Below the pieces are notes generated by a model that saw only the letters and a program-made list of their open reading frames with translations, was not told where the DNA came from and ran no database searches. Made by a program: the position numbers and the translations under genes. A DNA stretch of 64,000 nucleotides from Synechococcus sp. PCC 7335 (lineage in GTDB: Bacteria; Cyanobacteriota; Cyanobacteriia; Phormidesmidales; Phormidesmidaceae), in contig NZ_DS989904.1 of NCBI RefSeq assembly GCF_000155595.1, positions 2,729,290 through 2,793,289 of the forward strand, written 5' to 3'. Positions 1 to 64,000 of this stretch are shown here, piece after piece (position 1 is the stretch's first letter; each line of letters starts with the position of its first letter).

Positions 1-105
1 CACCTTCTCAATCTTGCTACGTACACCTACGCGAGCCTGCACCTCTTGTTCACCTGCATGAAAAGGAGAGCTCTTACGCGTCCAACCTGAATTCATTTTT
101 GGCAT
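1..105 (-). CDS. Pyridoxamine 5'-phosphate oxidase-family protein, N-terminal fragment
   Basis: Only the first 35 codons are inside the window; the gene runs off the left edge. The reverse strand reads from an ATG at 103-105 and includes the stretch SPFHAGEQEVQARVG. This resembles the conserved start of a family of bacterial PNPOx-like flavin-binding proteins, often followed by a ferredoxin-like reductase part. The ATG lies one base after the stop codon of the VOC gene at 107-508, so the two are almost certainly co-transcribed. The family call rests on recognition of this short N-terminus. The catalytic part is outside the window, so no reaction can be assigned. Confidence 0.5.
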   Translation of the reverse strand, partial: MPKMNSGWTRKSSPFHAGEQEVQARVGVRSKIEKV

Positions 106-106
106 C

Positions 107-508
107 CTATGTAGAAGGGCAAAAGAGTTCCATGCGAATACCGCCTGGAATGTAGAACATCATATGGTGACTAGGTCCACCACTATCGGGTTCAGGCGCA
201 AACTCAATGACTACCCCAGCCCTGCTCTTCAAGGTGTGGTGCATTGACCAGAGCGTCTCAAGGCTCTCTACTCTTAGGGAAAAATGATGCAATCCAATAT
301 TATTCTTACGATCAAAGGGAACAACATTACTCGGATCGCTTGCTTGCCACAGCGTCAGCACGATTGTACCGTCAGACACAAAAACAGCGGGATAATCAGG
401 CTTCTCATGAATCTGTTTGAACTGCAACACATCGACAAAGAAATCTCGCGTTGCTGCAATGTCTGGAACAGTAAAGCCAATATGGTGGGCACCCTGAGTG
501 ATTGACAT
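107..508 (-). CDS. VOC-family (glyoxalase/bleomycin-resistance fold) protein
   Basis: A 133-residue protein with the two-half beta-alpha-beta-beta-beta arrangement of the vicinal oxygen chelate superfamily. It starts with GAHHIGFTVPD, has a central GLHHFSLRVESLE and ends GGIRMELFCP. The first-half His (HHIGFTV), the second-half His (HHFSLRV) and the C-terminal Glu (RMELF) sit where VOC enzymes place metal ligands. Members include glyoxalase I, dioxygenases and resistance proteins, and the substrate cannot be read from the sequence. It is the upstream gene of a likely two-gene operon with the PNPOx-like gene (1-nt gap). Confidence is high for the fold and low for any specific reaction. Confidence 0.8.
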   Translation of the reverse strand: MSITQGAHHIGFTVPDIAATRDFFVDVLQFKQIHEKPDYPAVFVSDGTIVLTLWQASDPSNVVPFDRKNNIGLHHFSLRVESLETLWSMHHTLKSRAGVVIEFAPEPDSGGPSHHMMFYIPGGIRMELFCPST

Positions 509-1177
509 ATTTATATTGCCTGATAGCCAGATGGGAAAAACTCTTCTACAAACTAAGATTCGATAACCATAGATTGAGTTAGGCGGTCGAGTACCTATTG
601 CCTAAGGTCTATCTAGTCCCTGTGTACACTATCAACTATACACAGCTGTCTTTCCCAGATCTGAAAGCAAGGTGAGAATTATAGCTTTCCGCACTCTACC
701 TACACTACACCATACTTACTAAACCCCAGGCGCTATAGCCTCTGCCATAACAACGCAGAGCGCATAGCAGCTGCGCGTAGGCGCAGCCCTCTCAGTGAGT
801 ATGCATCTGCTAAATTGAGCTGCATTGTTTTATCACCCATATCCTCATCTACGTGTTTTTCAAGAATTGACATCTCCATTCTCTGTTGAAGAGGATTTCT
901 TGCCTGAAAGAAGATATCTTTTGGGTAGTGCATTCTCCTAAAGGATAGAGAAAAAGAACTTTGAGCTAGCCTGCTCTAATGTGAGAAGTGTATAGCAACT
1001 CTGTATTACTCTCTACCCTTTACAAAATAGGACTACCACCTCTTGTTGTCTACAGTCGGAAACTCAATCAAGTTTGGTTAGAACCTTACTTTTGACCGCT
1101 GTAAAATATTCAGCGACGCTTGATTTCAAGCACTTTGAGAAAGTCGAGGAGAAAAGCTTACTAATAAAACTTGCATC
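509..1177. other. Intergenic stretch with no supported gene
   Basis: About 670 bp separate the VOC gene from the terminator of the broken oxidoreductase. The 66-codon reading frame at 733-933 (minus strand) has no recognisable domain. Its last third is encoded by a repeat-like motif (773-810) found elsewhere in the window, so I do not call it a gene. The stretch presumably holds the VOC promoter, but no clear -10/-35 pair was identified. Confidence 0.5.
773..810 (+). repeat. Dispersed repeat, short copy
   Basis: The sequence starts GCGCGTAGGC and ends GAGTATGCATCTGC. It aligns almost base for base with the 3' part of the longer repeat at 20471-20603 (there GCGCGTAGGC ... GAGTATGCATCCGC) and more loosely with 22466-22594. 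It lies between genes. It appears to be a degraded interspersed repeat, but with three copies only the family status is tentative. Confidence 0.45.
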
Positions 1178-1181
1178 GCAA

Positions 1182-1219
1182 AAAGCAAGCGATCACAATA
1201 TTTGCGATCACTTGCTTTC
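1182..1219 (-). terminator. Probable intrinsic terminator of the glycosyltransferase/oxidoreductase operon
   Basis: Arms AAAGCAAGCGATCAC and GCGATCACTTGCTTT form a 15-bp stem with two mismatches or wobble pairs around a 7-nt AT-rich loop. Read on the minus strand, the stem is followed by a run of T (TTTTTGCG). It lies about 65 bp beyond the stop codon of the pseudogene at 1284-3070, in the right orientation for that operon. Confidence 0.6.
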
Positions 1220-1283
1220 TTCGTTATCTAAAAACTACAGCTAGAGAGCGATAGGCTTAAACAGATGCCTCATTGAGGATTGT

Positions 1284-3070
1284 TTACCTAACAGCCGAAG
1301 CTGCATAGGCTTCGACCGTTTTTTCAGGTAGTTTAGCTTCCTGCCACTGCTCTTTTGTAAACTCTTCGTGATAAGAACGTTCTACATTAACGTTCCACAA
1401 GTCATGGTCTTCGCCTAGAATGTTTTTAGCTGCTAGCAGGCCCGTTAGCATAGAGTGATCCTGATTGTTGTATCTATGCATTCCGTTACGACCTATGGTT
1501 TGCAAGTTTAGGACTTACGCAATTGAAAGATGTACTCCCGAAAACTTGGCATGACAAAATTGCCCTAACAAACTGTTAGCGCAAAACTCCTGCCCCAGAA
1601 GAAAGCTTGTATCGAAAGCTTTTTAGCGTTACTAGCTTTGTCAACCCCTCGATTCCTAGCTGGGATGTGATTCACTTCTTGATCCACATCCCAGTGGAAA
1701 CCAAGCGTTATTCCACGCTGCGGGTGAGCAGCGGCCTGGAAAGGTTATCCAATAACGTTTCTGGCTTACTCTAAAACTATCAGCTTTTTGAGATATGCGT
1801 AAGTCCTAAAGTTTTCAAACTGGTCTAAGTACTTCTGAATGACATCCAAATGCTGACGATACTCTCCATCGTAGACAGGATACGCTTTCTTTTGACGAAT
1901 CACGGTGCCATCTTGTACAAACTTGAGGTCAGGCACTAGACCCAATCCAACAATCTCTTCACCTGCCTGCTTGATCAAGGCCTCATCGGACATCTCCCAT
2001 AGGCTGTCGCCTTCACTACAGAAGTACTCCATGCCAACACAGGTCTTGCTAGGATCTGGAACCATTGCCATGCTCCAGTTCTTAAAGTTTTGAATCCGTC
2101 CTACCTTGAACTGAGGACTATGAATGTAGATCCAGTTATCTGGGAAAATATCTTCTAGATCTATTACCAAGGGGACAATCAAAAAGTCACGGTACTTTAG
2201 CCCACTAGCAGCTTTCAAAACGGGCTCAGGTGGAGCTGGGTCCATGTTTCGTACTAAGGCAGTGATCGGAATACTAGAAACATAGCTGTCACCTGTCAGT
2301 TCAGCGGTTTCACCACCCTTTTTCTGGACGGTGACGCTTTGAACGTTCTTGCCGTCATGCTTCACTTTAGCCACGCGCGTTTCCATTTGCACAGGCGAGC
2401 CTTTACTCTCTAGAATTTCCTGGCAACGTTCCCACATCATACCAGGGCCATAAATAGGGTAATCAAACTCCTTGATTAGTGTCTTAGTATCATTACTGCC
2501 GAAAGCAGCGTTGATTACCGCTTTCTTCAAAGAAAGACCTTTAATTCTCTGCGCAGCCCACTCTGCTTGAATTTTATTACATGGGATTCCCCAAACTTTC
2601 TCTGTATAAGACTTAAAGAAGGTTCTGTATAAGCGATCACCGAACCTCTCTATTACCCAGTCTTCTAAATTTTCTGCTTCTGGTCCGGGATTTAGCTTAC
2701 CGTTGATCTTAGACTTTAGGTAGCTAAGAATGATCATACTGCTATCGAGCGCGCCCAAATTCGTCAATGTGCTACCAATTGACAACGGATAGTCGAAGAA
2801 CTTGCCTCGATAGTAAATTCGCGAGAGCCGAGGCACTTGGATGAACTCGTCACCTAAGATTTCCTTCCAAATCTCTTGAACCTCACCCACTTTGGTGAAG
2901 AAACGATGTCCGCCAATATCAAACCGATACCCTTTGTAGGTTTCTGTCCGAGAAATCCCACCAACTTTGTCAGCCTGCTCTAGGACAACAGAAGATTTTC
3001 CGTGCTTTGCTAACTCATAGGCTGCTGTCAAACCGGCGGGACCCGCACCCATTACTACTGTATCGATCAT
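1284..3070 (-). pseudogene. FAD-dependent oxidoreductase (amine-oxidase/UDP-galactopyranose-mutase-like), interrupted by an insertion
   Basis: The N-terminal piece (3070 to about 1809) begins IDTVVMGAGPAGLTAAYELA, a Rossmann dinucleotide-binding motif GxGxxG, then GGISRTETYKG and GHRFFTKVGEVQEIW. This is typical of flavin amine-oxidase-like proteins that sit beside sugar transferases. It reads to FEN and then enters a foreign element. The C-terminal piece resumes at about 1504 with LQTIGRNGMHRYNNQDHSM, the usual end of this family, and stops at 1284. Removing the 299-bp element plus one 6-bp duplication restores FENLQTIGRN exactly. ATG 3070 is chosen because GAGGA lies 8 nt upstream. The gene lies 76-91 bp after the GT2 gene in the same direction, suggesting a role in surface glycan or glycolipid synthesis. 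The truncated product lacks the C-terminal FAD-contacting segment and is probably inactive. Confidence 0.85.
1510..1808. mobile_element. MITE-like insertion with terminal inverted repeats
   Basis: The ends are a 13-bp inverted repeat, TAGGACTTACGCA on the left (1509-1521) and its complement TGCGTAAGTCCTA on the right (1796-1808). AAGTTT occurs on both sides (1504-1509 and 1809-1814), consistent with a target-site duplication of about 6 bp. The interior (about 270 bp) has no transposase-length reading frame, so the element cannot move by itself. Ends of the GGACTTACGCA type occur on cyanobacterial insertion sequences, but I cannot name the parent element. The insertion splits the oxidoreductase gene at 1284-3070. 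Confidence 0.85.
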
Positions 3071-3161
3071 TGATATATTCCTCAAAACTAACGAGATAAG
3101 AAGCTAAATGAGCTAGAACTAAATAAGTTGCTTTGGCAACTTTTTCTTTTACTTTATTCCT

Positions 3162-4211
3162 TTAGGTCGGGCTCATTTGTCTAGCAGGCATATGACGAGC
3201 CAGATGATGTCGACTCACACCAACGATAAAGGCTAAACCACTATACAGAAAATATAGCCAATGCCAAGGCACAACGCCCAACGCAAACCAAAAGCCTCTT
3301 TTTCGATAGAAGAAGCGATAGACAGACCAGTTGATTGCTAAGAGTAAGAGCCCAGATAAGAGTGCGATGCTTATTAGGACTGACCATTGTACAGAGAGGA
3401 CAGCAGACAGGCATAGACATGCAACTAGCAGCACGCTGAGGCGACTAGACCATTTCAGATTCAGGTCGCTAGCAAATCGGCGATACTGCTGCGGATGATC
3501 CTGACGAATTTTGAGTAGTAGTGCCATCCAGGGCAGAGCGCGATAAAAAACTTCCGCTCTTAGAAGTGTAAAAGGCGTCCATTTTTTAAGGTGCTTCACT
3601 TGAATGTGCTTGCACAGAGCAATCCTATGGCCTGCTTGACGCAAACGATACCCCAGCTCGATGTCTTCAATGCACGGCTTTTGATAGCTTTCTGTGAATC
3701 CGCCTAACGATAAGAAAATATCCTTCCTGATGGCTCCACATGCGCCCCAGAAGGTAGAAGCTTCTTCAGAGGAGGTCTGATGCGTGTAATGATGAAACAG
3801 ATTCTTGTACTGTGACAAAAAGTTCTCTGCACCAGGCGAGTCATCATAGGAGCCAATCAAGGCTGATAACTCGGGAGACTCCTGGAAGGCATAGATAATT
3901 CTCGGAACTGTTACGGGGTGAATTTCTACATCGGCATCGGTGAAGAATAGAAGATCGGCAGAGGCAGCTTTGGCGCCAATGTTTCTTGCCCTAGCCGGGC
4001 CGCCACACTCTGGCAGTAGAATTAGCTTAAACCCGTACTCTTCAACTAGCCGCCAGCTGCCATCAGACTCTCCATCGGCGACAATGATAACTTCAGCATT
4101 AGCTCGCCATTTGCTAATACTCCTAAGAGACTTTCGGAAACTTTCTCCTCCGTTGTGTACAGGAATGATAATAGACAGTGATGGTTTTTGCTCGGAATAC
4201 GATTCCATCAT
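3162..4211 (-). CDS. Glycosyltransferase family 2, membrane-anchored
   Basis: 349 residues. The N-terminal GT-A domain starts SLSIIIPVHNGGESFRKSL, followed by VIIVADGESDGS, the metal-binding DADVE (in LLFFTDADVE) and an acceptor-site region ending CIEDIELGYRLRQAG (the ED motif of GT2 enzymes). After about residue 225 come two or three hydrophobic segments (LSVLLVACLCLSAVLS, VLISIALLSGLLLLAI, GVVPWHWLYFLYSGLAFIVG), so the enzyme should sit at the cytoplasmic face of the membrane. Such proteins transfer a sugar from a nucleotide-sugar to a lipid or polysaccharide acceptor. It is the first gene of an operon with the now broken FAD oxidoreductase. Donor and acceptor are unknown. Confidence 0.85.
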   Translation of the reverse strand: MMESYSEQKPSLSIIIPVHNGGESFRKSLRSISKWRANAEVIIVADGESDGSWRLVEEYGFKLILLPECGGPARARNIGAKAASADLLFFTDADVEIHPVTVPRIIYAFQESPELSALIGSYDDSPGAENFLSQYKNLFHHYTHQTSSEEASTFWGACGAIRKDIFLSLGGFTESYQKPCIEDIELGYRLRQAGHRIALCKHIQVKHLKKWTPFTLLRAEVFYRALPWMALLLKIRQDHPQQYRRFASDLNLKWSSRLSVLLVACLCLSAVLSVQWSVLISIALLSGLLLLAINWSVYRFFYRKRGFWFALGVVPWHWLYFLYSGLAFIVGVSRHHLARHMPARQMSPT

Positions 4212-4718
4212 GGCATGCTTACTCCGAATTAAGGCTTTTGGTAAACGGCTTCTGACGAATGCTCAATGTTTGATGGTATGCAGCTACGAGGATAGCTCGC
4301 AAACGCAAAATTTGCACTACTGCACTACTTTGACAGGGCTGAAATCGCGCTTGAGTGATGTTTTTCAAGAAACACAGAAGCTGAATAGCATAACTTGATT
4401 AATACGTAGTTAAGAGCAGAACAACGTATTCGAGATGTTCATTCAACCTAAAGAGAAACACAGATCTCTTCTATATTTAGTATCCAATTTGCCAAAGTGA
4501 CGACACTATTCTGAACATGTCTAATATGCTGTAAAGAAAAAGTAGAAAGACAACTCCCTCAGAACTCCCAACTCATTTTTAATTTATGTTTAGCACAATA
4601 ACAAGTGGTACACCTGTGGGTCTGTATACAGAAGTTACCTTTACGGAATCTTTATTAATTTTCTGTGTGAAGATTGAGTGTATCGAGTAATACTGAAAGC
4701 TTTTCAAACCAGGCTATT
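4212..4718. other. Intergenic, no gene seen
   Basis: About 500 bp of AT-rich sequence lie between the GT2 start and the end of the phosphoesterase gene. Reading frames here are shadows or lack any recognisable motif. The GT2 promoter should lie in the first 100-200 bp; no strong consensus was picked out. Confidence 0.5.
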
Positions 4719-5405
4719 TCACGTGATGCTAGCGGTAGCCGCATTGAAGGCGATCGCACTTCCTTCACAAGCAATGTAAGCACAGGTATTCGTATCTAAG
4801 GGAACTTCATATCCACCGGTGAATTCACCAAAGGACGGTAGCGTCAGCCGTTTTTGCCTATGTTCTACGAAGAAGCAGGGGAGTCGAAGGCTATCAGTAC
4901 GCGATCGCAGTTTTACGACTGGGTGGACATGGCCACAAACGTTCAGCTTAGCGGCGTGATTACACGCTGGTTCGTGGCTAAGCAAAAGCGGGCCTAGCGT
5001 AACCGCTTCTATCTGGCAATCCATTGGTAGCGGGGGCAGCATTGAAACAAGTTTGCGATCATGATTACCGACAATCAAAGTGACGTTTGCCCTGGTGCGC
5101 CTAAGGAAAGTATCTAAGCCAGTTAGCACCTCAGGGACAAGTGACTGTTCGGAATGAAATAGATCCCCTAACACAAACAGATGCTTAGGGTTGGTTTGAT
5201 AGCACAGCGATCGAAGTCTATCTAAATTCTCTTCGTTCATCTGGCTCGTAATCGGAATTCCCAGAGACTGGAACGTTTCCGCCTTGCCTAAATGCACATC
5301 TGAAACGAGTAAAGCTTGCATATCGGGTAAGTATAAGGCCCTATCATCCAATAGCCGTAGCCGCAACCCGTTGATATAGATCTCATTTGAGCGTAGAGTC
5401 TTCAT
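4719..5405 (-). CDS. pdeM: Ligase-associated metallophosphoesterase (PdeM-like)
   Basis: 228 residues with the calcineurin-like phosphoesterase signature in order: LLVSDVHLGKAETF (DxH), FVLGDLFHSEQ (GDxxH-like), LIVGNHDRK (GNHD), LLSHEP and CGHVHPVV (GHxH). These residues bind the two catalytic metal ions. The opening and spacing match the family annotated as ligase-associated DNA damage response endonuclease PdeM. That family is encoded with an ATP-dependent ligase, an exonuclease and an Lhr-type helicase. Here the helicase is two genes upstream (6725-9139) with lycopene cyclase in between, and ligase and exonuclease are not in the window. DNA repair function is inferred from the family; its exact substrate is uncertain. 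Confidence 0.8.
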   Translation of the reverse strand: MKTLRSNEIYINGLRLRLLDDRALYLPDMQALLVSDVHLGKAETFQSLGIPITSQMNEENLDRLRSLCYQTNPKHLFVLGDLFHSEQSLVPEVLTGLDTFLRRTRANVTLIVGNHDRKLVSMLPPLPMDCQIEAVTLGPLLLSHEPACNHAAKLNVCGHVHPVVKLRSRTDSLRLPCFFVEHRQKRLTLPSFGEFTGGYEVPLDTNTCAYIACEGSAIAFNAATASIT

Positions 5406-5422
5406 TTTGGTAGGCGTCCCTA

Positions 5423-6664
5423 TCAGGCTGTGATGGTTCGGCGTAGTAGATTGCCATGACTAAACACAGAGCTAAACAGTCCCCATCGTACTGGATTAGA
5501 CGTTCGGCCAAACAGCACTAGCATGGCCTGAACAATTTCAGGCAAGGTGGAAGTATCTGCCAAAAAGCCCGCCCACTGCGACTGGTCTAGCTCAAAGAAA
5601 GTGGTGAAAAACTGCTGTAGCTCTGGGGTCTTGAACGCCATTAGGTTTTCTAGCCCGAACGTATAGAGATAGTGCTTACGCAATCTGTCTTCTGACCAAA
5701 GCACTTGCCAGGCGGCGCTAGCAACCTCTACTGGAGTAGCGCTAGAATCACCTAGCCTACGGGCGATCGCGTTTGCTAAATCTGGTCCTCGCCTAAGCAT
5801 CGCGCCTTGCATATAGCCCGTTGCCGGGTGTACCATACTGGCCGATCCACCAAAGCCAACTACCGCCTGGGTTAGATCTGGCAGTGGCATATTCATCGGA
5901 AAAAAACAGCGCTCTATATGGTGACTTTCTGTTATCCTCACCCCCCTATGTGCTAGCCGCCGATGCAGTCGCTGCTCTAAGCTTGCCATTGAAATCCCCG
6001 GTACATGCGCTAAAGAGGTTTCTTCGACAAAGTAGACATCATTGCCCAAATCCATGGCATATAAAAATGTTGGCGGCAATTGTTTTTCAGATGCGGGTAG
6101 AAAATCGTCCCGATAATCCATCAACACCATCTGTTCTGGCTCAACGGGCGGTGCAGAAAACCGTCCAACAACGCCATAGGCAGCCTGGTAGGCAACTGGC
6201 TTGACTGCAGGCACGCGCTTAATCAAAGCAGGGTTGTGTCCACTAGTATCGACGACCAGCCTGGCCTGATAAGTCGTACCATTCTCGTCTGTTACTTCTG
6301 ATCGCTTAGCGCTATGGGTAACTGCTACTGCCTTACCCCGATGCCAGCTGACACCATAATGAGCGCCCTGCTGTAGCCAGTGCCCCTGTAGCTTTTCTCG
6401 ATCGATTAGCCCGTAGTCTCTTTTGAGTGGAATTGTCTTCTTGCCCATATAGGCTACGGTGTTCTGCCAGCGATGTTCTAGGCATTCGTTTATTCCTAGT
6501 GCTTTTAGTTCATCTGCCCAGATACCGTAGGTGTTGGGCCAAGGGGCTGCTGAATCAACGGGGCTTAGCCCCTTTACGTCCAATCCTCGCTGGGCTAGTT
6601 CTGCTGCTAGAAACAGCCCTGCTGGCCCCGAGCCAATTATCAACACGTCCGCTACGTCCGCCAT
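5423..6664 (-). CDS. crtL: Lycopene cyclase (CrtL type)
   Basis: 413 residues. The N-terminal motif DVLIIGSGPAGLFLAAELA binds the FAD/NAD(P) dinucleotide. PWPNTYGIWADEL is the characteristic CrtL segment, and GFGGSASMVHPATGYM is the conserved cyclase motif near residue 280. The length matches plant/cyanobacterial-type cyclases, which close the ends of lycopene to give beta- or epsilon-ionone rings for carotenes and xanthophylls at the thylakoid membrane. Beta versus epsilon specificity cannot be read with certainty; beta is the more likely default. It lies 17 bp upstream of pdeM and about 60 bp after the helicase gene, all in one direction. The three may be co-transcribed although the functions differ. 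Confidence 0.88.
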   Translation of the reverse strand: MADVADVLIIGSGPAGLFLAAELAQRGLDVKGLSPVDSAAPWPNTYGIWADELKALGINECLEHRWQNTVAYMGKKTIPLKRDYGLIDREKLQGHWLQQGAHYGVSWHRGKAVAVTHSAKRSEVTDENGTTYQARLVVDTSGHNPALIKRVPAVKPVAYQAAYGVVGRFSAPPVEPEQMVLMDYRDDFLPASEKQLPPTFLYAMDLGNDVYFVEETSLAHVPGISMASLEQRLHRRLAHRGVRITESHHIERCFFPMNMPLPDLTQAVVGFGGSASMVHPATGYMQGAMLRRGPDLANAIARRLGDSSATPVEVASAAWQVLWSEDRLRKHYLYTFGLENLMAFKTPELQQFFTTFFELDQSQWAGFLADTSTLPEIVQAMLVLFGRTSNPVRWGLFSSVFSHGNLLRRTITA

Positions 6665-6724
6665 CTACCCACTCATTCATACCGCTTATCTACTCTAGCG
6701 GGTAGGGTTCAACACCGAAACCAT

Positions 6725-9139
6725 CTACTTATCCCATTGGGCCTTGAGCCGGGTGATGCGATCGCGCAGACTCTCATTAGTCAATCTAGAACTCAACCTT
6801 TCGACTAACAGCGGAAATCCAAACGGGGAAGGCCGTTGCACGCTCATCCAGAACAACTTCAACGCTTGCATCCTCTCGAGTGCGGCCGCTAGTCTGGGTG
6901 CCTCCATCTGCTCTTCTATAACTTCTCTTTCTGCTTGAATTAGCAGCAGATTGTTAGGCTCATACTTAGTGAACACCTCGTAGATCAAAGATGAGCTGAT
7001 TTGTACCTGGTTAGCTGTTTTCTTTGATCCTGGATATCCTTTGAATACCAGCCCTGCCACCTGTGAAATTTCTCTAAAGCGGCGCTGCGTTAGCTCAGAG
7101 ATATTCAAACTCTCTTTAATCTCTTTGTATAAGTGGTTAGTTGAGAAAAAGTCCGCTGAGAACAAAGCCTGAAATGGATAGTCTTTGGGCGCTAGAATCT
7201 CAAACCCGTAATCATTTACAGAGACAGTAAAGGTTGATCTTTGAAGCTGAGAGAATCGGTAGGCCCATAGAAACCCTAGCCCCTCATGAACATTTCGGCC
7301 CTCAAATGGATAGACATAGAGATGCTGACCTTCTCTGGTTCGACAGCACTCGATCAAAAGCTGATGAGCCTCTGGTAAGTGAGAAATTCGATCTTGTGTA
7401 GCGAGAATAGGCATAATGCGCTCGACTTCAGCGCTGATGTTCCCAGCTTTCGCTTGGGTAATCTCATCACGAAGGTACTGACTGAGCTGATCAGAGATGG
7501 CAAGATAGCCTCCGCTCCAAACAGGTACCACGCTAGACTTTTTTCTTGCATTCTTGACATACAGCGTCATGTCTTTCAGTTGAAAATATTCGAGCTGGCG
7601 GCCCGCAAAGAAAAACACGTCGCCTTTTTTGAGCCTAGAGACGAAGCTCTCTTCTACACGGCCGATTGGTCCACCCTTAGCATAAGCAATTTTCACCTGT
7701 TGATTAGCTGTAATCGTGCCGATACTCATCTTATGCATCCGAGAGATTCGAGCGTCTGTAACCTTATAGACGCCTTCTTCTAGGACAATCTTTTTGTAGC
7801 GGGGATAGGCTTGTAGGCACTTGCCACCGTACTCTAGAAAGTTCACTATCCAATCGAATTCTTCTACACTTAGATGCTGATAGGAGACTGTTTTTTGTAT
7901 ACTCTCTAACGTCTTTTGGGGTGAGAATCCATCACCGCAGGCCAAGGTGACTAGGTGCTGAATGACTACGTCGTAGGGTTTGTTTAGCGCCTGCCGCGAT
8001 TCTATTTGCCCGGCGTCTAGTCCTCGTCGAAAGGCGGAGATTTCTAGCAGCTCTAACGCGTTAGTCGGGAGGAAGAATACTTCTGAAGTCCCCCCCGGTA
8101 GGTGGGCAGAGCGCCCGGCTCGCTGAAGTAATCTAGCTAAGTTCTTGGCACTGCCAATCTGGACAACCCGCTCTACTGGCTGAAAGTCTACTCCTAGATC
8201 GAGCGAAGAGGTGCAAACAACCCACTTGATATTGCCTGACTTTATTCCGGCTTCTATCGCTAGGCGCGTATCGAAGTCGATAGATCCGTGATGCAGCGCA
8301 ATTTGATCCGCGCGTTCGGCTAGGGCGTAGCTCAGTGCTTGAAACCACCTTTCAGCTTGCGATCTGGTATTTACAAAGATCAGCGTAGATCGTTCAATGT
8401 CTAGCGCCTCTACTAGCTCCTCAAACATGCGCAGACCTAAGTGTCCTGCCCAAGGAAAGCTATCTACCGAAATCGGCAGTACGCTCTTGATCACCGTTGC
8501 TCTTTTGAGCTTCGAGCGAACAATGATCGGGCCTGAGCCTACTCCAGTCGCTGCTTCAGCTGCCTCTTGCAAATTTCCTAATGTCGCCGAGATTGCCCAC
8601 GTTTGGACAGTTGGATTTAGCTGCCGTAACCGTGATAAACATAGCTCAGTTTGAGTCCCTCGCTTAGAGCTCATCAACTCGTGCCATTCGTCTAGAATGA
8701 CACAGCGTAGGTCTTTGAATCGCTTAGCCGAGTAGCGGTAAGACAAAAGAATTGCCAATGACTCTGGCGTTGTAATCAAGATATTCGGCATCTTCTTGAT
8801 CTGCCGACTTTTGATCGAAGCTTTGGTATCACCTGTTCGCGACTCTACTGTAATCGGCCAGCCCATGTCTTCTATCGGGCGACGAATCGATGCTTCAATA
8901 TCTCGCGAGAGGGCTCGCAGAGGGGTAATGTAGAGCAGCTGTAGGCCAGATAGAGAACTTTCAGCAACCATCTGAGCAATCGGTCCCATGACTGCGCCAT
9001 AGGTTTTACCTGAACCTGTAGGGACCTGAATGATGCCACTTTTACCAGATAGATAGGTTTCCCATGTCTCTTCTTGAAAAGTGATTGGTTGCCAGCTTTG
9101 CCTGGCAAACCAGTTATGAACAGGGCGAAGAATAGACAA
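6725..9139 (-). CDS. Lhr-type superfamily 2 DNA helicase, ligase-associated
   Basis: 804 residues. SF2 motifs in order: Q-motif region WQPITFQEETWE, Walker A QVPTGSGKTYGAV, motif Ia YITPLRALSRDIE, Walker B variant ILDEWHELM, motif III WAISATLGNL, motif V DLGVDFQPVERVVQIGS and motif VI LLQRAGRSAHLPGG. A winged-helix and Lhr-core C-terminal half follows. Length and the DEWH box match the ligase-associated DNA damage response DEXH-box helicase family. It would unwind or remodel damaged DNA using ATP. It is followed in the same direction by crtL and pdeM. The partner ATP-dependent ligase and exonuclease are not in the window. Confidence 0.87.
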   Translation of the reverse strand: MSILRPVHNWFARQSWQPITFQEETWETYLSGKSGIIQVPTGSGKTYGAVMGPIAQMVAESSLSGLQLLYITPLRALSRDIEASIRRPIEDMGWPITVESRTGDTKASIKSRQIKKMPNILITTPESLAILLSYRYSAKRFKDLRCVILDEWHELMSSKRGTQTELCLSRLRQLNPTVQTWAISATLGNLQEAAEAATGVGSGPIIVRSKLKRATVIKSVLPISVDSFPWAGHLGLRMFEELVEALDIERSTLIFVNTRSQAERWFQALSYALAERADQIALHHGSIDFDTRLAIEAGIKSGNIKWVVCTSSLDLGVDFQPVERVVQIGSAKNLARLLQRAGRSAHLPGGTSEVFFLPTNALELLEISAFRRGLDAGQIESRQALNKPYDVVIQHLVTLACGDGFSPQKTLESIQKTVSYQHLSVEEFDWIVNFLEYGGKCLQAYPRYKKIVLEEGVYKVTDARISRMHKMSIGTITANQQVKIAYAKGGPIGRVEESFVSRLKKGDVFFFAGRQLEYFQLKDMTLYVKNARKKSSVVPVWSGGYLAISDQLSQYLRDEITQAKAGNISAEVERIMPILATQDRISHLPEAHQLLIECCRTREGQHLYVYPFEGRNVHEGLGFLWAYRFSQLQRSTFTVSVNDYGFEILAPKDYPFQALFSADFFSTNHLYKEIKESLNISELTQRRFREISQVAGLVFKGYPGSKKTANQVQISSSLIYEVFTKYEPNNLLLIQAEREVIEEQMEAPRLAAALERMQALKLFWMSVQRPSPFGFPLLVERLSSRLTNESLRDRITRLKAQWDK

Positions 9140-9173
9140 GAAGTAGATTGTTAGAAACTGTTAGAAGAAATGC

Positions 9174-10409
9174 TTATTCGTGAATGCGACCATTGGGCAT
9201 GATAGTGCCGGTCAGCCTTGCACCTAGGAGCTTTACCATTATCTTATCGCCGTAGCCTACTTTTGCGCCGCTAAGGTCGGCCCCGCTAAGGTCGGCTCCA
9301 CTCAGATCGGCGCCGATGAGATCGGCGCCGCTAAGGTCTGCGTGGCTAAGATCTGCTTGGAGAAGGTTGGCACGAAAAAGACGAGCTTTGCGCAGATTGG
9401 CACGGTTAAGGTTGACTTTATGCATGAAGGTATCACTCAGATCGGCGCCACTGAGATTGGCACCACTGAGATTACGGCCAGAAAAGTCTTTCTCTTTGAG
9501 ATTAGCGCCGCTCATATCTACGCCGCTAAGATCCGAGGCGCTTTTAGTTTGCGCGGGCGAGCTTGATGTAGTAGTGGTTGGCATAGAACTTTTCTTAACG
9601 GTCGTCTCACCAGCGGTTTTGTCCTTAGCCGCCTTATCTTTGGTGGATTTGTCTTTGGCCAATTTGTCTCTAGCCGCCTTTTCATGAGCGGCTCGTTCTC
9701 TAGCTTTACGCTCGGCGATTACCTTTTCTCTAGCGGCTCTTTCGCGAACTCTCCTCTCTGCAGTTGCTTTTTCTCTAGCGGCTCTTTCACGCGCTTTACG
9801 TTCAGCAATCACCTTATCCCTAGCCGCCCTTTCACTAGCCGTTCTATCGCTAGCGACCCGACTGCCGTTTGCACCATTAGATGTACTCGATCTGGGCCAG
9901 GCACTGCTAGGGTATCTAGCGCGATAAGTCGCTCCATACTGACTGGCAAAATCAGTACTGCTAGCCGCAGCAGCTCGGCGATAGGCTTCGTAGGGCGGTC
10001 GGTAGCCACCAGCTCGGCTAGAATTTTGACTGGCGGTGGTACTTGCGGTACGGCTTTGGGGACGGTAAGTAGAATCGTCCCCGGGACGGTAGGTGCTATA
10101 GCTACTGGCTTCTCTACGTTTAGCGGCAGTTTGAGCAGATGAGGTGCGAGCGTAGGACGGATTAGGTTTGGATTGGGTAGCGGCAGGAACTCTACCATTT
10201 TTGGCTTGCGATCGCATCATCGCTCTAGCTTCATTCAGCTGTTTCAGCTTGGCCTCCGCCTTTTCTCGAAGGCGCTGGCGATCGCTTGGAATCCGGTCAG
10301 GATGCCAAATAAACACTAGATCTTTATATGCCTGGTTCACTTCTCGAATAGAAGTAGACTTCTCTGGCTCCAGTTCTAAAGCTCTATACGCTTGCTCAAT
10401 CTGATCCAT
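9174..10409 (-). CDS. J-domain protein with C-terminal pentapeptide repeats
   Basis: 411 residues in three parts. Residues 1-70 are a J domain with the HPD tripeptide (FIWHPDRIPSD), which would stimulate an Hsp70 ATPase. Residues about 75-280 are low-complexity: first Ser/Tyr/Arg-rich (YRPPYEAYRRAAAASS), then about 100 residues of repeated ERAAREK/AERKARE units likely to form a charged helix. Residues about 300-395 are pentapeptide repeats of the A(D/N)LSG type, giving a right-handed beta-helix. It is preceded by the peptide-binding protein gene in the same direction, 200 bp away. It may be a specialised co-chaperone; the client is unknown. Reading frames on the opposite strand here are artefacts of the repeats. 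Confidence 0.8.
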   Translation of the reverse strand: MDQIEQAYRALELEPEKSTSIREVNQAYKDLVFIWHPDRIPSDRQRLREKAEAKLKQLNEARAMMRSQAKNGRVPAATQSKPNPSYARTSSAQTAAKRREASSYSTYRPGDDSTYRPQSRTASTTASQNSSRAGGYRPPYEAYRRAAAASSTDFASQYGATYRARYPSSAWPRSSTSNGANGSRVASDRTASERAARDKVIAERKARERAAREKATAERRVRERAAREKVIAERKARERAAHEKAARDKLAKDKSTKDKAAKDKTAGETTVKKSSMPTTTTSSSPAQTKSASDLSGVDMSGANLKEKDFSGRNLSGANLSGADLSDTFMHKVNLNRANLRKARLFRANLLQADLSHADLSGADLIGADLSGADLSGADLSGAKVGYGDKIMVKLLGARLTGTIMPNGRIHE

Positions 10410-10615
10410 ACACGCCAGTCAGCATAGTTCTTATCTAGAGTGATTATGCCGGATATCCCCGACACTCTGCTGGCAACCATAGCAAACTTTAAGAACCAGG
10501 CTTAATGTTCTGTAAGGTTTTGCGACATTCACTCGCTCTATGAATGAGCGTGAAAGTGCAATTACAAACCATAGAGTCGCTCTAAACCCAACCTCATTCT
10601 CGGTAGAATACTTTT

Positions 10616-12427
10616 CTAGTTTTGGGTAATTTCTAACTCATAGATGTTCCACAGCGTCCCCCCTAGGGCCGTATATTTTACGTTTTCAATTTTGTCGCGC
10701 ACAGCGCTCATGGAGTACTGACCCACTAGATGAATAAAGGGCAAATTTTCCTGGACAAGCTCTTGAGTCTTGGTATAAAGCGCTTTGCGTTTGGTCTCAT
10801 CTAGCTCTTGAGCCGCTTGAATATACAGATCGCTGATCTGTTGCTCCCACGGATAGACTTCTCGACCCGGAAGCGGTGGCTGTCCTTGCGGCTGTTGATT
10901 GAATAGGTGAAGGCCACCATCTGCTAACCAAAGGTTCGCACTGCTATTAGGCTCTTCTCCAGCGCCAAAGCCCAGCACAATCGCGTCCCACTGCAAGGAG
11001 TCACCTACTAGAGTGATCAGCTTATTAAAATCAATGGGCTGAAAATCCACCGTAATTCCAATCAAGGCAAGATTTTGCTTTATCTGAGCCCCAGCAGCCT
11101 CACGAATTTCGTTACCTACATTCGTTTGTAAGGTAAAGCGAACCTGGTTGCCATCCGCATCGACAAGCTGATCACCTTCATAGCTAAAGCCCGCTGAAAG
11201 TAGAAGCTCTTTTGCTTTGTTGATATTGAAATCGTATGAGATTAGGTTTGGCTCTGCTGAGTAGGGACTTTGAGGCGCAATCTGAGAGTTTTGCATCTCC
11301 CCCAAGCCCTTAAAGATATTATTGAGCATAGTTTCTCTGTCAATCGCGTAGGCAACCGCTTGCCGAAACGCCAGGGTGTTGAACCATTTTGATTTGATTG
11401 GATCGACAACCGGTTCGCCATCGATGGCGCCCTTATTAAGATTGAAGGTAAGAAACAGACGAGTAGTGGTGGGTCCGCCATTGTAGACCGTATAGCCACC
11501 TTGCTCCTCATCCTGCTTGATCAAAGAAAAGTTATCAGGTGTGACGGCCATAATATCTGCTTCGCCTGATCGAAATCGAACGAACTGTGCATCTTGAGAG
11601 CTCACAACCGGCCAAACCATCTCTTCTATAAGTGGCTGTGGCTGGCCGTTCTCTCCTGTGCGCCAATAGTAAGGATTACGTTTGAAAACAATACGCTCAC
11701 CTGGCAGAAAGTTTTTGATAACGTAGGGGCCATTGCAAACGATTTCAGACGGATCTGTATTGGTTCCCCACTTTGATAGATAAAGCGGTTGGCCATTGCT
11801 GTCTTTGGTCCTGACAGATTCCTCTAGGGCATGCTTAGGCAAGATGGCAATGCCAGTGACCCTAAGGAAAGGGGCAAACGGTTCAGGAATTTTGAACTGT
11901 ACTTGGCGCTCATCGATCTTGGTAACTTCTGGCAGTTTTCCTTCTGCGCCAATCCGTAGGATGTCTATTGTATCGGTTGGAATCTCTGGGTTGAGGATGA
12001 TGTCGTTGTAGGTGAACACCACATCGTCAACGGTTAGCGGCTCACCATCGGACCATTTCAAGTTCTCTTTTAGCAAATAGGTGATAGTAAGACCGTCTTC
12101 AGCGATTGTCCAGGAGTCTGCTAGCGCTGGAAGAATTTCGCTATTGGTGCGATCAACCGTGATCAGCCCTTCGTACATGAAGCCCAGCACATCGCTACTA
12201 GAGCTTTCATCAGAAAGAAAGTAGTTAAACGTTTTCGGCTCACCAACAACTGGGCTGACCAACTGAGGAACATCGGCAGCTTCTACTCGAAAATTCTCTA
12301 ACCGTAGGCGCTCCAATGGACTACAGCTTGGCAGAAGCACACACAGCCCCAATATAGCTAAACCCAGAAACAGCAGTCGCCACAGCCGAGTTCCTTTTAG
12401 ATGTCGATCTAGCCTATGCCAATCCAT
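10616..12427 (-). CDS. ABC transporter substrate-binding lipoprotein, peptide/nickel family (SBP family 5)
   Basis: 603 residues. The N-terminus has a hydrophobic stretch ending LCVLLPSCSP, a lipobox whose Cys (about residue 35) would be lipidated, placing the protein in the periplasm. The mature part has family-5 signatures: FNYFLSDESSS, ALADSWTIAEDGLTITY, LKWSDGEPLTVDDVVFTYNDI and AVAYAIDRETMLNNI. These proteins deliver oligopeptides or similar ligands to an inner-membrane permease. No permease or ATPase genes lie nearby, so the partner subunits must be elsewhere, as is common in cyanobacteria. The ligand is not predictable. Confidence 0.87.
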   Translation of the reverse strand: MDWHRLDRHLKGTRLWRLLFLGLAILGLCVLLPSCSPLERLRLENFRVEAADVPQLVSPVVGEPKTFNYFLSDESSSSDVLGFMYEGLITVDRTNSEILPALADSWTIAEDGLTITYLLKENLKWSDGEPLTVDDVVFTYNDIILNPEIPTDTIDILRIGAEGKLPEVTKIDERQVQFKIPEPFAPFLRVTGIAILPKHALEESVRTKDSNGQPLYLSKWGTNTDPSEIVCNGPYVIKNFLPGERIVFKRNPYYWRTGENGQPQPLIEEMVWPVVSSQDAQFVRFRSGEADIMAVTPDNFSLIKQDEEQGGYTVYNGGPTTTRLFLTFNLNKGAIDGEPVVDPIKSKWFNTLAFRQAVAYAIDRETMLNNIFKGLGEMQNSQIAPQSPYSAEPNLISYDFNINKAKELLLSAGFSYEGDQLVDADGNQVRFTLQTNVGNEIREAAGAQIKQNLALIGITVDFQPIDFNKLITLVGDSLQWDAIVLGFGAGEEPNSSANLWLADGGLHLFNQQPQGQPPLPGREVYPWEQQISDLYIQAAQELDETKRKALYTKTQELVQENLPFIHLVGQYSMSAVRDKIENVKYTALGGTLWNIYELEITQN

Positions 12428-12653
12428 ATGTGTCTACAGCTGGTATCGCTAACGTTTAATTGCATTTAGTTTTAATTGCATTCACTATAGATAAAAACCG
12501 GCTGGTTGCGTAGAAAGGGTTGAAATTGCGTACTAGGCAGTAGACTTCTTGATACTACGGGCCGCTCAAATGAGATAACTTTCTTGACAGTCTTTATCTC
12601 GGTTTGATCAAAGCTCCTAATATAGGCATATTCGTACTTAGAGCGGCTCATAC

Positions 12654-12866
12654 ATGACTATCAAAACTGTTGGCACCCCTCCACCTGAAGCTGAACAGCT
12701 CCGAGCAGATATCGAAAAGCAATTGCCAGATATCATAGATAGCCTCAGCGAAGTCTTACAGAAGAAGTTTGGATTCGAGGATCTTAGAGTTGGTGGCTTT
12801 ACTATCGTGCCAGCTTCTAGTGAGGGCAACATCTCTTGTGATGAGGATGGCTGCGCTGTCGACTAG
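12654..12866 (+). CDS. Small conserved-looking acidic protein of unknown function
   Basis: 70 residues, acidic, with a helical middle (AEQLRADIEKQLPDIIDSL) and a C-terminal strand region with two Cys (NISCDEDGCAVD). I prefer it to the overlapping minus-strand frame (12638-12832). Its composition is protein-like, and it has its own upstream region between divergent and convergent neighbours. No family was recognised with certainty. The terminal CxxxxC pair could bind a metal or form a disulphide, but that is speculation. Confidence 0.55.
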   Translation: MTIKTVGTPPPEAEQLRADIEKQLPDIIDSLSEVLQKKFGFEDLRVGGFTIVPASSEGNISCDEDGCAVD

Positions 12867-12949
12867 GTAAATCTGACCCTTCAAATTTGCCTATCTAGGC
12901 CCCTAGCTTCTTTCCCCTAGCCTCGTCTAAGTCAACAAATGAAAGAACA

Positions 12950-13003
12950 CACTGATCAAACGCTCTGTTCAAAACCTTGTTCAAACAGAGCGTTTGATCA
13001 GTG
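12950..13003. terminator. Perfect 20-bp inverted repeat spanning the csaB-like stop codon
   Basis: CACTGATCAAACGCTCTGTT (12950-12969) is exactly complementary to 12984-13003, with a 14-nt spacer. The right arm encodes the last residues of the gene ending at 12981. The structure would fold in RNA from either strand and may act as a bidirectional transcription stop between the convergent small gene and the csaB-like gene. No long T-run follows on either side, so mechanism is uncertain. Confidence 0.6.
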
Positions 13004-14051
13004 CGTCTAACAACAAATCTCTGTGCATGAGCGCTCGATCGATACGGGATTGAATTTGGTCAGGACTTAGCATTTCACCATTGGCATAGCAATCTAAGAG
13101 AGCTTTTGCGAGGCGGCTGGGGTCTTCTGGTATCAGTGGTAGTACAGTAGGATGAGCAGAAAGATCCCACCCTGGTAAATCAAGCGATTGGGCTAGCGCG
13201 TCTACTTTGGGGTCATAGCTAATTGCAAAACTGCGGCAGCCTTCCGCTGCAGACATTACCAGTGCATGAAAGCGCATACCAACAGTCATCTCTACGCCAC
13301 GAAAGAGTCCTTTGATTTGTCGTGGCTGATCTAGTCTGTAGATGTAGTGAGGACCGCTAAGATGAGAGGCAATATGCTCAGCGATCGCTAAGTCTCGGCT
13401 GGGTTGAAAAGGAACCAATAAAAGACAAACGCCTGTTGCCCTTTGAAACCGCTCGAGTGCTTGAGAAATCGCATCTAGCCGCGATACGCTAAGCTGAGAA
13501 TGTGGCCGCAGCGCAACGACTACGCGCGGGGCGGGCAGGTCCCAAAGTCCCTTAACTGGCTCATAATCTAAAGCCCAAACCGGATCGGGTGCTAATAAAC
13601 AGCTTCTTTTCCAGCTACTGAGTAAGGCAGCAGAATTGCGATCGCGGACGCTGACTGCCTCACATCGCATCAGCGCCAGTCGCGTCAGCAATCGGCTTGT
13701 CCAGTGATTCAAAGGCCCAATTCCCTGCGCCCAAGCAATTGTTCGCTTTCCCATCAGCTGAGCTAATAGCATCAGACCCGCATAATAGAGGGGGTTTAGG
13801 ACGCTGCTAGCATCCTGCATCAGACTACCGCCTCCCCAAATGAACGCGTCTGCTCGCCACAACGCTAGGAACACCGCCCTTAGGGATTTACGAGGAACTG
13901 CCTCTACGCCATAGCGTTCCTGAGTCTCGATTGGATTTCCTGAAAGCACAATCGGAGTGACTTGGTCAGGCAGCATTTGCAACAGCGCAGCTAGCAGGGC
14001 CTCGTCGCCCCCATTTCCCATCCCGTAATAACCGCACAGCAACGCTTGCAT
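12981..14051 (-). CDS. csaB: Polysaccharide pyruvyl transferase CsaB-like
   Basis: 356 residues, the usual length for the family. Recognisable segments are the N-terminal CGYYGMGNGGDEALLAALL, FIWGGGSLMQDASS (GGGxxxxD), TIAWAQGIGPL, VSVRDRNSAALL, LRPHSQ and MRFHALVMSAAEG near the C-terminus. CsaB proteins add pyruvate ketals to cell-wall or exopolysaccharide sugars, which anchors S-layer proteins in other bacteria. It stands alone between a small plus-strand gene and the divergent DUF2499 gene. Family assignment is strong; the glycan modified is unknown. Confidence 0.85.
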   Translation of the reverse strand: MQALLCGYYGMGNGGDEALLAALLQMLPDQVTPIVLSGNPIETQERYGVEAVPRKSLRAVFLALWRADAFIWGGGSLMQDASSVLNPLYYAGLMLLAQLMGKRTIAWAQGIGPLNHWTSRLLTRLALMRCEAVSVRDRNSAALLSSWKRSCLLAPDPVWALDYEPVKGLWDLPAPRVVVALRPHSQLSVSRLDAISQALERFQRATGVCLLLVPFQPSRDLAIAEHIASHLSGPHYIYRLDQPRQIKGLFRGVEMTVGMRFHALVMSAAEGCRSFAISYDPKVDALAQSLDLPGWDLSAHPTVLPLIPEDPSRLAKALLDCYANGEMLSPDQIQSRIDRALMHRDLLLDALIKRSV

Positions 14052-14158
14052 AGTTCTCCTACCGTTTCGCTAGCAGCTCAGCTAAGTCCTTGCTGCTCAA
14101 CCTTTAAAGTACGTAAGCCCCTAGAATACATAAGAAATAACCATTCTCCTAAGTCATC

Positions 14159-14503
14159 ATGCACGCGCTTTCAATCCCTACTTGGATAGTCCATATCTCT
14201 AGCGTCATTGAATGGATCGCGGCTATCTGGTTCATCTGGCAGTACGCCGAGGTCAGTGGCTATACTGCATGGCGTTCAATGTCCTTTGCGATGACACCCG
14301 CCCTAGTCAGTGCTATGTGCGCCTGTACCTGGCATTTCTTTGACAATGCTACTACGCTAAATTGGTTAGTGACTGTTCAAGCAGCGATGACTGTTGTCGG
14401 CAATTGCACCGTTTGTGCTGCTGCGTGGTGGATTTGGAGACACTCTCTTTCTGACGAAAATCAATCGGCTAAGCGTCAAATTGCACCGGAGCCTAAGCTA
14501 TGA
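14159..14503 (+). CDS. DUF2499 membrane protein (Ycf49-like)
   Basis: 114 residues with three hydrophobic segments: WIVHISSVIEWIAAIWFI, PALVSAMCACTWHFF and LVTVQAAMTVVGNCTVCAA. The opening, the FDNATTLNWLV loop and the TVCAA segment match DUF2499, a small membrane family of cyanobacteria and plastids. Its stop overlaps the start of the next gene by 4 bp (ATGA), so translation is probably coupled. The pairing with DUF3593 is a recurring arrangement in cyanobacteria as far as I recall. Function is not established. Confidence 0.8.
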   Translation: MHALSIPTWIVHISSVIEWIAAIWFIWQYAEVSGYTAWRSMSFAMTPALVSAMCACTWHFFDNATTLNWLVTVQAAMTVVGNCTVCAAAWWIWRHSLSDENQSAKRQIAPEPKL

Positions 14504-14841
14504 ATAAGGAGACTTTGTTCGCTGTATCACTCTTCCCTTATCTAGGTTTTCTCTGGTTTTTGACTAAAAGCAAGCAGACACCACAGCTAGCCCTGATCGG
14601 ATTCTATGTACTATTGGTCTTTGTCGGTATCACAATTCCGGCTGGGATCTACGCTAAGCAAATTTACGGATCAGAGCTGGCTAACGTAGATTGGCTACAC
14701 GGCAGCGCTGAAGTGTTCTTGACGCTCTCTAATATTTTGGTAGTGCTGGGATTTCGACAAGCGGTGATTGAGATCAAACAAACTCGTCCTGCGTCTAGCG
14801 AAATGCACTCTAACGGAATATCATCTACTGAGCCCAAGTAA
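14500..14841 (+). CDS. DUF3593 membrane protein
   Basis: 113 residues with three hydrophobic segments: TLFAVSLFPYLGFLWFL, LIGFYVLLVFVGITIPAG and AEVFLTLSNILVVLGF. The sequence fits DUF3593, a cyanobacterial/plastid family of unknown function, and the last 20 residues are polar. It overlaps DUF2499 by 4 bp upstream. Its last 17 bp overlap the 3' end of the convergent hybrid kinase gene, so the two transcripts must be antisense at their ends. Confidence 0.78.
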   Translation: MNKETLFAVSLFPYLGFLWFLTKSKQTPQLALIGFYVLLVFVGITIPAGIYAKQIYGSELANVDWLHGSAEVFLTLSNILVVLGFRQAVIEIKQTRPASSEMHSNGISSTEPK

Positions 14842-16630
14842 ATGAGAAAGTGCTGCCCTTGCCGGTAGCTGAGTTTACAGATAGGCTACCTTTTTGTTTT
14901 TCAACAATCTTTTTGACAATGCTAAGGCCAATACCGGTACTATCTACAGTATCGCGGTTATTTAGCGTCTGGAATAGACCAAATATTTTTTGATGATAGG
15001 CCGGATCAATACCCGGACCATCGTCTGTGACTGAAAATGAGAACTTTCCACCAAGGTCTTGAGCGTCAATCTTGATAGTGCCATCTTCTCTATCGTGATA
15101 CTTAATAGCGTTACCAATTAGATTACTAAAGACTTGGTGCATCAAGAGCTTGTATGTGTTGAGCACAGGCATGTTCTCAGGTAGTACTATGGAGAACTTC
15201 TCAGGCGGTGACAGCGATTCTATCACCTCGAGAACGAGGGCACGAGTGTCGACAGGCTCTCTTTTTAATGTTTGACAGCCTGCTCTTGAGTAGTCCAACA
15301 GACCTACGATGAAGCTATCTAGTCGCTGCGTCCTTTGTTGGATCAGCTGAATTTGCTCCTTACTTTCATCAGGAATTTTGTCTGAAATGTCTTCTTCTAG
15401 CCAGCTAGCAAGGCTAGCAATTGCTCTTAAGGGGGCTCGTAGATCGTGAGAGGCAATATAAGCAAAGTCATCTAGCTCTTGGTTGCGCTCCTTTAGCTGC
15501 TGCATCGTGCTCATGAGTTTGTGGTTGGTGATCGCCAGCTCAGCAGCCCTCGCCTCGATTGCAGAGACAAACTCACTTTTCTGAATCGCGATCGCAATCT
15601 GTACAGCTAGCGCATCGAGCAGTACCAATTCATCTTCCAACCACTCACGCGCCGCCCGGCAATGATGAGCTAATAGCAGTCCCCAGACTTTCTTTTCCTG
15701 AGTGTCAGTATCGATTAGCACAATCGGCACCACCAAATTTGCCTTCACCTGAAATCGCTCTAGCATTCGGACGTGGCAAGGCGTTAGTTTTGAAAGATGA
15801 ATATCACTAATAACCGTCTTGTATCCGTCGAGATACTTTAAGAGCCCGTCGCCAGTCTGAAAGCAGGTATCGTTGATTTTGGTCCCTAGCCCGGACGTCC
15901 AACCGGGCAAAATGGACTCGGCAATGATAGTGCCCTCTAGTCTGGTCTTGAACTTGTATACGGCAGCGCGATCACAGTCCAAAAGCTCGCGGATACCATC
16001 GACAGTCGTCTGCAAAACGCCCTCTAAATCCACCGACTGGCTAATTCGAAGTGCTGTCGCAGACATTAGTCGCTGCTGCCGCTGCTGTCTGCTAACTAAT
16101 TGCTCAAGCGCCTGCTGACTCAACACGCGCTGTATCGCCTGTGAAAGAGACTGCGGTGTCAGCTCACGTTTGACTAGATAGTCACGAACGCCAACTTTCA
16201 TCGCTTCAACCGCTATTTTCTCGTTCCCCTCGCCTGTGAGCATGATTACAGGCGGCAGCGAAGTAGCGGAGTTGTTCAACGCTTCTATAAACTCTAACCC
16301 GTCAAGATCGGGCAGCATATAGTCTAATAAAATCAGATCTGGAACATACTGCTGAGAAAGTGCCAGGCCTACCTCGCCGCAATCTGCCTCTAACGTCTTA
16401 CAAGTGGTAACACTTGTAGACTGAATGTAGCGCTGGTAAGTTAATCGATCCGTTTCTGAATCGTCAACAATCAAAATGCTGTAAACCTTTGGATTAGGCT
16501 GTCCAGCTTCGCTATACATAGCTCTCTTATCGATAGCAGTACCACAGTCGTCGACTTGGTGCTTGTCAATCTGCGCTTCAGATAACAAGCTATGTGGGCG
16601 AGTAGGGAACTGACTCTCTGAAGCTCTCAT
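14825..16630 (-). CDS. Hybrid sensor kinase: receiver - DXCF cyanobacteriochrome GAF - histidine kinase
   Basis: 601 residues. Residues about 48-175 form a receiver domain (ILIVDDSET; phospho-acceptor D103 in LLDYMLPD). Residues about 190-355 form a GAF domain that looks like a bilin-binding cyanobacteriochrome. C285-H286 in KLTPCHVRM followed by FQVKANLVVPI is the canonical chromophore site. DTCF with C256, 29 residues earlier, matches the second-Cys DXCF motif. Residues about 385-600 are DHp (H395 in ASHDLRAPL) and ATPase (NAIKY, DDGPGID, GIGLSIVKK). DXCF proteins usually sense blue/green or blue/teal light through a reversible second thioether. The start could also be the Met at 16519, since the first 37 residues are not conserved-looking. 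No output regulator is adjacent; the cphB-like pair lies upstream. Confidence 0.82.
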   Translation of the reverse strand: MRASESQFPTRPHSLLSEAQIDKHQVDDCGTAIDKRAMYSEAGQPNPKVYSILIVDDSETDRLTYQRYIQSTSVTTCKTLEADCGEVGLALSQQYVPDLILLDYMLPDLDGLEFIEALNNSATSLPPVIMLTGEGNEKIAVEAMKVGVRDYLVKRELTPQSLSQAIQRVLSQQALEQLVSRQQRQQRLMSATALRISQSVDLEGVLQTTVDGIRELLDCDRAAVYKFKTRLEGTIIAESILPGWTSGLGTKINDTCFQTGDGLLKYLDGYKTVISDIHLSKLTPCHVRMLERFQVKANLVVPIVLIDTDTQEKKVWGLLLAHHCRAAREWLEDELVLLDALAVQIAIAIQKSEFVSAIEARAAELAITNHKLMSTMQQLKERNQELDDFAYIASHDLRAPLRAIASLASWLEEDISDKIPDESKEQIQLIQQRTQRLDSFIVGLLDYSRAGCQTLKREPVDTRALVLEVIESLSPPEKFSIVLPENMPVLNTYKLLMHQVFSNLIGNAIKYHDREDGTIKIDAQDLGGKFSFSVTDDGPGIDPAYHQKIFGLFQTLNNRDTVDSTGIGLSIVKKIVEKQKGSLSVNSATGKGSTFSFTWAQ

Positions 16631-17002
16631 ATCAATGCGACTGGTGTGGTAATAGACCTACGTTGATCAGGCAAATCAGAGCTAAAGTACCTGTAGGCTT
16701 TCCTACACGCACGAGTCTTTTGGCCTGCGCAACAGAGGTCTTACTTCTTCGCCTTACTATCTACTAGTCGAGTGTTAGTGGCTTCATCAAGCCTAGCTAA
16801 AGGTAGGTCACCAACTGAACCTAGAAGAAGATTATTAGGTATAGAAAGAGAAAGGCTCTGGAACTGTTAGGGAGACCGTTAAAAGAAACTATAAAGCGGG
16901 TTTTCGCAAGACATACTTTATCCTATCTTTAGGGTTTATTAAGATTTAATTATACATAAAATGTGAATAAAACGTCCCGCTGCGATAATTATGCAATAGC
17001 AA
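16631..17002. other. Intergenic, no gene seen
   Basis: About 370 bp between the hybrid kinase start and the end of the response regulator. AT-rich near 16900-16990. No reading frame, tRNA or clear repeat was found. It should contain the promoter of the hybrid kinase. Confidence 0.5.
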
Positions 17003-17485
17003 TCAGGCGCTACGCTTCAGTGCAGTTGCTGATAATGCTGTTTCTGGGAGGGTAGTTACTCCGAACCAATAGTTCAGCAGCTGGCAAACAGATGACTTAA
17101 GCTGCTGAACCTTCATAGGTTTAATTAGGTAGCTGTTTGCACCATGCCGATAGCAAGTCTCTATATCTTTAGGATTTGAGGAGGTAGTAAAGACAACAAC
17201 TGGAATGACTCTTAGCTGTTCGTCTTGTTTGAGTTGCTGTAAGACCTCCCGGCCGTTTGAACCTGGCATGTTCAAATCTAATAGGATTAGGCTAGGGGGC
17301 CCGATGGTTTCTGTCTCAGCGTAGTCGCCTTTGTGATAGAGAAAATCTAGGGCTTCGTCACCGTCATAGCAGCGCCTAAGTGGAACTTCAATCTCGCAAT
17401 GCCTGCCCAAGACACGGTTGAGTGCTTCAAAGTCTTCGTCGCTATCTTCAACAACGAGTAGATATGGGCTGTTGGTGCTAGCCAT
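17003..17485 (-). CDS. rcpB: Response regulator, phytochrome partner (RcpB-like, receiver only)
   Basis: 160 residues from ATG 17485: a single receiver domain with LLVVEDSDEDFEAL (acidic pocket), phospho-acceptor Asp in LILLDLNMPGSNG, VVVFTTSSNP and the Lys in NSYLIKPMKV. No output domain follows. This form, directly behind a phytochrome kinase gene, is the Rcp class. The ATG overlaps the end of the phytochrome gene by 8 bp, which favours coupled translation. Starting at 17557 would give an unrelated N-terminal tail inside the kinase gene, so I use 17485. It should receive phosphate from the kinase at 17478-19805. Confidence 0.82.
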   Translation of the reverse strand: MASTNSPYLLVVEDSDEDFEALNRVLGRHCEIEVPLRRCYDGDEALDFLYHKGDYAETETIGPPSLILLDLNMPGSNGREVLQQLKQDEQLRVIPVVVFTTSSNPKDIETCYRHGANSYLIKPMKVQQLKSSVCQLLNYWFGVTTLPETALSATALKRSA

Positions 17486-19805
17486 GTTTAGCTGCCTCCA
17501 GGGTGAAATAAAAGGTGCTCCCTTCGCCGTAGACTGAATCGACCCATAGCTGACCACCGTGTCGTTCTACAATCTTTTTAGAGATAGTTAGCCCAGCGCC
17601 GGTGCCTCCACCAAATCGATTAGCAGCATGCAATCGTTTAAAAATTCGAAAGATGGTTTCTATATGCTTCTTGCGAATGCCAATACCGTTGTCTTGAATG
17701 TAAAATACCATCCGGCCAGGATCGGCAGTAGTCTCTGTCGAGTAGCCGACTTCGATACGTTTTTGGGCTTTGCTATTATACTTTATTGCGTTAGTAATTA
17801 GATTCGTGAAGAGTTCTGCAATTTGAATGCGATCGCACTCAACTACCGGTAGAGAGCGGGGGACCTCAACACTTACATTGTCTGGGTTGTTCATACCAAC
17901 AAGTTCAACGACCTCACTGACAACCTCATTAAGATCGACAGTTGCAATACTCAAATCACTGCGACCCAACCGAGAATAGTGTAGCAGTGAGCTGATTAAG
18001 TCCTCCATTCGCTGCGTCAGCCGCATTAATGTGTTCAGCTTGTCGACACCGTCTTCACCTAACTCATTGCCATAATCTTCGATCAGAAAGCTGGAATAGT
18101 TGTGAATACCTCGCAGTGGCTCTTTAAGATCGTGAGAGGCGATATAGGCGAAAGAATCTAGCTCAACGTTGCTTCTCTCCAACTCTGAGTTCAATTGAGA
18201 CAGTTCATCCGCTTTTTGTAAAACCAACCCAATGACTGCGGTACGGAGTTCTAGCGCTGCTTCGACTTCGCACTCTTTCCAGGGAAGCGATCGCCCGATT
18301 ACTGTCTGCTGCCACCGTTCAAAAGACTGACGTGGGGATAGATAGACTTCACCAGAATCGCCTAGCTCAGTTAGCTTACCTGGTTCACCTGCCCAGCTAA
18401 CCGTCTGCAACACCTCTGGTCGAAACCACAGCACATACAGCCGCTGCACCCTTGAGATAGCGAGTGCCACCAGTCCGCTTGTAGTACTTTCAAATGTTTG
18501 AGCTGGTGGATAAGCTTCTCCTAGCGCAGCCGTATGATAGATAGACCCTTGCTCGAAGCGGCTGCCTAGCCAAGTCATCATTGCTTCAATTTCAGCAAGC
18601 TTTGGTGTATGGCCTATCAACTTGATCTGATTCTTACTGCAGAATGCAGCACCTGTTGAACTTGTCAAGGACAACAGATTTTGGGCATCTCGAGTTAATC
18701 CTTCTTCTAGACTTTCACTTTGCAGGAGTGCTTTTGTAAGACTCATCTGGATTGTCTTGAGGTTAAGCTTGTAGTCCGCATCTTCGTTTTCAACCTTAGC
18801 CCTTAACTCTAGCGCAATGACCTGAGCGAGAAACTCGCAAGTGGTGCGTCGCTCGTAAGACACACTTCGAGGCGTGTTGTGATGGCAAACTAGGAGCCCC
18901 CAAAGCTGATTATCCTGTACTAGCGAAACCGACATCGATGCCTGTACGCCCATATTGACGAGATATTCTATGTGCACCGGCGAAACACTTCGCAAGCTAG
19001 ATAGGCTCATATCGATAGGTGTTGCTTTTGTCTCCAAAGACGGGACGCTAACCATTGTCACAGGCTGATAATGGACGTCGGGAATAAGCCGCAATAGGTT
19101 TAAAATATAGAGATACTTTGCCTGTTTAGGGATATCCGTAGCTGGGTAACGCAGCCCTAAATACGAGGGCATATCGGGCTGCTTGATTTCGGCAACAACG
19201 GTACCTGATTCATCTTTGTCAAACCTATAAACCATCACTCGGTCAAAGCCAGTAATGCGTTGAACTTCCTCAACGGCTACCTGACATAGCTTGGTTAAGT
19301 CTGTTGTTTGTTGAATAAGGCTAAGGGAGCGTTTCACTAAACTGTGAAAGTCAAAGAAAGTAACACTTTCTTTTTTATCAGTAGGTTCTAGCTCTAGAAT
19401 GACAAATTCACCGCTGCGATGGACAACAGCGGTGAACAATTGAACGCTACTAGCGGCTTGAATCTCTAATTGCAGTGGGTTAACTGCTTCAAAGGCCCTA
19501 TCTAAACAACTTTTGACTTGCTCGATCTGTGAGTGATTTAGCAGCTGACTGAGTGGTTTATCGAGTAGCGATTTGGCAGAAATACCTAGGTGCTGCGCTG
19601 AATTCTGGCTTACACTGACAATTCGCCATTCGCGCTTATTTCCTCTATCACTTAGCACCAGCATGATGCCGTGAGGCTGAATGGCTGAAGGGATATGGAT
19701 GGGCTCACGATCACAGTTAGTGATATCAATGCCTTCTACAGATAGGCTTGGATCAGTGAGTTGGGCGATCGCTGCTTTGGTCTTTGTGATGAACTCTGTG
19801 GCCAC
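17478..19805 (-). CDS. cphB: Phytochrome histidine kinase with bacteriophytochrome-type Cys (CphB-like)
   Basis: 775 residues, PAS-GAF-PHY-kinase. Near the N-terminus C31 in DITNCDREPIH, followed by IPSAIQPHG, is the biliverdin-attaching Cys of bacteriophytochromes. In the GAF domain, PATDIP is conserved, but the position that carries the phycocyanobilin Cys in Cph1 is Val277 (SPVHIEYL). The PHY tongue motifs WFRPE and PRQSF are present. H558 in ASHDLKEPL is the phospho-acceptor, followed by NAIKYN and DNGIGI ATP-binding motifs. This combination is that of CphB proteins, which bind biliverdin and sense red/far-red light. The response regulator follows with an 8-bp overlap. It is not obviously RfpA, the FaRLiP controller, and no rfpB or rfpC is beside it. 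Confidence 0.87.
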   Translation of the reverse strand: MATEFITKTKAAIAQLTDPSLSVEGIDITNCDREPIHIPSAIQPHGIMLVLSDRGNKREWRIVSVSQNSAQHLGISAKSLLDKPLSQLLNHSQIEQVKSCLDRAFEAVNPLQLEIQAASSVQLFTAVVHRSGEFVILELEPTDKKESVTFFDFHSLVKRSLSLIQQTTDLTKLCQVAVEEVQRITGFDRVMVYRFDKDESGTVVAEIKQPDMPSYLGLRYPATDIPKQAKYLYILNLLRLIPDVHYQPVTMVSVPSLETKATPIDMSLSSLRSVSPVHIEYLVNMGVQASMSVSLVQDNQLWGLLVCHHNTPRSVSYERRTTCEFLAQVIALELRAKVENEDADYKLNLKTIQMSLTKALLQSESLEEGLTRDAQNLLSLTSSTGAAFCSKNQIKLIGHTPKLAEIEAMMTWLGSRFEQGSIYHTAALGEAYPPAQTFESTTSGLVALAISRVQRLYVLWFRPEVLQTVSWAGEPGKLTELGDSGEVYLSPRQSFERWQQTVIGRSLPWKECEVEAALELRTAVIGLVLQKADELSQLNSELERSNVELDSFAYIASHDLKEPLRGIHNYSSFLIEDYGNELGEDGVDKLNTLMRLTQRMEDLISSLLHYSRLGRSDLSIATVDLNEVVSEVVELVGMNNPDNVSVEVPRSLPVVECDRIQIAELFTNLITNAIKYNSKAQKRIEVGYSTETTADPGRMVFYIQDNGIGIRKKHIETIFRIFKRLHAANRFGGGTGAGLTISKKIVERHGGQLWVDSVYGEGSTFYFTLEAAKHG

Positions 19806-19837
19806 GGTAACTTGTCTATAGAGATAGTGTACTAAGC

Positions 19838-20236
19838 TTAACGACTTGCATCACCTTGATGCAAAATCAAACGGTTGCCATCTGGGTCGTAGACGTAGAC
19901 TTCTTTCCCGTGAGAAGCATGAATAATATCACCAGAAGGAGCATGACCAATAGCATTAAGCCGAGCGATCGCCGCTGCTAGGTCAGCGACTTCTAGGCAT
20001 ATGCTTGCTGCGCCGCTACTACTAGCCGCAAATTCTGAGCTGCTTGCGGCCTGCGGTTTAAAGATTGCTAGACGAAGGCCAGGCAGCTGAAATTCTGCAT
20101 AGCTAGAAGTGCTCGGACAAGGTGCGATCGCTAGAAAATCAACATAAAATTCAATAAGTGCTTCTAAGTTGACGCTTGCCAAAGTCACAAAAGCAGAAGT
20201 CACAAAGGCGGACTGGGAGTGATCAGAAATGGACAT
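19838..20236 (-). CDS. VOC-family protein
   Basis: 132 residues from the Met at 20236 (MSISDHSQSAF). Longer reading from 20431 adds 65 residues without family character, so I do not use it. Features: FVTLASVNLEALIEFYVDFL (first module), FQLPGLRLAIF, ICLEVADLAAAIARL (second module) and the closing VYVYDPDGNRLILHQ, the VOC C-terminal metal/strand motif. It lies 32 bp downstream of where the phytochrome gene begins, in the same direction and therefore just upstream of it in transcription order. The reaction is unknown. Confidence 0.72.
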   Translation of the reverse strand: MSISDHSQSAFVTSAFVTLASVNLEALIEFYVDFLAIAPCPSTSSYAEFQLPGLRLAIFKPQAASSSEFAASSSGAASICLEVADLAAAIARLNAIGHAPSGDIIHASHGKEVYVYDPDGNRLILHQGDASR

Positions 20237-20470
20237 ACTCGCTAGACAACTTTGCTTCGCTACCTTGGCATATCGTTGGGCTAGAATCGCCAAAAGATAG
20301 AGAATGTAGGTTAGCTGATAATGATATGACCAATCAGCTCTCTTCTTAACTATACTCGTTGCTTCGGGTATAAAAACTCTACCATTGATAGATAGATACC
20401 TCCTCAGCGAATACTCTCTTAGCGATAGCATCTGCAGTCCGATAGAAGATAGCTAATTTTACCGATGCTA

Positions 20471-20603
20471 TAGCTTTGATAACTTAGCTTACGGCATAGT
20501 CATTGGCTACGATGCTTGCGTTTCAACAGGCTAAGTGACTCGCAATGCGCGTAGGCTTTGCCTTCTCGCAGAGTATGCATCCGCACCTTGCTACATGTAC
20601 CCA
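20471..20603 (+). repeat. Dispersed intergenic repeat, copy B
   Basis: Begins TAGCTTTGATAACTTAGCTT and runs through GCGCGTAGGC to GAGTATGCATCCGC and CTTGCTACATGTA. The same order of blocks occurs at 22466-22594 (TAGCTTTGATCACTTAGCTT ... GAGTATGCAACCGACGCTTGCCATACAT), about 2 kb away, and the 3' third at 773-810. It is non-coding and lies between lipA and the VOC gene. Confidence 0.55.
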
Positions 20604-20718
20604 AGTCGGAGAATAATTACAACGGCAATAGTACGCTAAATTAGGTCGCAATCTTCAATAGATACGAACTTATGGATACAAGTTCTTCCTAGAGTCAGGC
20701 ATCTCAAGCTTTGCCTTC

Positions 20719-21624
20719 TTAGCTAGGCTTGTATCGAGGATTAGCTTTCATCAACTGTTGAACCTGTTCTGCATGGTAAGAGCTACGGGTCAGCGGGGAA
20801 GAGATCACCTGTAAGAAGCCCATTTCTTCACCAGCGATACGCCAAGCCTCAAACTGCTGTGGGCGCACAAAAGTGTCTACACCCAAATGCTTTTGACTGG
20901 GCTGCAGGTATTGGCCGATGGTGACAATATCACAGTCTACAGCGCGAAGATCGCCGAGGACCTGACGGACTTCCGCGTCGGTCTCGCCAAGGCCGACCAT
21001 AATGCCAGATTTGGTATAGGTCCAAGGAGCGATCGCCCGCGCCTGCTTCAACAGCTCCAAACTTCGCTGATAGTCTCCTTGAGGCCGCGTTCGCTTATAC
21101 AACCGAGGCACCGTCTCTGTGTTGTGGTTTAGCACCTCAGGCTGTCCTTCTAGCAGCAGCGTTTTGAGCGCCTCCCAGTTGCCACACAGATCAGGAATCA
21201 AGACTTCTATTGTCGTGTTCGGCGATACTTTTCGAGTTTCTTCTATGCAGCGAATGAACTGACTTGCCCCGCCGTCTGGCAACTCATCGCGGTTAACCGA
21301 AGTAATCACAACATGGTTTAGCTGCATCCGTCGCACGGCTTCTGCCAAATGCACCGGCTCCATTGGGTCTAATTGCCGTGGCGATTTATCAAAATCAATG
21401 TCACAGTATGGACAAGCGCGAGTACAGGCCGGGCCCATAATCAAAAAAGTCGCGGTGCCAGCATTAAAGCACTCGCCGATATTCGGGCAAGAGGCTTCTT
21501 CGCAGACGGTATTAAGTCCAAGGTCTTGCAAAATTCCCTTGACGTTACCTACCCGTTCCCACTGGGGCGCTTTCACCCGTAACCAATCTGGCTTTACTAC
21601 CACGCTAGAAATGCTGCTCCACAA
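20719..21624 (-). CDS. lipA: Lipoyl synthase
   Basis: 301 residues. [12 protein letters not shown] holds the auxiliary iron-sulphur cluster ligands and [11 protein letters not shown] the radical-SAM CxxxCxxC cluster. [22 protein letters not shown] and the closing [12 protein letters not shown] are family hallmarks; the terminal RSSY Ser coordinates the auxiliary cluster. LipA inserts two sulphur atoms into octanoyl groups on lipoyl carrier domains of pyruvate dehydrogenase and glycine cleavage. Cyanobacteria often carry two LipA genes; whether another exists here cannot be seen. It is a single gene divergent from the L,D-transpeptidase. Confidence 0.95.
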
Positions 21625-21686
21625 TTACTGTAATTACTGCTGTCGAGATGTAAAAATGATTCTAACAAGGGGGCGGTAATTAAGCG

Positions 21687-22295
21687 ATGCAAAGACAATC
21701 CCCTATCACCCGCTGCTTCGTCGGACTCTGCTTTGGATCAGCAATGGCTTTGGCTGCGTTAGAGTGGCGCAACCCCTTTCTAAGGCCGACTATCACACCT
21801 GAGAACCCGTCTAGCATTAGCGATAGTCGACTGCCATTTAGTCCATTTCGACAGCGAGAACTTTTCTTAGACCGTCAGTCTGACAACGTTGAAGTGGCTA
21901 AGCAGTCATCAGTTACCCTGCGACTCTCACTGTCAGGTCGATACCTAGAAGTTGAGTCATTGGGTAAACCTACCATCCGATACGAAGTTGCAGTGGGCCA
22001 ATCTGCTTGGCAGACACCCATTGGTAGCTTTGAGGTCACTAGCATGATTGAGCAGCCAACCTGGCAGCACCCACTGACTAAAGAAGATATTCCACCCGGT
22101 CCTGATAATCCGCTAGGCGATCGCTGGATCGGATTTTGGACAGATGGGAAAGCGCAGATTGGATTTCATGGTACCAACCAAGAAGAGCTAATCGGTCAGG
22201 CCGTTTCTCATGGATGCGTACGGATGCGTAACCAAGATATTCGAGATCTGTATCGCAGAGTAGATATCGGAACCGCTGTGGAGGTATTTCAGTAG
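21687..22295 (+). CDS. L,D-transpeptidase (YkuD domain), secreted
   Basis: 202 residues. A hydrophobic N-terminal segment (CFVGLCFGSAMALAALEW) acts as signal or anchor. The YkuD domain covers about residues 75-202: LSLSGRYLEVES, GQSAWQTPIGSF, WIGFWTDGKAQIGFHGT and the catalytic HGCVRMR motif with Cys near residue 177. These enzymes cross-link peptidoglycan 3-3 or attach proteins to it in the periplasm. The gene starts 63 bp from the divergent lipA. Confidence 0.88.
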   Translation: MQRQSPITRCFVGLCFGSAMALAALEWRNPFLRPTITPENPSSISDSRLPFSPFRQRELFLDRQSDNVEVAKQSSVTLRLSLSGRYLEVESLGKPTIRYEVAVGQSAWQTPIGSFEVTSMIEQPTWQHPLTKEDIPPGPDNPLGDRWIGFWTDGKAQIGFHGTNQEELIGQAVSHGCVRMRNQDIRDLYRRVDIGTAVEVFQ

Positions 22296-22664
22296 AAGCT
22301 GTTCCCTATGTCTTTGTTCTCTTGTGACTCTCTTCGTGACGCTACTCTCTCGTGACTCTCCTTTATAGCGTCTGTCGATTCACTCAAGACACTGATAATC
22401 GACTAGAGCCGTCAATTGTCCTATAGTCATCGCTCTTGAAGCGCCGACATCTTTCCTATCGCTTTTAGCTTTGATCACTTAGCTTACGACACTTGTCACC
22501 GCTAGAATCTTTATGCACAGCAGGCTACGTAACGCGCAAACGTCTTAGGCATAGATTTCTCGTAGAGTATGCAACCGACGCTTGCCATACATTAGACATT
22601 TGTTCTTGATCTAGGCCAAGTGAAAACTACCCTACTTCATTCATGGCTATATCTCGCCTTCGCA
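22296..22664. other. Intergenic, contains a dispersed repeat
   Basis: About 370 bp between convergent genes. The only structure found is the repeat at 22466-22594; no gene or clear terminator was identified. Several CTCTCGTGACTCT-like short direct repeats occur around 22310-22360. Confidence 0.5.
22466..22594 (+). repeat. Dispersed intergenic repeat, copy C
   Basis: A diverged copy of 20471-20603 in the same orientation: TAGCTTTGATCACTTAGCTT, then CAGGCTACGTAACGCGC, then GAGTATGCAACCGACGCTTG. Similarity is block-wise with small insertions and deletions. It lies in the convergent gap between the L,D-transpeptidase and comFB genes. Confidence 0.55.
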
Positions 22665-23270
22665 TCAAGCAACTTTAGGAGCTTGTTCGAAATCGCGGGC
22701 ATAGTCTTTTAGTAGCTGATTAACTTGACCTAACAAACCAAACTCTTCGCTACGCTGAAGTTCTTTGCGCTCGGGAAAGAACTCAGGCTGATCAAGGCTG
22801 CGACCGACTGATTCTGACACCTGATAAGCGATTAGTTCAGTTAGCTCAGCGCGAGCGTTCTCTCTTTGGTAGTCAGCGCCTTCCTCGGTCGTAGCATACA
22901 AAGGCGGTAAACGGTTGAGCGCATAGGCCGCAACATCGCCTAAATCCAATGTCTTATCGGTCTTACCTTCAGCTTGGGCAACTTGAGAGATGGCTTCGGT
23001 AAGGACTAGCTCTTCCATCACGTTAATAAATTGCTTTCTAGGGACCGCAACGACTTCGCCGGTCAACAAAGAGCTCATCAACTGGTCAAGCGCTGTGTAC
23101 TCTTCGACAGACAGCTCAGAAGCTGTATCGCAAATACGTGCGACTTCAGCTTCCATTGCAGGGGTCAAATAGCCATCCTGTAGTGCTTGCTCGACTATTG
23201 ATCTAATGCTACTCATGCTCTTACCAAAACTCCGTTCGACGACTTCAGTGAAGTCAAAGGTTGTATGCAC
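22665..23270 (-). CDS. ComFB-type protein, likely cyclic-dinucleotide receptor
   Basis: 201 residues, GTG start at 23268-23270 with AAAGGGA about 10 nt upstream. The ComFB core covers about residues 85-135: NVMEELVLTEAISQVAQ and LGDVAAYALNRLPPLYATTE, the last being the family's signature. Helical N- and C-terminal extensions follow the longer cyanobacterial form. ComFB-domain proteins of cyanobacteria (CdgR) have been reported as c-di-GMP binding regulators that affect cell size, motility or natural competence. Lone gene. Family recognition is strong; ligand binding here is inference. Confidence 0.8.
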   Translation of the reverse strand: MHTTFDFTEVVERSFGKSMSSIRSIVEQALQDGYLTPAMEAEVARICDTASELSVEEYTALDQLMSSLLTGEVVAVPRKQFINVMEELVLTEAISQVAQAEGKTDKTLDLGDVAAYALNRLPPLYATTEEGADYQRENARAELTELIAYQVSESVGRSLDQPEFFPERKELQRSEEFGLLGQVNQLLKDYARDFEQAPKVA

Positions 23271-23369
23271 GAGTATTCCCTTTCTGACCAGTCACGGAAC
23301 AAGCTTGCAAATGTAAGATTGGTAGCTTGCTTGCAAAGCGGCAGAATTCAAGAGACGCCAAGCTTGGGG

Positions 23370-24299
23370 CTAGTCTATTCCCTCATGACGCCAGGGAACA
23401 GGATCAACAGAAATGCCGTTGACAAATAAGCCCCAGTGCAGGTTGGGCCCGGTTGCAAATCCAGTAGCGCCCATATAGCCGATTAGCTGTCCTTGCTGCA
23501 CCATATCGCCTTCATTAACAGCGAATCCGGATAGATGGATCATCACACTGGTGACACCTTGTCCATGGTCGATGCCGAGGGTGTTGCCGTTGAGGACAAA
23601 GCCATCTGACTCACGACCTACCAAAGCGATCCGACCAGCCGCAGGCGCATAGATAGGTGAGCCATTTCCGGCAGCGTAGTCCACGCCTCTGTGGTAGTAG
23701 CCTTCTGCAAAAATGCCATTGTAGTAGCGCTGGTTGCCATATGCCGAGCTGACATAGCCATTACTAGGTCTAGCCATGGGACCGTCCCAGTAGCGGGTAG
23801 GCGTACGCAAGGCTCGAAGGGCATCTAGGCTATCAAACTCGTAGTCAGTGCCTTCTAAGCCAGCCCGGCCAGGCGAAAGGTTGATGTATTGCGTATTAAA
23901 GCTACGGTTGCCAATGCTCACGGCGATGTTATTTGTCCCTTCGGAGCCCTCTACTCGAAGCGCCATTCGACCGGGGGTTGTGTTGGGGCTAGTGGGTACT
24001 AGTGCTCTATAGCGATTATCCGACAACGGGAAAGCAGTATAAGTAGTATCCTCTACAGTAACCGTAGGCATTGCACTACTATTTCCCTCAACAACAACTG
24101 AGAGAGTATCGCCTTGAGCAGGGCTCGTCGGCAAAACTTGAACCTGATACGCCTTGGCAGGATGGGCGATCGCACTCCACAAGCATACGGTTCCTACTAG
24201 AGCTGGCAGAACCCAGCGCTTTCGAGCAGTCAGTCTAGAAACGGTTATACTCAGCGTCTGCCAACAGGCATGGAGATAAGCAGTGAAGGAAGTCATCAT
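23370..24299 (-). CDS. M23 family metallopeptidase (LytM/peptidoglycan endopeptidase)
   Basis: 309 residues. The N-terminal signal segment is WVLPALVGTVCLWSAIAHPAKA. An Ig-like domain covers about residues 50-130 (VQVLPTSPAQGDTLSVVVEG). The M23 catalytic domain covers about residues 195-305, with Zn ligands in GYYHRGVDYAAG (HxxxD), the following MIHLSGF, and GPNLHWGLFV (HxH-type end). It should cleave peptidoglycan peptides or, if inactive, act in cell-wall remodelling. All expected ligands appear present. Its 5' end lies close to the divergent DUF421 gene. Confidence 0.88.
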   Translation of the reverse strand: MMTSFTAYLHACWQTLSITVSRLTARKRWVLPALVGTVCLWSAIAHPAKAYQVQVLPTSPAQGDTLSVVVEGNSSAMPTVTVEDTTYTAFPLSDNRYRALVPTSPNTTPGRMALRVEGSEGTNNIAVSIGNRSFNTQYINLSPGRAGLEGTDYEFDSLDALRALRTPTRYWDGPMARPSNGYVSSAYGNQRYYNGIFAEGYYHRGVDYAAGNGSPIYAPAAGRIALVGRESDGFVLNGNTLGIDHGQGVTSVMIHLSGFAVNEGDMVQQGQLIGYMGATGFATGPNLHWGLFVNGISVDPVPWRHEGID

Positions 24300-24356
24300 A
24301 GTTGGTGTGTGGTGCCTTTATCCTTAGCTAATAATTGTTTTTGGAAAAGCTTGTTA

Positions 24357-24896
24357 ATGGATTATCTTAGTCAAATTCTCGATCGTCTTTTGGGATTAAG
24401 TACGGATAATATTTCGGTATGGCAGATGTGTATGCGAGCGATATTCGTTTACGTAGGTGCGCTGCTAATGGTAAGAATGCTAGGCGATCGCCGCTTTGCA
24501 GGCAAGTATGCCACTTTTGATGTCATTATCGGCATTATGCTCGGCGCAACTTTGAGCCGGGCAATTAGCGGCTCTTCTCCATTTTTTCCTACTCTGCTCT
24601 CTGCTTTTGCGCTGGTGGCGATGCATCGGCTGCTATCGGCCGTGTCGTTCCGATTTACTTGGCTAGAGCAGTGGATTAAAGGCGGACCTCGGGTGCTGAT
24701 CAAAAACGGTAGGATAGATCAGCAAGTGCTAAGAGAAACCCACATCACCTCTCAGGATTTGGAAGTTGTGATGCGATCGCAGGGTACATTTCCTCAGTCT
24801 TGGCAGCAGAAGTCTTGGCAGCAGATAGAAGAACAAGTAGATATGGCAACGCTAGAGCCTAATGGCAGCATCAACATCAAACTACGATCTGATTAG
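24357..24896 (+). CDS. DUF421 (YetF-like) membrane protein
   Basis: 179 residues from ATG 24357. The longer reading from 24270 overlaps the M23 gene and adds no conserved residues. Three membrane segments lie at the start (AIFVYVGALLMVRMLG, FDVIIGIMLGATLSRAI, FPTLLSAFALVAMHRLL). A cytoplasmic DUF421 domain follows with GGPRVLIKNGRIDQQVL and the terminal LEPNGSINIKLR. The spore-related YetF proteins of Bacillus share this fold; the biochemical role is unknown. Confidence 0.85.
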   Translation: MDYLSQILDRLLGLSTDNISVWQMCMRAIFVYVGALLMVRMLGDRRFAGKYATFDVIIGIMLGATLSRAISGSSPFFPTLLSAFALVAMHRLLSAVSFRFTWLEQWIKGGPRVLIKNGRIDQQVLRETHITSQDLEVVMRSQGTFPQSWQQKSWQQIEEQVDMATLEPNGSINIKLRSD

Positions 24897-24959
24897 CGCT
24901 TCCACTTAGCTTCCATTTAGATCGAGGCCAATGGGACAAAAATCTTAATCTGCTCGGCA

Positions 24960-26453
24960 TCAACGGCGGTCAATCGCGCCAAGAACATAGCTAAAAGGCG
25001 CTGTTAGTAGAATCACCACTGGGATAATCTCTAGTCGCCCCATCCACATCATTAGCATCAATGCACATTTGCCTAGCCAGTGCAGAGAAGGACCAGAAAT
25101 ACCGCTAGACAAACCGGCTGCGCCTAGTGCTGACGCGCTCTCAAAAATGACGTCACTGAGCGTATATTCGTTTGGCACTAGCCGCACCAGCACCAAGACA
25201 CAGCCTAGCAGACACACTAGCCATAGCACCAGCAAGACAGCGGCTTCTTCTACTTGACGACTCGCTTGATCAGGCAAGAGCGCTTTCCGATTGATCTGAC
25301 GAATGTAGACTTGATGGGCGCTCAGCGATAGCTTACGGAAATGCCAAGATACGCCCTCTCCTAGCGCGAGTGTGCGCGATAGCTTAACACCGCCAGCGGT
25401 CGAACCGGCCGCGCCGCCGATCACCATCGCCAAACTTAGTAAGAGCTTATTGGTGGAGCTCATAAACTGAATCGACTGGGTGCTAAAGCCGCAGGTCGTG
25501 AGCGCGGAGGTCCACTGGAAGATACTATCTACCCAGGCAAACTGAGCCGAAGTGCTATATTGCTCAGCGGCAACTATGACGCTACCGACAATGAGTAATA
25601 GCCACATCAGTCGATGCTGACGATCTCGCCAGAATGTCAATAGCTGTCCTTCTAGAAACTGGTCGTGCTGATTGAAGGCGATCGCACCCACCACCATTAC
25701 AAGTACGATCGCCATCTTAGTGAAGGTTCCATAGACCGCCATGCTGTTGTCGGTCACACTAAATCCACCTGTGGAGATCGCCGTCATGGCATGATTTAGG
25801 GCGGGCCACCAGTTCATCCCTGTGACCCGAAACAAAACGATGCTTGCTATTGTGTAGAGCGCATATATTACGCAAATCCGCCGAACGGTGCGCGTCATCG
25901 TCAGCCGCATCTGCGCGTCTCGTGTTTCTGCTTGGTAGAGCGAGTACTGGTCTTGAAGCGGTTCTAGTAACGCGATCGCAAACACGATCAGACCTAAGCC
26001 GCCCACCCACTCCATCAGCGATCGCCACCATTGCAAACAGGCCGGTAGCTCACTTTCTCGAAGCACCATGGTCAACCCTGTGCTGGTCAAACCCGAAAAT
26101 CCCTCAAACAGGGCGTTTATAAAGTTGGTAAAATAGCCGACTGTCGGCGAAGCTAGATCTCCCATTGCGATCGCCGTAAACCATATGGGCAAACCGCCAA
26201 TCACAGCAATCAGTCCCCAGCTAAGGGCTACGCTAATCAAGGTCTGCTTAGTAGGAACACTCGCAGGCTTTTTGCCGAGTGAATGTAGCAGCAGCGCCAG
26301 CAGCGAAGTGATGAGGAGGCTAGCAAGGAACGGTAATACCGCGAACCACTCCCTCGCTATCAAACAAATTGGCAAAGACAGCAGCAGCATACCTATTGGA
26401 ATTAGTAAAAATCTACTAACGTCTCGACTGATCGCCGTTAGATAGATCTTCAT
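24960..26453 (-). CDS. TrkH/KtrB-type potassium uptake protein
   Basis: 497 residues, around ten hydrophobic segments. Pore-loop selectivity motifs of the SKT family are visible: GLTSTGLTMV, MTAISTGGFSV, ALTTCGFSTQ and SALGAAGLSSG, each with the key Gly. It would move K+ (with Na+ or H+) across the plasma membrane together with a cytoplasmic RCK subunit. That subunit is encoded immediately upstream (26450-26857) with a 4-bp overlap. The predicted topology, length and four filter loops all fit; KtrB versus TrkH naming is open. Confidence 0.9.
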   Translation of the reverse strand: MKIYLTAISRDVSRFLLIPIGMLLLSLPICLIAREWFAVLPFLASLLITSLLALLLHSLGKKPASVPTKQTLISVALSWGLIAVIGGLPIWFTAIAMGDLASPTVGYFTNFINALFEGFSGLTSTGLTMVLRESELPACLQWWRSLMEWVGGLGLIVFAIALLEPLQDQYSLYQAETRDAQMRLTMTRTVRRICVIYALYTIASIVLFRVTGMNWWPALNHAMTAISTGGFSVTDNSMAVYGTFTKMAIVLVMVVGAIAFNQHDQFLEGQLLTFWRDRQHRLMWLLLIVGSVIVAAEQYSTSAQFAWVDSIFQWTSALTTCGFSTQSIQFMSSTNKLLLSLAMVIGGAAGSTAGGVKLSRTLALGEGVSWHFRKLSLSAHQVYIRQINRKALLPDQASRQVEEAAVLLVLWLVCLLGCVLVLVRLVPNEYTLSDVIFESASALGAAGLSSGISGPSLHWLGKCALMLMMWMGRLEIIPVVILLTAPFSYVLGAIDRR

Positions 26454-26857
26454 GATTTTTCTGAATCAACGTATTCATAGAGCCGATGAGCAACAATACC
26501 TGCCGGATCGCTAATCACCTGCACGCCTAACCTTTCGAACATGCCAGTGTGAGACTGCTGGTTGACCAAGCTAATACAAGTCTCTACCTTGTGCTCTTTG
26601 GCGAGTACCATAGCCATCAGATTTTGGGCATCGTCATGCGTTGTGGCAACTACCGCATCGGCTCGATCGACTTCCGCTTCGTTCAAGATATCTTCGTCAC
26701 CAATGCTGCCTACGAAAGCGCGAACATCATGCTCTTTCAAAATTTCTCTAGCCCGCCCTTCTTCTTTTTCGATTAATGCGACCTCATGGTTTTGCTCGAG
26801 GGCTATCTGAATAAACCGCTGCCCTTCAGGACCAGCACCCACCACAATTAAATACAT
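26450..26857 (-). CDS. RCK/TrkA N-terminal-domain potassium channel regulator
   Basis: 135 residues. The Rossmann motif MYLIVVGAGPEGQRFIQIAL (GxGxxG) is followed by VALIEKEEGRA, the acidic end of strand 2 that binds NAD(H)/ATP. DAVVATTHDDAQNLMAMVL and SDPAGIVAHRL complete an RCK_N domain. The usual TrkA_C domain is missing; the protein ends soon after RCK_N, so it is a short form. The 4-bp overlap with the trkH-like gene shows they form one K+ uptake system. Confidence 0.87.
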   Translation of the reverse strand: MYLIVVGAGPEGQRFIQIALEQNHEVALIEKEEGRAREILKEHDVRAFVGSIGDEDILNEAEVDRADAVVATTHDDAQNLMAMVLAKEHKVETCISLVNQQSHTGMFERLGVQVISDPAGIVAHRLYEYVDSEKS

Positions 26858-27093
26858 CGTTCATCCGTAAAAAATGACCATAGTCGAGCTTATCGTAGCG
26901 GCCAGCGGTCTCCACAAAATGTATCTAAAAAACATAGATTGAGTCGCGCTTTCTAATGTAGGCGATCACGCACCCGAGTCGAGGAAGATACCAATTTTGC
27001 TAAATAATCGCCTCTTCATTACATCTCCACCTTTCTTTGTTGAAATAAGCTCGGTTCACGTAAATAACTATATTCAACTAGATTCACAAAAAC

Positions 27094-28173
27094 ATGACGA
27101 CCCTTATTCAACGTCCGAATATAAGCCAGTGGGAGAGATTCTGCCAGTGGATCACAAGTACTGAGAACCGTCTTTATATTGGGTGGTTCGGTGTTCTGAT
27201 GCTGCCACTTCTTGGCGTCTCTATCACTGTGTTTGTCACCGCCTTCATCGCAGCACCTCCAGTTGATATCGACGGCATCCGCGAACCGCTTTCTGGCTCG
27301 CTGCTGTACGGCAACAATATTATTACGGCTGCCGTTGTTCCTACCTCTAATGCCATTGGGCTTCACTTTTATCCGATCTGGGAAGCCGCCACATTAGACG
27401 AATGGCTCTATAACGGAGGGCCTTATCAGATGATCGCCTTCCACTACATTCCAGCCCTGCTATGTTATTTGGGCCGAGAATGGGAGCTGAGCTATCGACT
27501 AGGAATGCGTCCTTGGATTTGCATTGCCTACTCCGCGCCTGTTGCAGCGACTATTTCTGTTTTCTTGATCTATCCAATTGGTCAGGGCAGCTTTTCTGAT
27601 GGTCTACCGATGGGCATCAGCGGCACTTTCAACTTCATGTTCGTCTTCCAGGCAGAGCATAATATTCTAATGCACCCATTCCACATGCTTGGCGTTGCGG
27701 GTGTACTGGGCGGTTCCTTGTTCTGTGCAATGCACGGCTCGTTAGTGACCTCTAGCTTGGTCAGAGAAACTAGCGACTCACAGTCTCAAAACGAGGGCTA
27801 TAAATTTGGCCAAGAAGAAGAGACTTACAATATTCTGGCTGCTCACGGCTACTTTGGTCGATTGATCTTCCAGTATGCTAGTTTCAACAATTCCCGCCAG
27901 CTTCACTTCTTCTTAGCCGCGTGGCCAGTGGTTTGTATCTGGTTTGTAGCGTTGGGAATTAGTACAATGGCCTTTAACCTTAATGGTTTCAACTTCAATC
28001 ATTCTGTTCTAGACTCGCAAGGTCGCGTGCTGCCGAGCTGGGCAGATGTGGTCAATCGTGCCAGTCTAGGCTTTGAAGTTATGCACGAGCGCAATGCACA
28101 CAACTTTCCATTAGACTTGGCTAGCGGAGAATCCGTTCAGGTTGCTATGCGTGCTCCTCATATTGGCGCTTGA
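27094..28173 (+). CDS. psbA3: Photosystem II D1 protein, far-red type paralogue
   Basis: 359 residues, the full D1 length. Tyr160 (TyrZ), Asp169, Glu188, His189, His331, Glu332, Asp341 and Ala343 correspond to D1 positions 161, 170, 189, 190, 332, 333, 342 and 344. The oxidising Tyr and the Mn4CaO5 ligands are therefore kept, which excludes the chlorophyll f synthase ChlF, where these are lost. Many positions otherwise constant in D1 differ ([30 protein letters not shown] with Glu129, [26 protein letters not shown]). This is the pattern expected of the far-red D1 of FaRLiP clusters. It is convergent to the psbH-psbB-psbC-psbD operon, with a terminator 50 bp after its stop. The symbol follows FaRLiP usage and is provisional. 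Confidence 0.9.
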
Positions 28174-28225
28174 TACATTCTCTGATGAATAAATCGTAGT
28201 GGCAACTTATCCTTGTTATCTAGGT

Positions 28226-28255
28226 AGCGCTTTCCATCAGGAGAGCGCTTTTCTC
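28226..28255 (+). terminator. Intrinsic terminator of psbA
   Basis: AGCGCTTTCC, loop ATCA, GGAGAGCGCT form a 10-bp stem with one wobble pair, followed directly by TTTTCTCTT. It lies 53 bp after the psbA stop codon. Confidence 0.8.
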
Positions 28256-28632
28256 TTGCTTACTAACCTATTGCCTTCTCCAGGGATGAAGTGTATCTAT
28301 AGCATTCGCTATTACGCGCTGCATACTTCCCCCACAGCAAAACCCCTGTCACAAGAGAGCTGAGTGGCGATCGCTATAGTGTGGGATGTATCCGAGTATA
28401 TGCTTAGCGCGTACAAGCCAGACAGATTAAGCCCTTCGCTTGGTCAACGATGAGCGCTCGGCTAAGAGAAATTGCGTGAAGCGGAATGGATGCAGCGCGA
28501 CTGATAAAGTTCTTCTGTGATGACTGAATGATTCCCCAACTAGTGAAGAAAGCTTCCTGGACGTGACTGAACGGCTCTTATCGTTTTCATAGGATACTTC
28601 TCCCCAAAGAGCTACAGAAAACTAGCAAAAGC

Positions 28633-28665
28633 AAACCGCACGACGTGGAGGATTGCCGTACGGTT
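28633..28665 (-). terminator. Probable terminator of the far-red operon, after psbH
   Basis: On the minus strand AACCGTACG pairs with CGTGCGGTT (one G-U), loop about 15 nt, followed by TGCTTTTGC. It is 29 bp beyond the psbH stop codon and in the right direction to end the apcD-to-psbH transcription unit. The T-run is short, so confidence is moderate. Confidence 0.5.
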
Positions 28666-28693
28666 AATGAAGTCTTTCTCTGTATTCTTGTTT

Positions 28694-28894
28694 CTAAACG
28701 TCAATGCCTTCGACAATAACAGTACCGTTATATAGCTGAAGAATGGTCAAAATGAACAGCAGAAGCGCAATCAGCATAATCCCCATCAGGGGAGCTGTGC
28801 CCCAGCCAGGAACTACTTTGCCCGCTTCGGAATTGAGCTTTCTTAAAGGATATTGCAAAGGTGCAGCTTTGTTGGAAACGTATTTTTGTCGCAT
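28694..28894 (-). CDS. psbH2: Photosystem II PsbH, far-red paralogue
   Basis: 66 residues with PsbH order: basic N-terminus, [20 protein letters not shown], one membrane segment [20 protein letters not shown], and a short lumenal tail. The motif GKVVPGWGT(A/T)P followed by the helix is diagnostic. PsbH is a single-span subunit that contacts CP47 and helps assembly and acceptor-side electron transfer. It is the last gene of the minus-strand run and follows psbB by about 75 bp. The position in this cluster marks it as the far-red paralogue; the sequence alone would only say PsbH. Confidence 0.9.
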
Positions 28895-28969
28895 GAGAAC
28901 CTTATTAGAACAATTAGGTGTATCTAGAAAGCGACAAGATGTACTATCATCTTGTCGCTTGATTTGGCT

Positions 28970-30499
28970 TTATGCAGGTGTTTGTTGAGAGGTTGGGTCA
29001 CCGACTTTCTTGAAGTAGCCCCACTCCACTTGCTCAGCGCTTAGGCTCGGATCAATGCCGGAGAACACGTCTTGGAAGAGCGCTCTCAACCCATGCCAGA
29101 TATGGCCAAAGAACCACAGCAGGCCAAAGATCACATGGAAGAAAGCAAAGAAACCTCGATTGCTGGTTCTAAATAAACCGTCAGAGTCGTAGACACTGCG
29201 ATCGAATTCAAACGGCTCTCCTAGCTGAGCGCGACGAGCATATTTTTTAACGTCTTTAGGATCGCTAAACGTCTGTCCATCTAGCTCTCCGCCGTAAAAG
29301 CTCACGGTTACGCCCGTCTGTTCGATTCCATATTTGGATTCTGCCTGCCGGAAAGGGATATCGGCACGAACGATGCCGTCTTGGTCGAACAAGACAACTG
29401 GAAAGTTCTCAAAGAAGTTTGGCATTCTGCGAACTGTAAGCTCTCTGCCTTCGCCATCTTTAAAGACTGGATGACCTAGCCAGCCGGTGGGTAGACCGTC
29501 GCCGTCTACCATGCGTCCGACTCGGAAGAGTCCACCTTTGGCCGGACTGTTGCCGATGTAGTCGTAAAAAGCGAGTTTGGTCGGAATCTCTGACCACGCC
29601 TCAGACGGACTTTTGCCGTCGCTAATACTGGCTTTTACCTGGCGGCTGATCGCTTGTTGAAAGAAGCCTTGGTCCCATTGATACCGAGTTGGTCCCCAGA
29701 GTTCGATAGGGGTGGTAGCCGTGCCATACCACATCGTCCCGGCGGCAATGAAAGCCCCCGAAAAGAAGACGGCTAGCCCGCTGGCTAGTGTGCCTTCGAT
29801 GTTTCCCATCCTTAGCCCCTTGTATAGATATTCAGGTGGCCGAACAAAGATGTGAAACAGTCCGCCGATGATAGCAACGATGCCTAGGGCAATGTGATGA
29901 GCGACCACGCCGCCTGGATTGTGGGGATCGAATCCGGCTGCGCCCCATTCTGGGGCAACACCCTGAATATGTCCGGTAAGTCCTAGCGGATCTGAAACCC
30001 ACATACCAGGACCGAACAAACCCGTGAGATGGAAAGCACCAAAGCCGAAGCAGAGAATTCCGGCTAGGGTGAGGTGAATGCCGAAGACTTTAGGCAAGTC
30101 GATTACGGGTTCGTCTGTTTTGGGATCAAAGAAAGTGGCTACGTCCCAGTAGACCCAGTGCCAACAGGCAGCGAGGAAAGAGAGCCCCGAAAAGATAATG
30201 TGCGCGATCGCCACCGTCTCAAACGTCCAAAATCCTGGGTTTGTAAACGTCTCACCGGTGACGCTCCAGCCTTGCCAAGAATTCACCACGCCGAGCCTAG
30301 AGACGAACGGCATTAAAAAACAACCCTGTCGCCACATTGGATTCAAAACCGGGTCGCTTGGGTCAAACAGCGCCAGCTCGAACAGCAGCATCGAACCTGC
30401 AAACCCAGCACATAGGGCATTGTGCATGATATGCACGGCAATCAATCGACCCGGATCGTTCAGCACAGATGTGTGAACACGATACCAAGGGAGTCCCAT
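28970..30499 (-). CDS. psbB2: Photosystem II CP47, far-red paralogue
   Basis: 509 residues from ATG 30499, chosen because AGGAGA lies 8 nt upstream and [19 protein letters not shown] is the universal CP47 start; the frame extends 17 codons further without family character. Six membrane spans with chlorophyll-ligating His pairs ([51 protein letters not shown]) and the large lumenal loop are present, and it ends near [13 protein letters not shown]47 is the inner antenna next to D2, carrying about 16 chlorophylls. In FaRLiP cells the paralogue accommodates chlorophyll f at selected sites. It lies between psbC and psbH in one operon. Confidence 0.92.
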
Positions 30500-30650
30500 C
30501 GGATTTTCTCCTGAAATAAACAATCGATTTTTATCTATCGCTTTGGCCACTTAAGCTTTGGGCACTAGCTTTAGGCACTTAGCGCGATCACCACTTTGCT
30601 CCACCCATGCTTTAGCGGTGAAACCTTTGTCATCGCCTTTGGCACAACAG

Positions 30651-30690
30651 AGCAAAGTGATCAGCTAGAGAGCAAAGTGATCAGCTAGCA
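30651..30690. repeat. Tandem 20-bp duplication between psbC and psbB
   Basis: AGCAAAGTGATCAGCTAGAG is followed by a second copy with 18 of 20 bases identical. The repeat can also pair with GATCACCACTTTGCTC about 60 bp away (30587-30602), giving a hairpin in the 215-bp gap between psbC and psbB. Confidence 0.6.
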
Positions 30691-30714
30691 GTGCGGATGC
30701 AGCCGATGCTAGCT

Positions 30715-32163
30715 CTAGTCAGAACGCAAGCTCGGATCAATCGGTGCCATCGATAGCACGGGCTCATCTTCGCGGTCTAGTCCAGTTTCAAACCCAGCCG
30801 CTGCCGCTCTCGCCCGGCCAGCGTGCCAGAGGTGACCGACTAAAAAGAAAAAGCCAAAGATAAAGTGAGCCGAAGCGAGCCAGGTTCTAGGAGAAACATA
30901 GTTGAACGCATTGGATTCTGTCGCTAGACCTGCCACAGAGTTCAGTGAGCCGATCGGCGAGTGGGTCATATATTCTGCGGCCCGCCTCAGCTGCCAGGGC
31001 TGAACATCGTGCTGAAGCTTGTCTAAATCCAAACCGTTCTTGCCGCGTAAAGGCTCTAGCCACGGAGCACGCGCATCCCAAAATCGCATGGTCTCACCAC
31101 CAAAGATGATCTCTCCAGTCGGCGATCGCTGCAAATATTTACCCAGACCCGTTGGCCCCTGCGCCGAGGCGACATCCGCGCCCATTCCTTGATCTCTCAT
31201 CAAAAATACAAAAGACTGTGCCTGCGAAGATTCTGGAACCGTCGGTCCATAGAACACACTTGGATAAGCTGTATTGTTGAACCAGATAAAGGCCGCTGCA
31301 ATAAACGCCTGACCAGCAACATTCCCTAAACTTTGAGAGAGATAGGTTTCTCCTGTCCAAGGAAAAAGATTATAGGTCCATCGCAGTGGCGGCACGAGAA
31401 TATGCCAGATACCGCCTGCGATCAAAATACAGCCGATCCAAATATGGCCACCGATAATGTCTTCTAAATTGTTGACGCTGACAATCCAGCCTTCTCCTCC
31501 AGTGGGCCTTTTGATCAGATAGCCAAAGATGATGCGCGGATCCAACGTCGGGTTGGTGACTAAGCGAACATCGCCACCGCCGGGTGCCCAGGGATCATAT
31601 AGGCCACCCCAGTACATTGCTTTGGCCGCAAAGAGCAGGGCAAAGATGCCTAAAATCGCAATATGAAAGCCTAGAATCTGTGCGACTTTGGCTCTATCTG
31701 TCCAGTCAAACTGAAAGAAACCGTAGAGCTTTTCTGGGCCTTTGATAGCATGATACATGCCGCCAATACCCAGCACCGCCGAGCCAATTAGGTGAGCCAC
31801 GCCAATGGCGAAAAAGGGGAACATGCTGGTAATTTCACCAGATTGCCCGACGCCAATTCCCAAAGTGGCAATGTGGGGCATCAAGATACATCCCTGCTCG
31901 TACATTGGCTTGGACAGGTTAAAGTGGGAGACTTCAAACAGCAGCATGCCACCTGCCCACAGCGCGACTAGGCCAGCATGGGCGACGTGGGCTCCAAGAA
32001 AGCGCCCAGTTAGCTCTGGGGTAATGAGACGAGCATTTCCGGCCCACCAGGCATAGCCGCTCGTAGCCTCGTCATAGCCTGGACTAGCGGGTGCCAAAAT
32101 TGAGCCAACTTCAGCGGTAGGAGAGAGTGATAAGTCTGGAATCGTTTCGAGTGGAGTTTCCAT
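30715..32163 (-). CDS. psbC2: Photosystem II CP43, far-red paralogue
   Basis: 482 residues. CP43 segments: [69 protein letters not shown], and the lumenal loop motif [20 protein letters not shown]. In that motif the Glu (Glu354 of standard CP43) ligates the Mn cluster and the Arg is its second-shell partner, so the oxygen-evolving site is complete. Start ATG 32163; an in-frame stop lies only four codons upstream. The usual overlap with the end of psbD is thus absent (45-bp gap), and no strong ribosome-binding site is visible. Divergence from ordinary CP43 and context indicate the far-red form. Confidence 0.92.
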
Positions 32164-32208
32164 ATGAGTAGGTCAGGTGAGAAAACTATGGATGAATGCT
32201 TTTTGTTC

Positions 32209-33267
32209 TTATTCAGAAAAGCCACGGGGAAGAACTTCATCGGGGAAAACAAACTTTTTCGCAGGCTGATCCATTTCTGAAAGCCAAGCGCGAAGTCCTT
32301 CATTCAACAGAATGTTTTTGGTATAAAACGTTTCAAATTCAGGATCTTCAGCGGCCCTGATCTCTTGACTAACAAAGTCATAGGCTCTGAGATTAAAGGC
32401 CAATCCGGCCATGCCGATAGCGCTCATCCACAAACCAGTGACGGGAACGAACAGCATGAAAAAATGCAGCCAGCGTTTGTTGGAAAAGGCAATCCCAAAG
32501 ATCTGCGACCAAAACCGATTGGCGGTCACCATGGAGTAGGTCTCTTCACCTTGATCGGTGCTAAAGCCTTTGAAAGTGTTTTTACTTTGGTTGTCTCTAA
32601 AGAGCGTATTTTGTACCGTTGCGCCGTGGATAGCGCAGAGCAATGCGCCGCCCAGAACGCCCGTGACGCCCATCATATGGAAGGGATTAAGCGTGTAGTT
32701 ATGAAAGCCTTGGAAGAAAAGTAGGAAGCGGAAGATAGCGGAGACGCCAAAGCCGGGGCCGAAAAACCAGCTAGATTGACCCAGGGGATAGATCAAAAAC
32801 GTGGCGCAGTAGACGGCGATTGGGGCAGAAAAGGCGATCGCATTATAAGGCCGAATTCCAACTAGCCTAGCAATCTCAATTTGCCTGAGCATAAATCCGA
32901 TCAGTCCAAACACGCCGTGCAGGGCGGTAAACGTCCAGAGCCCGCCAATCTGGCACCAGCGCACAAAGTCTCCGCTCGCCTCTGGCCCCCAAAGCAACAA
33001 CAGCGAATGGCCCATGCTCTCTGCTGGCGTAGACACCGCTACGGTGAGAAAATTGCAGCCTTCTAGATAGGAAGACACTAGGCCGTGGGTATACCAAGAG
33101 GTGACAAAAGTCGTTCCGGTAAACCAAGCGCCGATCGCTAAAAAAGAACAGGGAAAGAGTAGCAGCCCTGACCAGCCAATAAAAACAAAGCGATCACGCT
33201 TTAGCCAGTCATCAAGCTGCTTGATCCAATCTCTCGCTGAGCCAAGAGAGCCCATCGTAATTGTCAT
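32209..33267 (-). CDS. psbD3: Photosystem II D2 protein, far-red paralogue
   Basis: 352 residues, the normal D2 length. Diagnostic stretches: [58 protein letters not shown] (contains TyrD), [16 protein letters not shown] (chlorophyll/His region), [10 protein letters not shown] (iron/quinone side) and [21 protein letters not shown]2 forms the reaction-centre heterodimer with D1. It precedes psbC in transcription and follows the Cys-less apcD. Substitutions around the transmembrane helices compared with ordinary D2 are numerous, as expected for the FaRLiP paralogue; pigment tuning is inference. Confidence 0.92.
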
Positions 33268-33327
33268 TGTTGTATCCTCGTCGTGTGCTGGGGAGTCTTT
33301 TGAGATGATTTTGTAAACTTGTAGTCG

Positions 33328-33873
33328 CTATGCTGCCGCTTGCCTAGCACTTTGTCTGGCGCTGCGATCTTTGATGCCAAAGTACGAAGGCCCAGGCCGC
33401 ACCAGCTCCTGAATAATTTGATCGAAGTAAGGGATGATTGCCTCAGCTTCGGCTTCAGAGAGCAGGGCGATCGCTTCCGCTTTTAAGCAGCGCAGGTACT
33501 GCAAAATATTGTCTAGAGGAATGCCGATATTGGTGTATAGCTCCTTCATGCCTAGAAGCCCAATTTCTCTGAGTGGCTGATCGTTTCCAGCTAGCAAGCA
33601 ATAGCTAATCAGGCGGATGTACCAGCTCATATCGCGCTGCGCCGCCTCAGTTTTACGAGGGCTGCCGCTGTTGCTAGGCGTTCTAGGGCAAATTTGCCAG
33701 AACTTCCTAGTGCCTCGCTCTACAATAGTAGGCGCGTGAGACTCCAGCGTTTTTGCCAGCTGAATTTGACTGGCTCCAGTCTTACAGAAGCTCCGAATCA
33801 TCTCTAGCTCTCCGGGGGTCGGATAGCGTAGTTCTTCATCGGCATTCGAGATAATTTGTTTGACAATGCTCAT
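33328..33873 (-). CDS. apcD5: Far-red allophycocyanin alpha-type subunit without the canonical bilin Cys, C-terminally extended
   Basis: 181 residues from ATG 33873 (MSIVKQIISNADEELRYP), an ApcD-like globin fold. Where relatives have a Cys (ATCLRD in ApcA/ApcD, ASCQRD in the sister at 37627), this protein reads EAAQRDMSWYIRL, so the usual thioether to phycocyanobilin cannot form. The tail beyond the normal end (about 22 residues: RPGPSYFGIKDRSARQSARQAA) is basic and absent from the two sister subunits. FaRLiP clusters carry three ApcD paralogues (D2, D3, D5). The assignment to D5 rests on position next to psbD, which I recall from other clusters, and is provisional. Noncovalent bilin binding, as in ApcE2, or a structural role is possible. 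Confidence 0.8.
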   Translation of the reverse strand: MSIVKQIISNADEELRYPTPGELEMIRSFCKTGASQIQLAKTLESHAPTIVERGTRKFWQICPRTPSNSGSPRKTEAAQRDMSWYIRLISYCLLAGNDQPLREIGLLGMKELYTNIGIPLDNILQYLRCLKAEAIALLSEAEAEAIIPYFDQIIQELVRPGPSYFGIKDRSARQSARQAAA

Positions 33874-34063
33874 GACGTCAGTAAACACCTAAAACTTAGG
33901 ATGAATTTGAACACCACCGAACCAGCTAATACAGATGCGGTAGTTGAAAGGATTGTTGAGACGCAGCCATTTTCTCCAGGACAGATGAGAACTGTCAGAA
34001 ATAGGCAGCTGACCGTTTGCTCGGGTAGCAAATGGTGCGTTGTTTTGGGCTGAAATCATAGGA

Positions 34064-36415
34064 TTAATCGGAACTGGTTTCTTGTAGCGCGACAGCCATC
34101 GAAGGCTCTATATTCTCCGAAATAGCAGAATCTTCTGAAGCAGCTGGCTCATCTGAAGCAGGAGGATCTGCTAAAGCAACAGAACTTTTGGAGGTCGCTG
34201 GCTCTGTCGATGATGCCGAACGATCTTCAAGAGCGCCATTGTCAGAGTGACGAGCGGTAGCCGGCTGTCTGTTTGATGCTGAATTGTTGAGAGGTGATCG
34301 CGGCGAAATGTTGGCGGCTGGCGGCTGGTAGCGCATCATATATTCGCCAACGGTATGGGGATTGTCTCTGAGTTTTGATATTGCAACAGGCCCTTTGGGC
34401 GATCGCAATGCCAATCCACGCGGCGTCACATAGCGCTCATAGGGAACTGTGTTCTCTCCAAACGCCGTGCGATAGTCATCGCTATCAATCAGCGCGTCAA
34501 CCAGGGCATAGAACCCCTGCCGACCGCAAATATCATAGTATTTGCTAGTTTCTCTGCGTCCATAAGTGGGTCGCCCTAGCAGTCGCCGATGGATAATTTC
34601 AGCGGCCTTTGTCATATAGAGATTTTCCCAGTAAGCCTGTCTGAATGATCGAGACTTCGCCAACTGTCGAACAAATTCTCGTACGGTAATCAGTCCGCCT
34701 TTAAGCTGGGTTTCAGCTGCTTGATGACGTTGGCTCCCTAGCACTTCACAGCCAAACACCTGCCGATAAGCCGCCAAAATAACCGATTCAACAGAATGTT
34801 GCCTGCTGTCAGAGCTAGGGAAAAAGCTGAGAGATTCGCTCGCTTTTGTGGGTTTGTGAGCTAGCGTCTTCAAAGAGAAAATCTGCTGAGAGATTTCGGC
34901 GTGACTTTTTCTGTGGGCGTGACCAACCAGAATCCGGCGACTGTCTTCGCTAAAGTGAACGGGCTGAGCCGCGGGATTTGTTGTTTCATGCGGAAAGATA
35001 GCGCCAAATTGAGTTTCTAGCGGATCGTTGCCCATACCGTAGGGGTGTTGATTGGGCAAAGGTTGACGGTAGCTAGCAAAGGCGGTGACAAACTGCGGTA
35101 CCTTGCGAGCCGGCGCGCTGTACTTGAACAGATCTAGCTGGGGGCCCCAGTTTCGACAGGCTTGAGCTTCTATGCCTAGACCGCGTATGTACGGTACAGT
35201 TTCTGCGCCAAAGTAGTCAGCGTACTCTTGAGAGCTGACTAGCGCATCTACCAGCGCCGAGAACCCCTGATCAGCAACTAGCTCAAAGTATCGCTGAAAC
35301 TCTTCCATACAGCTTAGCCCTCGCCCAAGGAAGTGGCGGCAGGCTAGCTCAATGGACCGGCTAATCATGTATGGCTCGTAGAATAATTGCCGATAGAGGC
35401 GCGATTTGCCCAACTGCCGAATGAACAGTTCCATTGATCCGTCTTCGCCTTTGAGCTGAGAAATGGGCTGAGTTAGTTCGGCTGTACCCAGACCGCTAAT
35501 ATCTCGCTCAAAGACTTGTCGGTAGGCAGCTCTAATCACCGCATCTTTCTCACTATCGGGTAGCGTAGGCTTCATTACCCATCTAGGAATGGCGCACCCG
35601 CTATCTTCATAGCTTTCTGGAAAGCTAAGGCCCTGATCGTGTTTTGAGACGCCAGTGCGGTATCGATCTGAGGGTTTTTCTACCTGATAGTCGGCAATCA
35701 ACACATCAAAATATCGCCTGACTAGTGCAGCAGCGGCTGAATCTACTGGAAAAAAAGAAAGCGATTTCCACTGCATTTCTTGCAGCGCCACTGTCGTTGC
35801 TACGGTCACATCTTCAGGAATGATTCCCCGCAGTCCCCGCGTGTTGACCGTGATAATACTCGTATCACCGGCCACAACGGCATAAGTGATATATCGCAAA
35901 AACCAGCCTAGATCGCGCATAGAGCGCTTCATCCGCACTGCGCCATAGTCCGCAATATTGATTGCCTGAAAGCGGCTGGGCACGCTGGGCTTTCCACTAA
36001 AGAATAATCCCTTTAACCAGGCTACTGGGTTAGTGATAGAACTCGACGAATTTTGGACGCTATGTCCATTGCCCGTTTGGCGTCTAGATTTTGGTGAGAG
36101 ATAGTCTTCTGCCACAAAGTATCCAGATCCTGGCATGCCGACCAATTCCTCTGGCTGTTCAAAATAGGCCATCGGATTGCCGCCGACAAAGATGCGTTTG
36201 CCGCCAGCTGCCACAATTTCGTTCGCGTGCTGGGCCAGTGTTTGGGCAATTTCTAGGCGCTGCAGTCCTGTTCTTAAAAAGGTTGAGAGCGTCTGCATTT
36301 CGCTATGGTTGGGATAGCGATCGCGCTGATGTGCTCCATTGATCACAGCGGTAGGTACTGTGTGGTACTGCTGCGGATGCACAACCGGGCTCCCTCCATT
36401 AGTTCGATCGGTCAT
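34064..36415 (-). CDS. apcE2: Far-red phycobilisome core-membrane linker ApcE2
   Basis: 783 residues from ATG 36415 (GGAG six bases upstream; the longer frame begins at a TTG). Residues about 1-230 form an alpha-phycobiliprotein-like domain with an inserted PB-loop. The chromophore site reads GLRGIIPEDVTVATTV, where FaRLiP ApcE2 proteins have VIPEDV in place of the bilin Cys, so pigment is held noncovalently and red-shifted. Two linker repeats follow (AVIRAAYRQVFERDISG near residue 270 and SVILAAYRQVFGCEVLG near 545). That number implies a small bicylindrical core. The last 80 residues are Ser/Ala/Pro/Glu-rich. It joins the core to PSII as terminal emitter. Tandem copies of TTTATTTGGACTTGG lie at the start region. 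Confidence 0.9.
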   Translation of the reverse strand: MTDRTNGGSPVVHPQQYHTVPTAVINGAHQRDRYPNHSEMQTLSTFLRTGLQRLEIAQTLAQHANEIVAAGGKRIFVGGNPMAYFEQPEELVGMPGSGYFVAEDYLSPKSRRQTGNGHSVQNSSSSITNPVAWLKGLFFSGKPSVPSRFQAINIADYGAVRMKRSMRDLGWFLRYITYAVVAGDTSIITVNTRGLRGIIPEDVTVATTVALQEMQWKSLSFFPVDSAAAALVRRYFDVLIADYQVEKPSDRYRTGVSKHDQGLSFPESYEDSGCAIPRWVMKPTLPDSEKDAVIRAAYRQVFERDISGLGTAELTQPISQLKGEDGSMELFIRQLGKSRLYRQLFYEPYMISRSIELACRHFLGRGLSCMEEFQRYFELVADQGFSALVDALVSSQEYADYFGAETVPYIRGLGIEAQACRNWGPQLDLFKYSAPARKVPQFVTAFASYRQPLPNQHPYGMGNDPLETQFGAIFPHETTNPAAQPVHFSEDSRRILVGHAHRKSHAEISQQIFSLKTLAHKPTKASESLSFFPSSDSRQHSVESVILAAYRQVFGCEVLGSQRHQAAETQLKGGLITVREFVRQLAKSRSFRQAYWENLYMTKAAEIIHRRLLGRPTYGRRETSKYYDICGRQGFYALVDALIDSDDYRTAFGENTVPYERYVTPRGLALRSPKGPVAISKLRDNPHTVGEYMMRYQPPAANISPRSPLNNSASNRQPATARHSDNGALEDRSASSTEPATSKSSVALADPPASDEPAASEDSAISENIEPSMAVALQETSSD

Positions 36416-36461
36416 AGCGGTCTCCAAGTCCAAATAAACCAAGTCCAAATAAATTCAATGC

Positions 36462-36944
36462 TCAGGGCATCAGCCCTGCAATCAGATAGTCAAAGTACGG
36501 CCCGACTTCAGCGGCATCTTCTCTGCTCAACATCGCTAGCGTGACTTCTTTGAGCGATCGCATACACAGCGCCACCGATCTCAGCGGTACCTCCAAAGAA
36601 AGATACATTTCCCGTACGCCTCGCACGCCGCTGGCCTCTAGTGGATCGACATCGCCGACCGCCACCGCATATGAGATCAATCGGATAAACCAAGCTTGGT
36701 CTCGCAAACACGATGCTTGAAACTGCTGATTGTCGCTGTTGCTAGGGGTAATCGGACATCGCTGCCAAAACCGCCTAGCGCCTTTTTCAACAATCTCTTC
36801 TGCGTTGCTGTTGAGAATAGAAACAATCCTCAATCGCTGGGGACCATTATTGAAAAAGCGATTGATCGCATCTAGCTCTCCTTTAGAGAGATAGCGAACT
36901 TCACGATCAGCAGTTGCGATCACCTGAGAAATCACACTCATCAC
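36462..36944 (-). CDS. apcD3: Far-red allophycocyanin alpha-type subunit
   Basis: 160 residues. AGGAGA lies 7 nt before the first ATG (36944), and a second ATG follows at once. Globin-like phycobiliprotein with the chromophore Cys kept in QASCLRDQAWFIRLIS, and PITPSNSDN in the preceding loop, shared with the other ApcD paralogues here (TPSNSG). It lies between apcB2 and apcE2 in the operon. It would pair with ApcB2 and bind phycocyanobilin absorbing beyond 700 nm. The D3 number is inferred from gene order; D2 and D3 might be swapped. Confidence 0.85.
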   Translation of the reverse strand: MMSVISQVIATADREVRYLSKGELDAINRFFNNGPQRLRIVSILNSNAEEIVEKGARRFWQRCPITPSNSDNQQFQASCLRDQAWFIRLISYAVAVGDVDPLEASGVRGVREMYLSLEVPLRSVALCMRSLKEVTLAMLSREDAAEVGPYFDYLIAGLMP

Positions 36945-37049
36945 AAAATCTCCTAAAACGGATCTGTTAAGACAGCGCCTCTACTAGCCGCCACTATCTA
37001 CTAGCCACTCATTACCGCTGACTAATAGGGCGCTTGGGTAAACCAACGA

Positions 37050-37535
37050 CTAGCTCAAACCAGAACAGATATGATCAAAGTAATAACCGACCTCTTTGCC
37101 AGCCTCAGCGCCTAGCATGTCGTTGACTACTTCTTTCATCGCCTGAACCGCCCTGATAGTAGCGCCGACTGGCACGCCCAAAGAGTTGTAAGTCTCTTTT
37201 AATCCGTTTAGAACCCGTTCATCTAGAATTGAAGCATCGCCCGCTAGCATAGCGTAAGTGCCATAGCGCAAAAAGAAGTCCATATCGCGAATGCAAGCAG
37301 CGTAGCGGCGACAGGTGTACATATTGCCGCCAGGGCCAGTTATATCGGTATATAGCAAAGACTTTGCCACCGTCTTGGTAACAATGGTAGAGGCATTAGC
37401 GCTAATAGTCATCGCTGCTTTCGCTCGCAGATCGCCGCTGCGAAAGTATTCTTGCAGTGTGTCTAGCGATGAATCATCTAGATATTTGCCTTGAGCATCG
37501 GATGTATTGATCAAGGTAGTGATGGCATCTTGCAC
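37050..37535 (-). CDS. apcB2: Far-red allophycocyanin beta subunit
   Basis: 161 residues, GTG start (37533-37535) with TAGGAGA about 9 nt upstream; the start [20 protein letters not shown] is standard ApcB. The bilin-binding segment [20 protein letters not shown] keeps the Cys (YAACIRD), and the Asn that is methylated in ordinary beta subunits is within range. It has an extra Cys (YTCRRY) where most ApcB have Thr. It forms the alpha-beta protomer with the ApcD-type subunits encoded on either side. Confidence 0.9.
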
Positions 37536-37626
37536 GGGAAAAATCTCCTAAATGAATAGTGCTTCAAACGAATAGTGTGCGACTGCAGCTAGCGTATGAA
37601 TTTAACGATAGCTACGACAAAAATAG

Positions 37627-38103
37627 CTACGACAAAGACTGAATAATCAGATCGAAATAGGCGGCGACCTCTTGAGCATCTTCATCACTCAAAACAGCCA
37701 TCGCCTCTTCCTTTAGACAACGCATGCACTCAGCGATATTTCTAATCGGAATTTCCAAGTTGTTGTACATTTCCTTGATACCGACTGTACCGATATCTTC
37801 TAGCGGGCGCTCGCTACCAGCTAATATAGAATAGGCAATTAAACGAACATACCAGCCTTGATCGCGCTGACAGGATGCGGTTTTTCGATCAACGCCACTG
37901 TTGCTAGGCGTATTCGGACAGCGCTCCCAAAACTTCTGACTGCCATTTTGGACAATTCTCTCCTCATTAGCCGCTAAAGCTTTGGCAATTCGAACCCGCT
38001 GCTCTCCGGTTTTGACAAAGTCTTGGAAAATTCTCAACTCTTTGGGCGCAGGATATCGAGCTTCGCTGTCTGCGCTCAAAATTAGTTCTGTGACTAGGCT
38101 CAT
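37627..38103 (-). CDS. apcD2: Far-red allophycocyanin alpha-type subunit, first gene of the operon
   Basis: 158 residues from ATG 38103 (MSLVTELILSADSEARYP). The bilin Cys is present in TASCQRDQGWYVRLIAYS; the loop before it is NTPSNSGVDRK. It is closest in look to the LoLiP-type ApcD at 60560-61033 (shared TPSNSG, CQRDQGWY(I/V)RL, and PLEDIG). It is the promoter-proximal gene of the nine-gene minus-strand run apcD-apcB-apcD-apcE2-apcD-psbD-psbC-psbB-psbH. Naming as D2 is by gene order only. Confidence 0.85.
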   Translation of the reverse strand: MSLVTELILSADSEARYPAPKELRIFQDFVKTGEQRVRIAKALAANEERIVQNGSQKFWERCPNTPSNSGVDRKTASCQRDQGWYVRLIAYSILAGSERPLEDIGTVGIKEMYNNLEIPIRNIAECMRCLKEEAMAVLSDEDAQEVAAYFDLIIQSLS

Positions 38104-38523
38104 AGTACTGGTTCTCACTACTCAAAGGGGCTAAAACAAAACTTCTTCAACTGATTCTTCAGCTATTTCTTCAACTGGGGTTTCTTTAGTTGTGAGGAAG
38201 TTGATATCACCATAAGGAATAAAGATGGAGAACTTGTGAAAACCAATCAGCTTTAGACCACAATATTTCCTTTCTTTCAAAACTTTGGCTGCGAATCTAT
38301 CGTTTCGCAATTTGAACCTATGGTTTTACTCGTAGTTTCATAAGTTCTTCAGAAGTCCTCAGTAAACTACAACACAGTAATGAGCGCTTCACGGCATTTC
38401 CAATGACATTTTATAAGGCAGCCTGTTAGAGAGCTTAGTGGATGCCTAGATTGAATGCCTAGAGGAAATCGCTTTGAAATAGAGCTGCATGAGGAATAGA
38501 TAAGTTCTTTATCTGAATTGAAG
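38104..38523. promoter_or_regulatory. Divergent promoter region between the far-red operon and the psbO-psbF-nblA-psbV operon
   Basis: 420 bp separate the starts of apcD2 (minus) and psbO (plus), so promoters of both operons must lie here. The part next to apcD2 contains a run of CTTC-rich direct repeats (TTCTTCAACTG twice within 38142-38180), and both flanks are AT-rich. No operator was identified with confidence. A shared control region would explain co-regulation of the two operons. Confidence 0.55.
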
Positions 38524-39363
38524 ATGATATATAAGACTTTGATCGCAACTGTTCTGGTATTGACTTTAGGACTGCTAACAGCCTGTAGCGGTACAAAGAT
38601 AGCAGGAGACTCGCTTACCTACGATGACATCCGAGGCAGTGGGCTAGCCAACGATTGTCCAGCACTGACGGGGACCAATATGGACGCTATTCCCTTAGAA
38701 GGTAGCCAACCCTATCAGATTAGATCGCTGTGCCTACAGCCCCAAACGTTCCTAGTCGAGACGTTTCCATCCGTAAATGGTCAGCTGAAGAAACAGGCAG
38801 GTAGATTTGTAGAAGGTAAGCTACTGACTCGTTCTAGTTTCACACTCGATCAGGTAAGTGGACAATTGCAGAAAGCGTCGAATGGTGCTCTGACGTTTGT
38901 TGAACAAGGTGGATTTGATTTTCAGCCTGTCACTGTTCAAATTCCTAATGGTGATCGCGTGCCCTTACTTTTCACTGTCAAAGGACTCGTTGCTAAAACA
39001 GCTGAAGCAATAGATACAATTAGGCCCTCTACTCGATTTTCTGGCAGTTTTGACGTGCCGCCCTATCGCACCTCTAGCTTTATTGATCCTAAAGGTCGGG
39101 GGTTAGCAGTTGGCTACGATGCGGCAGTTGGTATTCCGATTCAGGCTGATAGGGAAGCCTTTTCTCGTCAAAACAACAAGTCTTTCAAGGTGGGAACAGG
39201 AAACATTGTTTTGCAAGTAGATCGAGTCAATCAATCGACAGGAGAAATCTCAGGTTCGTTTGAAAGTCAGCAGCCGTCTGATACAGACTTTGGCTCTAAG
39301 CCGGCGATGACTGTGAAAATACTTGGTCAGTTCTACAGCCGAATTACACCGGAGATTGCTTGA
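38524..39363 (+). CDS. psbO: Photosystem II manganese-stabilising protein PsbO, divergent paralogue
   Basis: 279 residues from ATG 38524 (a TTG two codons earlier is less likely). A signal segment ends GLLTACSG, a lipobox-like sequence also seen in some cyanobacterial PsbO proteins. The core is clear: LTYDDIRGSGLANDCP, SLCLQPQTFLVET (the conserved disulphide Cys pair), GFDFQPVTVQIPNGDRVPLL, PKGRGLAVGYDAAVG and the closing SGSFESQQPSDTDFG. The segment normally reading KEEPxNKRQ is replaced by VETFPSVNGQLKKQ, and loops differ, so this is a divergent copy. It caps the oxygen-evolving cluster in the thylakoid lumen. It is the first gene of a plus-strand operon with psbF, nblA and psbV, divergent from the far-red cluster. 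Confidence 0.9.
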   Translation: MIYKTLIATVLVLTLGLLTACSGTKIAGDSLTYDDIRGSGLANDCPALTGTNMDAIPLEGSQPYQIRSLCLQPQTFLVETFPSVNGQLKKQAGRFVEGKLLTRSSFTLDQVSGQLQKASNGALTFVEQGGFDFQPVTVQIPNGDRVPLLFTVKGLVAKTAEAIDTIRPSTRFSGSFDVPPYRTSSFIDPKGRGLAVGYDAAVGIPIQADREAFSRQNNKSFKVGTGNIVLQVDRVNQSTGEISGSFESQQPSDTDFGSKPAMTVKILGQFYSRITPEIA

Positions 39364-39423
39364 ACATAACGCTTTTTAGTTTGACTTTAGTTTAGTTTGA
39401 CTTTAGTAAGGAGGACTTGAATT

Positions 39424-39558
39424 GTGACAAACATCGGGCGCGAACAGCCGATTTCCTATCCGATCTTCACCATTCGGTGGCTAGCCATCCATGCACTAGC
39501 GATTCCATCTGTATTTTTCTTGGGATCTATCGCTGCTATGCAATTCATCCAAAGGTAG
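39424..39558 (+). CDS. psbF: Cytochrome b559 beta subunit PsbF (44 codons)
   Basis: 44 residues starting at GTG 39424, with a strong AAGGAGG about 9 nt upstream. The sequence [20 protein letters not shown] followed by [16 protein letters not shown] is unmistakable PsbF. The heme-ligating His lies in WLAIHALA, then the single membrane span, and the C-terminal FIQR. It is too short for ordinary gene calls and lies inside a longer unrelated frame. PsbF normally sits in psbEFLJ; here no psbE, psbL or psbJ is adjacent. It is wedged between psbO and nblA, so it is very likely a second copy. It would pair with the PsbE made elsewhere. Confidence 0.92.
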
Positions 39559-39581
39559 TTACTTATCGTAAGAGACATCAC

Positions 39582-39803
39582 ATGAACATCCTCGGCCAAC
39601 TCAATTTAGAGCAAGAGCAAGAGCTGCAAAGAGTAAAGGACAAAACTCAGGATCTATCGCTAGAGCAGACTCAATCATACCTTGTTGAACTTATGCGACA
39701 GATAATCGTTCGAGATAACTTGATCAATCATTTGCTGACGGTCACTAACGTTCCTCAAGAGCAATACTCTCGATCTATTCTGTTGCAATCAAAGTCTTCT
39801 TAA
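39582..39803 (+). CDS. nblA: NblA-family phycobilisome degradation adaptor
   Basis: 73 residues from ATG 39582; reading the same frame further upstream would run through psbF and has no meaning. The NblA pattern is visible: LNLEQEQELQRVKDKTQDLS, then the family's LSLEQTQSYLVELMRQIIVR (compare the usual SREQAQEFLVELYEQMMVRE), and DNLINHLLTV. NblA binds phycobiliproteins and hands them to Clp protease when antennae must be dismantled. It lies 23 bp after psbF and 7 bp before psbV, so it is translated from the same message as PSII subunits. Recognition is by pattern; a C-terminal extension of about 15 residues is unusual. Confidence 0.78.
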   Translation: MNILGQLNLEQEQELQRVKDKTQDLSLEQTQSYLVELMRQIIVRDNLINHLLTVTNVPQEQYSRSILLQSKSS

Positions 39804-39810
39804 TAAAACG

Positions 39811-40335
39811 ATGGGTACTATGATTCACATTCTGAAAAGTATTTTGACCAAAGCATTATCGATTTACATCTGTTTGACGATTGCAATCCTGACATTCTCG
39901 GTGATGCAAAGTGCGATCGCTAGTGAAATTGATCCTGCCAGCCGCACGGTTTCTCTCAATGAAACCGGGGAGCAAGTCACCTTTAGCACTCGTCAACTGA
40001 TGCAGGGACAGCGTAAGTTCAATGGTAGCTGCGCTCAGTGCCATATAGACGGTGCCTCAAAAACTAACCCAGACGTCGATCTAGGGCTAGAGACTTTAGC
40101 GAATGCAACCCCAGCTCGCGATAGCGTCGAAGCCATTGTCGACTATCTACACGATCCAACCACCTACGATGGATTAAGATCGCTTGCTGAACTTCATCCT
40201 TCAACAATCCGAGCCGACTTGTTTCCTCGCATGAGAGATCTAGGCGACGATGATTTGAGTGCGATCGCAGGCTACATTTTGGCCCAACCAAACATCATCG
40301 GCGATCAGTGGGCTGGGGGGAAACCCAAAAGGTAA
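39811..40335 (+). CDS. psbV: Cytochrome c550 (PsbV) paralogue
   Basis: 174 residues; start 39811 or 39820. A signal sequence is followed by cleavage near QSAIASEID. The heme site CAQCHIDG, KTNPDVDLGLETLANATPAR, DYLHDPTTYDGL, and the second heme ligand His in ELHPSTI all match PsbV, as does the end DLSAIAGYILAQPNIIGDQW. Ordinary PsbV ends in a Tyr-Tyr tail (GGGKVYY) near the Mn cluster; this one ends GGKPKR. It binds the lumenal face of PSII beside PsbO. Last gene of the psbO-psbF-nblA-psbV operon. Confidence 0.9.
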   Translation: MGTMIHILKSILTKALSIYICLTIAILTFSVMQSAIASEIDPASRTVSLNETGEQVTFSTRQLMQGQRKFNGSCAQCHIDGASKTNPDVDLGLETLANATPARDSVEAIVDYLHDPTTYDGLRSLAELHPSTIRADLFPRMRDLGDDDLSAIAGYILAQPNIIGDQWAGGKPKR

Positions 40336-40421
40336 AATGAAATCCTCTTGAACACAACCAATAAAATCTGCTCTGCAATGGGTCATAAGCCTTTGAAAAT
40401 TGGTGAGTTTTCGTTGCTGCT

Positions 40422-40452
40422 ATTAGTCAGTGACTATTGGTGACTGACTAAT
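40422..40452. repeat. Perfect hairpin between convergent psbV and hfq
   Basis: ATTAGTCAGT and ACTGACTAAT form a perfect 10-bp stem with an 11-nt spacer. Neither strand has a T-run after it, so it is not a classical intrinsic terminator. It may still mark the end of both messages. Confidence 0.5.
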
Positions 40453-40487
40453 CAGGACTTCATCGGTGATATCCAACGATCATTAAA

Positions 40488-40706
40488 TTAGGACAAGCTT
40501 TTGACATAGGCGATCGCCCCGCGCATCAAAATCGTATTTCTGCTGTCGTTTCCCTTCACGCAGATGGCATTAGCGTCCTGCCAGCTCACTACCCCGACTA
40601 CCACATCGCCAGTGACTAGCTTGACTTCAACGGTTTGCTGATCGCGGATTAGAGATTGAACCTGTCGGATGCTGGGCAGACCAGTGTCGAATGTTTTAGA
40701 AGTCAT
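40488..40706 (-). CDS. hfq: Hfq, cyanobacterial type
   Basis: 72 residues with the Sm fold: PSIRQVQSLIRDQQTVEVKL (Sm1 helix and strands), VTGDVVVGVVSWQDANAICV and RGAIAYVKSL (Sm2). The YKH-type RNA site of enterobacterial Hfq is absent, as in other cyanobacterial Hfq proteins. Those bind the type IV pilus ATPase PilB1 and are needed for motility more than for small-RNA pairing. The gene is alone and convergent with psbV. Confidence 0.88.
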   Translation of the reverse strand: MTSKTFDTGLPSIRQVQSLIRDQQTVEVKLVTGDVVVGVVSWQDANAICVKGNDSRNTILMRGAIAYVKSLS

Positions 40707-40922
40707 GGAATTCCGGTGAAGCTATCTTAAAAAAATTCTTGTGCTTCTATATTGCCCATGTCGTCTGGCGTATTGCCCATGTTGTCTGGCGTTTAATCGG
40801 TAGGCACAGGAGCGATAGGTACTATAGAAGCGATCTATGAATCAACCCCTGGATTAGCCATAGGTCAAAGGAAACGAAGCGGTAAAATACGAAGAAGTTT
40901 GTATTTTCCTTTTCCTTTTGGT

Positions 40923-41792
40923 ATGGCAACCCTTCCGTTTAGCAAGTATCACGGTCTCGGCAACGATTTTATATTAATGGATAACCGGGCGAGCGAGACG
41001 CCAATGGTTACACCAGAGCAGGCGGTGGATGTGTGCGATCGCAATTTTGGCATCGGCGCAGACGGGGTAATCTTTGTGCTGCCGGGCAAAGAAGGCGCAG
41101 ACTACAGCATGCGTATCTACAACTCAGATGGCTCAGAGCCTGAGATGTGTGGGAACGGCATTCGCTGCCTCGCAAAGTTCATTGCGGATCTAGAAGAAGA
41201 GCACAACGAACCAACGCTGCCCAAAAGCTACGGCGTGCATACGCTAGCTGGAATTATTCGCCCTGAGCTAAAGCCTGATGGACAGGTCACTGTCGATATG
41301 GGCGAGCCCATCTTAACAGCAAGGGAAATTCCGACGACGCTAGGCCAGCCTGATGGCAAGGTGATTGATGAGACGCTGACAGTGGCCGGAGAAAACTGGC
41401 AGGTGACCTGCGTCAGTATGGGCAATCCGCACTGTATTACGTTTGTCGATGATGTCGAAGCGGTGCCTTTAGCAGACATTGGACCGCGGTTTGAGCATCA
41501 CGAGGCGTTTCCGGCGCGAATCAATACGGAATTTGTCGAAGTGGTACGGCCTGACTTTTTGAGGATGAAGGTCTGGGAGCGCGGTGCGGGGCCGACGCTG
41601 GCCTGTGGAACAGGCACTTGCGCTCTGGTAGTAGCGGCGGTGCTAAATGGTAAGTGCGATCGCCAAACAACCGTCGAACTACCAGGTGGGAATCTTGAAA
41701 TTGAATGGGCGAACAACAATAGAGTTTATATGACTGGCCCTGCTACGCTTGTTTTTTCAGGCGATGTCGCTGTAGATGCAGCGGGTCGGTAG
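40923..41792 (+). CDS. dapF: Diaminopimelate epimerase
   Basis: 289 residues from ATG 40923 ([17 protein letters not shown], the usual start; the frame opens 8 codons earlier). The two catalytic Cys are visible in [13 protein letters not shown] and [12 protein letters not shown], with [11 protein letters not shown] and [13 protein letters not shown] as further family motifs. It converts LL- to meso-diaminopimelate for lysine and peptidoglycan. surE follows 17 bp later in the same direction. Confidence 0.95.
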
Positions 41793-41809
41793 GGTTTCGG
41801 TAAATAGAA

Positions 41810-42505
41810 ATGACTTTGTTTGTTTTAACCAACGATGATGGAATCGGTGCGCCAGGAATCTTAGCACTGCAAAAGGCCGTAGAGCCGTTAGGCCAGACGG
41901 TAGTGGTGGCACCCGATACGCATTTATCTGGGTGCAGCCACCAGCTCAATCGAGGCGGGGCGATCGCCATTGACCAGCGCAGTCAAACCGAATACGCAAT
42001 TGGCGGCACCCCTGCCGACTGTAGCCGAGTAGCCATCAGCCATCTATATCCAACTGCTGACTGGGTGCTCTCAGGCATCAATGCAGGCGGAAATCTGGGC
42101 TCAGATACCTATGTCTCAGGGACAGTTGCTGCTATTAGAGAAGCCGCTTTGTTACGCAAACCGGGCATTGCTATCTCTCAATATCGCTATCGATCTCAGC
42201 CCTTCGACTGGCCGCGGGCTACTCGTCTGGCTCGAAAAGTGATTCGGCAGCTGATGGAAAAACCCACCCAGCCTGGAGAGTTTTGGAATATCAACTTGCC
42301 GGCGCCGCCGCTAGAAGGCCACGACGACGAACCCGACGTTATCTTTTGCAACCAATGCACTCAACCTCTACCGACTGAGTTTGCAATTGATGAAACTGGA
42401 TTTCGCTATATCGGTGCTTACGAAAAGCGTCTGCGCGATCGCGGTGGTGACGTTGAGGTGTGTTTCAGCGGTCAAATTAGTGCTGTCAAAATCCAGATGT
42501 GGTAG
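41810..42505 (+). CDS. surE: 5'-nucleotidase SurE
   Basis: 231 residues. LFVLTNDDGIGAPGILAL (catalytic Asp pair), VVVAPDTHLSGCSHQL, AIGGTPADCSRVAIS and WVLSGINAGGNLGSD are the SurE motifs that bind the metal and phosphate. The enzyme dephosphorylates nucleoside monophosphates in the cytoplasm, with a role in stationary phase or stress survival in other bacteria. It is probably co-transcribed with dapF (17-bp gap). Confidence 0.93.
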   Translation: MTLFVLTNDDGIGAPGILALQKAVEPLGQTVVVAPDTHLSGCSHQLNRGGAIAIDQRSQTEYAIGGTPADCSRVAISHLYPTADWVLSGINAGGNLGSDTYVSGTVAAIREAALLRKPGIAISQYRYRSQPFDWPRATRLARKVIRQLMEKPTQPGEFWNINLPAPPLEGHDDEPDVIFCNQCTQPLPTEFAIDETGFRYIGAYEKRLRDRGGDVEVCFSGQISAVKIQMW

Positions 42506-42851
42506 CTCGATATTCAGTCTATAGTGGTCCAAATATAGTGGTCTAACCTAAGTGCCTCCTCTACAGCGTACTCAAGCTGGAGCGTCCTTGAGCTTAAGCT
42601 AGTTTGAGCGATAAATGCTGTAGCAGCATGTCTACAATGGCGGAAGCGTAGACATGAGAGCTATACAGTCGCCATCCATCAAGAACTATATAGTACCGAT
42701 AGATAGCGGTGGGTAATAGTAATCGAGAAAAAATGACAATAATGGAATAGTGTCAAGGTACAAAAGTTATCAGATTTGGCAGTGCCTATAGTAGGATATG
42801 TTCGCTCTTGTCCGTCTTTGACTAATCCTTTATCCAGCCAATCTTTGATAC
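42506..42851. promoter_or_regulatory. Upstream region of the permease operon with an imperfect palindrome
   Basis: About 345 bp without a gene. TGACA and TGTCA at 42734-42755 bracket an AT-rich centre, giving a 22-bp imperfect palindrome about 95 bp before the permease start. It could be an operator for a dimeric regulator; it only loosely resembles metal-regulator (Fur/Zur-type) boxes, so this is a weak suggestion. Confidence 0.3.
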
Positions 42852-43889
42852 ATGGTTCAACTCAATACAGGATTTACCCTGTTTCTTAGCCTGCTGGTAG
42901 AAGCAATTCCCTTTTTACTGATCGGTGTTGCTTTTTCGAGCCTGCTGCTATTTTTTGTGGATGATCGTCAGCTAGTCGGTGTCTTGCCTAAGAATCCCCT
43001 GCTTGGAGCATTAGTCGGTAGCTTGATCGGCATACTATTTCCTGTCTGTGAATGTGGAAATGTGCCGGTAGCTCGGCGCTTAATCGTACAAGGAGCACCA
43101 ACAGCAGTCTCTATTGGGTTTTTGCTGGCTGCGCCGACAATCAATCCAGTCGTGTTCTGGGCAACTTGGGTGGCCTTTAGAGGACAGCCAGAAATTGTCT
43201 TCATGCGGGTAGGTTTTACGCTGCTGATTGCAACTGCAATCGGCTGGGTGTTTAGTCGCCAGTCAGATATTGGACCTTTCTTACAAGAGCCAGTAGAACG
43301 CAGTCGGTTTCGAGCACGCGATCCGGCACAGTCGCCTATCGTAAAATCGGCTGCGGCAGTTGTTCAGCCAGATTTACTTCAAGGTGGCACCTTTCTAGCC
43401 GGTCAGTCGGGTGAATCTTTTCGGCTTGATGCGCCAGTGGCTCAAAGACTAGTCGCCAATCCGGTATTAGAACAATCTATAGCTAGTAAGTTTGAGCTAG
43501 CACTCGAAAATATGGTGCGAGAGCTGCGAGAACTTGGCGCAGTACTTGTTTTTGGCAGTGCGGTTGCCGCAACCGTACAAGTTGCTATCCCCAGAGAAAC
43601 AATTCTAGGCCTAGGGCAGGGAATCGTGTCGTCAATTCTAGCGATGATGATACTGGCGGCGGTCGTTTCTATTTGCTCGACAGTAGATTCGTTCTTTGCG
43701 CTATCATTTGCGGCTACATTCACTAGCGGCTCGCTAGTCGCGTTTTTGATCTTTGGGCCGATGATCGATCTTAAAAATATTGGCTTGCTGCTGACGGTTT
43801 TCAAAGGGCGCGCAGTATTTTATCTCTTTGGACTAGCGGCGCTGATGAGCTTCGCAGTCGCGCTGTTTGTGAATTTGTACATCGGGTAA
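42852..43889 (+). CDS. Permease of the YraQ/DUF318 family
   Basis: 345 residues, eight or so hydrophobic segments in two clusters: LFLSLLVEAIPFLLIGVAFS, GALVGSLIGILFPVCECGNV, GFLLAAPTINPVVFWATW, then after a polar centre VLVFGSAVAATVQVAI and further helices. The motif PVCECGNVPVARRL and the APTINPVV loop are hallmarks of this predicted permease family. The TIGR03943 protein encoded 18 bp downstream is its usual partner. Substrate is unknown; the Cys-Glu-Cys motif in a membrane segment suggests metal handling, which is inference. Confidence 0.83.
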   Translation: MVQLNTGFTLFLSLLVEAIPFLLIGVAFSSLLLFFVDDRQLVGVLPKNPLLGALVGSLIGILFPVCECGNVPVARRLIVQGAPTAVSIGFLLAAPTINPVVFWATWVAFRGQPEIVFMRVGFTLLIATAIGWVFSRQSDIGPFLQEPVERSRFRARDPAQSPIVKSAAAVVQPDLLQGGTFLAGQSGESFRLDAPVAQRLVANPVLEQSIASKFELALENMVRELRELGAVLVFGSAVAATVQVAIPRETILGLGQGIVSSILAMMILAAVVSICSTVDSFFALSFAATFTSGSLVAFLIFGPMIDLKNIGLLLTVFKGRAVFYLFGLAALMSFAVALFVNLYIG

Positions 43890-43907
43890 TGCTGGGTTTA
43901 GTCTGCC

Positions 43908-44774
43908 ATGCGATCGCACTCGTCTACTTCAATGCCTCAATCCCAACGTCACTCTCAACGTCGCTCTGGCGGGTTCTCACGCTTACCTTGGCGAGGAATA
44001 CTAGATGTATTGGCGCTAGGGGTATGGAGTGCAATGCTGTTTCGCTACTGGTTTGGTGGCAAACTACTGTTGCTACTACATCCTAACTACGCCTGGCTCT
44101 CTAATTCGGCGGCAATTATCTTAGCGCTGTTAGCACTCTACCGAGCCTGGCAGACGTTTCGTGCCTATACGGCATCTAGAAAAACTGCTTCTCTAGACAG
44201 TGCTTCTTCAAATAGAAGTACTCAAAATAGTAACGCTCAAAATCATGTCACTCTGCTGCCGGGCAACGTTAGTAGCGCTATCCTTTTATCTGTTGCCATC
44301 TTTGGCTTGATTTACACCCCTCGTGCCTTCGCCAGTCAGACGGCAGCACAGCGTGGTATCTCCGAAACGCTTTCTCTAACAAGGGCCCAGCCACAGCGAT
44401 TTGAACGAGTTGCCAATCCAGAAGAACGCTCGATCATCGACTGGATCCGGCTAGTCAATGTTTACCCTGAGCCTGATGCTTATGAAGGTGAAAGTGTTGC
44501 TGTAGAAGGATTTGTGATTCACCCAGACACCTGGCCGAATAACTATCTGATGGTGTCACGGTTTGTGCTGACCTGCTGCGCAGCCGATGCCTATCCGGTA
44601 GGATTGCCAGTGAGGCTAACAGGTAATGTGTCTCAAGCCGACTACGCTGTTGATAGCTGGCTGTCAGTGACTGGCCAAATGCAGACAGAAACCTTAGACG
44701 GACGCCGACAGATTGCGATCGCGCCTACGGCTATTCGCACCATCGAAGAACCTCGCAATCCTTATGAGTACTGA
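43908..44774 (+). CDS. TIGR03943-family membrane protein, permease partner
   Basis: 288 residues. Membrane segments are ILDVLALGVWSAMLFRYWFG, LSNSAAIILALLALYRAW and AILLSVAIFGLIYTPRAF. The remaining half is exported and includes VNVYPEPDAYEGESVAVEGF, an OB-like domain with FVLTCCAADAYPVG (a conserved Cys-Cys). This arrangement is typical of TIGR03943 proteins, which occur beside DUF318 permeases. Start may be the Met at 43932. Together with 42852-43889 it likely forms one transporter. Confidence 0.8.
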   Translation: MRSHSSTSMPQSQRHSQRRSGGFSRLPWRGILDVLALGVWSAMLFRYWFGGKLLLLLHPNYAWLSNSAAIILALLALYRAWQTFRAYTASRKTASLDSASSNRSTQNSNAQNHVTLLPGNVSSAILLSVAIFGLIYTPRAFASQTAAQRGISETLSLTRAQPQRFERVANPEERSIIDWIRLVNVYPEPDAYEGESVAVEGFVIHPDTWPNNYLMVSRFVLTCCAADAYPVGLPVRLTGNVSQADYAVDSWLSVTGQMQTETLDGRRQIAIAPTAIRTIEEPRNPYEY

Positions 44775-44785
44775 TACGAATACTG

Positions 44786-46450
44786 ATGAAGTCATCTTCT
44801 AGTCGACTGTTGGGCCAACCTCTAGATCGCGCCGCCACGACCGTGATGATTCTAGTGGCTCTAGTGATTGTTGCGATGCTATCGCTCGGCTCACAAACGC
44901 TGCCTCGGGTGCGAAGCTTCTCTTGGCAGGATCGCCCCGTCTCGACTGACGATGTGGCTTTCCTACTGACCTTCAATCAACCGATGGAACCTCGAAGCGT
45001 TGAGGAAAATCTGCGGATAGAACCTGCTCTTTCTGGCAAAGTCAGCTGGGCCGGACGGCGGATGGCCTATACCCTAGATCTGCCTGCTCCTTATGGTGAA
45101 ACCTATGAGCTAGTACTGTCAAAAGCTCAGGCACTAAGTAGGCAAGAAGGGTTTGAGCCCTTCATCAGTAAGTTTAAGTCACGCGATCGCGTCTTTGCCT
45201 ATATCGGCGCAGAAGGAGACGAATCAGGTCGTCTGATTCTTTTTAACCTAACAAAAAAAGAGAAAACGCTGCTTACCCCCGAAGATCAGCTGGTGCTAGA
45301 CTTTCAGCCGTATCCCGGACGCGATCGCATTTTATTTTCTGCTGTCAGTGCGAAAGCAGACATTGACCGCGCCGCTGCCGCCCAACTCTATAGCGTCACC
45401 ACAGGAATCGGTGCTGATCTGCCGAGACCGGGTGCTCTGCCTGGGCAATCATCTATTATTCCTAAGTGGCAATTCTGGCGACGACAGGCCAACCCTGAAG
45501 CTGGCAAGACGAAGCTGATACTTGATAATCAGGACTATCAGAACCTGAACTTTGATCTCTCGCCTGATGGTAAAACGATCGTCGTACAGCGCGTTAAACA
45601 AAACGATCCTGCCGATTTTGGGCAGTGGGTCTTGCAGGTTGGACAGTCGGCTCGCAAGCTTGACACCGAACCTGGCGGAGACTTCAAGATTGCGCCAGAT
45701 AGCAAATCTCTACTCCTACAGCAGGGAGAGGGAACCGCCATATTATCTTTGGATCCTGAAGACGTCTCTCGCAAAGAACCTACGCGTCAAACAGCGCAAA
45801 ATGACAATACGCTGATCGACTTCTTGCCCGACTATGGTCTTACGCTAGATATTGCCAACGATGGAAGTTCAGCGGCACTTGTCAACTTCAATCAAGACGA
45901 TCCAGACAAGCGATTTACGCAAACGCTGTTTCTTGTAACCAACCGAGGTGAGGAAAAGCCTTTGCTAGATACTGACGGTACTATTATCAGTGCTCAGTTC
46001 AATGAGAACAACACACTGTTATACAGTCTGATCACTCAAGTTGTTCAAGAAGAAACCTCTGAGCGCAGTGACCCAGAGAGCGAGCTTGGTCCCCTTGAGA
46101 ACGGTGAAGGTAATTATGAAAATAGTTATGAAGACAGCTATCAGACCAGTGCTTTCTTAGCCGCCATCAATGTAGAGACAGGCGAAGCCCAAAAGCTAAT
46201 CGAACTGCCGCCTCAATCTCAAATCGAAATAGATCTAGCCCCCGATGGCCTAGCTATCTTGTTTGACGAGACATTGGCAGAGGATGATGAAATCAGCGAT
46301 AGCGGAACTAGCCAATATGATGGTCCTAGTCACCGACTATGGCTACTACCTTTGTTTAGCACTTTAGAAGAGCGCCGCAATGGCAAACCCGTTTCTCTAC
46401 CGCCGACACCGCTTGATATTGCGGGTCGTCATCCGCTCTGGCTACCCTGA
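44786..46450 (+). CDS. Membrane-anchored protein with bacterial Ig-like and WD40/TolB-like regions
   Basis: 554 residues. One N-terminal membrane span (TVMILVALVIVAMLSLGSQ) leaves the rest in the periplasm. Residues about 50-130 look like an SbsA-type Ig domain (VAFLLTFNQPMEPRSVEENL). The remainder contains repeated blade-like motifs such as LDFQPYPGRDRILFSAVS, LNFDLSPDGKTIVVQRV and IEIDLAPDGLAILFDE, as in TolB/beta-propeller proteins. It starts 12 bp after the permease partner, so may belong to the same operon. Function is unknown. Confidence 0.65.
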   Translation: MKSSSSRLLGQPLDRAATTVMILVALVIVAMLSLGSQTLPRVRSFSWQDRPVSTDDVAFLLTFNQPMEPRSVEENLRIEPALSGKVSWAGRRMAYTLDLPAPYGETYELVLSKAQALSRQEGFEPFISKFKSRDRVFAYIGAEGDESGRLILFNLTKKEKTLLTPEDQLVLDFQPYPGRDRILFSAVSAKADIDRAAAAQLYSVTTGIGADLPRPGALPGQSSIIPKWQFWRRQANPEAGKTKLILDNQDYQNLNFDLSPDGKTIVVQRVKQNDPADFGQWVLQVGQSARKLDTEPGGDFKIAPDSKSLLLQQGEGTAILSLDPEDVSRKEPTRQTAQNDNTLIDFLPDYGLTLDIANDGSSAALVNFNQDDPDKRFTQTLFLVTNRGEEKPLLDTDGTIISAQFNENNTLLYSLITQVVQEETSERSDPESELGPLENGEGNYENSYEDSYQTSAFLAAINVETGEAQKLIELPPQSQIEIDLAPDGLAILFDETLAEDDEISDSGTSQYDGPSHRLWLLPLFSTLEERRNGKPVSLPPTPLDIAGRHPLWLP

Positions 46451-46553
46451 ACATAGAAGACAGGTGTTAAAGCTCTTTGAAGTTACGGACTTCGGATATA
46501 CCCTTTAGCCAGTCTTAACTGTCAAAGCGGTCTGTCGAACTTATATTTTTCTC

Positions 46554-47756
46554 ATGATCAATCGAAGAACATTAATGCGGGCCGGTGCTGGGCTGATCGT
46601 TAGCAGTGCCTTAGCTGGATGTAGTAATAGGGCCGAAGACGTACTGAGGATTTTGCTATTAGAAGGCGCGCTGCCTTCGGTCGTTCTTAATCAGTTTCAA
46701 CGAGAGACTGATACGCCGGTGAACTTTCAGACAGTTGCTCAGGTGCAGACAGCATTTCAGGCGTTGCAAAAGTGGCAGCAGCCCGAAGTAGAGAACCCTT
46801 GGAGCCAGTTTATACCTTGGCAACAGACAGACTCGGCGGCCACTGATAATTTGGTGAGTTTGGCTGATTACTGGCTGACTGAGGCAATTGTTCAAGACTT
46901 AATCGAGCCGCTTTCGATTCCGACGACATCTCTAGATCTGTTGCCATCGAAGTGGCAGGCCTTCGGTAGACGCGATCACACCGGTCAAATTACTTCCGAC
47001 GGTGAACTTTGGAGCGTCCCCTACAAACTGCAACCGCTCGTTGTGGTCTATCGTCACAGCCAGTTTTTAGCCAAATCACGAACGGGGAAACAGCCATTTA
47101 GCAGCTGGCAGGATTTGCTAGCGCCAGATCTATCGCGAAGCATTGCGCTACCGAGTCATCCGAGAATCCTTATTAGCTTGCTGCAAAAGCTACAGACCGG
47201 AAGCTTCAACCCGGTTAGCACAGACAACCCAGTTAGCTCAGAACAGCTGCTATCGCAGCTAAACGATCAGTTAGCTGCTCCCTTCGCCAAGCTAACAGCC
47301 CAAGTTAAGACTTACGACTCTAATACCGCGCTTAAAGCGCTAATCAATGAGGATGTGAAAGTTGTTGTGGGCTGGTCAAGCGATGTCGCTGTTGCGCTGA
47401 AGCGATATCGAGACCTAAGAGCTGTTGTTCCTGATGAGGGGAGCCTATTATCTGCGGATATGTGGGTACAGCCCAAAGGCGCTACGCTCACCAGCGCCGC
47501 AAAAACGTGGATTTCTTTTTGTTGGCAGCAGGGACCCGCTACTGAACTTTCTACTACCCCAAAAGGAATATCGCCTATTTTTTTGGCAACAGATAAACAG
47601 CTTCCTAGTTCTTTAGAAAGAACGCAGCTATCTTTGCGAGCGTTACAAAATAGTGAACTGCTCTCGCCGCTATCTCAGTCGATGCGAGTAGCCTATGCGG
47701 ATTTTTGGCAGCAGTTGACGGCCAAAGATCGCTCACCTCAATGGTCACCTCGATGA
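46554..47756 (+). CDS. Extracellular solute-binding lipoprotein
   Basis: 400 residues. The N-terminus MINRRTLMRAGAGLIVSSAL contains a twin-arginine-like pair and ends in a lipobox, LAGCS, so the mature protein should be lipid-anchored outside the cytoplasmic membrane. The body has features of family-1 solute-binding proteins: RILLLEGALPSVVLNQFQRE, WSVPYKLQPLVVVYRHSQF and SWQDLLAPDLSRSIALP. No permease genes are adjacent. Ligand unknown; a polyamine- or iron-type binder is possible. Confidence 0.75.
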   Translation: MINRRTLMRAGAGLIVSSALAGCSNRAEDVLRILLLEGALPSVVLNQFQRETDTPVNFQTVAQVQTAFQALQKWQQPEVENPWSQFIPWQQTDSAATDNLVSLADYWLTEAIVQDLIEPLSIPTTSLDLLPSKWQAFGRRDHTGQITSDGELWSVPYKLQPLVVVYRHSQFLAKSRTGKQPFSSWQDLLAPDLSRSIALPSHPRILISLLQKLQTGSFNPVSTDNPVSSEQLLSQLNDQLAAPFAKLTAQVKTYDSNTALKALINEDVKVVVGWSSDVAVALKRYRDLRAVVPDEGSLLSADMWVQPKGATLTSAAKTWISFCWQQGPATELSTTPKGISPIFLATDKQLPSSLERTQLSLRALQNSELLSPLSQSMRVAYADFWQQLTAKDRSPQWSPR

Positions 47757-47926
47757 AGAGACTGGCTTCGACTTCAAAGGAAGCGGAAGCTCATAGAAGC
47801 TCTATGTGGTCGAAGCGATATAGCCGTATCGGATGCATTCGGTACAGGCTAGTCACTTGGCCTGTTGGAACACAAAGCTTCGTCTGGAGACCGTACCTCA
47901 TCAACCAAGTGACAAAAGCTATAGAT

Positions 47927-49516
47927 TCACAGCGGGCGATAGGTTCGATAGTTGATATTAGGGAAAATATTATCAATTTCTTCTACTTTCTCTAGCCAAC
48001 TTGCGTCCACTTTCTCAGCTCGAATGTCTTCCCACAATTTGTTGAAACGCATCAGATGCGCCCTAGTTCGACGCACTGCGTAGGGCACCATTGTCCCTGT
48101 ACGCATAATAAACGCCCAGTCAGACGACTGTGCTAACAGTAGCTCACGCGCCGCCTGATTTAGCGCGCGCCATTGCAGCTCGTCTGCGGGTTCGCGTTTT
48201 GCTAACTCGATCATCCGTTCAGCCGCTTTGTGCAGATGGGGATATATCCAGGCGTTAGTCTCATTTAGCCAATACTCGTGGAAGCCTTTGTAGCCCCAGC
48301 TAGACTGTGAGGGACGAGCTACCTGCTGAGTGGGATTACTTTTGAGGTAATCAGCTAAATGCGTCATCTCGTACGTACCCTGGTCGTACCAGCTCTTGCG
48401 AAACACATAGTCTAAGAACCAGGGGCCTTCATACCACCAGTGACCATATAGCTCAGCGTCATAGGGTGAAACCACGATAGGTTTGCGCTGAATCATGCCA
48501 TGTAGGCCCTCAATCTGGCGCTCACGGTTGTAGGAGAAGTTACCTGCGTGTTCAGCTGCTTTTTCTCTTGCCCAGTAAGGGTCATACCAGGCTTTGTCAG
48601 AACCACCGACTTCTTTGCCCGTAATTTTGTGATACTTGATACCTACATTCTTTCGCTGGCCATTTGGCATAATGTAGGGCTTGATGTATTCATAGTCAGC
48701 ATCCCAGCCCAAGTCACGATAGAATTCTCGATATTCTGCAGCGCCTGGGTAGCCGACTTTTGAAGACCATACCTGTTGAGAAGACTCATGGTCACGGCCG
48801 AAGGCGGCAACGCCTGCTTCAGTGTAGATAGGTGCATAGGCGCCGTAGCGAGGCCGAGGGCGAGCGTACAAAATACCGTGGCCATCTGTCAGGAAATAGC
48901 GTAGTCCAGCATCAGCCAGCATTCGCTCTAATCCTTCGTAGTAGGCGCATTCTGGAAGCCAAATACCCGTAGGCCGCTGTCCAAATATCTCTTCATGGCT
49001 CTGGCAAGCGACTTCTATCTGTGCCCAGACTGCCTCAGGGTACATCTTCATTAGCGGCAGATAGCCATGCGTGGCTCCGCAGGTCATAATATCGAGATTG
49101 CCGCTCTCTAAAAACTTGCGAAAGCCTTTGGTCAGATCGCCGTCGTAGCTTTCCCAGACCTCACGAACATGAGCGAATTCCTTGGCGTAGTATTCAGCCA
49201 AATATTTAATATGACCGTTGTACTGATTGCGTTCTATTTCTTTTTCTAGAAGCTCTTCTAGCTGCGTGAGATGCACGTCATAGCGCTCTTGCAACAAGGG
49301 GTCTCGAAGCATAGCGGCCAAGGGTGGCGTCATGCTCATAGTCAGCTTGAAGTCGACGCCGTCCCGCTTGAGTCCCTCAAACATAGTGAGTAGAGGAACA
49401 TAGGTCTCTGTGATAGCCTCGAACAGCCACTCTTCTTCTAGAACAAAGTCGCTTTCAGGGTGGCGAACAAAGGGAAGATGAGCATGGAGAACAAGTGCAA
49501 GATAACCAATCGACAT
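47927..49516 (-). CDS. GH57 1,4-alpha-glucan branching enzyme
   Basis: 529 residues. GYLALVLHAHLPFVRHPESD is the typical GH57 start (HxH). GIWLPECAYYEGLERML carries the nucleophile Glu and SPYDAELYGHWWYEGPWFL the general acid Asp. A C-terminal helical domain (residues about 420-525, DUF1957-like) completes the branching-enzyme form. It introduces alpha-1,6 branches in glycogen. Cyanobacteria often have this besides GH13 GlgB. Confidence 0.88.
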   Translation of the reverse strand: MSIGYLALVLHAHLPFVRHPESDFVLEEEWLFEAITETYVPLLTMFEGLKRDGVDFKLTMSMTPPLAAMLRDPLLQERYDVHLTQLEELLEKEIERNQYNGHIKYLAEYYAKEFAHVREVWESYDGDLTKGFRKFLESGNLDIMTCGATHGYLPLMKMYPEAVWAQIEVACQSHEEIFGQRPTGIWLPECAYYEGLERMLADAGLRYFLTDGHGILYARPRPRYGAYAPIYTEAGVAAFGRDHESSQQVWSSKVGYPGAAEYREFYRDLGWDADYEYIKPYIMPNGQRKNVGIKYHKITGKEVGGSDKAWYDPYWAREKAAEHAGNFSYNRERQIEGLHGMIQRKPIVVSPYDAELYGHWWYEGPWFLDYVFRKSWYDQGTYEMTHLADYLKSNPTQQVARPSQSSWGYKGFHEYWLNETNAWIYPHLHKAAERMIELAKREPADELQWRALNQAARELLLAQSSDWAFIMRTGTMVPYAVRRTRAHLMRFNKLWEDIRAEKVDASWLEKVEEIDNIFPNINYRTYRPL

Positions 49517-49800
49517 AGGATAGAATGCCTACTACAACAGCGCGGCCTGGTAGCGCAAGCGACTGATTTAGTAAAGAAATTCGACGCTTAACACTTAAGT
49601 GATTGTAAGGCAAAAAACGGCCGGAAAATAAGGAAATCTTAAGGCTTCCGGTAAGGGTTAAAGAGCTTGAACTCACGTATAGATGAAGCTAATTGCTTTG
49701 AAACCTGCTGAGTGCATTCAGCAGATGGCTATACTTTGTGATTGAGTTTTGCAGCTAGTCGACTTTCACTGACCACTCACAGGCCAACAAGAACATAGAA

Positions 49801-50703
49801 TTAGCTAGTCTGGGGGCAGCTGCCGTCTGGGTTATACCAGACTAAAGATTCATCTTCGTTGCCTCTCCAGCGCATCCAGCCCTCGGTGACGGTTGATCCG
49901 GTAAGCGGTTCGCATAGTAAGGTAGGGCGAGTGACCCTAACGCGCATCCAGTCGCCAACGATACTGATGGGTTCGATGAGGCTGTCTGCGGCTACAAAGC
50001 TAAGCATGTTGGTGGCTTCTTGGGGTTGCGATCGCAGTGGTTGAGCCTCTGTTCGTTCTAAGAAATACAGCGCGGCTTGTGAGCTGAGCAATAATTCCCA
50101 TCGCTCAATCACCAGCGGTATGTCGCCTACTTCTAGCTGTGAAGTATGTGCCCAAGCGCTGCCACCAGTGGTGTACTGTACCTGAAACCAACCATCTTCT
50201 CGAATCTCTAGAACAGGAAAGGTATACAGATTCTCGTAAGGCTTAACCATTGCAAAGCCGGCATCGCGACCAATGGCAAGTGCGGATTCGCCTTGAACTA
50301 AGTACCCTTTGTGAATCCAACCCCAATGCGCTCCATTAGGAGAAACATAAAGGGGTAGGGAAACAGAGGTTAACCAGTTGACACTGTCGCCAGTGAGCCC
50401 TTCTACATGACGGGGACGCAGATGGCCAATACTAGGAATTCCATCTTCGGCGTTGCTATAAAGATCAACAATGCCAGAGAGCTCTGGGGAAAAAGGCGTA
50501 GAGATAGAAGTAGGTATAGGCGGGAGGATGACTGCGTTCGAATTCGTCGAATTTATATTAGTGGCGTTCTGGCTAGTGGCGTTCTGGTCGGTGGCATTTT
50601 GCATTTCCTGAGCGCTTACGTTGCTAGTACCTATGCCGAATAATAGCGCTCCCGAGAAAAGTACTACACCGACTAGCTGATCCCATGTCTGCCTTGATTT
50701 CAT
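49801..50703 (-). CDS. Secreted SH3-like-domain protein with Asn-Ala-Thr repeats
   Basis: 300 residues. A signal peptide (VVLFSGALLFGIGTSNVSA) is followed by a short repeat region of QNAT-type units (five NAT/NST repeats within about 30 residues). Bacterial SH3-like strands follow: SVSLPLYVSPNGAHWGWI, GWFQVQYTTGGSAWAHTSQL and DWMRVRVTRPTL. Such domains bind cell-wall peptides in other secreted proteins. No enzyme motif is visible. Function unknown. Confidence 0.65.
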   Translation of the reverse strand: MKSRQTWDQLVGVVLFSGALLFGIGTSNVSAQEMQNATDQNATSQNATNINSTNSNAVILPPIPTSISTPFSPELSGIVDLYSNAEDGIPSIGHLRPRHVEGLTGDSVNWLTSVSLPLYVSPNGAHWGWIHKGYLVQGESALAIGRDAGFAMVKPYENLYTFPVLEIREDGWFQVQYTTGGSAWAHTSQLEVGDIPLVIERWELLLSSQAALYFLERTEAQPLRSQPQEATNMLSFVAADSLIEPISIVGDWMRVRVTRPTLLCEPLTGSTVTEGWMRWRGNEDESLVWYNPDGSCPQTS

Positions 50704-50838
50704 CAGAAACTACCTAGATAGAAAAGCAACGATTACGCTATTAGCTACTCTCTTTAACCTATGTAGGTCCAAAATGAGTAACTCGTCATACAGTATTCAT
50801 GCTGTTTTAGTCTAAATCATCAAAGTTTCTACTTATTT

Positions 50839-51924
50839 TTATTGAATTTTGCTCATTTGACTGACTAAATCCTGCTGCATGCGGTCTAATTCACTTTCGA
50901 TTAAAGTCAGCGAATCTTCTAATTCGCGGTGTAAACTGCTAGGTAGCTGATTTGGAGTAGGGCCTTCCGTGTCATCTCGTAAAAGCTTTCTAATCGCTAG
51001 TAGCTGAGCTGTCTTTAAAGAAAGCTCAATCGGCACTTTAAAGTCTGGAAGAACACCCGTCCCTTCCCAATTCTTATCGGTGATCAGACTAATCGCTTGG
51101 CCGGTGGGAATAAACATCCAAAAATGATCGTGCAATCTAAAGCCACTACCAGGATTTGCCCCCCCTGCCGTCGTTTCACCGACTAGAACGACACGGTTGA
51201 GGTGTTTGAGATTGTAAGCAAATTCTTCTGCGGCGGAAAACGTCTCTGGCCCAATCAGTATGTATACCGGGCGATCTAGATAGCGCGGACTAGGGACGTA
51301 GGGCACGGTCCACGACTGCTGGGTTCGCTCTTCTGTGTGCCAGTGCAGATCAGTAAGATGAACCGGAGGGTAAGCGGGAAGTAGATAGCTAGTAAGTAGA
51401 GCGACCATACTTGCCGAACCGCCTCGGTTGTAGCGCAAGTCGATAATCAAGGCGCTGGTATTGGCGAGGAACCGCATAGCAGCAGCGGCGGTATCTCCAG
51501 CAAATTCTGGTGGCTCGAAGCTGAATAGCTCTAGATAGCCAATATTGCCGCGCAAGCGTTCAACTCGGTTGAAGTCAAAATTACGAAGCTGACTTAGCTG
51601 TTGCTGGTGGGCTAGTTCTTCGGGCGAAATGTCGGTTTGAGAATTTAGATGAGGTAAGACGGCCGGGCTGAAATAGACCTTGAGATGTTGGTCGGCACTT
51701 AGCGATTGTAGCTGAGCGGTGAGGGTCTCGGCTAGCTGAAAGCCACTTTTGATATCCCGATAGCCGCCCGAGCTTAGACGTGAGGCAATGTCGGTCTGAA
51801 TGATATCTGCAATATCTGGAAAGGCGTATGCATCGAGTTTTTCAGCGACGGCATTTAGCACCTTTGTGCGAATAGCAGTCGATAGCGGCAGGTCGTTGGC
51901 GCGCAGGGAAGATGAATCGCTCAT
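50839..51924 (-). CDS. S41 family peptidase (IRBP/tail-specific type)
   Basis: 361 residues, no obvious signal peptide. A helical N-terminal domain is followed by the S41 core: LIIDLRYNRGGSASMVALL, LIGPETFSAAEEFAYNLK (nucleophile Ser in TFSAAEE) and VGETTAGGANPGSGFRL. This is the IRBP-like subgroup without a PDZ domain. It may trim or degrade peptides. Located 74 bp downstream of where the M20 gene ends; same direction, possibly co-transcribed. Confidence 0.8.
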   Translation of the reverse strand: MSDSSSLRANDLPLSTAIRTKVLNAVAEKLDAYAFPDIADIIQTDIASRLSSGGYRDIKSGFQLAETLTAQLQSLSADQHLKVYFSPAVLPHLNSQTDISPEELAHQQQLSQLRNFDFNRVERLRGNIGYLELFSFEPPEFAGDTAAAAMRFLANTSALIIDLRYNRGGSASMVALLTSYLLPAYPPVHLTDLHWHTEERTQQSWTVPYVPSPRYLDRPVYILIGPETFSAAEEFAYNLKHLNRVVLVGETTAGGANPGSGFRLHDHFWMFIPTGQAISLITDKNWEGTGVLPDFKVPIELSLKTAQLLAIRKLLRDDTEGPTPNQLPSSLHRELEDSLTLIESELDRMQQDLVSQMSKIQ

Positions 51925-51997
51925 GAAAGAGGCAGGTTTGGCTAGAAGTCATCACTTTATATCATCTGCGATCGCAGCCGTTTGTGATCGCTAGGCT

Positions 51998-53284
51998 CTA
52001 ACTTGATAGAGATCTGGCTGGATAAGAGGTTGGTGGACAAAACTTTTCAACAATCCGCACAAAGGTCTCTACGCCTACACCTAGTGCTGTTTCGTCAAAG
52101 TCGAAGCGAGGATGATGGTGAGGGTAGGCCAAGTTTTTATTGACATTAGCTGCCCCTAAGAAGAAATAGCACCCAGGGACTGCCTGGAGGAAGAAGGAAA
52201 CATCTTCACCTCCCATAGTTTGGCACTCGGGGACAACACCTGCAGGAGTTTCAACCACAGAAAAAGCAACAGAGCGAACCAGATCGGTAACGGCTTCATC
52301 ATTGATGACAGGCGGATACAGCTTGTGGTAGTCCAAAGTGTAGCTAGCACCATGTGCTGCACAAACACCCGCAATGATTTGCTCTAATCGCTGGGGGATC
52401 AGTTCCCCATAGTCTGGATCAAAATAGCGCACGGTCCCACTCAAAAAAGCGCTATCAGCAATGACATTGACCGCCGTCCCCGCTTTGAATTCGCCAACCG
52501 AAACGACCGCTGACTTGAGTGGATCAATGTTACGAGCAACTAGCGTTTGCAGCGCCGTTACCACCTGAGATCCGACAACGACTGCATCGATTGTCTGCTG
52601 GGGGATAGCCCCATGACCGCCTCTGCCTTGAATAGTGCAGTGGAAAAATTCTGTCGCCGCCATCATTGGCCCACTACGAATGCCTAAGGTGCCAAGTGGC
52701 AAGTTATTCCAGAGGTGCAGCCCGACTAACGCATCAACATCAGGATCTTTGAGAACGCTAGCTTCGACCATTGGTTTGGCGCCGCCGGGCCCTTCTTCGG
52801 CGGGCTGAAAAATCAGCTTGACAGTGCCGCTAAAGGTTTCAGGATGATCTTTCAAGTATTTTGCAGTGCCGAGGGCGATCGCTACATGTCCATCATGGCC
52901 ACAAGCGTGCATCTTTCCATCATGAATAGAGCAGTAAGGTACCTCATTTAGCTCTTGAACCGGCAGCCCGTCCATATCAGCTCGAATACCTAACACTGGC
53001 TTGCTTACCCCCCCAGTATTATGGTGTGAGTTGGGCATAGTCGAGGTTCCCTGTTTCCCTTCTAGAATGGCAACTACTCCAGTTCTAGCAATGCCGCTTT
53101 TATGAGCAATTCCCCATTCCGTTAGGCGCTCACAGATAAACCGAGCGGTGAGGTCTTCTTGAAAACCTAGCTCTGGACGCTGATGGATTTGACGTCGCCA
53201 GGTTACTAGGTCAGCTTGCAGCGCCTGAATATCAGGTCGTAGCGCTGAAAATTCAGTCGTCAATGGCCCAGAAAGCGTCAGCAT
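51998..53284 (-). CDS. M20 family amidohydrolase
   Basis: 428 residues. IRADMDGLPVQELNEVPYCS, then HACGHDGHVAIALG with the conserved Cys-Gly-His-Asp-Gly-His metal site, FQPAEEGPGGAKPMVE (catalytic Glu pair) and GRGGHGAIPQQTIDAV (dimerisation domain) define an M20D amidohydrolase. Relatives hydrolyse N-acetyl or N-acyl amino acids, IAA-amino acids or hippurate. The substrate here is not determinable. bioD follows upstream in the same direction. Confidence 0.9.
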   Translation of the reverse strand: MLTLSGPLTTEFSALRPDIQALQADLVTWRRQIHQRPELGFQEDLTARFICERLTEWGIAHKSGIARTGVVAILEGKQGTSTMPNSHHNTGGVSKPVLGIRADMDGLPVQELNEVPYCSIHDGKMHACGHDGHVAIALGTAKYLKDHPETFSGTVKLIFQPAEEGPGGAKPMVEASVLKDPDVDALVGLHLWNNLPLGTLGIRSGPMMAATEFFHCTIQGRGGHGAIPQQTIDAVVVGSQVVTALQTLVARNIDPLKSAVVSVGEFKAGTAVNVIADSAFLSGTVRYFDPDYGELIPQRLEQIIAGVCAAHGASYTLDYHKLYPPVINDEAVTDLVRSVAFSVVETPAGVVPECQTMGGEDVSFFLQAVPGCYFFLGAANVNKNLAYPHHHPRFDFDETALGVGVETFVRIVEKFCPPTSYPARSLSS

Positions 53285-53323
53285 AGAGATTCGGTAGGGT
53301 TTTATTTATTCTGACAGATTTTT

Positions 53324-54028
53324 CTATGCCCAGAACGGCTTTGGCATTAGCCGCTCAAGATCTAACTGGGCAGCAGCGTCCGCTAGGTCTTCTAGATGCT
53401 TAGTCTGTATAAGATGAGGTAACACGCCTAAAACAGGGGTGCGGGTCAATGATTCGATCATCCAAATCGGGGCCCACTGCTCTATCTGCTGACGGGTCAG
53501 CGGAACTGTACAGCTAAGAACGATACCTCGCAGGTCGATTTTTTTTTGTTCGGCAAGCGCGACGTTGGCAACAATAGCCGAGATACACCCTAGCTTTATA
53601 GGCACAACGAGTACAGCCGGTAACCGCCACTGGCAGGCAATGTCTGCAACGGTCAGCTCATCGGTAATCGGCGAACCTAGTCCCCCGGCTCCTTCGACTA
53701 ATACCCAGTCTCTCTCTGCTTGAAGCTGTGATATTACCTGCCAGGCTTTGGCTAGATCGACTCGCTTACCTTCGAGCGCAGCGGCCAACGGTGGAGCAAT
53801 GGGTGCTTTGAACCATAGAGGATTGAGTTGCTCTATGGTTTGACCCAAGAACTCGTCTAGATCAAAAAGTTGGCTGTAGAACTCGCGATCGCCTTCTCCA
53901 GACTGCACAGGTTTACACAAGCCCAAACGATAGGCCCAACAATATCGTTGCCAATAAGCCATTAGCGCTGCTGTCAGCACTGTCTTTCCACTATCCGTAT
54001 CTGTTCCGGTAATCAACAAAGCTGTCAA
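53324..54028 (-). CDS. bioD: Dethiobiotin synthetase
   Basis: 234 residues. P-loop LITGTDTDSGKTVLTAAL, KPVQSGEGD (substrate Lys/Ser), LVEGAGGLGSPITDELTVAD and LVVPIKLGCISAIVANVALA are BioD hallmarks. It makes the ureido ring of biotin from 7,8-diaminopelargonate, CO2 and ATP. No other bio genes are in the window, as is common in cyanobacteria. Confidence 0.93.
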   Translation of the reverse strand: MTALLITGTDTDSGKTVLTAALMAYWQRYCWAYRLGLCKPVQSGEGDREFYSQLFDLDEFLGQTIEQLNPLWFKAPIAPPLAAALEGKRVDLAKAWQVISQLQAERDWVLVEGAGGLGSPITDELTVADIACQWRLPAVLVVPIKLGCISAIVANVALAEQKKIDLRGIVLSCTVPLTRQQIEQWAPIWMIESLTRTPVLGVLPHLIQTKHLEDLADAAAQLDLERLMPKPFWA

Positions 54029-54158
54029 ATTAACCTAGTCCTCTTGTGCTATCGCAATTTTCTTTTCTTAGAGTGTCTAGCCCTAGGCAAGCCTATATCC
54101 TAGCTGTATGATCTTAGATGAGTTGTTGGTGACTACCTCTATTAGCCTAGTGCGCTTA

Positions 54159-56198
54159 CTAGCCTGACGGAATCTCAGCACTTAGCTGGATTTCCAGCGT
54201 GAATTCAGAGGGCTCAGCCGCGGTTACATCAACGCTGTAGTTACCATCTTCAGGTAAGAATCCTTGCCATCTCTCTAAGTTAGAAGCATCCGGTAGAACA
54301 GTGCCATCTGGCATTAACAGCTCGAAAGACACGGGTCCGCTAGATGAAAGCGTATTGACCGTAAGAATTTGCCCCTGATTAGCACTGACGACATAACGTT
54401 TTAACTGATCAGCGCCTACGCTGTCTTCCAATTGCAGCCTTTGGGAGCCACTGGGAAAGGTTACTCTTTGCCTTTGAATATTAGGTTCTGTAGGTGGCGG
54501 TTCGGTGGGACGTTCGGTAGGTAATGGATCGGTGCCATCGGTAGGGGGGGCCGTGGGCTCTACTGGCGGATCTGTGGGTGGCTCAGTAGGCAGCTCTGTT
54601 TCAGGTATCTCTGTTTCGGGTGGGGATACTGGAAGGTCACTGAGTGTGGCACTTAGCTGGAAATCACTGTCAGGAACCCCTTGAACGGGGCTAATTTGAA
54701 TTTTGTATTCGCCAGATTCGCTAAGGGTGCCTTGCCACTGGGCGACTCGCCTAGCATCACGATCTACAGGCCGATTATCTGGTCCCAAAACGCTAAGTAA
54801 AACCCCTTCTGGCGCAACCGCGACAGTTAGCTGCTGTCCAGGTTCTGCAAACAGCAGATAGTTTAGCCTGTCTCCTCCTAGAAGATCGCCCTCGATGGTT
54901 TCGGTTACATCAGGCGTTAGGCTAAGTGGCTGATTGTACTCTGCTGGCTGAGGTTCTGCTGGCTGAGGTTCTGCCGTAGGTGTAGGGGGCACTTCACTTT
55001 CAAGCGGAATTGAGGGGATAGTGGGCTCGGGCGTAGTCGGTGAATTGAGATATCTAACTGTCGCCCAGCCCCCAAACCCAGCAGCTGTGACTAATCCTGC
55101 TGCGAGAGTGCCAACGGCAACGGGATTCTCAAAAAATGAGGGTGGCCGCTCTCGCTCAAAGGGCATTTGCAAGCGGTGATCAGATTGGTTAGTCAAGGGC
55201 CGCGGAGTAATTTGTCTGGGCTGGGACTGATTGGCGGTAGTGGTCTCGGTGTCGGTAGCGGGGAGGGGGCGACCAACGGCGACAGTTTTGATTTGAGAAA
55301 GCGGGGGTGGGCTAGGAGGATGGGGCGTTGGAGGCGAAGAGAGCGTGTCAATAGATTGAAGCGCTTGAGCCATCTGGCTGACAGACTGATAGCGATCGCT
55401 AGGTCGATACTGTAGTGCTTTGTTAAGAACCTCAGCGAAGCCAGGGGTGACAGTGACTAGAGATTGCCAGTTCCAGACAAGGTTGATATCGTCGAAGAGA
55501 GATTGAGGTTCTCTGCCAGTCAACAGCACAATGGCAGTGACAGCTAGGGCATAAAGATCGCTGCAGGGATAGGCTCTTCCCGTTTGGATTTGTTCGCTAG
55601 GTGCGTAGCCTGCTTTGCCGACGGTGGTTGCTTGACTCAGGTTGCCTGTAGCTTCACTAGGGCTCATCTGCAGGCGGGTGACGACCTCCTTGACCACACC
55701 AAAGTCGATCAGTACTGGGAGTCGATCGGATACGCGCTGAATGATGTTATCCGGGCTGATGTCACGATGAATGATGCCTTTATCATGAATGTGTGCTAGG
55801 ACCGGCAGCATCTGTTGAATGAACTGTTTGACTTCGGCTGCTGAAAAGGATTGATCCTGTAGTTTGCGCTGATTAAGGATCTCGTGATAGGTAAGACCCT
55901 CCACGTAGTCTTGCACCAGAAACAACCTTTCCTGTTCTTCAAAGGTGGCTCTAAACTGAGGGATTTGCGGATGAGTAATTTGATAAAGCACAGAGGCTTC
56001 TCTTTGAAAGAGCTGAGTAGCTTTATCGGAAAAGTGATCTTGTTCTTTGATAGGTACGAATTCTTTGATGACGCAGCGCTCGTTGAATCGCCCTTCGTCT
56101 TCGGCTAGGTAGGTACGGCCAAACCCGCCTTGACCAAGTAGCTTGACAACCTTGTAGTGCTTCTGAAGCAGTGTGCCAACAGCGATCGCAGTTTGCAT
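54159..56198 (-). CDS. Ser/Thr protein kinase with single membrane span and two C-terminal beta-domains
   Basis: 679 residues. The kinase domain is residues about 15-280: LLGQGGFGRTYLAED (Gly loop), CVIKEFVP (Lys), GIIHRDISPDNII (catalytic loop) and VLIDFGVVKEV (DFG). The catalytic loop has Ser where most bacterial kinases have Lys, a variant I recall from cyanobacterial kinases. A Pro-rich linker, a membrane span near residues 362-380 (GTLAAGLVTAAGFGGWATV) and a PTPTAEPQPAEPQ stretch lead to two similar 85-residue modules. These contain QQLTVAVAPEGVLLSVLGPD and GQILTVNTLSSSGPVSFELL, and resemble PPC-type extracytoplasmic domains. It may sense an envelope signal. Confidence 0.85.
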   Translation of the reverse strand: MQTAIAVGTLLQKHYKVVKLLGQGGFGRTYLAEDEGRFNERCVIKEFVPIKEQDHFSDKATQLFQREASVLYQITHPQIPQFRATFEEQERLFLVQDYVEGLTYHEILNQRKLQDQSFSAAEVKQFIQQMLPVLAHIHDKGIIHRDISPDNIIQRVSDRLPVLIDFGVVKEVVTRLQMSPSEATGNLSQATTVGKAGYAPSEQIQTGRAYPCSDLYALAVTAIVLLTGREPQSLFDDINLVWNWQSLVTVTPGFAEVLNKALQYRPSDRYQSVSQMAQALQSIDTLSSPPTPHPPSPPPLSQIKTVAVGRPLPATDTETTTANQSQPRQITPRPLTNQSDHRLQMPFERERPPSFFENPVAVGTLAAGLVTAAGFGGWATVRYLNSPTTPEPTIPSIPLESEVPPTPTAEPQPAEPQPAEYNQPLSLTPDVTETIEGDLLGGDRLNYLLFAEPGQQLTVAVAPEGVLLSVLGPDNRPVDRDARRVAQWQGTLSESGEYKIQISPVQGVPDSDFQLSATLSDLPVSPPETEIPETELPTEPPTDPPVEPTAPPTDGTDPLPTERPTEPPPTEPNIQRQRVTFPSGSQRLQLEDSVGADQLKRYVVSANQGQILTVNTLSSSGPVSFELLMPDGTVLPDASNLERWQGFLPEDGNYSVDVTAAEPSEFTLEIQLSAEIPSG

Positions 56199-56459
56199 GA
56201 GTAAGCGCGGATAAGGGCGAGAAACGGATGTGATACCAGGTAGCGCTACCTATGAAGCAGAGCCACACATCAGTTTACTTTACTGTATGTTTCAAGCCGG
56301 TATGTTTCTCTGATGAGACTAATACAAGTGGCTACTAAAGAGCGATCGCAGTAACTCAGTGCGCATCTCAACTCAGTGCGCATCTACAAATCATGGCTAA
56401 ACCCATACAGGCCAAAGCCTCTGTAAAGTTACGGGTAGAATCGTACTACTACTTAGGGA

Positions 56460-58097
56460 ATGATGAGCTCAACCTATTCTTTTAGTGCGCAGCGCATGAC
56501 TTACGGTACTCCTGACAATAGAAAGACTTCTAATCAAAGCGATGACTGGAGAGGGGGAGTAGAGGAGCGCATTCTAGAAGGTCATCGCTTCAATGAAAGT
56601 CTCCTAGGAGTAGAAGATACGCTTCAGTCACGGCTTTCTTGTCGACTTGAAGGAATGTCGCCCCAACAGCGCGATCATCATCGAACAAATACGCTTTCTC
56701 GATTAAATCTATTAAGCAATAGTAACGTTCCGATTTTTGACGAAGCCACACAGAATATCTCTCGGCTACTAGCGATGCCAATATGCATTCTTAGCACCAT
56801 GGAGACAGACAGACAGTGCTTCAAATCGGTTGTAGGGCTCTCTAGTTTAGGTCTGATGAATCAGCTTGCCTCAGCCCGTAGTTTGCCTAGACAAGAGTCC
56901 TTTTGTACCCATGTCATTGATAGTGGCAAAACCTTTGCGCTTGCGGATACCACTACTCACCCCGCGTTCTCTCGTAGTTTGCTCGTACAGCACTATGGCA
57001 TTCAGTCTTACCTAGGCGTACCATTATTTACAACAGAAGGTTGCTGTATTGGCACGATAGCTGTGATGGATCTCTTACCTCATCAGTTTACTCAGCAAGA
57101 GATCGCCTTGCTAGAACTTAGCGCTCGTTGGAGCATGAGTGAGTTCGAAAAGCAACGGCTGCTAAAGAGTCGTTCTCAAGGCTTACCCACTACCTTCCAG
57201 ACTAATCTACAGTCGGACTCGACTAGCACAGTGTCTAAGGGAGCCTTACTCGAGCGGATCAATAAAGTCCGCCTTGATCTAATTGTTCAACTCACTCAAG
57301 ACTTACGCAATCCGCTGACCTCTGTGACCGGAATGGCTAGCATGCTCAGTCGAGAGATCTATGGTCCGCTAAGTGAGAAGCAACAGGAATACACCAAGAT
57401 TGTACTCAGTAGTTCTCAACAGCTGCTATCGATGGTGAATGAGATTGTTATGATTGGTCAGTTGCAAGAAGACTATCAGCTTTCTACAATGGCAGCTGAT
57501 ATTGAGATGATTGGACATCAGGCGATCGCATCTCTAGAAGAGATTGCCAGACAACAGGATCTAAAGGTCAAACTAACGATAGAACCTGGCTCTCGGATTT
57601 GGAACCTGGATAAGCTAGTGGTTAAGCAGCTGATTTATCATCTGGTCTTTAGCGTGATTAAGCTGTCTACAGCAGGTAGTACAATTCGATTGCATATTTC
57701 TCGCCGAGATAGTGGCATCAGCATTGCTTTATGGGTTTCCAATCCATGGCTAGGGGAAGATTTGCCTCAAGCGGTAATCGCTTGGAACCATAGGCAAAGA
57801 GCATCTAAAAATATCGTGGAGGGTGCAGAATCTTCTAGTACAGAACCTTCTAGCCTAGGAACTCCTAATACAGATATTACCTTAGATCCGTTTGTACAGA
57901 CGAACTCAAATATCCATGGCGGGGAGGCCTTGGAAGCGCTAAGTGCTGCGAAGAAGATAGATACCTTCCGGCAAGAGTTAGGCTTATTGATGAGTCGGCA
58001 TCTGGCTGAAATGCACGGTGGCCAGGTGGCTGTTAAAGGATCAGAGACCTCCGGCTATCGCTATGTAATCATGCTACCGTCTTTACCCTTGAGGTAG
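56460..58097 (+). CDS. GAF-domain histidine-kinase-like protein lacking the phospho-acceptor His
   Basis: 545 residues. The GAF domain is about residues 80-230 (ILSTMETDRQCFKSVVGLSS, QSYLGVPLFTTEGCCIGTIA, ending in LLELSARWSMSEFEKQRL). It has no bilin Cys. The DHp-like helix reads VQLTQ280DLRNPLTSVTGMA, with Gln in place of the His of the usual HELRTPL box. The following ATPase region lacks a clear N-box Asn and G1 box, though the end GLLMSRHLAEMHGG is kinase-like. Similar His-less forms occur in cyanobacteria in my recollection. It is therefore probably a regulatory pseudokinase. Flanked by Ser/Thr kinase, divergently transcribed. Confidence 0.75.
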   Translation: MMSSTYSFSAQRMTYGTPDNRKTSNQSDDWRGGVEERILEGHRFNESLLGVEDTLQSRLSCRLEGMSPQQRDHHRTNTLSRLNLLSNSNVPIFDEATQNISRLLAMPICILSTMETDRQCFKSVVGLSSLGLMNQLASARSLPRQESFCTHVIDSGKTFALADTTTHPAFSRSLLVQHYGIQSYLGVPLFTTEGCCIGTIAVMDLLPHQFTQQEIALLELSARWSMSEFEKQRLLKSRSQGLPTTFQTNLQSDSTSTVSKGALLERINKVRLDLIVQLTQDLRNPLTSVTGMASMLSREIYGPLSEKQQEYTKIVLSSSQQLLSMVNEIVMIGQLQEDYQLSTMAADIEMIGHQAIASLEEIARQQDLKVKLTIEPGSRIWNLDKLVVKQLIYHLVFSVIKLSTAGSTIRLHISRRDSGISIALWVSNPWLGEDLPQAVIAWNHRQRASKNIVEGAESSSTEPSSLGTPNTDITLDPFVQTNSNIHGGEALEALSAAKKIDTFRQELGLLMSRHLAEMHGGQVAVKGSETSGYRYVIMLPSLPLR

Positions 58098-58408
58098 CTG
58101 TATGAATACTCATAAAAAGTACAACAGTTTACGTTTGAGTAACCGCTTGATCGTTAATTAGATACGGAGCACCATAACCTGCTCAGATACTTGTCAGAAC
58201 AGTCTGTTCTAAGCCGATGTTTACCAGTAGTCTTTTCAATCAATATGGCAGATGTCCTAATAGCAAATGGCCTAATGACTATGGTTCTCAAACCCTTAGT
58301 TCCCTAGTCAGTTCCCTAATCTGATTTTAGATATGGAGCTGTACGGGGTGTCCACAGCAAGTTATTAGCGCACTCTTCTTATTAGCACACTCCTCACACA
58401 GCCAAGTT
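58098..58408. other. Intergenic with a Yfr1-like 11-mer, no gene seen
   Basis: 310 bp between convergent genes. ACTCCTCACAC at 58389-58399 equals the conserved single-stranded core of the cyanobacterial small RNA Yfr1. However, no T-rich terminator follows, and the next bases enter the phosphatase gene. No other feature was found. Confidence 0.4.
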
Positions 58409-59159
58409 CTAAAGCTGTGTCCACTCTTCAGGGAGCATATTCGCCTGAAGCAAGAACTCGCCGTTACCGTCAGGTGTCAGCACATAGGCGATTCCTTGCG
58501 GTGCAGGATAGATGCCCGTGGCGGCTTCGAAGATGTCGTCGTGACCAACAATCACCGTGTTCTGACCCTCTGCCGGAACTGCCGTTAGCAAAGGCATGAC
58601 GTTAGCCCTCATTTCTTCTACCTGCTCATCCGTATAGTCCTCAAAAGGTAAGAAGTTCAGCTGTGGATCTTTGGTGTACCTGCCAAAGGCAATGTCTGCA
58701 GTTTTCCATGCTCGACAATATTCACTAGTAATGACTTCACCTACGGGAATTTCTTTTTCTGTAAAGGCAGTACCGATCACTTCAGCTTGCTGCTCGCCTA
58801 TATCATTGAGCTTACGCTGAGTTTCGCAGTCATCCAAGCTCATATTGGGATCAGCTTGGTCAGCATAGTCTTTTTCGGTTTGAGCATGACGGAAGTAGAT
58901 AACGTGTCCACCCTCTTGAAGAGCGCTTAGCAGTTCAGCACTACTGAGCTGATCCTCAAAATCAGCATTGGCCTGTTCTCCAGCAGTATAATCGGCCGCC
59001 TTCTCCGCCTTCGCCACCCTCACCACCTTCAACCTCAGCAGTGCTATCTGGAACTTCGCTAATCTCGGCATCAGATGTAGAGGCATTGCCACAGGCAGTC
59101 ATACTAGCTGCCAATCCAACTGCCATAAATAGCTCTACTGCCTTTAATCGTTTACTCAT
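58409..59159 (-). pseudogene. Histidine-phosphatase-family lipoprotein, frameshifted at a Gly-Glu repeat
   Basis: ATG 59159 begins MSKRLKAVELFMAVGLAA with lipobox MTACGN, then a linker ending in GGEGGEGGEGG. In this frame the gene soon stops. The adjacent frame carries the rest: ADFEDQLSSAELLSALQEGG, the phosphatase RHG-like motif VIYFRHAQTEK, VITSEYCRAWKTAD, VIVGHDDIFEAATG (second catalytic His) and the stop at 58409. One base added or lost around 58985-59020 would fuse them into one secreted phosphatase of about 250 residues. The GGNGGNGGN-type DNA repeat at the joint is prone to slippage, so this may be a phase-variable gene, a recent pseudogene or a sequencing error. The apparent start of the downstream frame (MAMPLHLMPRL) is not the true N-terminus. 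Confidence 0.72.
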
Positions 59160-59222
59160 TTCAAATTCTGCTCGGATGTTAGGTCTAATACATAGGTACA
59201 GCTTATTAAGACTAATTGTCAA

Positions 59223-60559
59223 TAGATTGTGTATTCGATCATCCTAATTAAGACTTAAGCTACGCGGAAATGGAAAAGGTTGTAGTATCTGCGACCTTGA
59301 TAAATGTCTATACTGCTGTCGACTAGCTGTATTTATCGCTAATTTTAAACACGGCAATGAAGGCGTATTTCGAAGGATAGCTATGAAGTTCGAGGCTGTA
59401 GGCTAATTAGGTTAACGACTATTGTACGAAAGAAGCAGTCGAGGCCAACGAATTCGCCTACAAGTTTAACTATAGGGAACTATTTTTAATAGTACGAGAC
59501 AGAAAAGCGCTAAACTAGTTCTGTTTCTGTAGATATTCAGCTAGATATCTATTCAGATATTTAGAAAAGATGTGGGGGATGTGGGCTGATCGCTAGCATG
59601 CCATTTCGTGCTGCTTTTTAACGTAGTTCAACATTCTGTTCTGTAGCTGTCCGATTGCGGTGGCGTAGCTAGTGCGACGTTGAAACCACGACCTCCTAGA
59701 GTTTGTTGTGGTTGTGTCGATTTGGATAAATTTTTCCTGAGCCAAAGCAGGAAGCGGCAGTAAAAGGCCTAAATAAAACGGTAGCTAAGCAACGAAATGG
59801 GTAATGAAACGAAAGGAAGCCCAATCTTTGGAGTAACTGCTCTCTGGTCAAAAAATGCGCTTATCTAGTCTCTCCTGAGCTATTAGCTCAGAATCAAAAA
59901 TATCTTTGTTTCATGATCTTGTTCTATGCGCAGCCCCGTTTTTCTCCTTGAGAACAAAACAATTTAAAGCTTTACTTAAGCTTTATTCGAGAGAGGATCT
60001 GCAGCAACATGTACTTCTGTCATATCTATGCATAGAATTGAATCTTTCAAAATTTTTCAATGGAAGATAAACAACTTTAAACTTATGTATCCGGTCTTTT
60101 AATAGATTGGCCGCATAAGTTCGAGCTACTTTATCCTGAAGGTCAGGGAAGCAAGTAGAAATGCCTAACAACTCTTTGGGTTGAGGGTATGAGAAGACAG
60201 TTCGTTCCTGCGCGATAGATATGTCTCAAATTGAAAGATTATAAGTTCATGATTCGCTGAGAATCTTGGGCTCTTGAACAATTCAAGATTTCCTCGAACT
60301 GTTGAAAGCTTTTGAAACAGATGACCTTTAAACGCCTTGGAAGGATGGCTAAAGCTAGTGCTCGAAGTCGTTTTAATAGATAGGAAATGCAGATAGCTGT
60401 AGCTTTGCAAGACTTCAGTTATCGCTATCTAGGTGTTCTAGCTAGAGTGCCTTTAGTCTTATTGAGATTCATCTGGTTTCGGAGCTTATCTTGTTGTAGT
60501 TAGGACGAGCTTGAGCTTTCTCTGAAAGAAAAAAACAAATTTATAGAGAGGTTTAGTCA
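59223..60559. other. Long gene-poor region upstream of apcD4
   Basis: 1.34 kb without a credible gene. Minus-strand frames at 59983-60171 and 60165-60410 show no domain or codon pattern. It must contain the promoter and leader of the apcD4 operon: GAGAGG just before ATG 60560 is the ribosome-binding site. AT-rich with scattered inverted sequences, no tRNA recognised. It is the longest non-coding stretch in the window. Confidence 0.5.
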
Positions 60560-61033
60560 ATGAGTATAGTCGCTAAAGCGATCGCCCAATCGGATCGTTC
60601 TGATCGTTTTTTGGGTAGTACTGAGCTGACTCAGCTCCAAGACTTTTTTAATAACAGCAGTGCGCGAATCAGCGCGGCACAAAAGCTGGCCGCGAACCAA
60701 CAGAAGATTGTCGATGAAGGCAGCAAACAGTTCTGGAACCAGTGCCCGAATACCCCTAGTAATAGCGGTGACAAGCAGAAAACGGCTCTGTGTCAGCGAG
60801 ATCAAGGATGGTATATCCGGCTGGTGAGCTACTGTATTCTGGCGGGCAACTCTAAGCCTTTAGAAGATATTGGTTTGGATGGAATGCGCGATATGTATGT
60901 TTCTCTAAATGTCCCTTTGACCAACCTAAAAACAGCAATGCGTTGCATAAAGCAGTCTGCTATGGGCGTCTTGAGTTCTGAAGAAGCGTCGCTGGCTGGC
61001 CCCTACTTCGATCAGCTAATCCGCGCATTCTAG
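60560..61033 (+). CDS. apcD4: Allophycocyanin alpha-type subunit, LoLiP ApcD4-like
   Basis: 157 residues, start preceded by GAGAGG at 8 nt. The phycobiliprotein globin fold keeps the bilin Cys in TALCQRDQGWYIRLVSYC and the TPSNSGDKQK loop shared with far-red ApcD proteins in this window. It is followed by apcB and an isiA-like gene. The gene set apcD4-apcB3-isiX has been described as the low-light photoacclimation (LoLiP) cluster in Synechococcus strains from hot springs, where these subunits form helical nanotubes absorbing near 710 nm. Naming rests on this gene order plus sequence resemblance. Confidence 0.85.
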   Translation: MSIVAKAIAQSDRSDRFLGSTELTQLQDFFNNSSARISAAQKLAANQQKIVDEGSKQFWNQCPNTPSNSGDKQKTALCQRDQGWYIRLVSYCILAGNSKPLEDIGLDGMRDMYVSLNVPLTNLKTAMRCIKQSAMGVLSSEEASLAGPYFDQLIRAF

Positions 61034-61155
61034 ACCCGCTAGCTTCAACTTCAGCCTTTTGCTAGCTGCAGGCTATGACTCCAAGTCAGCACTAAGCACA
61101 GCTCTTTTGAGCTAAAGCTCACTTTAATAAAGACACAAAAAACCTAGAAACAATT

Positions 61156-61641
61156 ATGCAAGACACGATTACATCCCTGATTAACCCTGCCGACGAAAAA
61201 GGTCAGTATCTAGAAGGCGGTGACCTCGATAGCCTCAAACAATATCTTCAAAGTGGTGCTACACGTGTGAAAGCGGCAGGTCAGATAGGAGATAGCGCAG
61301 CTAGTATCATTAGTAAGACTGTAGAGAGGAGTCTGCTGTACGGAGATATCACTCTTCCTGGTGGCAACATGTATCCCACTCGGCGGTATGCTGCCTGCCT
61401 ACAAGATCTGACTTATTTCTTACGCTATGCCACGTATGCAATGCTAGCCGACGATGCTTCTATTATTGATGAGCGAATTCTCAACGGGCTCAAGGATACT
61501 TATTCGTCGCTAGGTGTTCCTGTAGAGCCTACCATTCAAGCGATAGAAGCGATGAAAGACGTTGTTTCTGAACGAGTAGGGACCGAAGCTGGGCAAGAGG
61601 TGGGGAAATACCTCGACCACATCATTGCTGGTTTGAGATAG
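61156..61641 (+). CDS. apcB3: Allophycocyanin beta subunit, LoLiP ApcB3-like
   Basis: 161 residues, starting [20 protein letters not shown]. The bilin Cys is in [20 protein letters not shown], preceded by GGNMYPT. It differs clearly from the ApcB2 at 37050-37535 ([13 protein letters not shown] here versus AMLAGDAS there, and [15 protein letters not shown]). It would be the partner of ApcD4 from the gene 122 bp upstream. Role: forms the red-shifted allophycocyanin dimers of low-light-grown cells. Confidence 0.87.
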
Positions 61642-61773
61642 ACGATCTGTTTGATCTGTTCTGTTTGGGCTAATCTCGTTGATCTGATTTTCTTCGAGCG
61701 CTCTTCTAATCTGTGGGTCTATCCGTAGGGGTAGACCCCTGTTGAACATCTCTATTGCGGTTAACCTATTGCC

Positions 61774-63228
61774 ATGTATGCTTCTAATGAAACCCAGGAA
61801 CGATATCCCTGGTGGGCTGGGAACGCTCGATTTATCGATCTATCTAACACGTTTATTGTTGCCCACACGGCTCAGGCTGCGCTGATCATGCTGTGGGCTG
61901 GAGCCTTTACCCTGTTTGAGCTGGCTGTTTATTCTCCAGCCGCACCGCTCTATACCCAGGGGCTAATCTTGCTGCCACATCTGGCAACCGAGGGCTGGGG
62001 CCTAGGTGCAGGTGGAGAGATTGTTAATACTGGTGTTTGGTCTTCGATTGGTGCTATTCACATTGTGGCTGCTATCGTGTTAGCAGGAGGCGCTTATTTT
62101 CACTATACTCAGCTACCTGCTAGCTTGGCGATCGCACCTAAAAATGCCGCGAAATTTCACTTTGAGTGGCAAGACGCCAGCAAGTTAGGCTTTATCTTGG
62201 GCCATCACCTGATCTTCCTAGGACTAGGTGCTTTATTGCTTGTTGTCAAAGCGCAGTATTTCGGCGGGCTTTACGACGCCTACTCAGATTCGGTGCGAGT
62301 AGTCACCAATCCAACGCTTGATCCGGCTACTATTTGGGACTATAGAACACATCTGTTCGATGTTAGATCGTTAGAGGATTTAGTGGGTGGACATATCTAT
62401 GTCAGCATTCTGTTGATTGCAGGTGGCGCTTGGCATATTTTGGTTCCTCCCTTTGGGTGGGTTAAGCGCTTCTTCTTCTTTTCAGGAGACGGTATCCTAT
62501 CCTATTCGCTATTTGGGATTGCGATCGCGGGCTTTGCCGCCTCATATTACTGTGGCTTTGATTCCTTGTCCTATCCAGAGAAATTTTACGGGCCGACTTT
62601 AGAACTGCACTCGTCTCTGTTACCACGTTACGTTGGGGCTCAGCCTACGCTGAGCGATGGGTATACTTCTCGCGTGTGGCTAGCAAATGCTCATTTTTAT
62701 CTGGCCTTTTTCTTCTTACAAGGTGGCTTGTGGCACTTTCAACGGGCAGTAGGCTTTGACATCAGTAGCTTGCTGAACAATTGGCAACAGAATCGGGTTA
62801 CAGCGAATGAGAATCCTGTCCTCGCTTATCAATCTCCCACTCTGGTGCAGCCTCAATCTGCTTCAGGTTTGGGCTACGGTATGCCAGATCTTGCTAAGCT
62901 CATACCTGCTTTTGGCGTGTCGCAGCCTAGCGAGGACGCTTTTTACCAGCCCGTTCGAGGAAGCTCTCGACCTGATCTGACAACTATCAATGGTCTCGAA
63001 AAGACGCTATATCAAACGACCTACCAGCCCCAGAAAGATACGTTCTATCAATCTTCTAAGCAAGATAAATCTGAGGGTGACATGTTGTTTGGATATCGTA
63101 AGAACAACCTAGAGCGTTCGTATGGAAAACCTAGAGAGTTAGTGGCAAAGCCACAGGCCTACACACAACCGATTGAAACTACATTCTACGAACCAAAGTC
63201 ACAGCGACAGACTGTGGGTCAAACGTAG
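61774..63228 (+). CDS. isiX: IsiA/CP43-like chlorophyll-binding protein with long repeat tail (IsiX-like)
   Basis: 484 residues. Residues 1-340 are the CP43-like antenna core with six membrane spans: RYPWWAGNARFIDLSNTFIV, AHTAQAALIMLWAGAFTLFE, LGHHLIFLGLGALLLVVKAQ, GGHIYVSILLIAGGAWHILV and the closing ANAHFYLAFFFLQGGLWHFQ. The large lumenal loop of true CP43 is missing, as in IsiA/Pcb proteins, so it should bind chlorophyll only as antenna. Residues about 341-484 are an extra soluble tail rich in Gln, Ser, Thr and Tyr with FYQP (390), LYQT and TYQP (412-419), FYQS (424) and FYEP (471). It is the third gene of the apcD4-apcB3 operon. Tail function is unknown. A bidirectional terminator follows the stop. 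Confidence 0.85.
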   Translation: MYASNETQERYPWWAGNARFIDLSNTFIVAHTAQAALIMLWAGAFTLFELAVYSPAAPLYTQGLILLPHLATEGWGLGAGGEIVNTGVWSSIGAIHIVAAIVLAGGAYFHYTQLPASLAIAPKNAAKFHFEWQDASKLGFILGHHLIFLGLGALLLVVKAQYFGGLYDAYSDSVRVVTNPTLDPATIWDYRTHLFDVRSLEDLVGGHIYVSILLIAGGAWHILVPPFGWVKRFFFFSGDGILSYSLFGIAIAGFAASYYCGFDSLSYPEKFYGPTLELHSSLLPRYVGAQPTLSDGYTSRVWLANAHFYLAFFFLQGGLWHFQRAVGFDISSLLNNWQQNRVTANENPVLAYQSPTLVQPQSASGLGYGMPDLAKLIPAFGVSQPSEDAFYQPVRGSSRPDLTTINGLEKTLYQTTYQPQKDTFYQSSKQDKSEGDMLFGYRKNNLERSYGKPRELVAKPQAYTQPIETTFYEPKSQRQTVGQT

Positions 63229-63265
63229 CTATCTAGCGTACACAAAGTTGTCTGTGTGAGCTGCT

Positions 63266-63300
63266 AATCCCCCCCGCCTGTAGGTTGAGGGGGGTTATTT
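63266..63300. terminator. Bidirectional intrinsic terminator between isiX and the GntR gene
   Basis: A run of seven C (63269-63275) pairs with six G (63289-63294), with flanking A/T pairs and a short loop. The sequence after the stem is TTATTTG on the plus strand and ATTAGC on the minus strand. It serves the isiX operon and possibly the convergent regulator, whose stop codon lies inside the 3' arm edge. Confidence 0.7.
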
Positions 63301-64000
63301 GCAATTGTCGCTCTCTGTTTTTCCTGTGCTTTTATTCTTATGAATGGTCAAAGCGTACGAAAAGCGATCTGCTCGGGAGATTGTTTCGCCATGCAGGATA
63401 GGCGTTTCCTCTAGGGTGAAGGCAGTATATCGATAGACAATTAGAGGATGACCTAGAGAAACTTCTAAGTAGTCGCTGGTTTCGTAGTTAGCGCGGGTGC
63501 ATTCGATAGTGGCTTCAATACTTTCAATCGAGATAGCCTGACGCTCTAAGGTCGGGAATGTCATTTGATGCTTTAGCTCTGTCTCAAACCGCTTGCCGAG
63601 GGTTGGTACAATATAACTAATATCGATGGCACCTACGGCACCGTCCATGTATAGCAGTTTCTCTTGCAGATAGACTGATCTCTCTGTGAGATTGAGTATG
63701 GACTGTACGTTTCTAGGCGGACGCACTTTCTTAAAAGTTAGATTTTTAAACGTTAGCTCAATGCCCTTGTTGGCTAGGTCTTGTTCTAGCAGTACCAGCG
63801 GGCTAGAAAGGGAATAGACTACCTTTTTTTGAGGTATGACAAAAACGCCTTTGCCCTGTTGTGATTCGGCTAGTCCCTGATTGACTAGGTTCGCGATCGC
63901 CTGACGAACGGTAATTCGACTTACCTCAAAGATATCCATGAGCTGGTGTTCGCTAGGCAGCTTTTTGCCTGGAGCATACTTCCCTGCCTCTATTTCGTGG
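63295..64000 (-). CDS. GntR-family transcriptional regulator (HutC/UTRA type), N-terminus outside window
   Basis: At least 235 residues; the start is beyond the right edge, and the coding frame continues to 64000 (upstream codons read GKKLPSEHQLMDIFEVSRIT). The winged-helix ends in VSRITVRQAIANLVNQGLAE and QGKGVFVI, the classic GntR DNA-binding motif. The effector part (residues about 60-210) has UTRA features: RSVYLQEKLLYMDGAVGAID and HPLIVYRYTAFTLEETPILH. It should bind a small ligand and repress or activate nearby genes. It is convergent to the apcD4-apcB3-isiX operon, so direct control of that operon is possible but unproven. Confidence 0.85.
   Translation of the reverse strand, partial: HEIEAGKYAPGKKLPSEHQLMDIFEVSRITVRQAIANLVNQGLAESQQGKGVFVIPQKKVVYSLSSPLVLLEQDLANKGIELTFKNLTFKKVRPPRNVQSILNLTERSVYLQEKLLYMDGAVGAIDISYIVPTLGKRFETELKHQMTFPTLERQAISIESIEATIECTRANYETSDYLEVSLGHPLIVYRYTAFTLEETPILHGETISRADRFSYALTIHKNKSTGKTESDNCK

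Follow-up and report, generated by a model that had tools for sequence, protein, structure and literature searches.

The psbO-psbF-nblA-psbV operon of Synechococcus sp. PCC 7335 as a likely lineage-specific extension of the FaRLiP cluster

In the 64-kb stretch of the Synechococcus sp. PCC 7335 genome analysed here (hereafter, the window), paralogues of psbO, psbF, nblA and psbV form an operon that is divergent from the far-red apc genes. The best explanation, which we consider likely, is that this operon is a lineage-specific extension of the FaRLiP cluster and regulon, read from a FaRLiP-type promoter, with PsbO and PsbF joining far-red PSII, since the operon is linked to FaRLiP throughout the family and shares its promoter box. 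The operon and a far-red-induced psbO/psbV pair are already published: in PMC8689208 (Gisriel et al.), the second psbF of PCC 7335 is described as sharing an operon with psbO1, psbV and a paralogue of nblA, and in PMC6416890 (Chen et al.), an extra psbO and psbV are reported in the FaRLiP cluster of Halomicronema hongdechloris, where their proteins increase in far-red light with the rest of the cluster. The unit is thus not the undescribed system that the initial annotation of this DNA had most readily seen in it. What is new here is its family-wide tie to FaRLiP and the promoter element ahead of it, both of which were directly observed, as were the gene content and orthology of the operon and the purifying selection acting on it.

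The genes considered, with their surroundings, are the following:

34064..36448, - strand: apcE2, core-membrane linker of the far-red antenna (PF00427 + PF00502)
37627..38118, - strand: first gene of the far-red apc operon (phycobiliprotein; Pfam PF00502), FaRLiP marker of the survey
38524..39363, + strand: psbO (PsbO1), manganese-stabilising protein, FaRLiP-linked paralogue (Pfam PF01716, E 7e-93)
39424..39558, + strand: psbF (PsbF2), cytochrome b559 beta paralogue without psbE (Pfam PF00283, E 2e-18)
39582..39803, + strand: nblA-family gene, accessory member of the unit (Pfam PF04485, 49.9 bits for a cut-off of 25)
39811..40335, + strand: psbV paralogue, cytochrome c550 with CxxCH (Pfam PF14495, E 2e-50)
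40422..40452, + strand: hairpin (inverted repeat) located between psbV and the Hfq-like gene; may be a terminator, although it has no T-tract (fold z -2.1)

All four operon genes score above their Pfam cut-offs and are separated by gaps of 60, 23 and 7 bp, within the 7-65 bp initially given; 405 bp lie between psbO and the phycobiliprotein gene (37627-38118, - strand), and both Pfam and coordinates confirm a single unit divergent from far-red apc. Its start had been set at 38104, a position located inside the apc gene, and the first possible psbO start codon is in fact at 38518/38524. Ligand motifs can be read in PsbV (CAQCH, matching CxxCH) and in PsbF (WLAIH, with its His), and the operon NblA gives a weak match to solved NblA chains. 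The far-red run headed by the phycobiliprotein gene also holds apcE2, psbD3, psbC2 and psbB2. On the 3' side, a convergent Hfq-like gene and then dapF come next, and the operon is therefore the edge of the FaRLiP cluster. The Hfq-related protein (window 40488-40706, convergent with psbV) also adjoins the operon in LEGE 11477.

The distribution of the operon was surveyed in 390 genomes of the class, 62 of which belong to the GTDB family of PCC 7335, with the far-red apc gene as the FaRLiP marker. This marker is present in 13 of the 62 family genomes, and cluster-type PsbO (333-610 bits, compared to about 270-280 for the housekeeping PsbO of family members) is present in exactly the same 13 and in none of the 49 others. 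Under random labels, the chance of such a match is 1e-13, a figure that is only descriptive because the genes are linked and one loss would remove both. Operon-type PsbV is found in all 13 FaRLiP genomes of the family, cluster psbF in 11 (it is missing from LEGE 11477 and Vasconcelosia) and cluster nblA in five. Outside the family, neither a second PsbO in the 19 marker-bearing genomes nor any PsbO gene in 38 named FaRLiP loci was found, which points to a lineage-specific extension and not to a part of the core FaRLiP gene set.

A comparison of gene order in other FaRLiP genomes, as had been proposed, shows that the arrangement is conserved in relatives within the family and not outside it. 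Wherever a family locus was read across the psbO-apc junction, the two are divergent. As to psbV, most relatives have it inverted, so that it is divergent from chlF; the order of PCC 7335, with all genes in the same direction, is also that of Phormidesmis RL_2_1 and, without psbF, of LEGE 11477. In Phormidesmis RL_2_1, which is a MAG, the C-terminus encoded by psbF is altered (L274:8329-8490), by frameshift or assembly error, and another genome (G182, L266) contains a truncated second psbO start, located 228 to 115 bp upstream of its intact psbO and 50% identical to residues 1-37.

The 13 cluster-type PsbO form one clade (support 100/100) that excludes every housekeeping PsbO, even from the 13 genomes themselves, and the 13 cluster-type PsbV similarly form one clade (100/99), with an internal order close to that of the PsbO clade. 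As both clades are deep and family-wide, the duplication is neither recent nor unique to PCC 7335; an origin of psbO1 by recent duplication of the family's psbO2 was rejected, the clades being deeply separate. PsbF is too short for a tree, and its copies can be told apart only by their N-terminus (MTN, MSN or MAN as against mostly MTS). The operon genes are under purifying selection: between PCC 7335 and LEGE 11477, dN/dS is 0.04 for psbO, 0.07 for psbV and 0.26 for nblA, which is a short gene, and 0.01-0.03 for far-red apc, psbD3 and psbC2.

A search for second copies of psbO, psbV and psbEF had been proposed in the initial annotation; these, and a second nblA, were all found elsewhere in the genome, which has 5.97 Mb in 11 contigs: housekeeping psbO2 at C1:4019021 (49% to the operon copy), housekeeping psbV at C1:4382710 (53%), housekeeping psbF1 at C1:2490666, directly after psbE (74%), and a second nblA at C1:496946. 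The psbO and psbV of the operon are thus not the only copies in the genome. The chlF, psaA2 and psaB2 genes of PCC 7335 are also distant, at C1:1642784-1648593, more than 1 Mb from the FaRLiP genes of the window.

The structures 8eqm and 7sa3 show far-red PSII from this strain. Over the deposited sequence, the operon PsbO is identical to chain O of 8eqm, and the operon PsbF to chain F of both 7sa3 and 8eqm; according to PMC9843442, PsbO and PsbF of the operon both outnumber their paralogues in far-red PSII. The PsbV chain of 8eqm is the housekeeping copy (C1:4382710) and not the operon PsbV, from which we infer that the latter is the less abundant 'PsbV2' of PMC9843442; it seems to be a minor partner of far-red PSII under the conditions studied. 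The replacement of the PSII donor side that had been suggested for this unit is therefore borne out for PsbO and PsbF, and not for PsbV.

When upstream regions were compared, one 15-mer was found to precede both apc and psbO in relatives. The FaRLiP promoter element, TTCATNRGTTCTTCA-N11-TAnnnT, stands ahead of chlF, psbA3 and apc operons in the FaRLiP clusters of many families, and the corresponding features of the window are:

38337..38351, + strand: FaRLiP promoter box TTCATAAGTTCTTCA of the psbO operon, top match in the 64-kb window
38363..38368, + strand: TAAACT, -10-like element, 11 nt after the psbO box, which is the invariant spacing
38226..38240, - strand: FaRLiP promoter box TTCACAAGTTCTCCA of the divergent apc operon, second-best match in the window
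38209..38214, - strand: TATGGT, -10-like element of the apc operon
27015..27029, + strand: weaker FaRLiP-like box with 2 mismatches, 64 bp before psbA3

The pattern TTCAYNRGTTCTYCA has exactly four occurrences in the 6-Mb genome, two of which lie within the 405-bp gap, one facing each operon. The exact boxes at C1:1364399 and at C1:4020486 (L298:1501), the latter about 640 bp from psbO2, have no TAnnnT at spacer 11 and were for this reason not accepted as promoters; the box near psbO2 is probably a chance occurrence. To guard against circularity, psbO sites and all sites of PCC 7335 were kept out of the scoring matrix, for which the apc and chlF sites of 10 other genomes were used. In a scan of the 64-kb window with this matrix, the psbO-operon box scores highest (24.5 of 24.8 bits), followed by the apc box (19.3 bits) and then by a third position (12.0 bits). 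In 5000 Markov shuffles of the intergenic gap, the score of the psbO box was never reached. The chlF-psaA2-psaB2 locus of PCC 7335 (C1:1.64 Mb) has its own box upstream of chlF, with one mismatch. Outside the family, 598 kb of FaRLiP loci contain 37 sites that score at least 20 bits, compared to 3 in 520 kb of control loci, and in Nostocales, Pleurocapsales and several Leptolyngbyaceae the box is found ahead of the chlF, psbA3 and apc genes of these loci. Of 60 strong sites, 93% have TAnnnT at spacer 11; for other spacers the proportion is 0-8%. The box is probably the binding site of the response regulator RfpB, the DNA-binding activator of the FaRLiP cluster (PMC4658448). No earlier description of it was found in the literature searched, the chlF promoter study of Liu et al. 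(2023, ACS Synth Biol) being outside the reach of this search.

The linkage to apcE2, psbB2, psbC2 and psbD3, the housekeeping paralogues elsewhere, the presence in the family in FaRLiP genomes only and the shared promoter all argue for a place of the operon in the FaRLiP regulon, though not in the core set common to all FaRLiP strains. Published accounts place these genes outside FaRLiP: in PMC8689208, the two psbF genes of PCC 7335 are said to be 'not modulated by FaRLiP', and in PMC9843442, none of these isoforms is said to be encoded in a FaRLiP cluster, both PsbO copies being handled as non-cluster genes. Together with the finding of both operon and housekeeping copies in the far-red complex, this could mean that the operon is a constitutive or stress-responsive donor-side set, which neighbours the cluster by chance and whose PsbO1 and PsbF2 enter far-red PSII only because they are the commonest copies in all light. 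We nevertheless consider this unlikely, in view of the presence and absence of these genes, which follow FaRLiP without exception in the family, of the near-perfect FaRLiP promoter with its correctly spaced -10 and of the far-red induction of the syntenic H. hongdechloris genes. On induction itself the reports conflict, with an increase in H. hongdechloris (PMC6416890) and no modulation of psbF in PCC 7335 (PMC8689208). Also against a place in the regulon are the housekeeping PsbV carried by 8eqm and the fact that, being linked, psbO and the cluster would in any case be lost together. The published placing of the PCC 7335 operon outside FaRLiP nevertheless does not fit what linkage and promoter show.

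It is less probable still that the divergent region serves the apc operon only, psbO1 being read from another promoter and the psbO-side box being an architectural remnant. Such a remnant would agree with the four Nodosilinea-type genomes, which keep psbO-psbF-psbV and from which the psbO-side box is missing (a point that also weighs against a place in the regulon), and with the psbO-side -10 (TAAACT, TTGAAT), which is weaker than the apc one. The psbO-side box is however intact in 6 of 12 genomes and recognisable in 2 more, and in all 8 box-bearing genomes the spacing between the divergent boxes is held, at 95-96 bp in the PCC 7335 subclade and at 51-53 bp in the five others, although the surrounding sequence has diverged.

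If the operon is indeed part of the FaRLiP regulon, far-red light would be sensed by the phytochrome RfpA and RfpB would act at the box, so that RfpA/RfpC/RfpB would turn on both the apc and psbO operons of PCC 7335 from their shared 405-bp region. One switch for the operon and the cluster, as first proposed, is plausible given the family-wide linkage and the shared promoter box. The presence of PsbO and PsbF in far-red PSII and the induction of the syntenic PsbO and PsbV in H. hongdechloris are known from published papers. PsbO1 and PsbF2 made in far-red light would assemble with the far-red D1, D2, CP43 and CP47 paralogues, and far-red PSII would thereby have a lumenal cap and a b559 subunit of its own, the operon PsbV being possibly a minor or conditional partner. 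A separate cap might be of use in fitting the changed lumenal surfaces of the far-red core, or in tuning back reactions. NblA proteins are phycobilisome degradation adaptors, and that of the operon may help to remove white-light phycobilisomes; as nblA is part of the locus in only five of the 13 relatives, the antenna part of the earlier claim is speculative. In one other species, nblA transcripts are reported to be up two- to threefold in far-red light (PMC6424891).

More generally, we lean towards the view that many FaRLiP clusters have one defined promoter in common, TTCATNRGTTCTTCA-N11-TAnnnT, at which RfpB probably binds, and that one family has extended this switch to the PSII lumenal cap and cytochrome b559. 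If so, far-red PSII in this family would have a donor side of its own, and earlier statements placing PsbO1 and PsbF2 of PCC 7335 outside FaRLiP would have to be corrected. Reasoning on low-energy water splitting draws on the far-red PSII structures of PCC 7335; if PsbO and b559 beta are far-red-specific, comparisons with white-light PSII would have to cover the donor side and b559, beyond the pigment-binding core. The promoter element would also provide a simple sequence test of FaRLiP regulon membership in any genome, as well as a concrete candidate RfpB site. Outside the family, a divergent, long-branched psbV lies directly downstream of psbB2 in Aphanocapsa GSE-SYN-MK-11-07L (L271:13359-13823) and in Leptolyngbyaceae RU_5_1 (L272:5524-5991), and a PsbV of Chroococcidiopsis thermalis, encoded outside the cluster, has a white:far-red ratio of 1:18 (PMC8827656). 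In view of these cases, donor-side replacement may have arisen more than once.

Compared to known systems, the window shares far-red apc, psbA3, psbB2, psbC2 and psbD3 with the 21-gene FaRLiP cluster of Leptolyngbya JSC-1 (PMC4390838), whose gene list, unlike the window, contains none of psbO, psbF, psbV and nblA; the unit is thus outside this standard list, as had been remarked initially. Its NblA passes the Pfam cut-off for NblA adaptors but is a divergent copy alongside a housekeeping nblA elsewhere, restricted to a minority of the relatives' loci. In H. hongdechloris, psbO (XM38_010880) and psbV (XM38_010890), named FRL-PsbO and FRL-PsbV in PMC10535343, have far-red apc on one side and chlF on the other, a position shared by most relatives read, and their orthology to the operon copies is judged by this gene order; psbF and nblA are not mentioned for that cluster (PMC6416890). 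PCC 7335 differs from H. hongdechloris by an inverted psbV and by the relocation of chlF-psaA2-psaB2 to C1:1.64 Mb. Finally, the operon described in PMC8689208 is the same operon of the same strain, its PsbO and PsbF chains being identical to those of 8eqm/7sa3; whereas the duplication was called there relatively unique to PCC 7335 and recent, and not modulated by FaRLiP, the operon is found here to be family-wide, tied to FaRLiP and preceded by a FaRLiP promoter.
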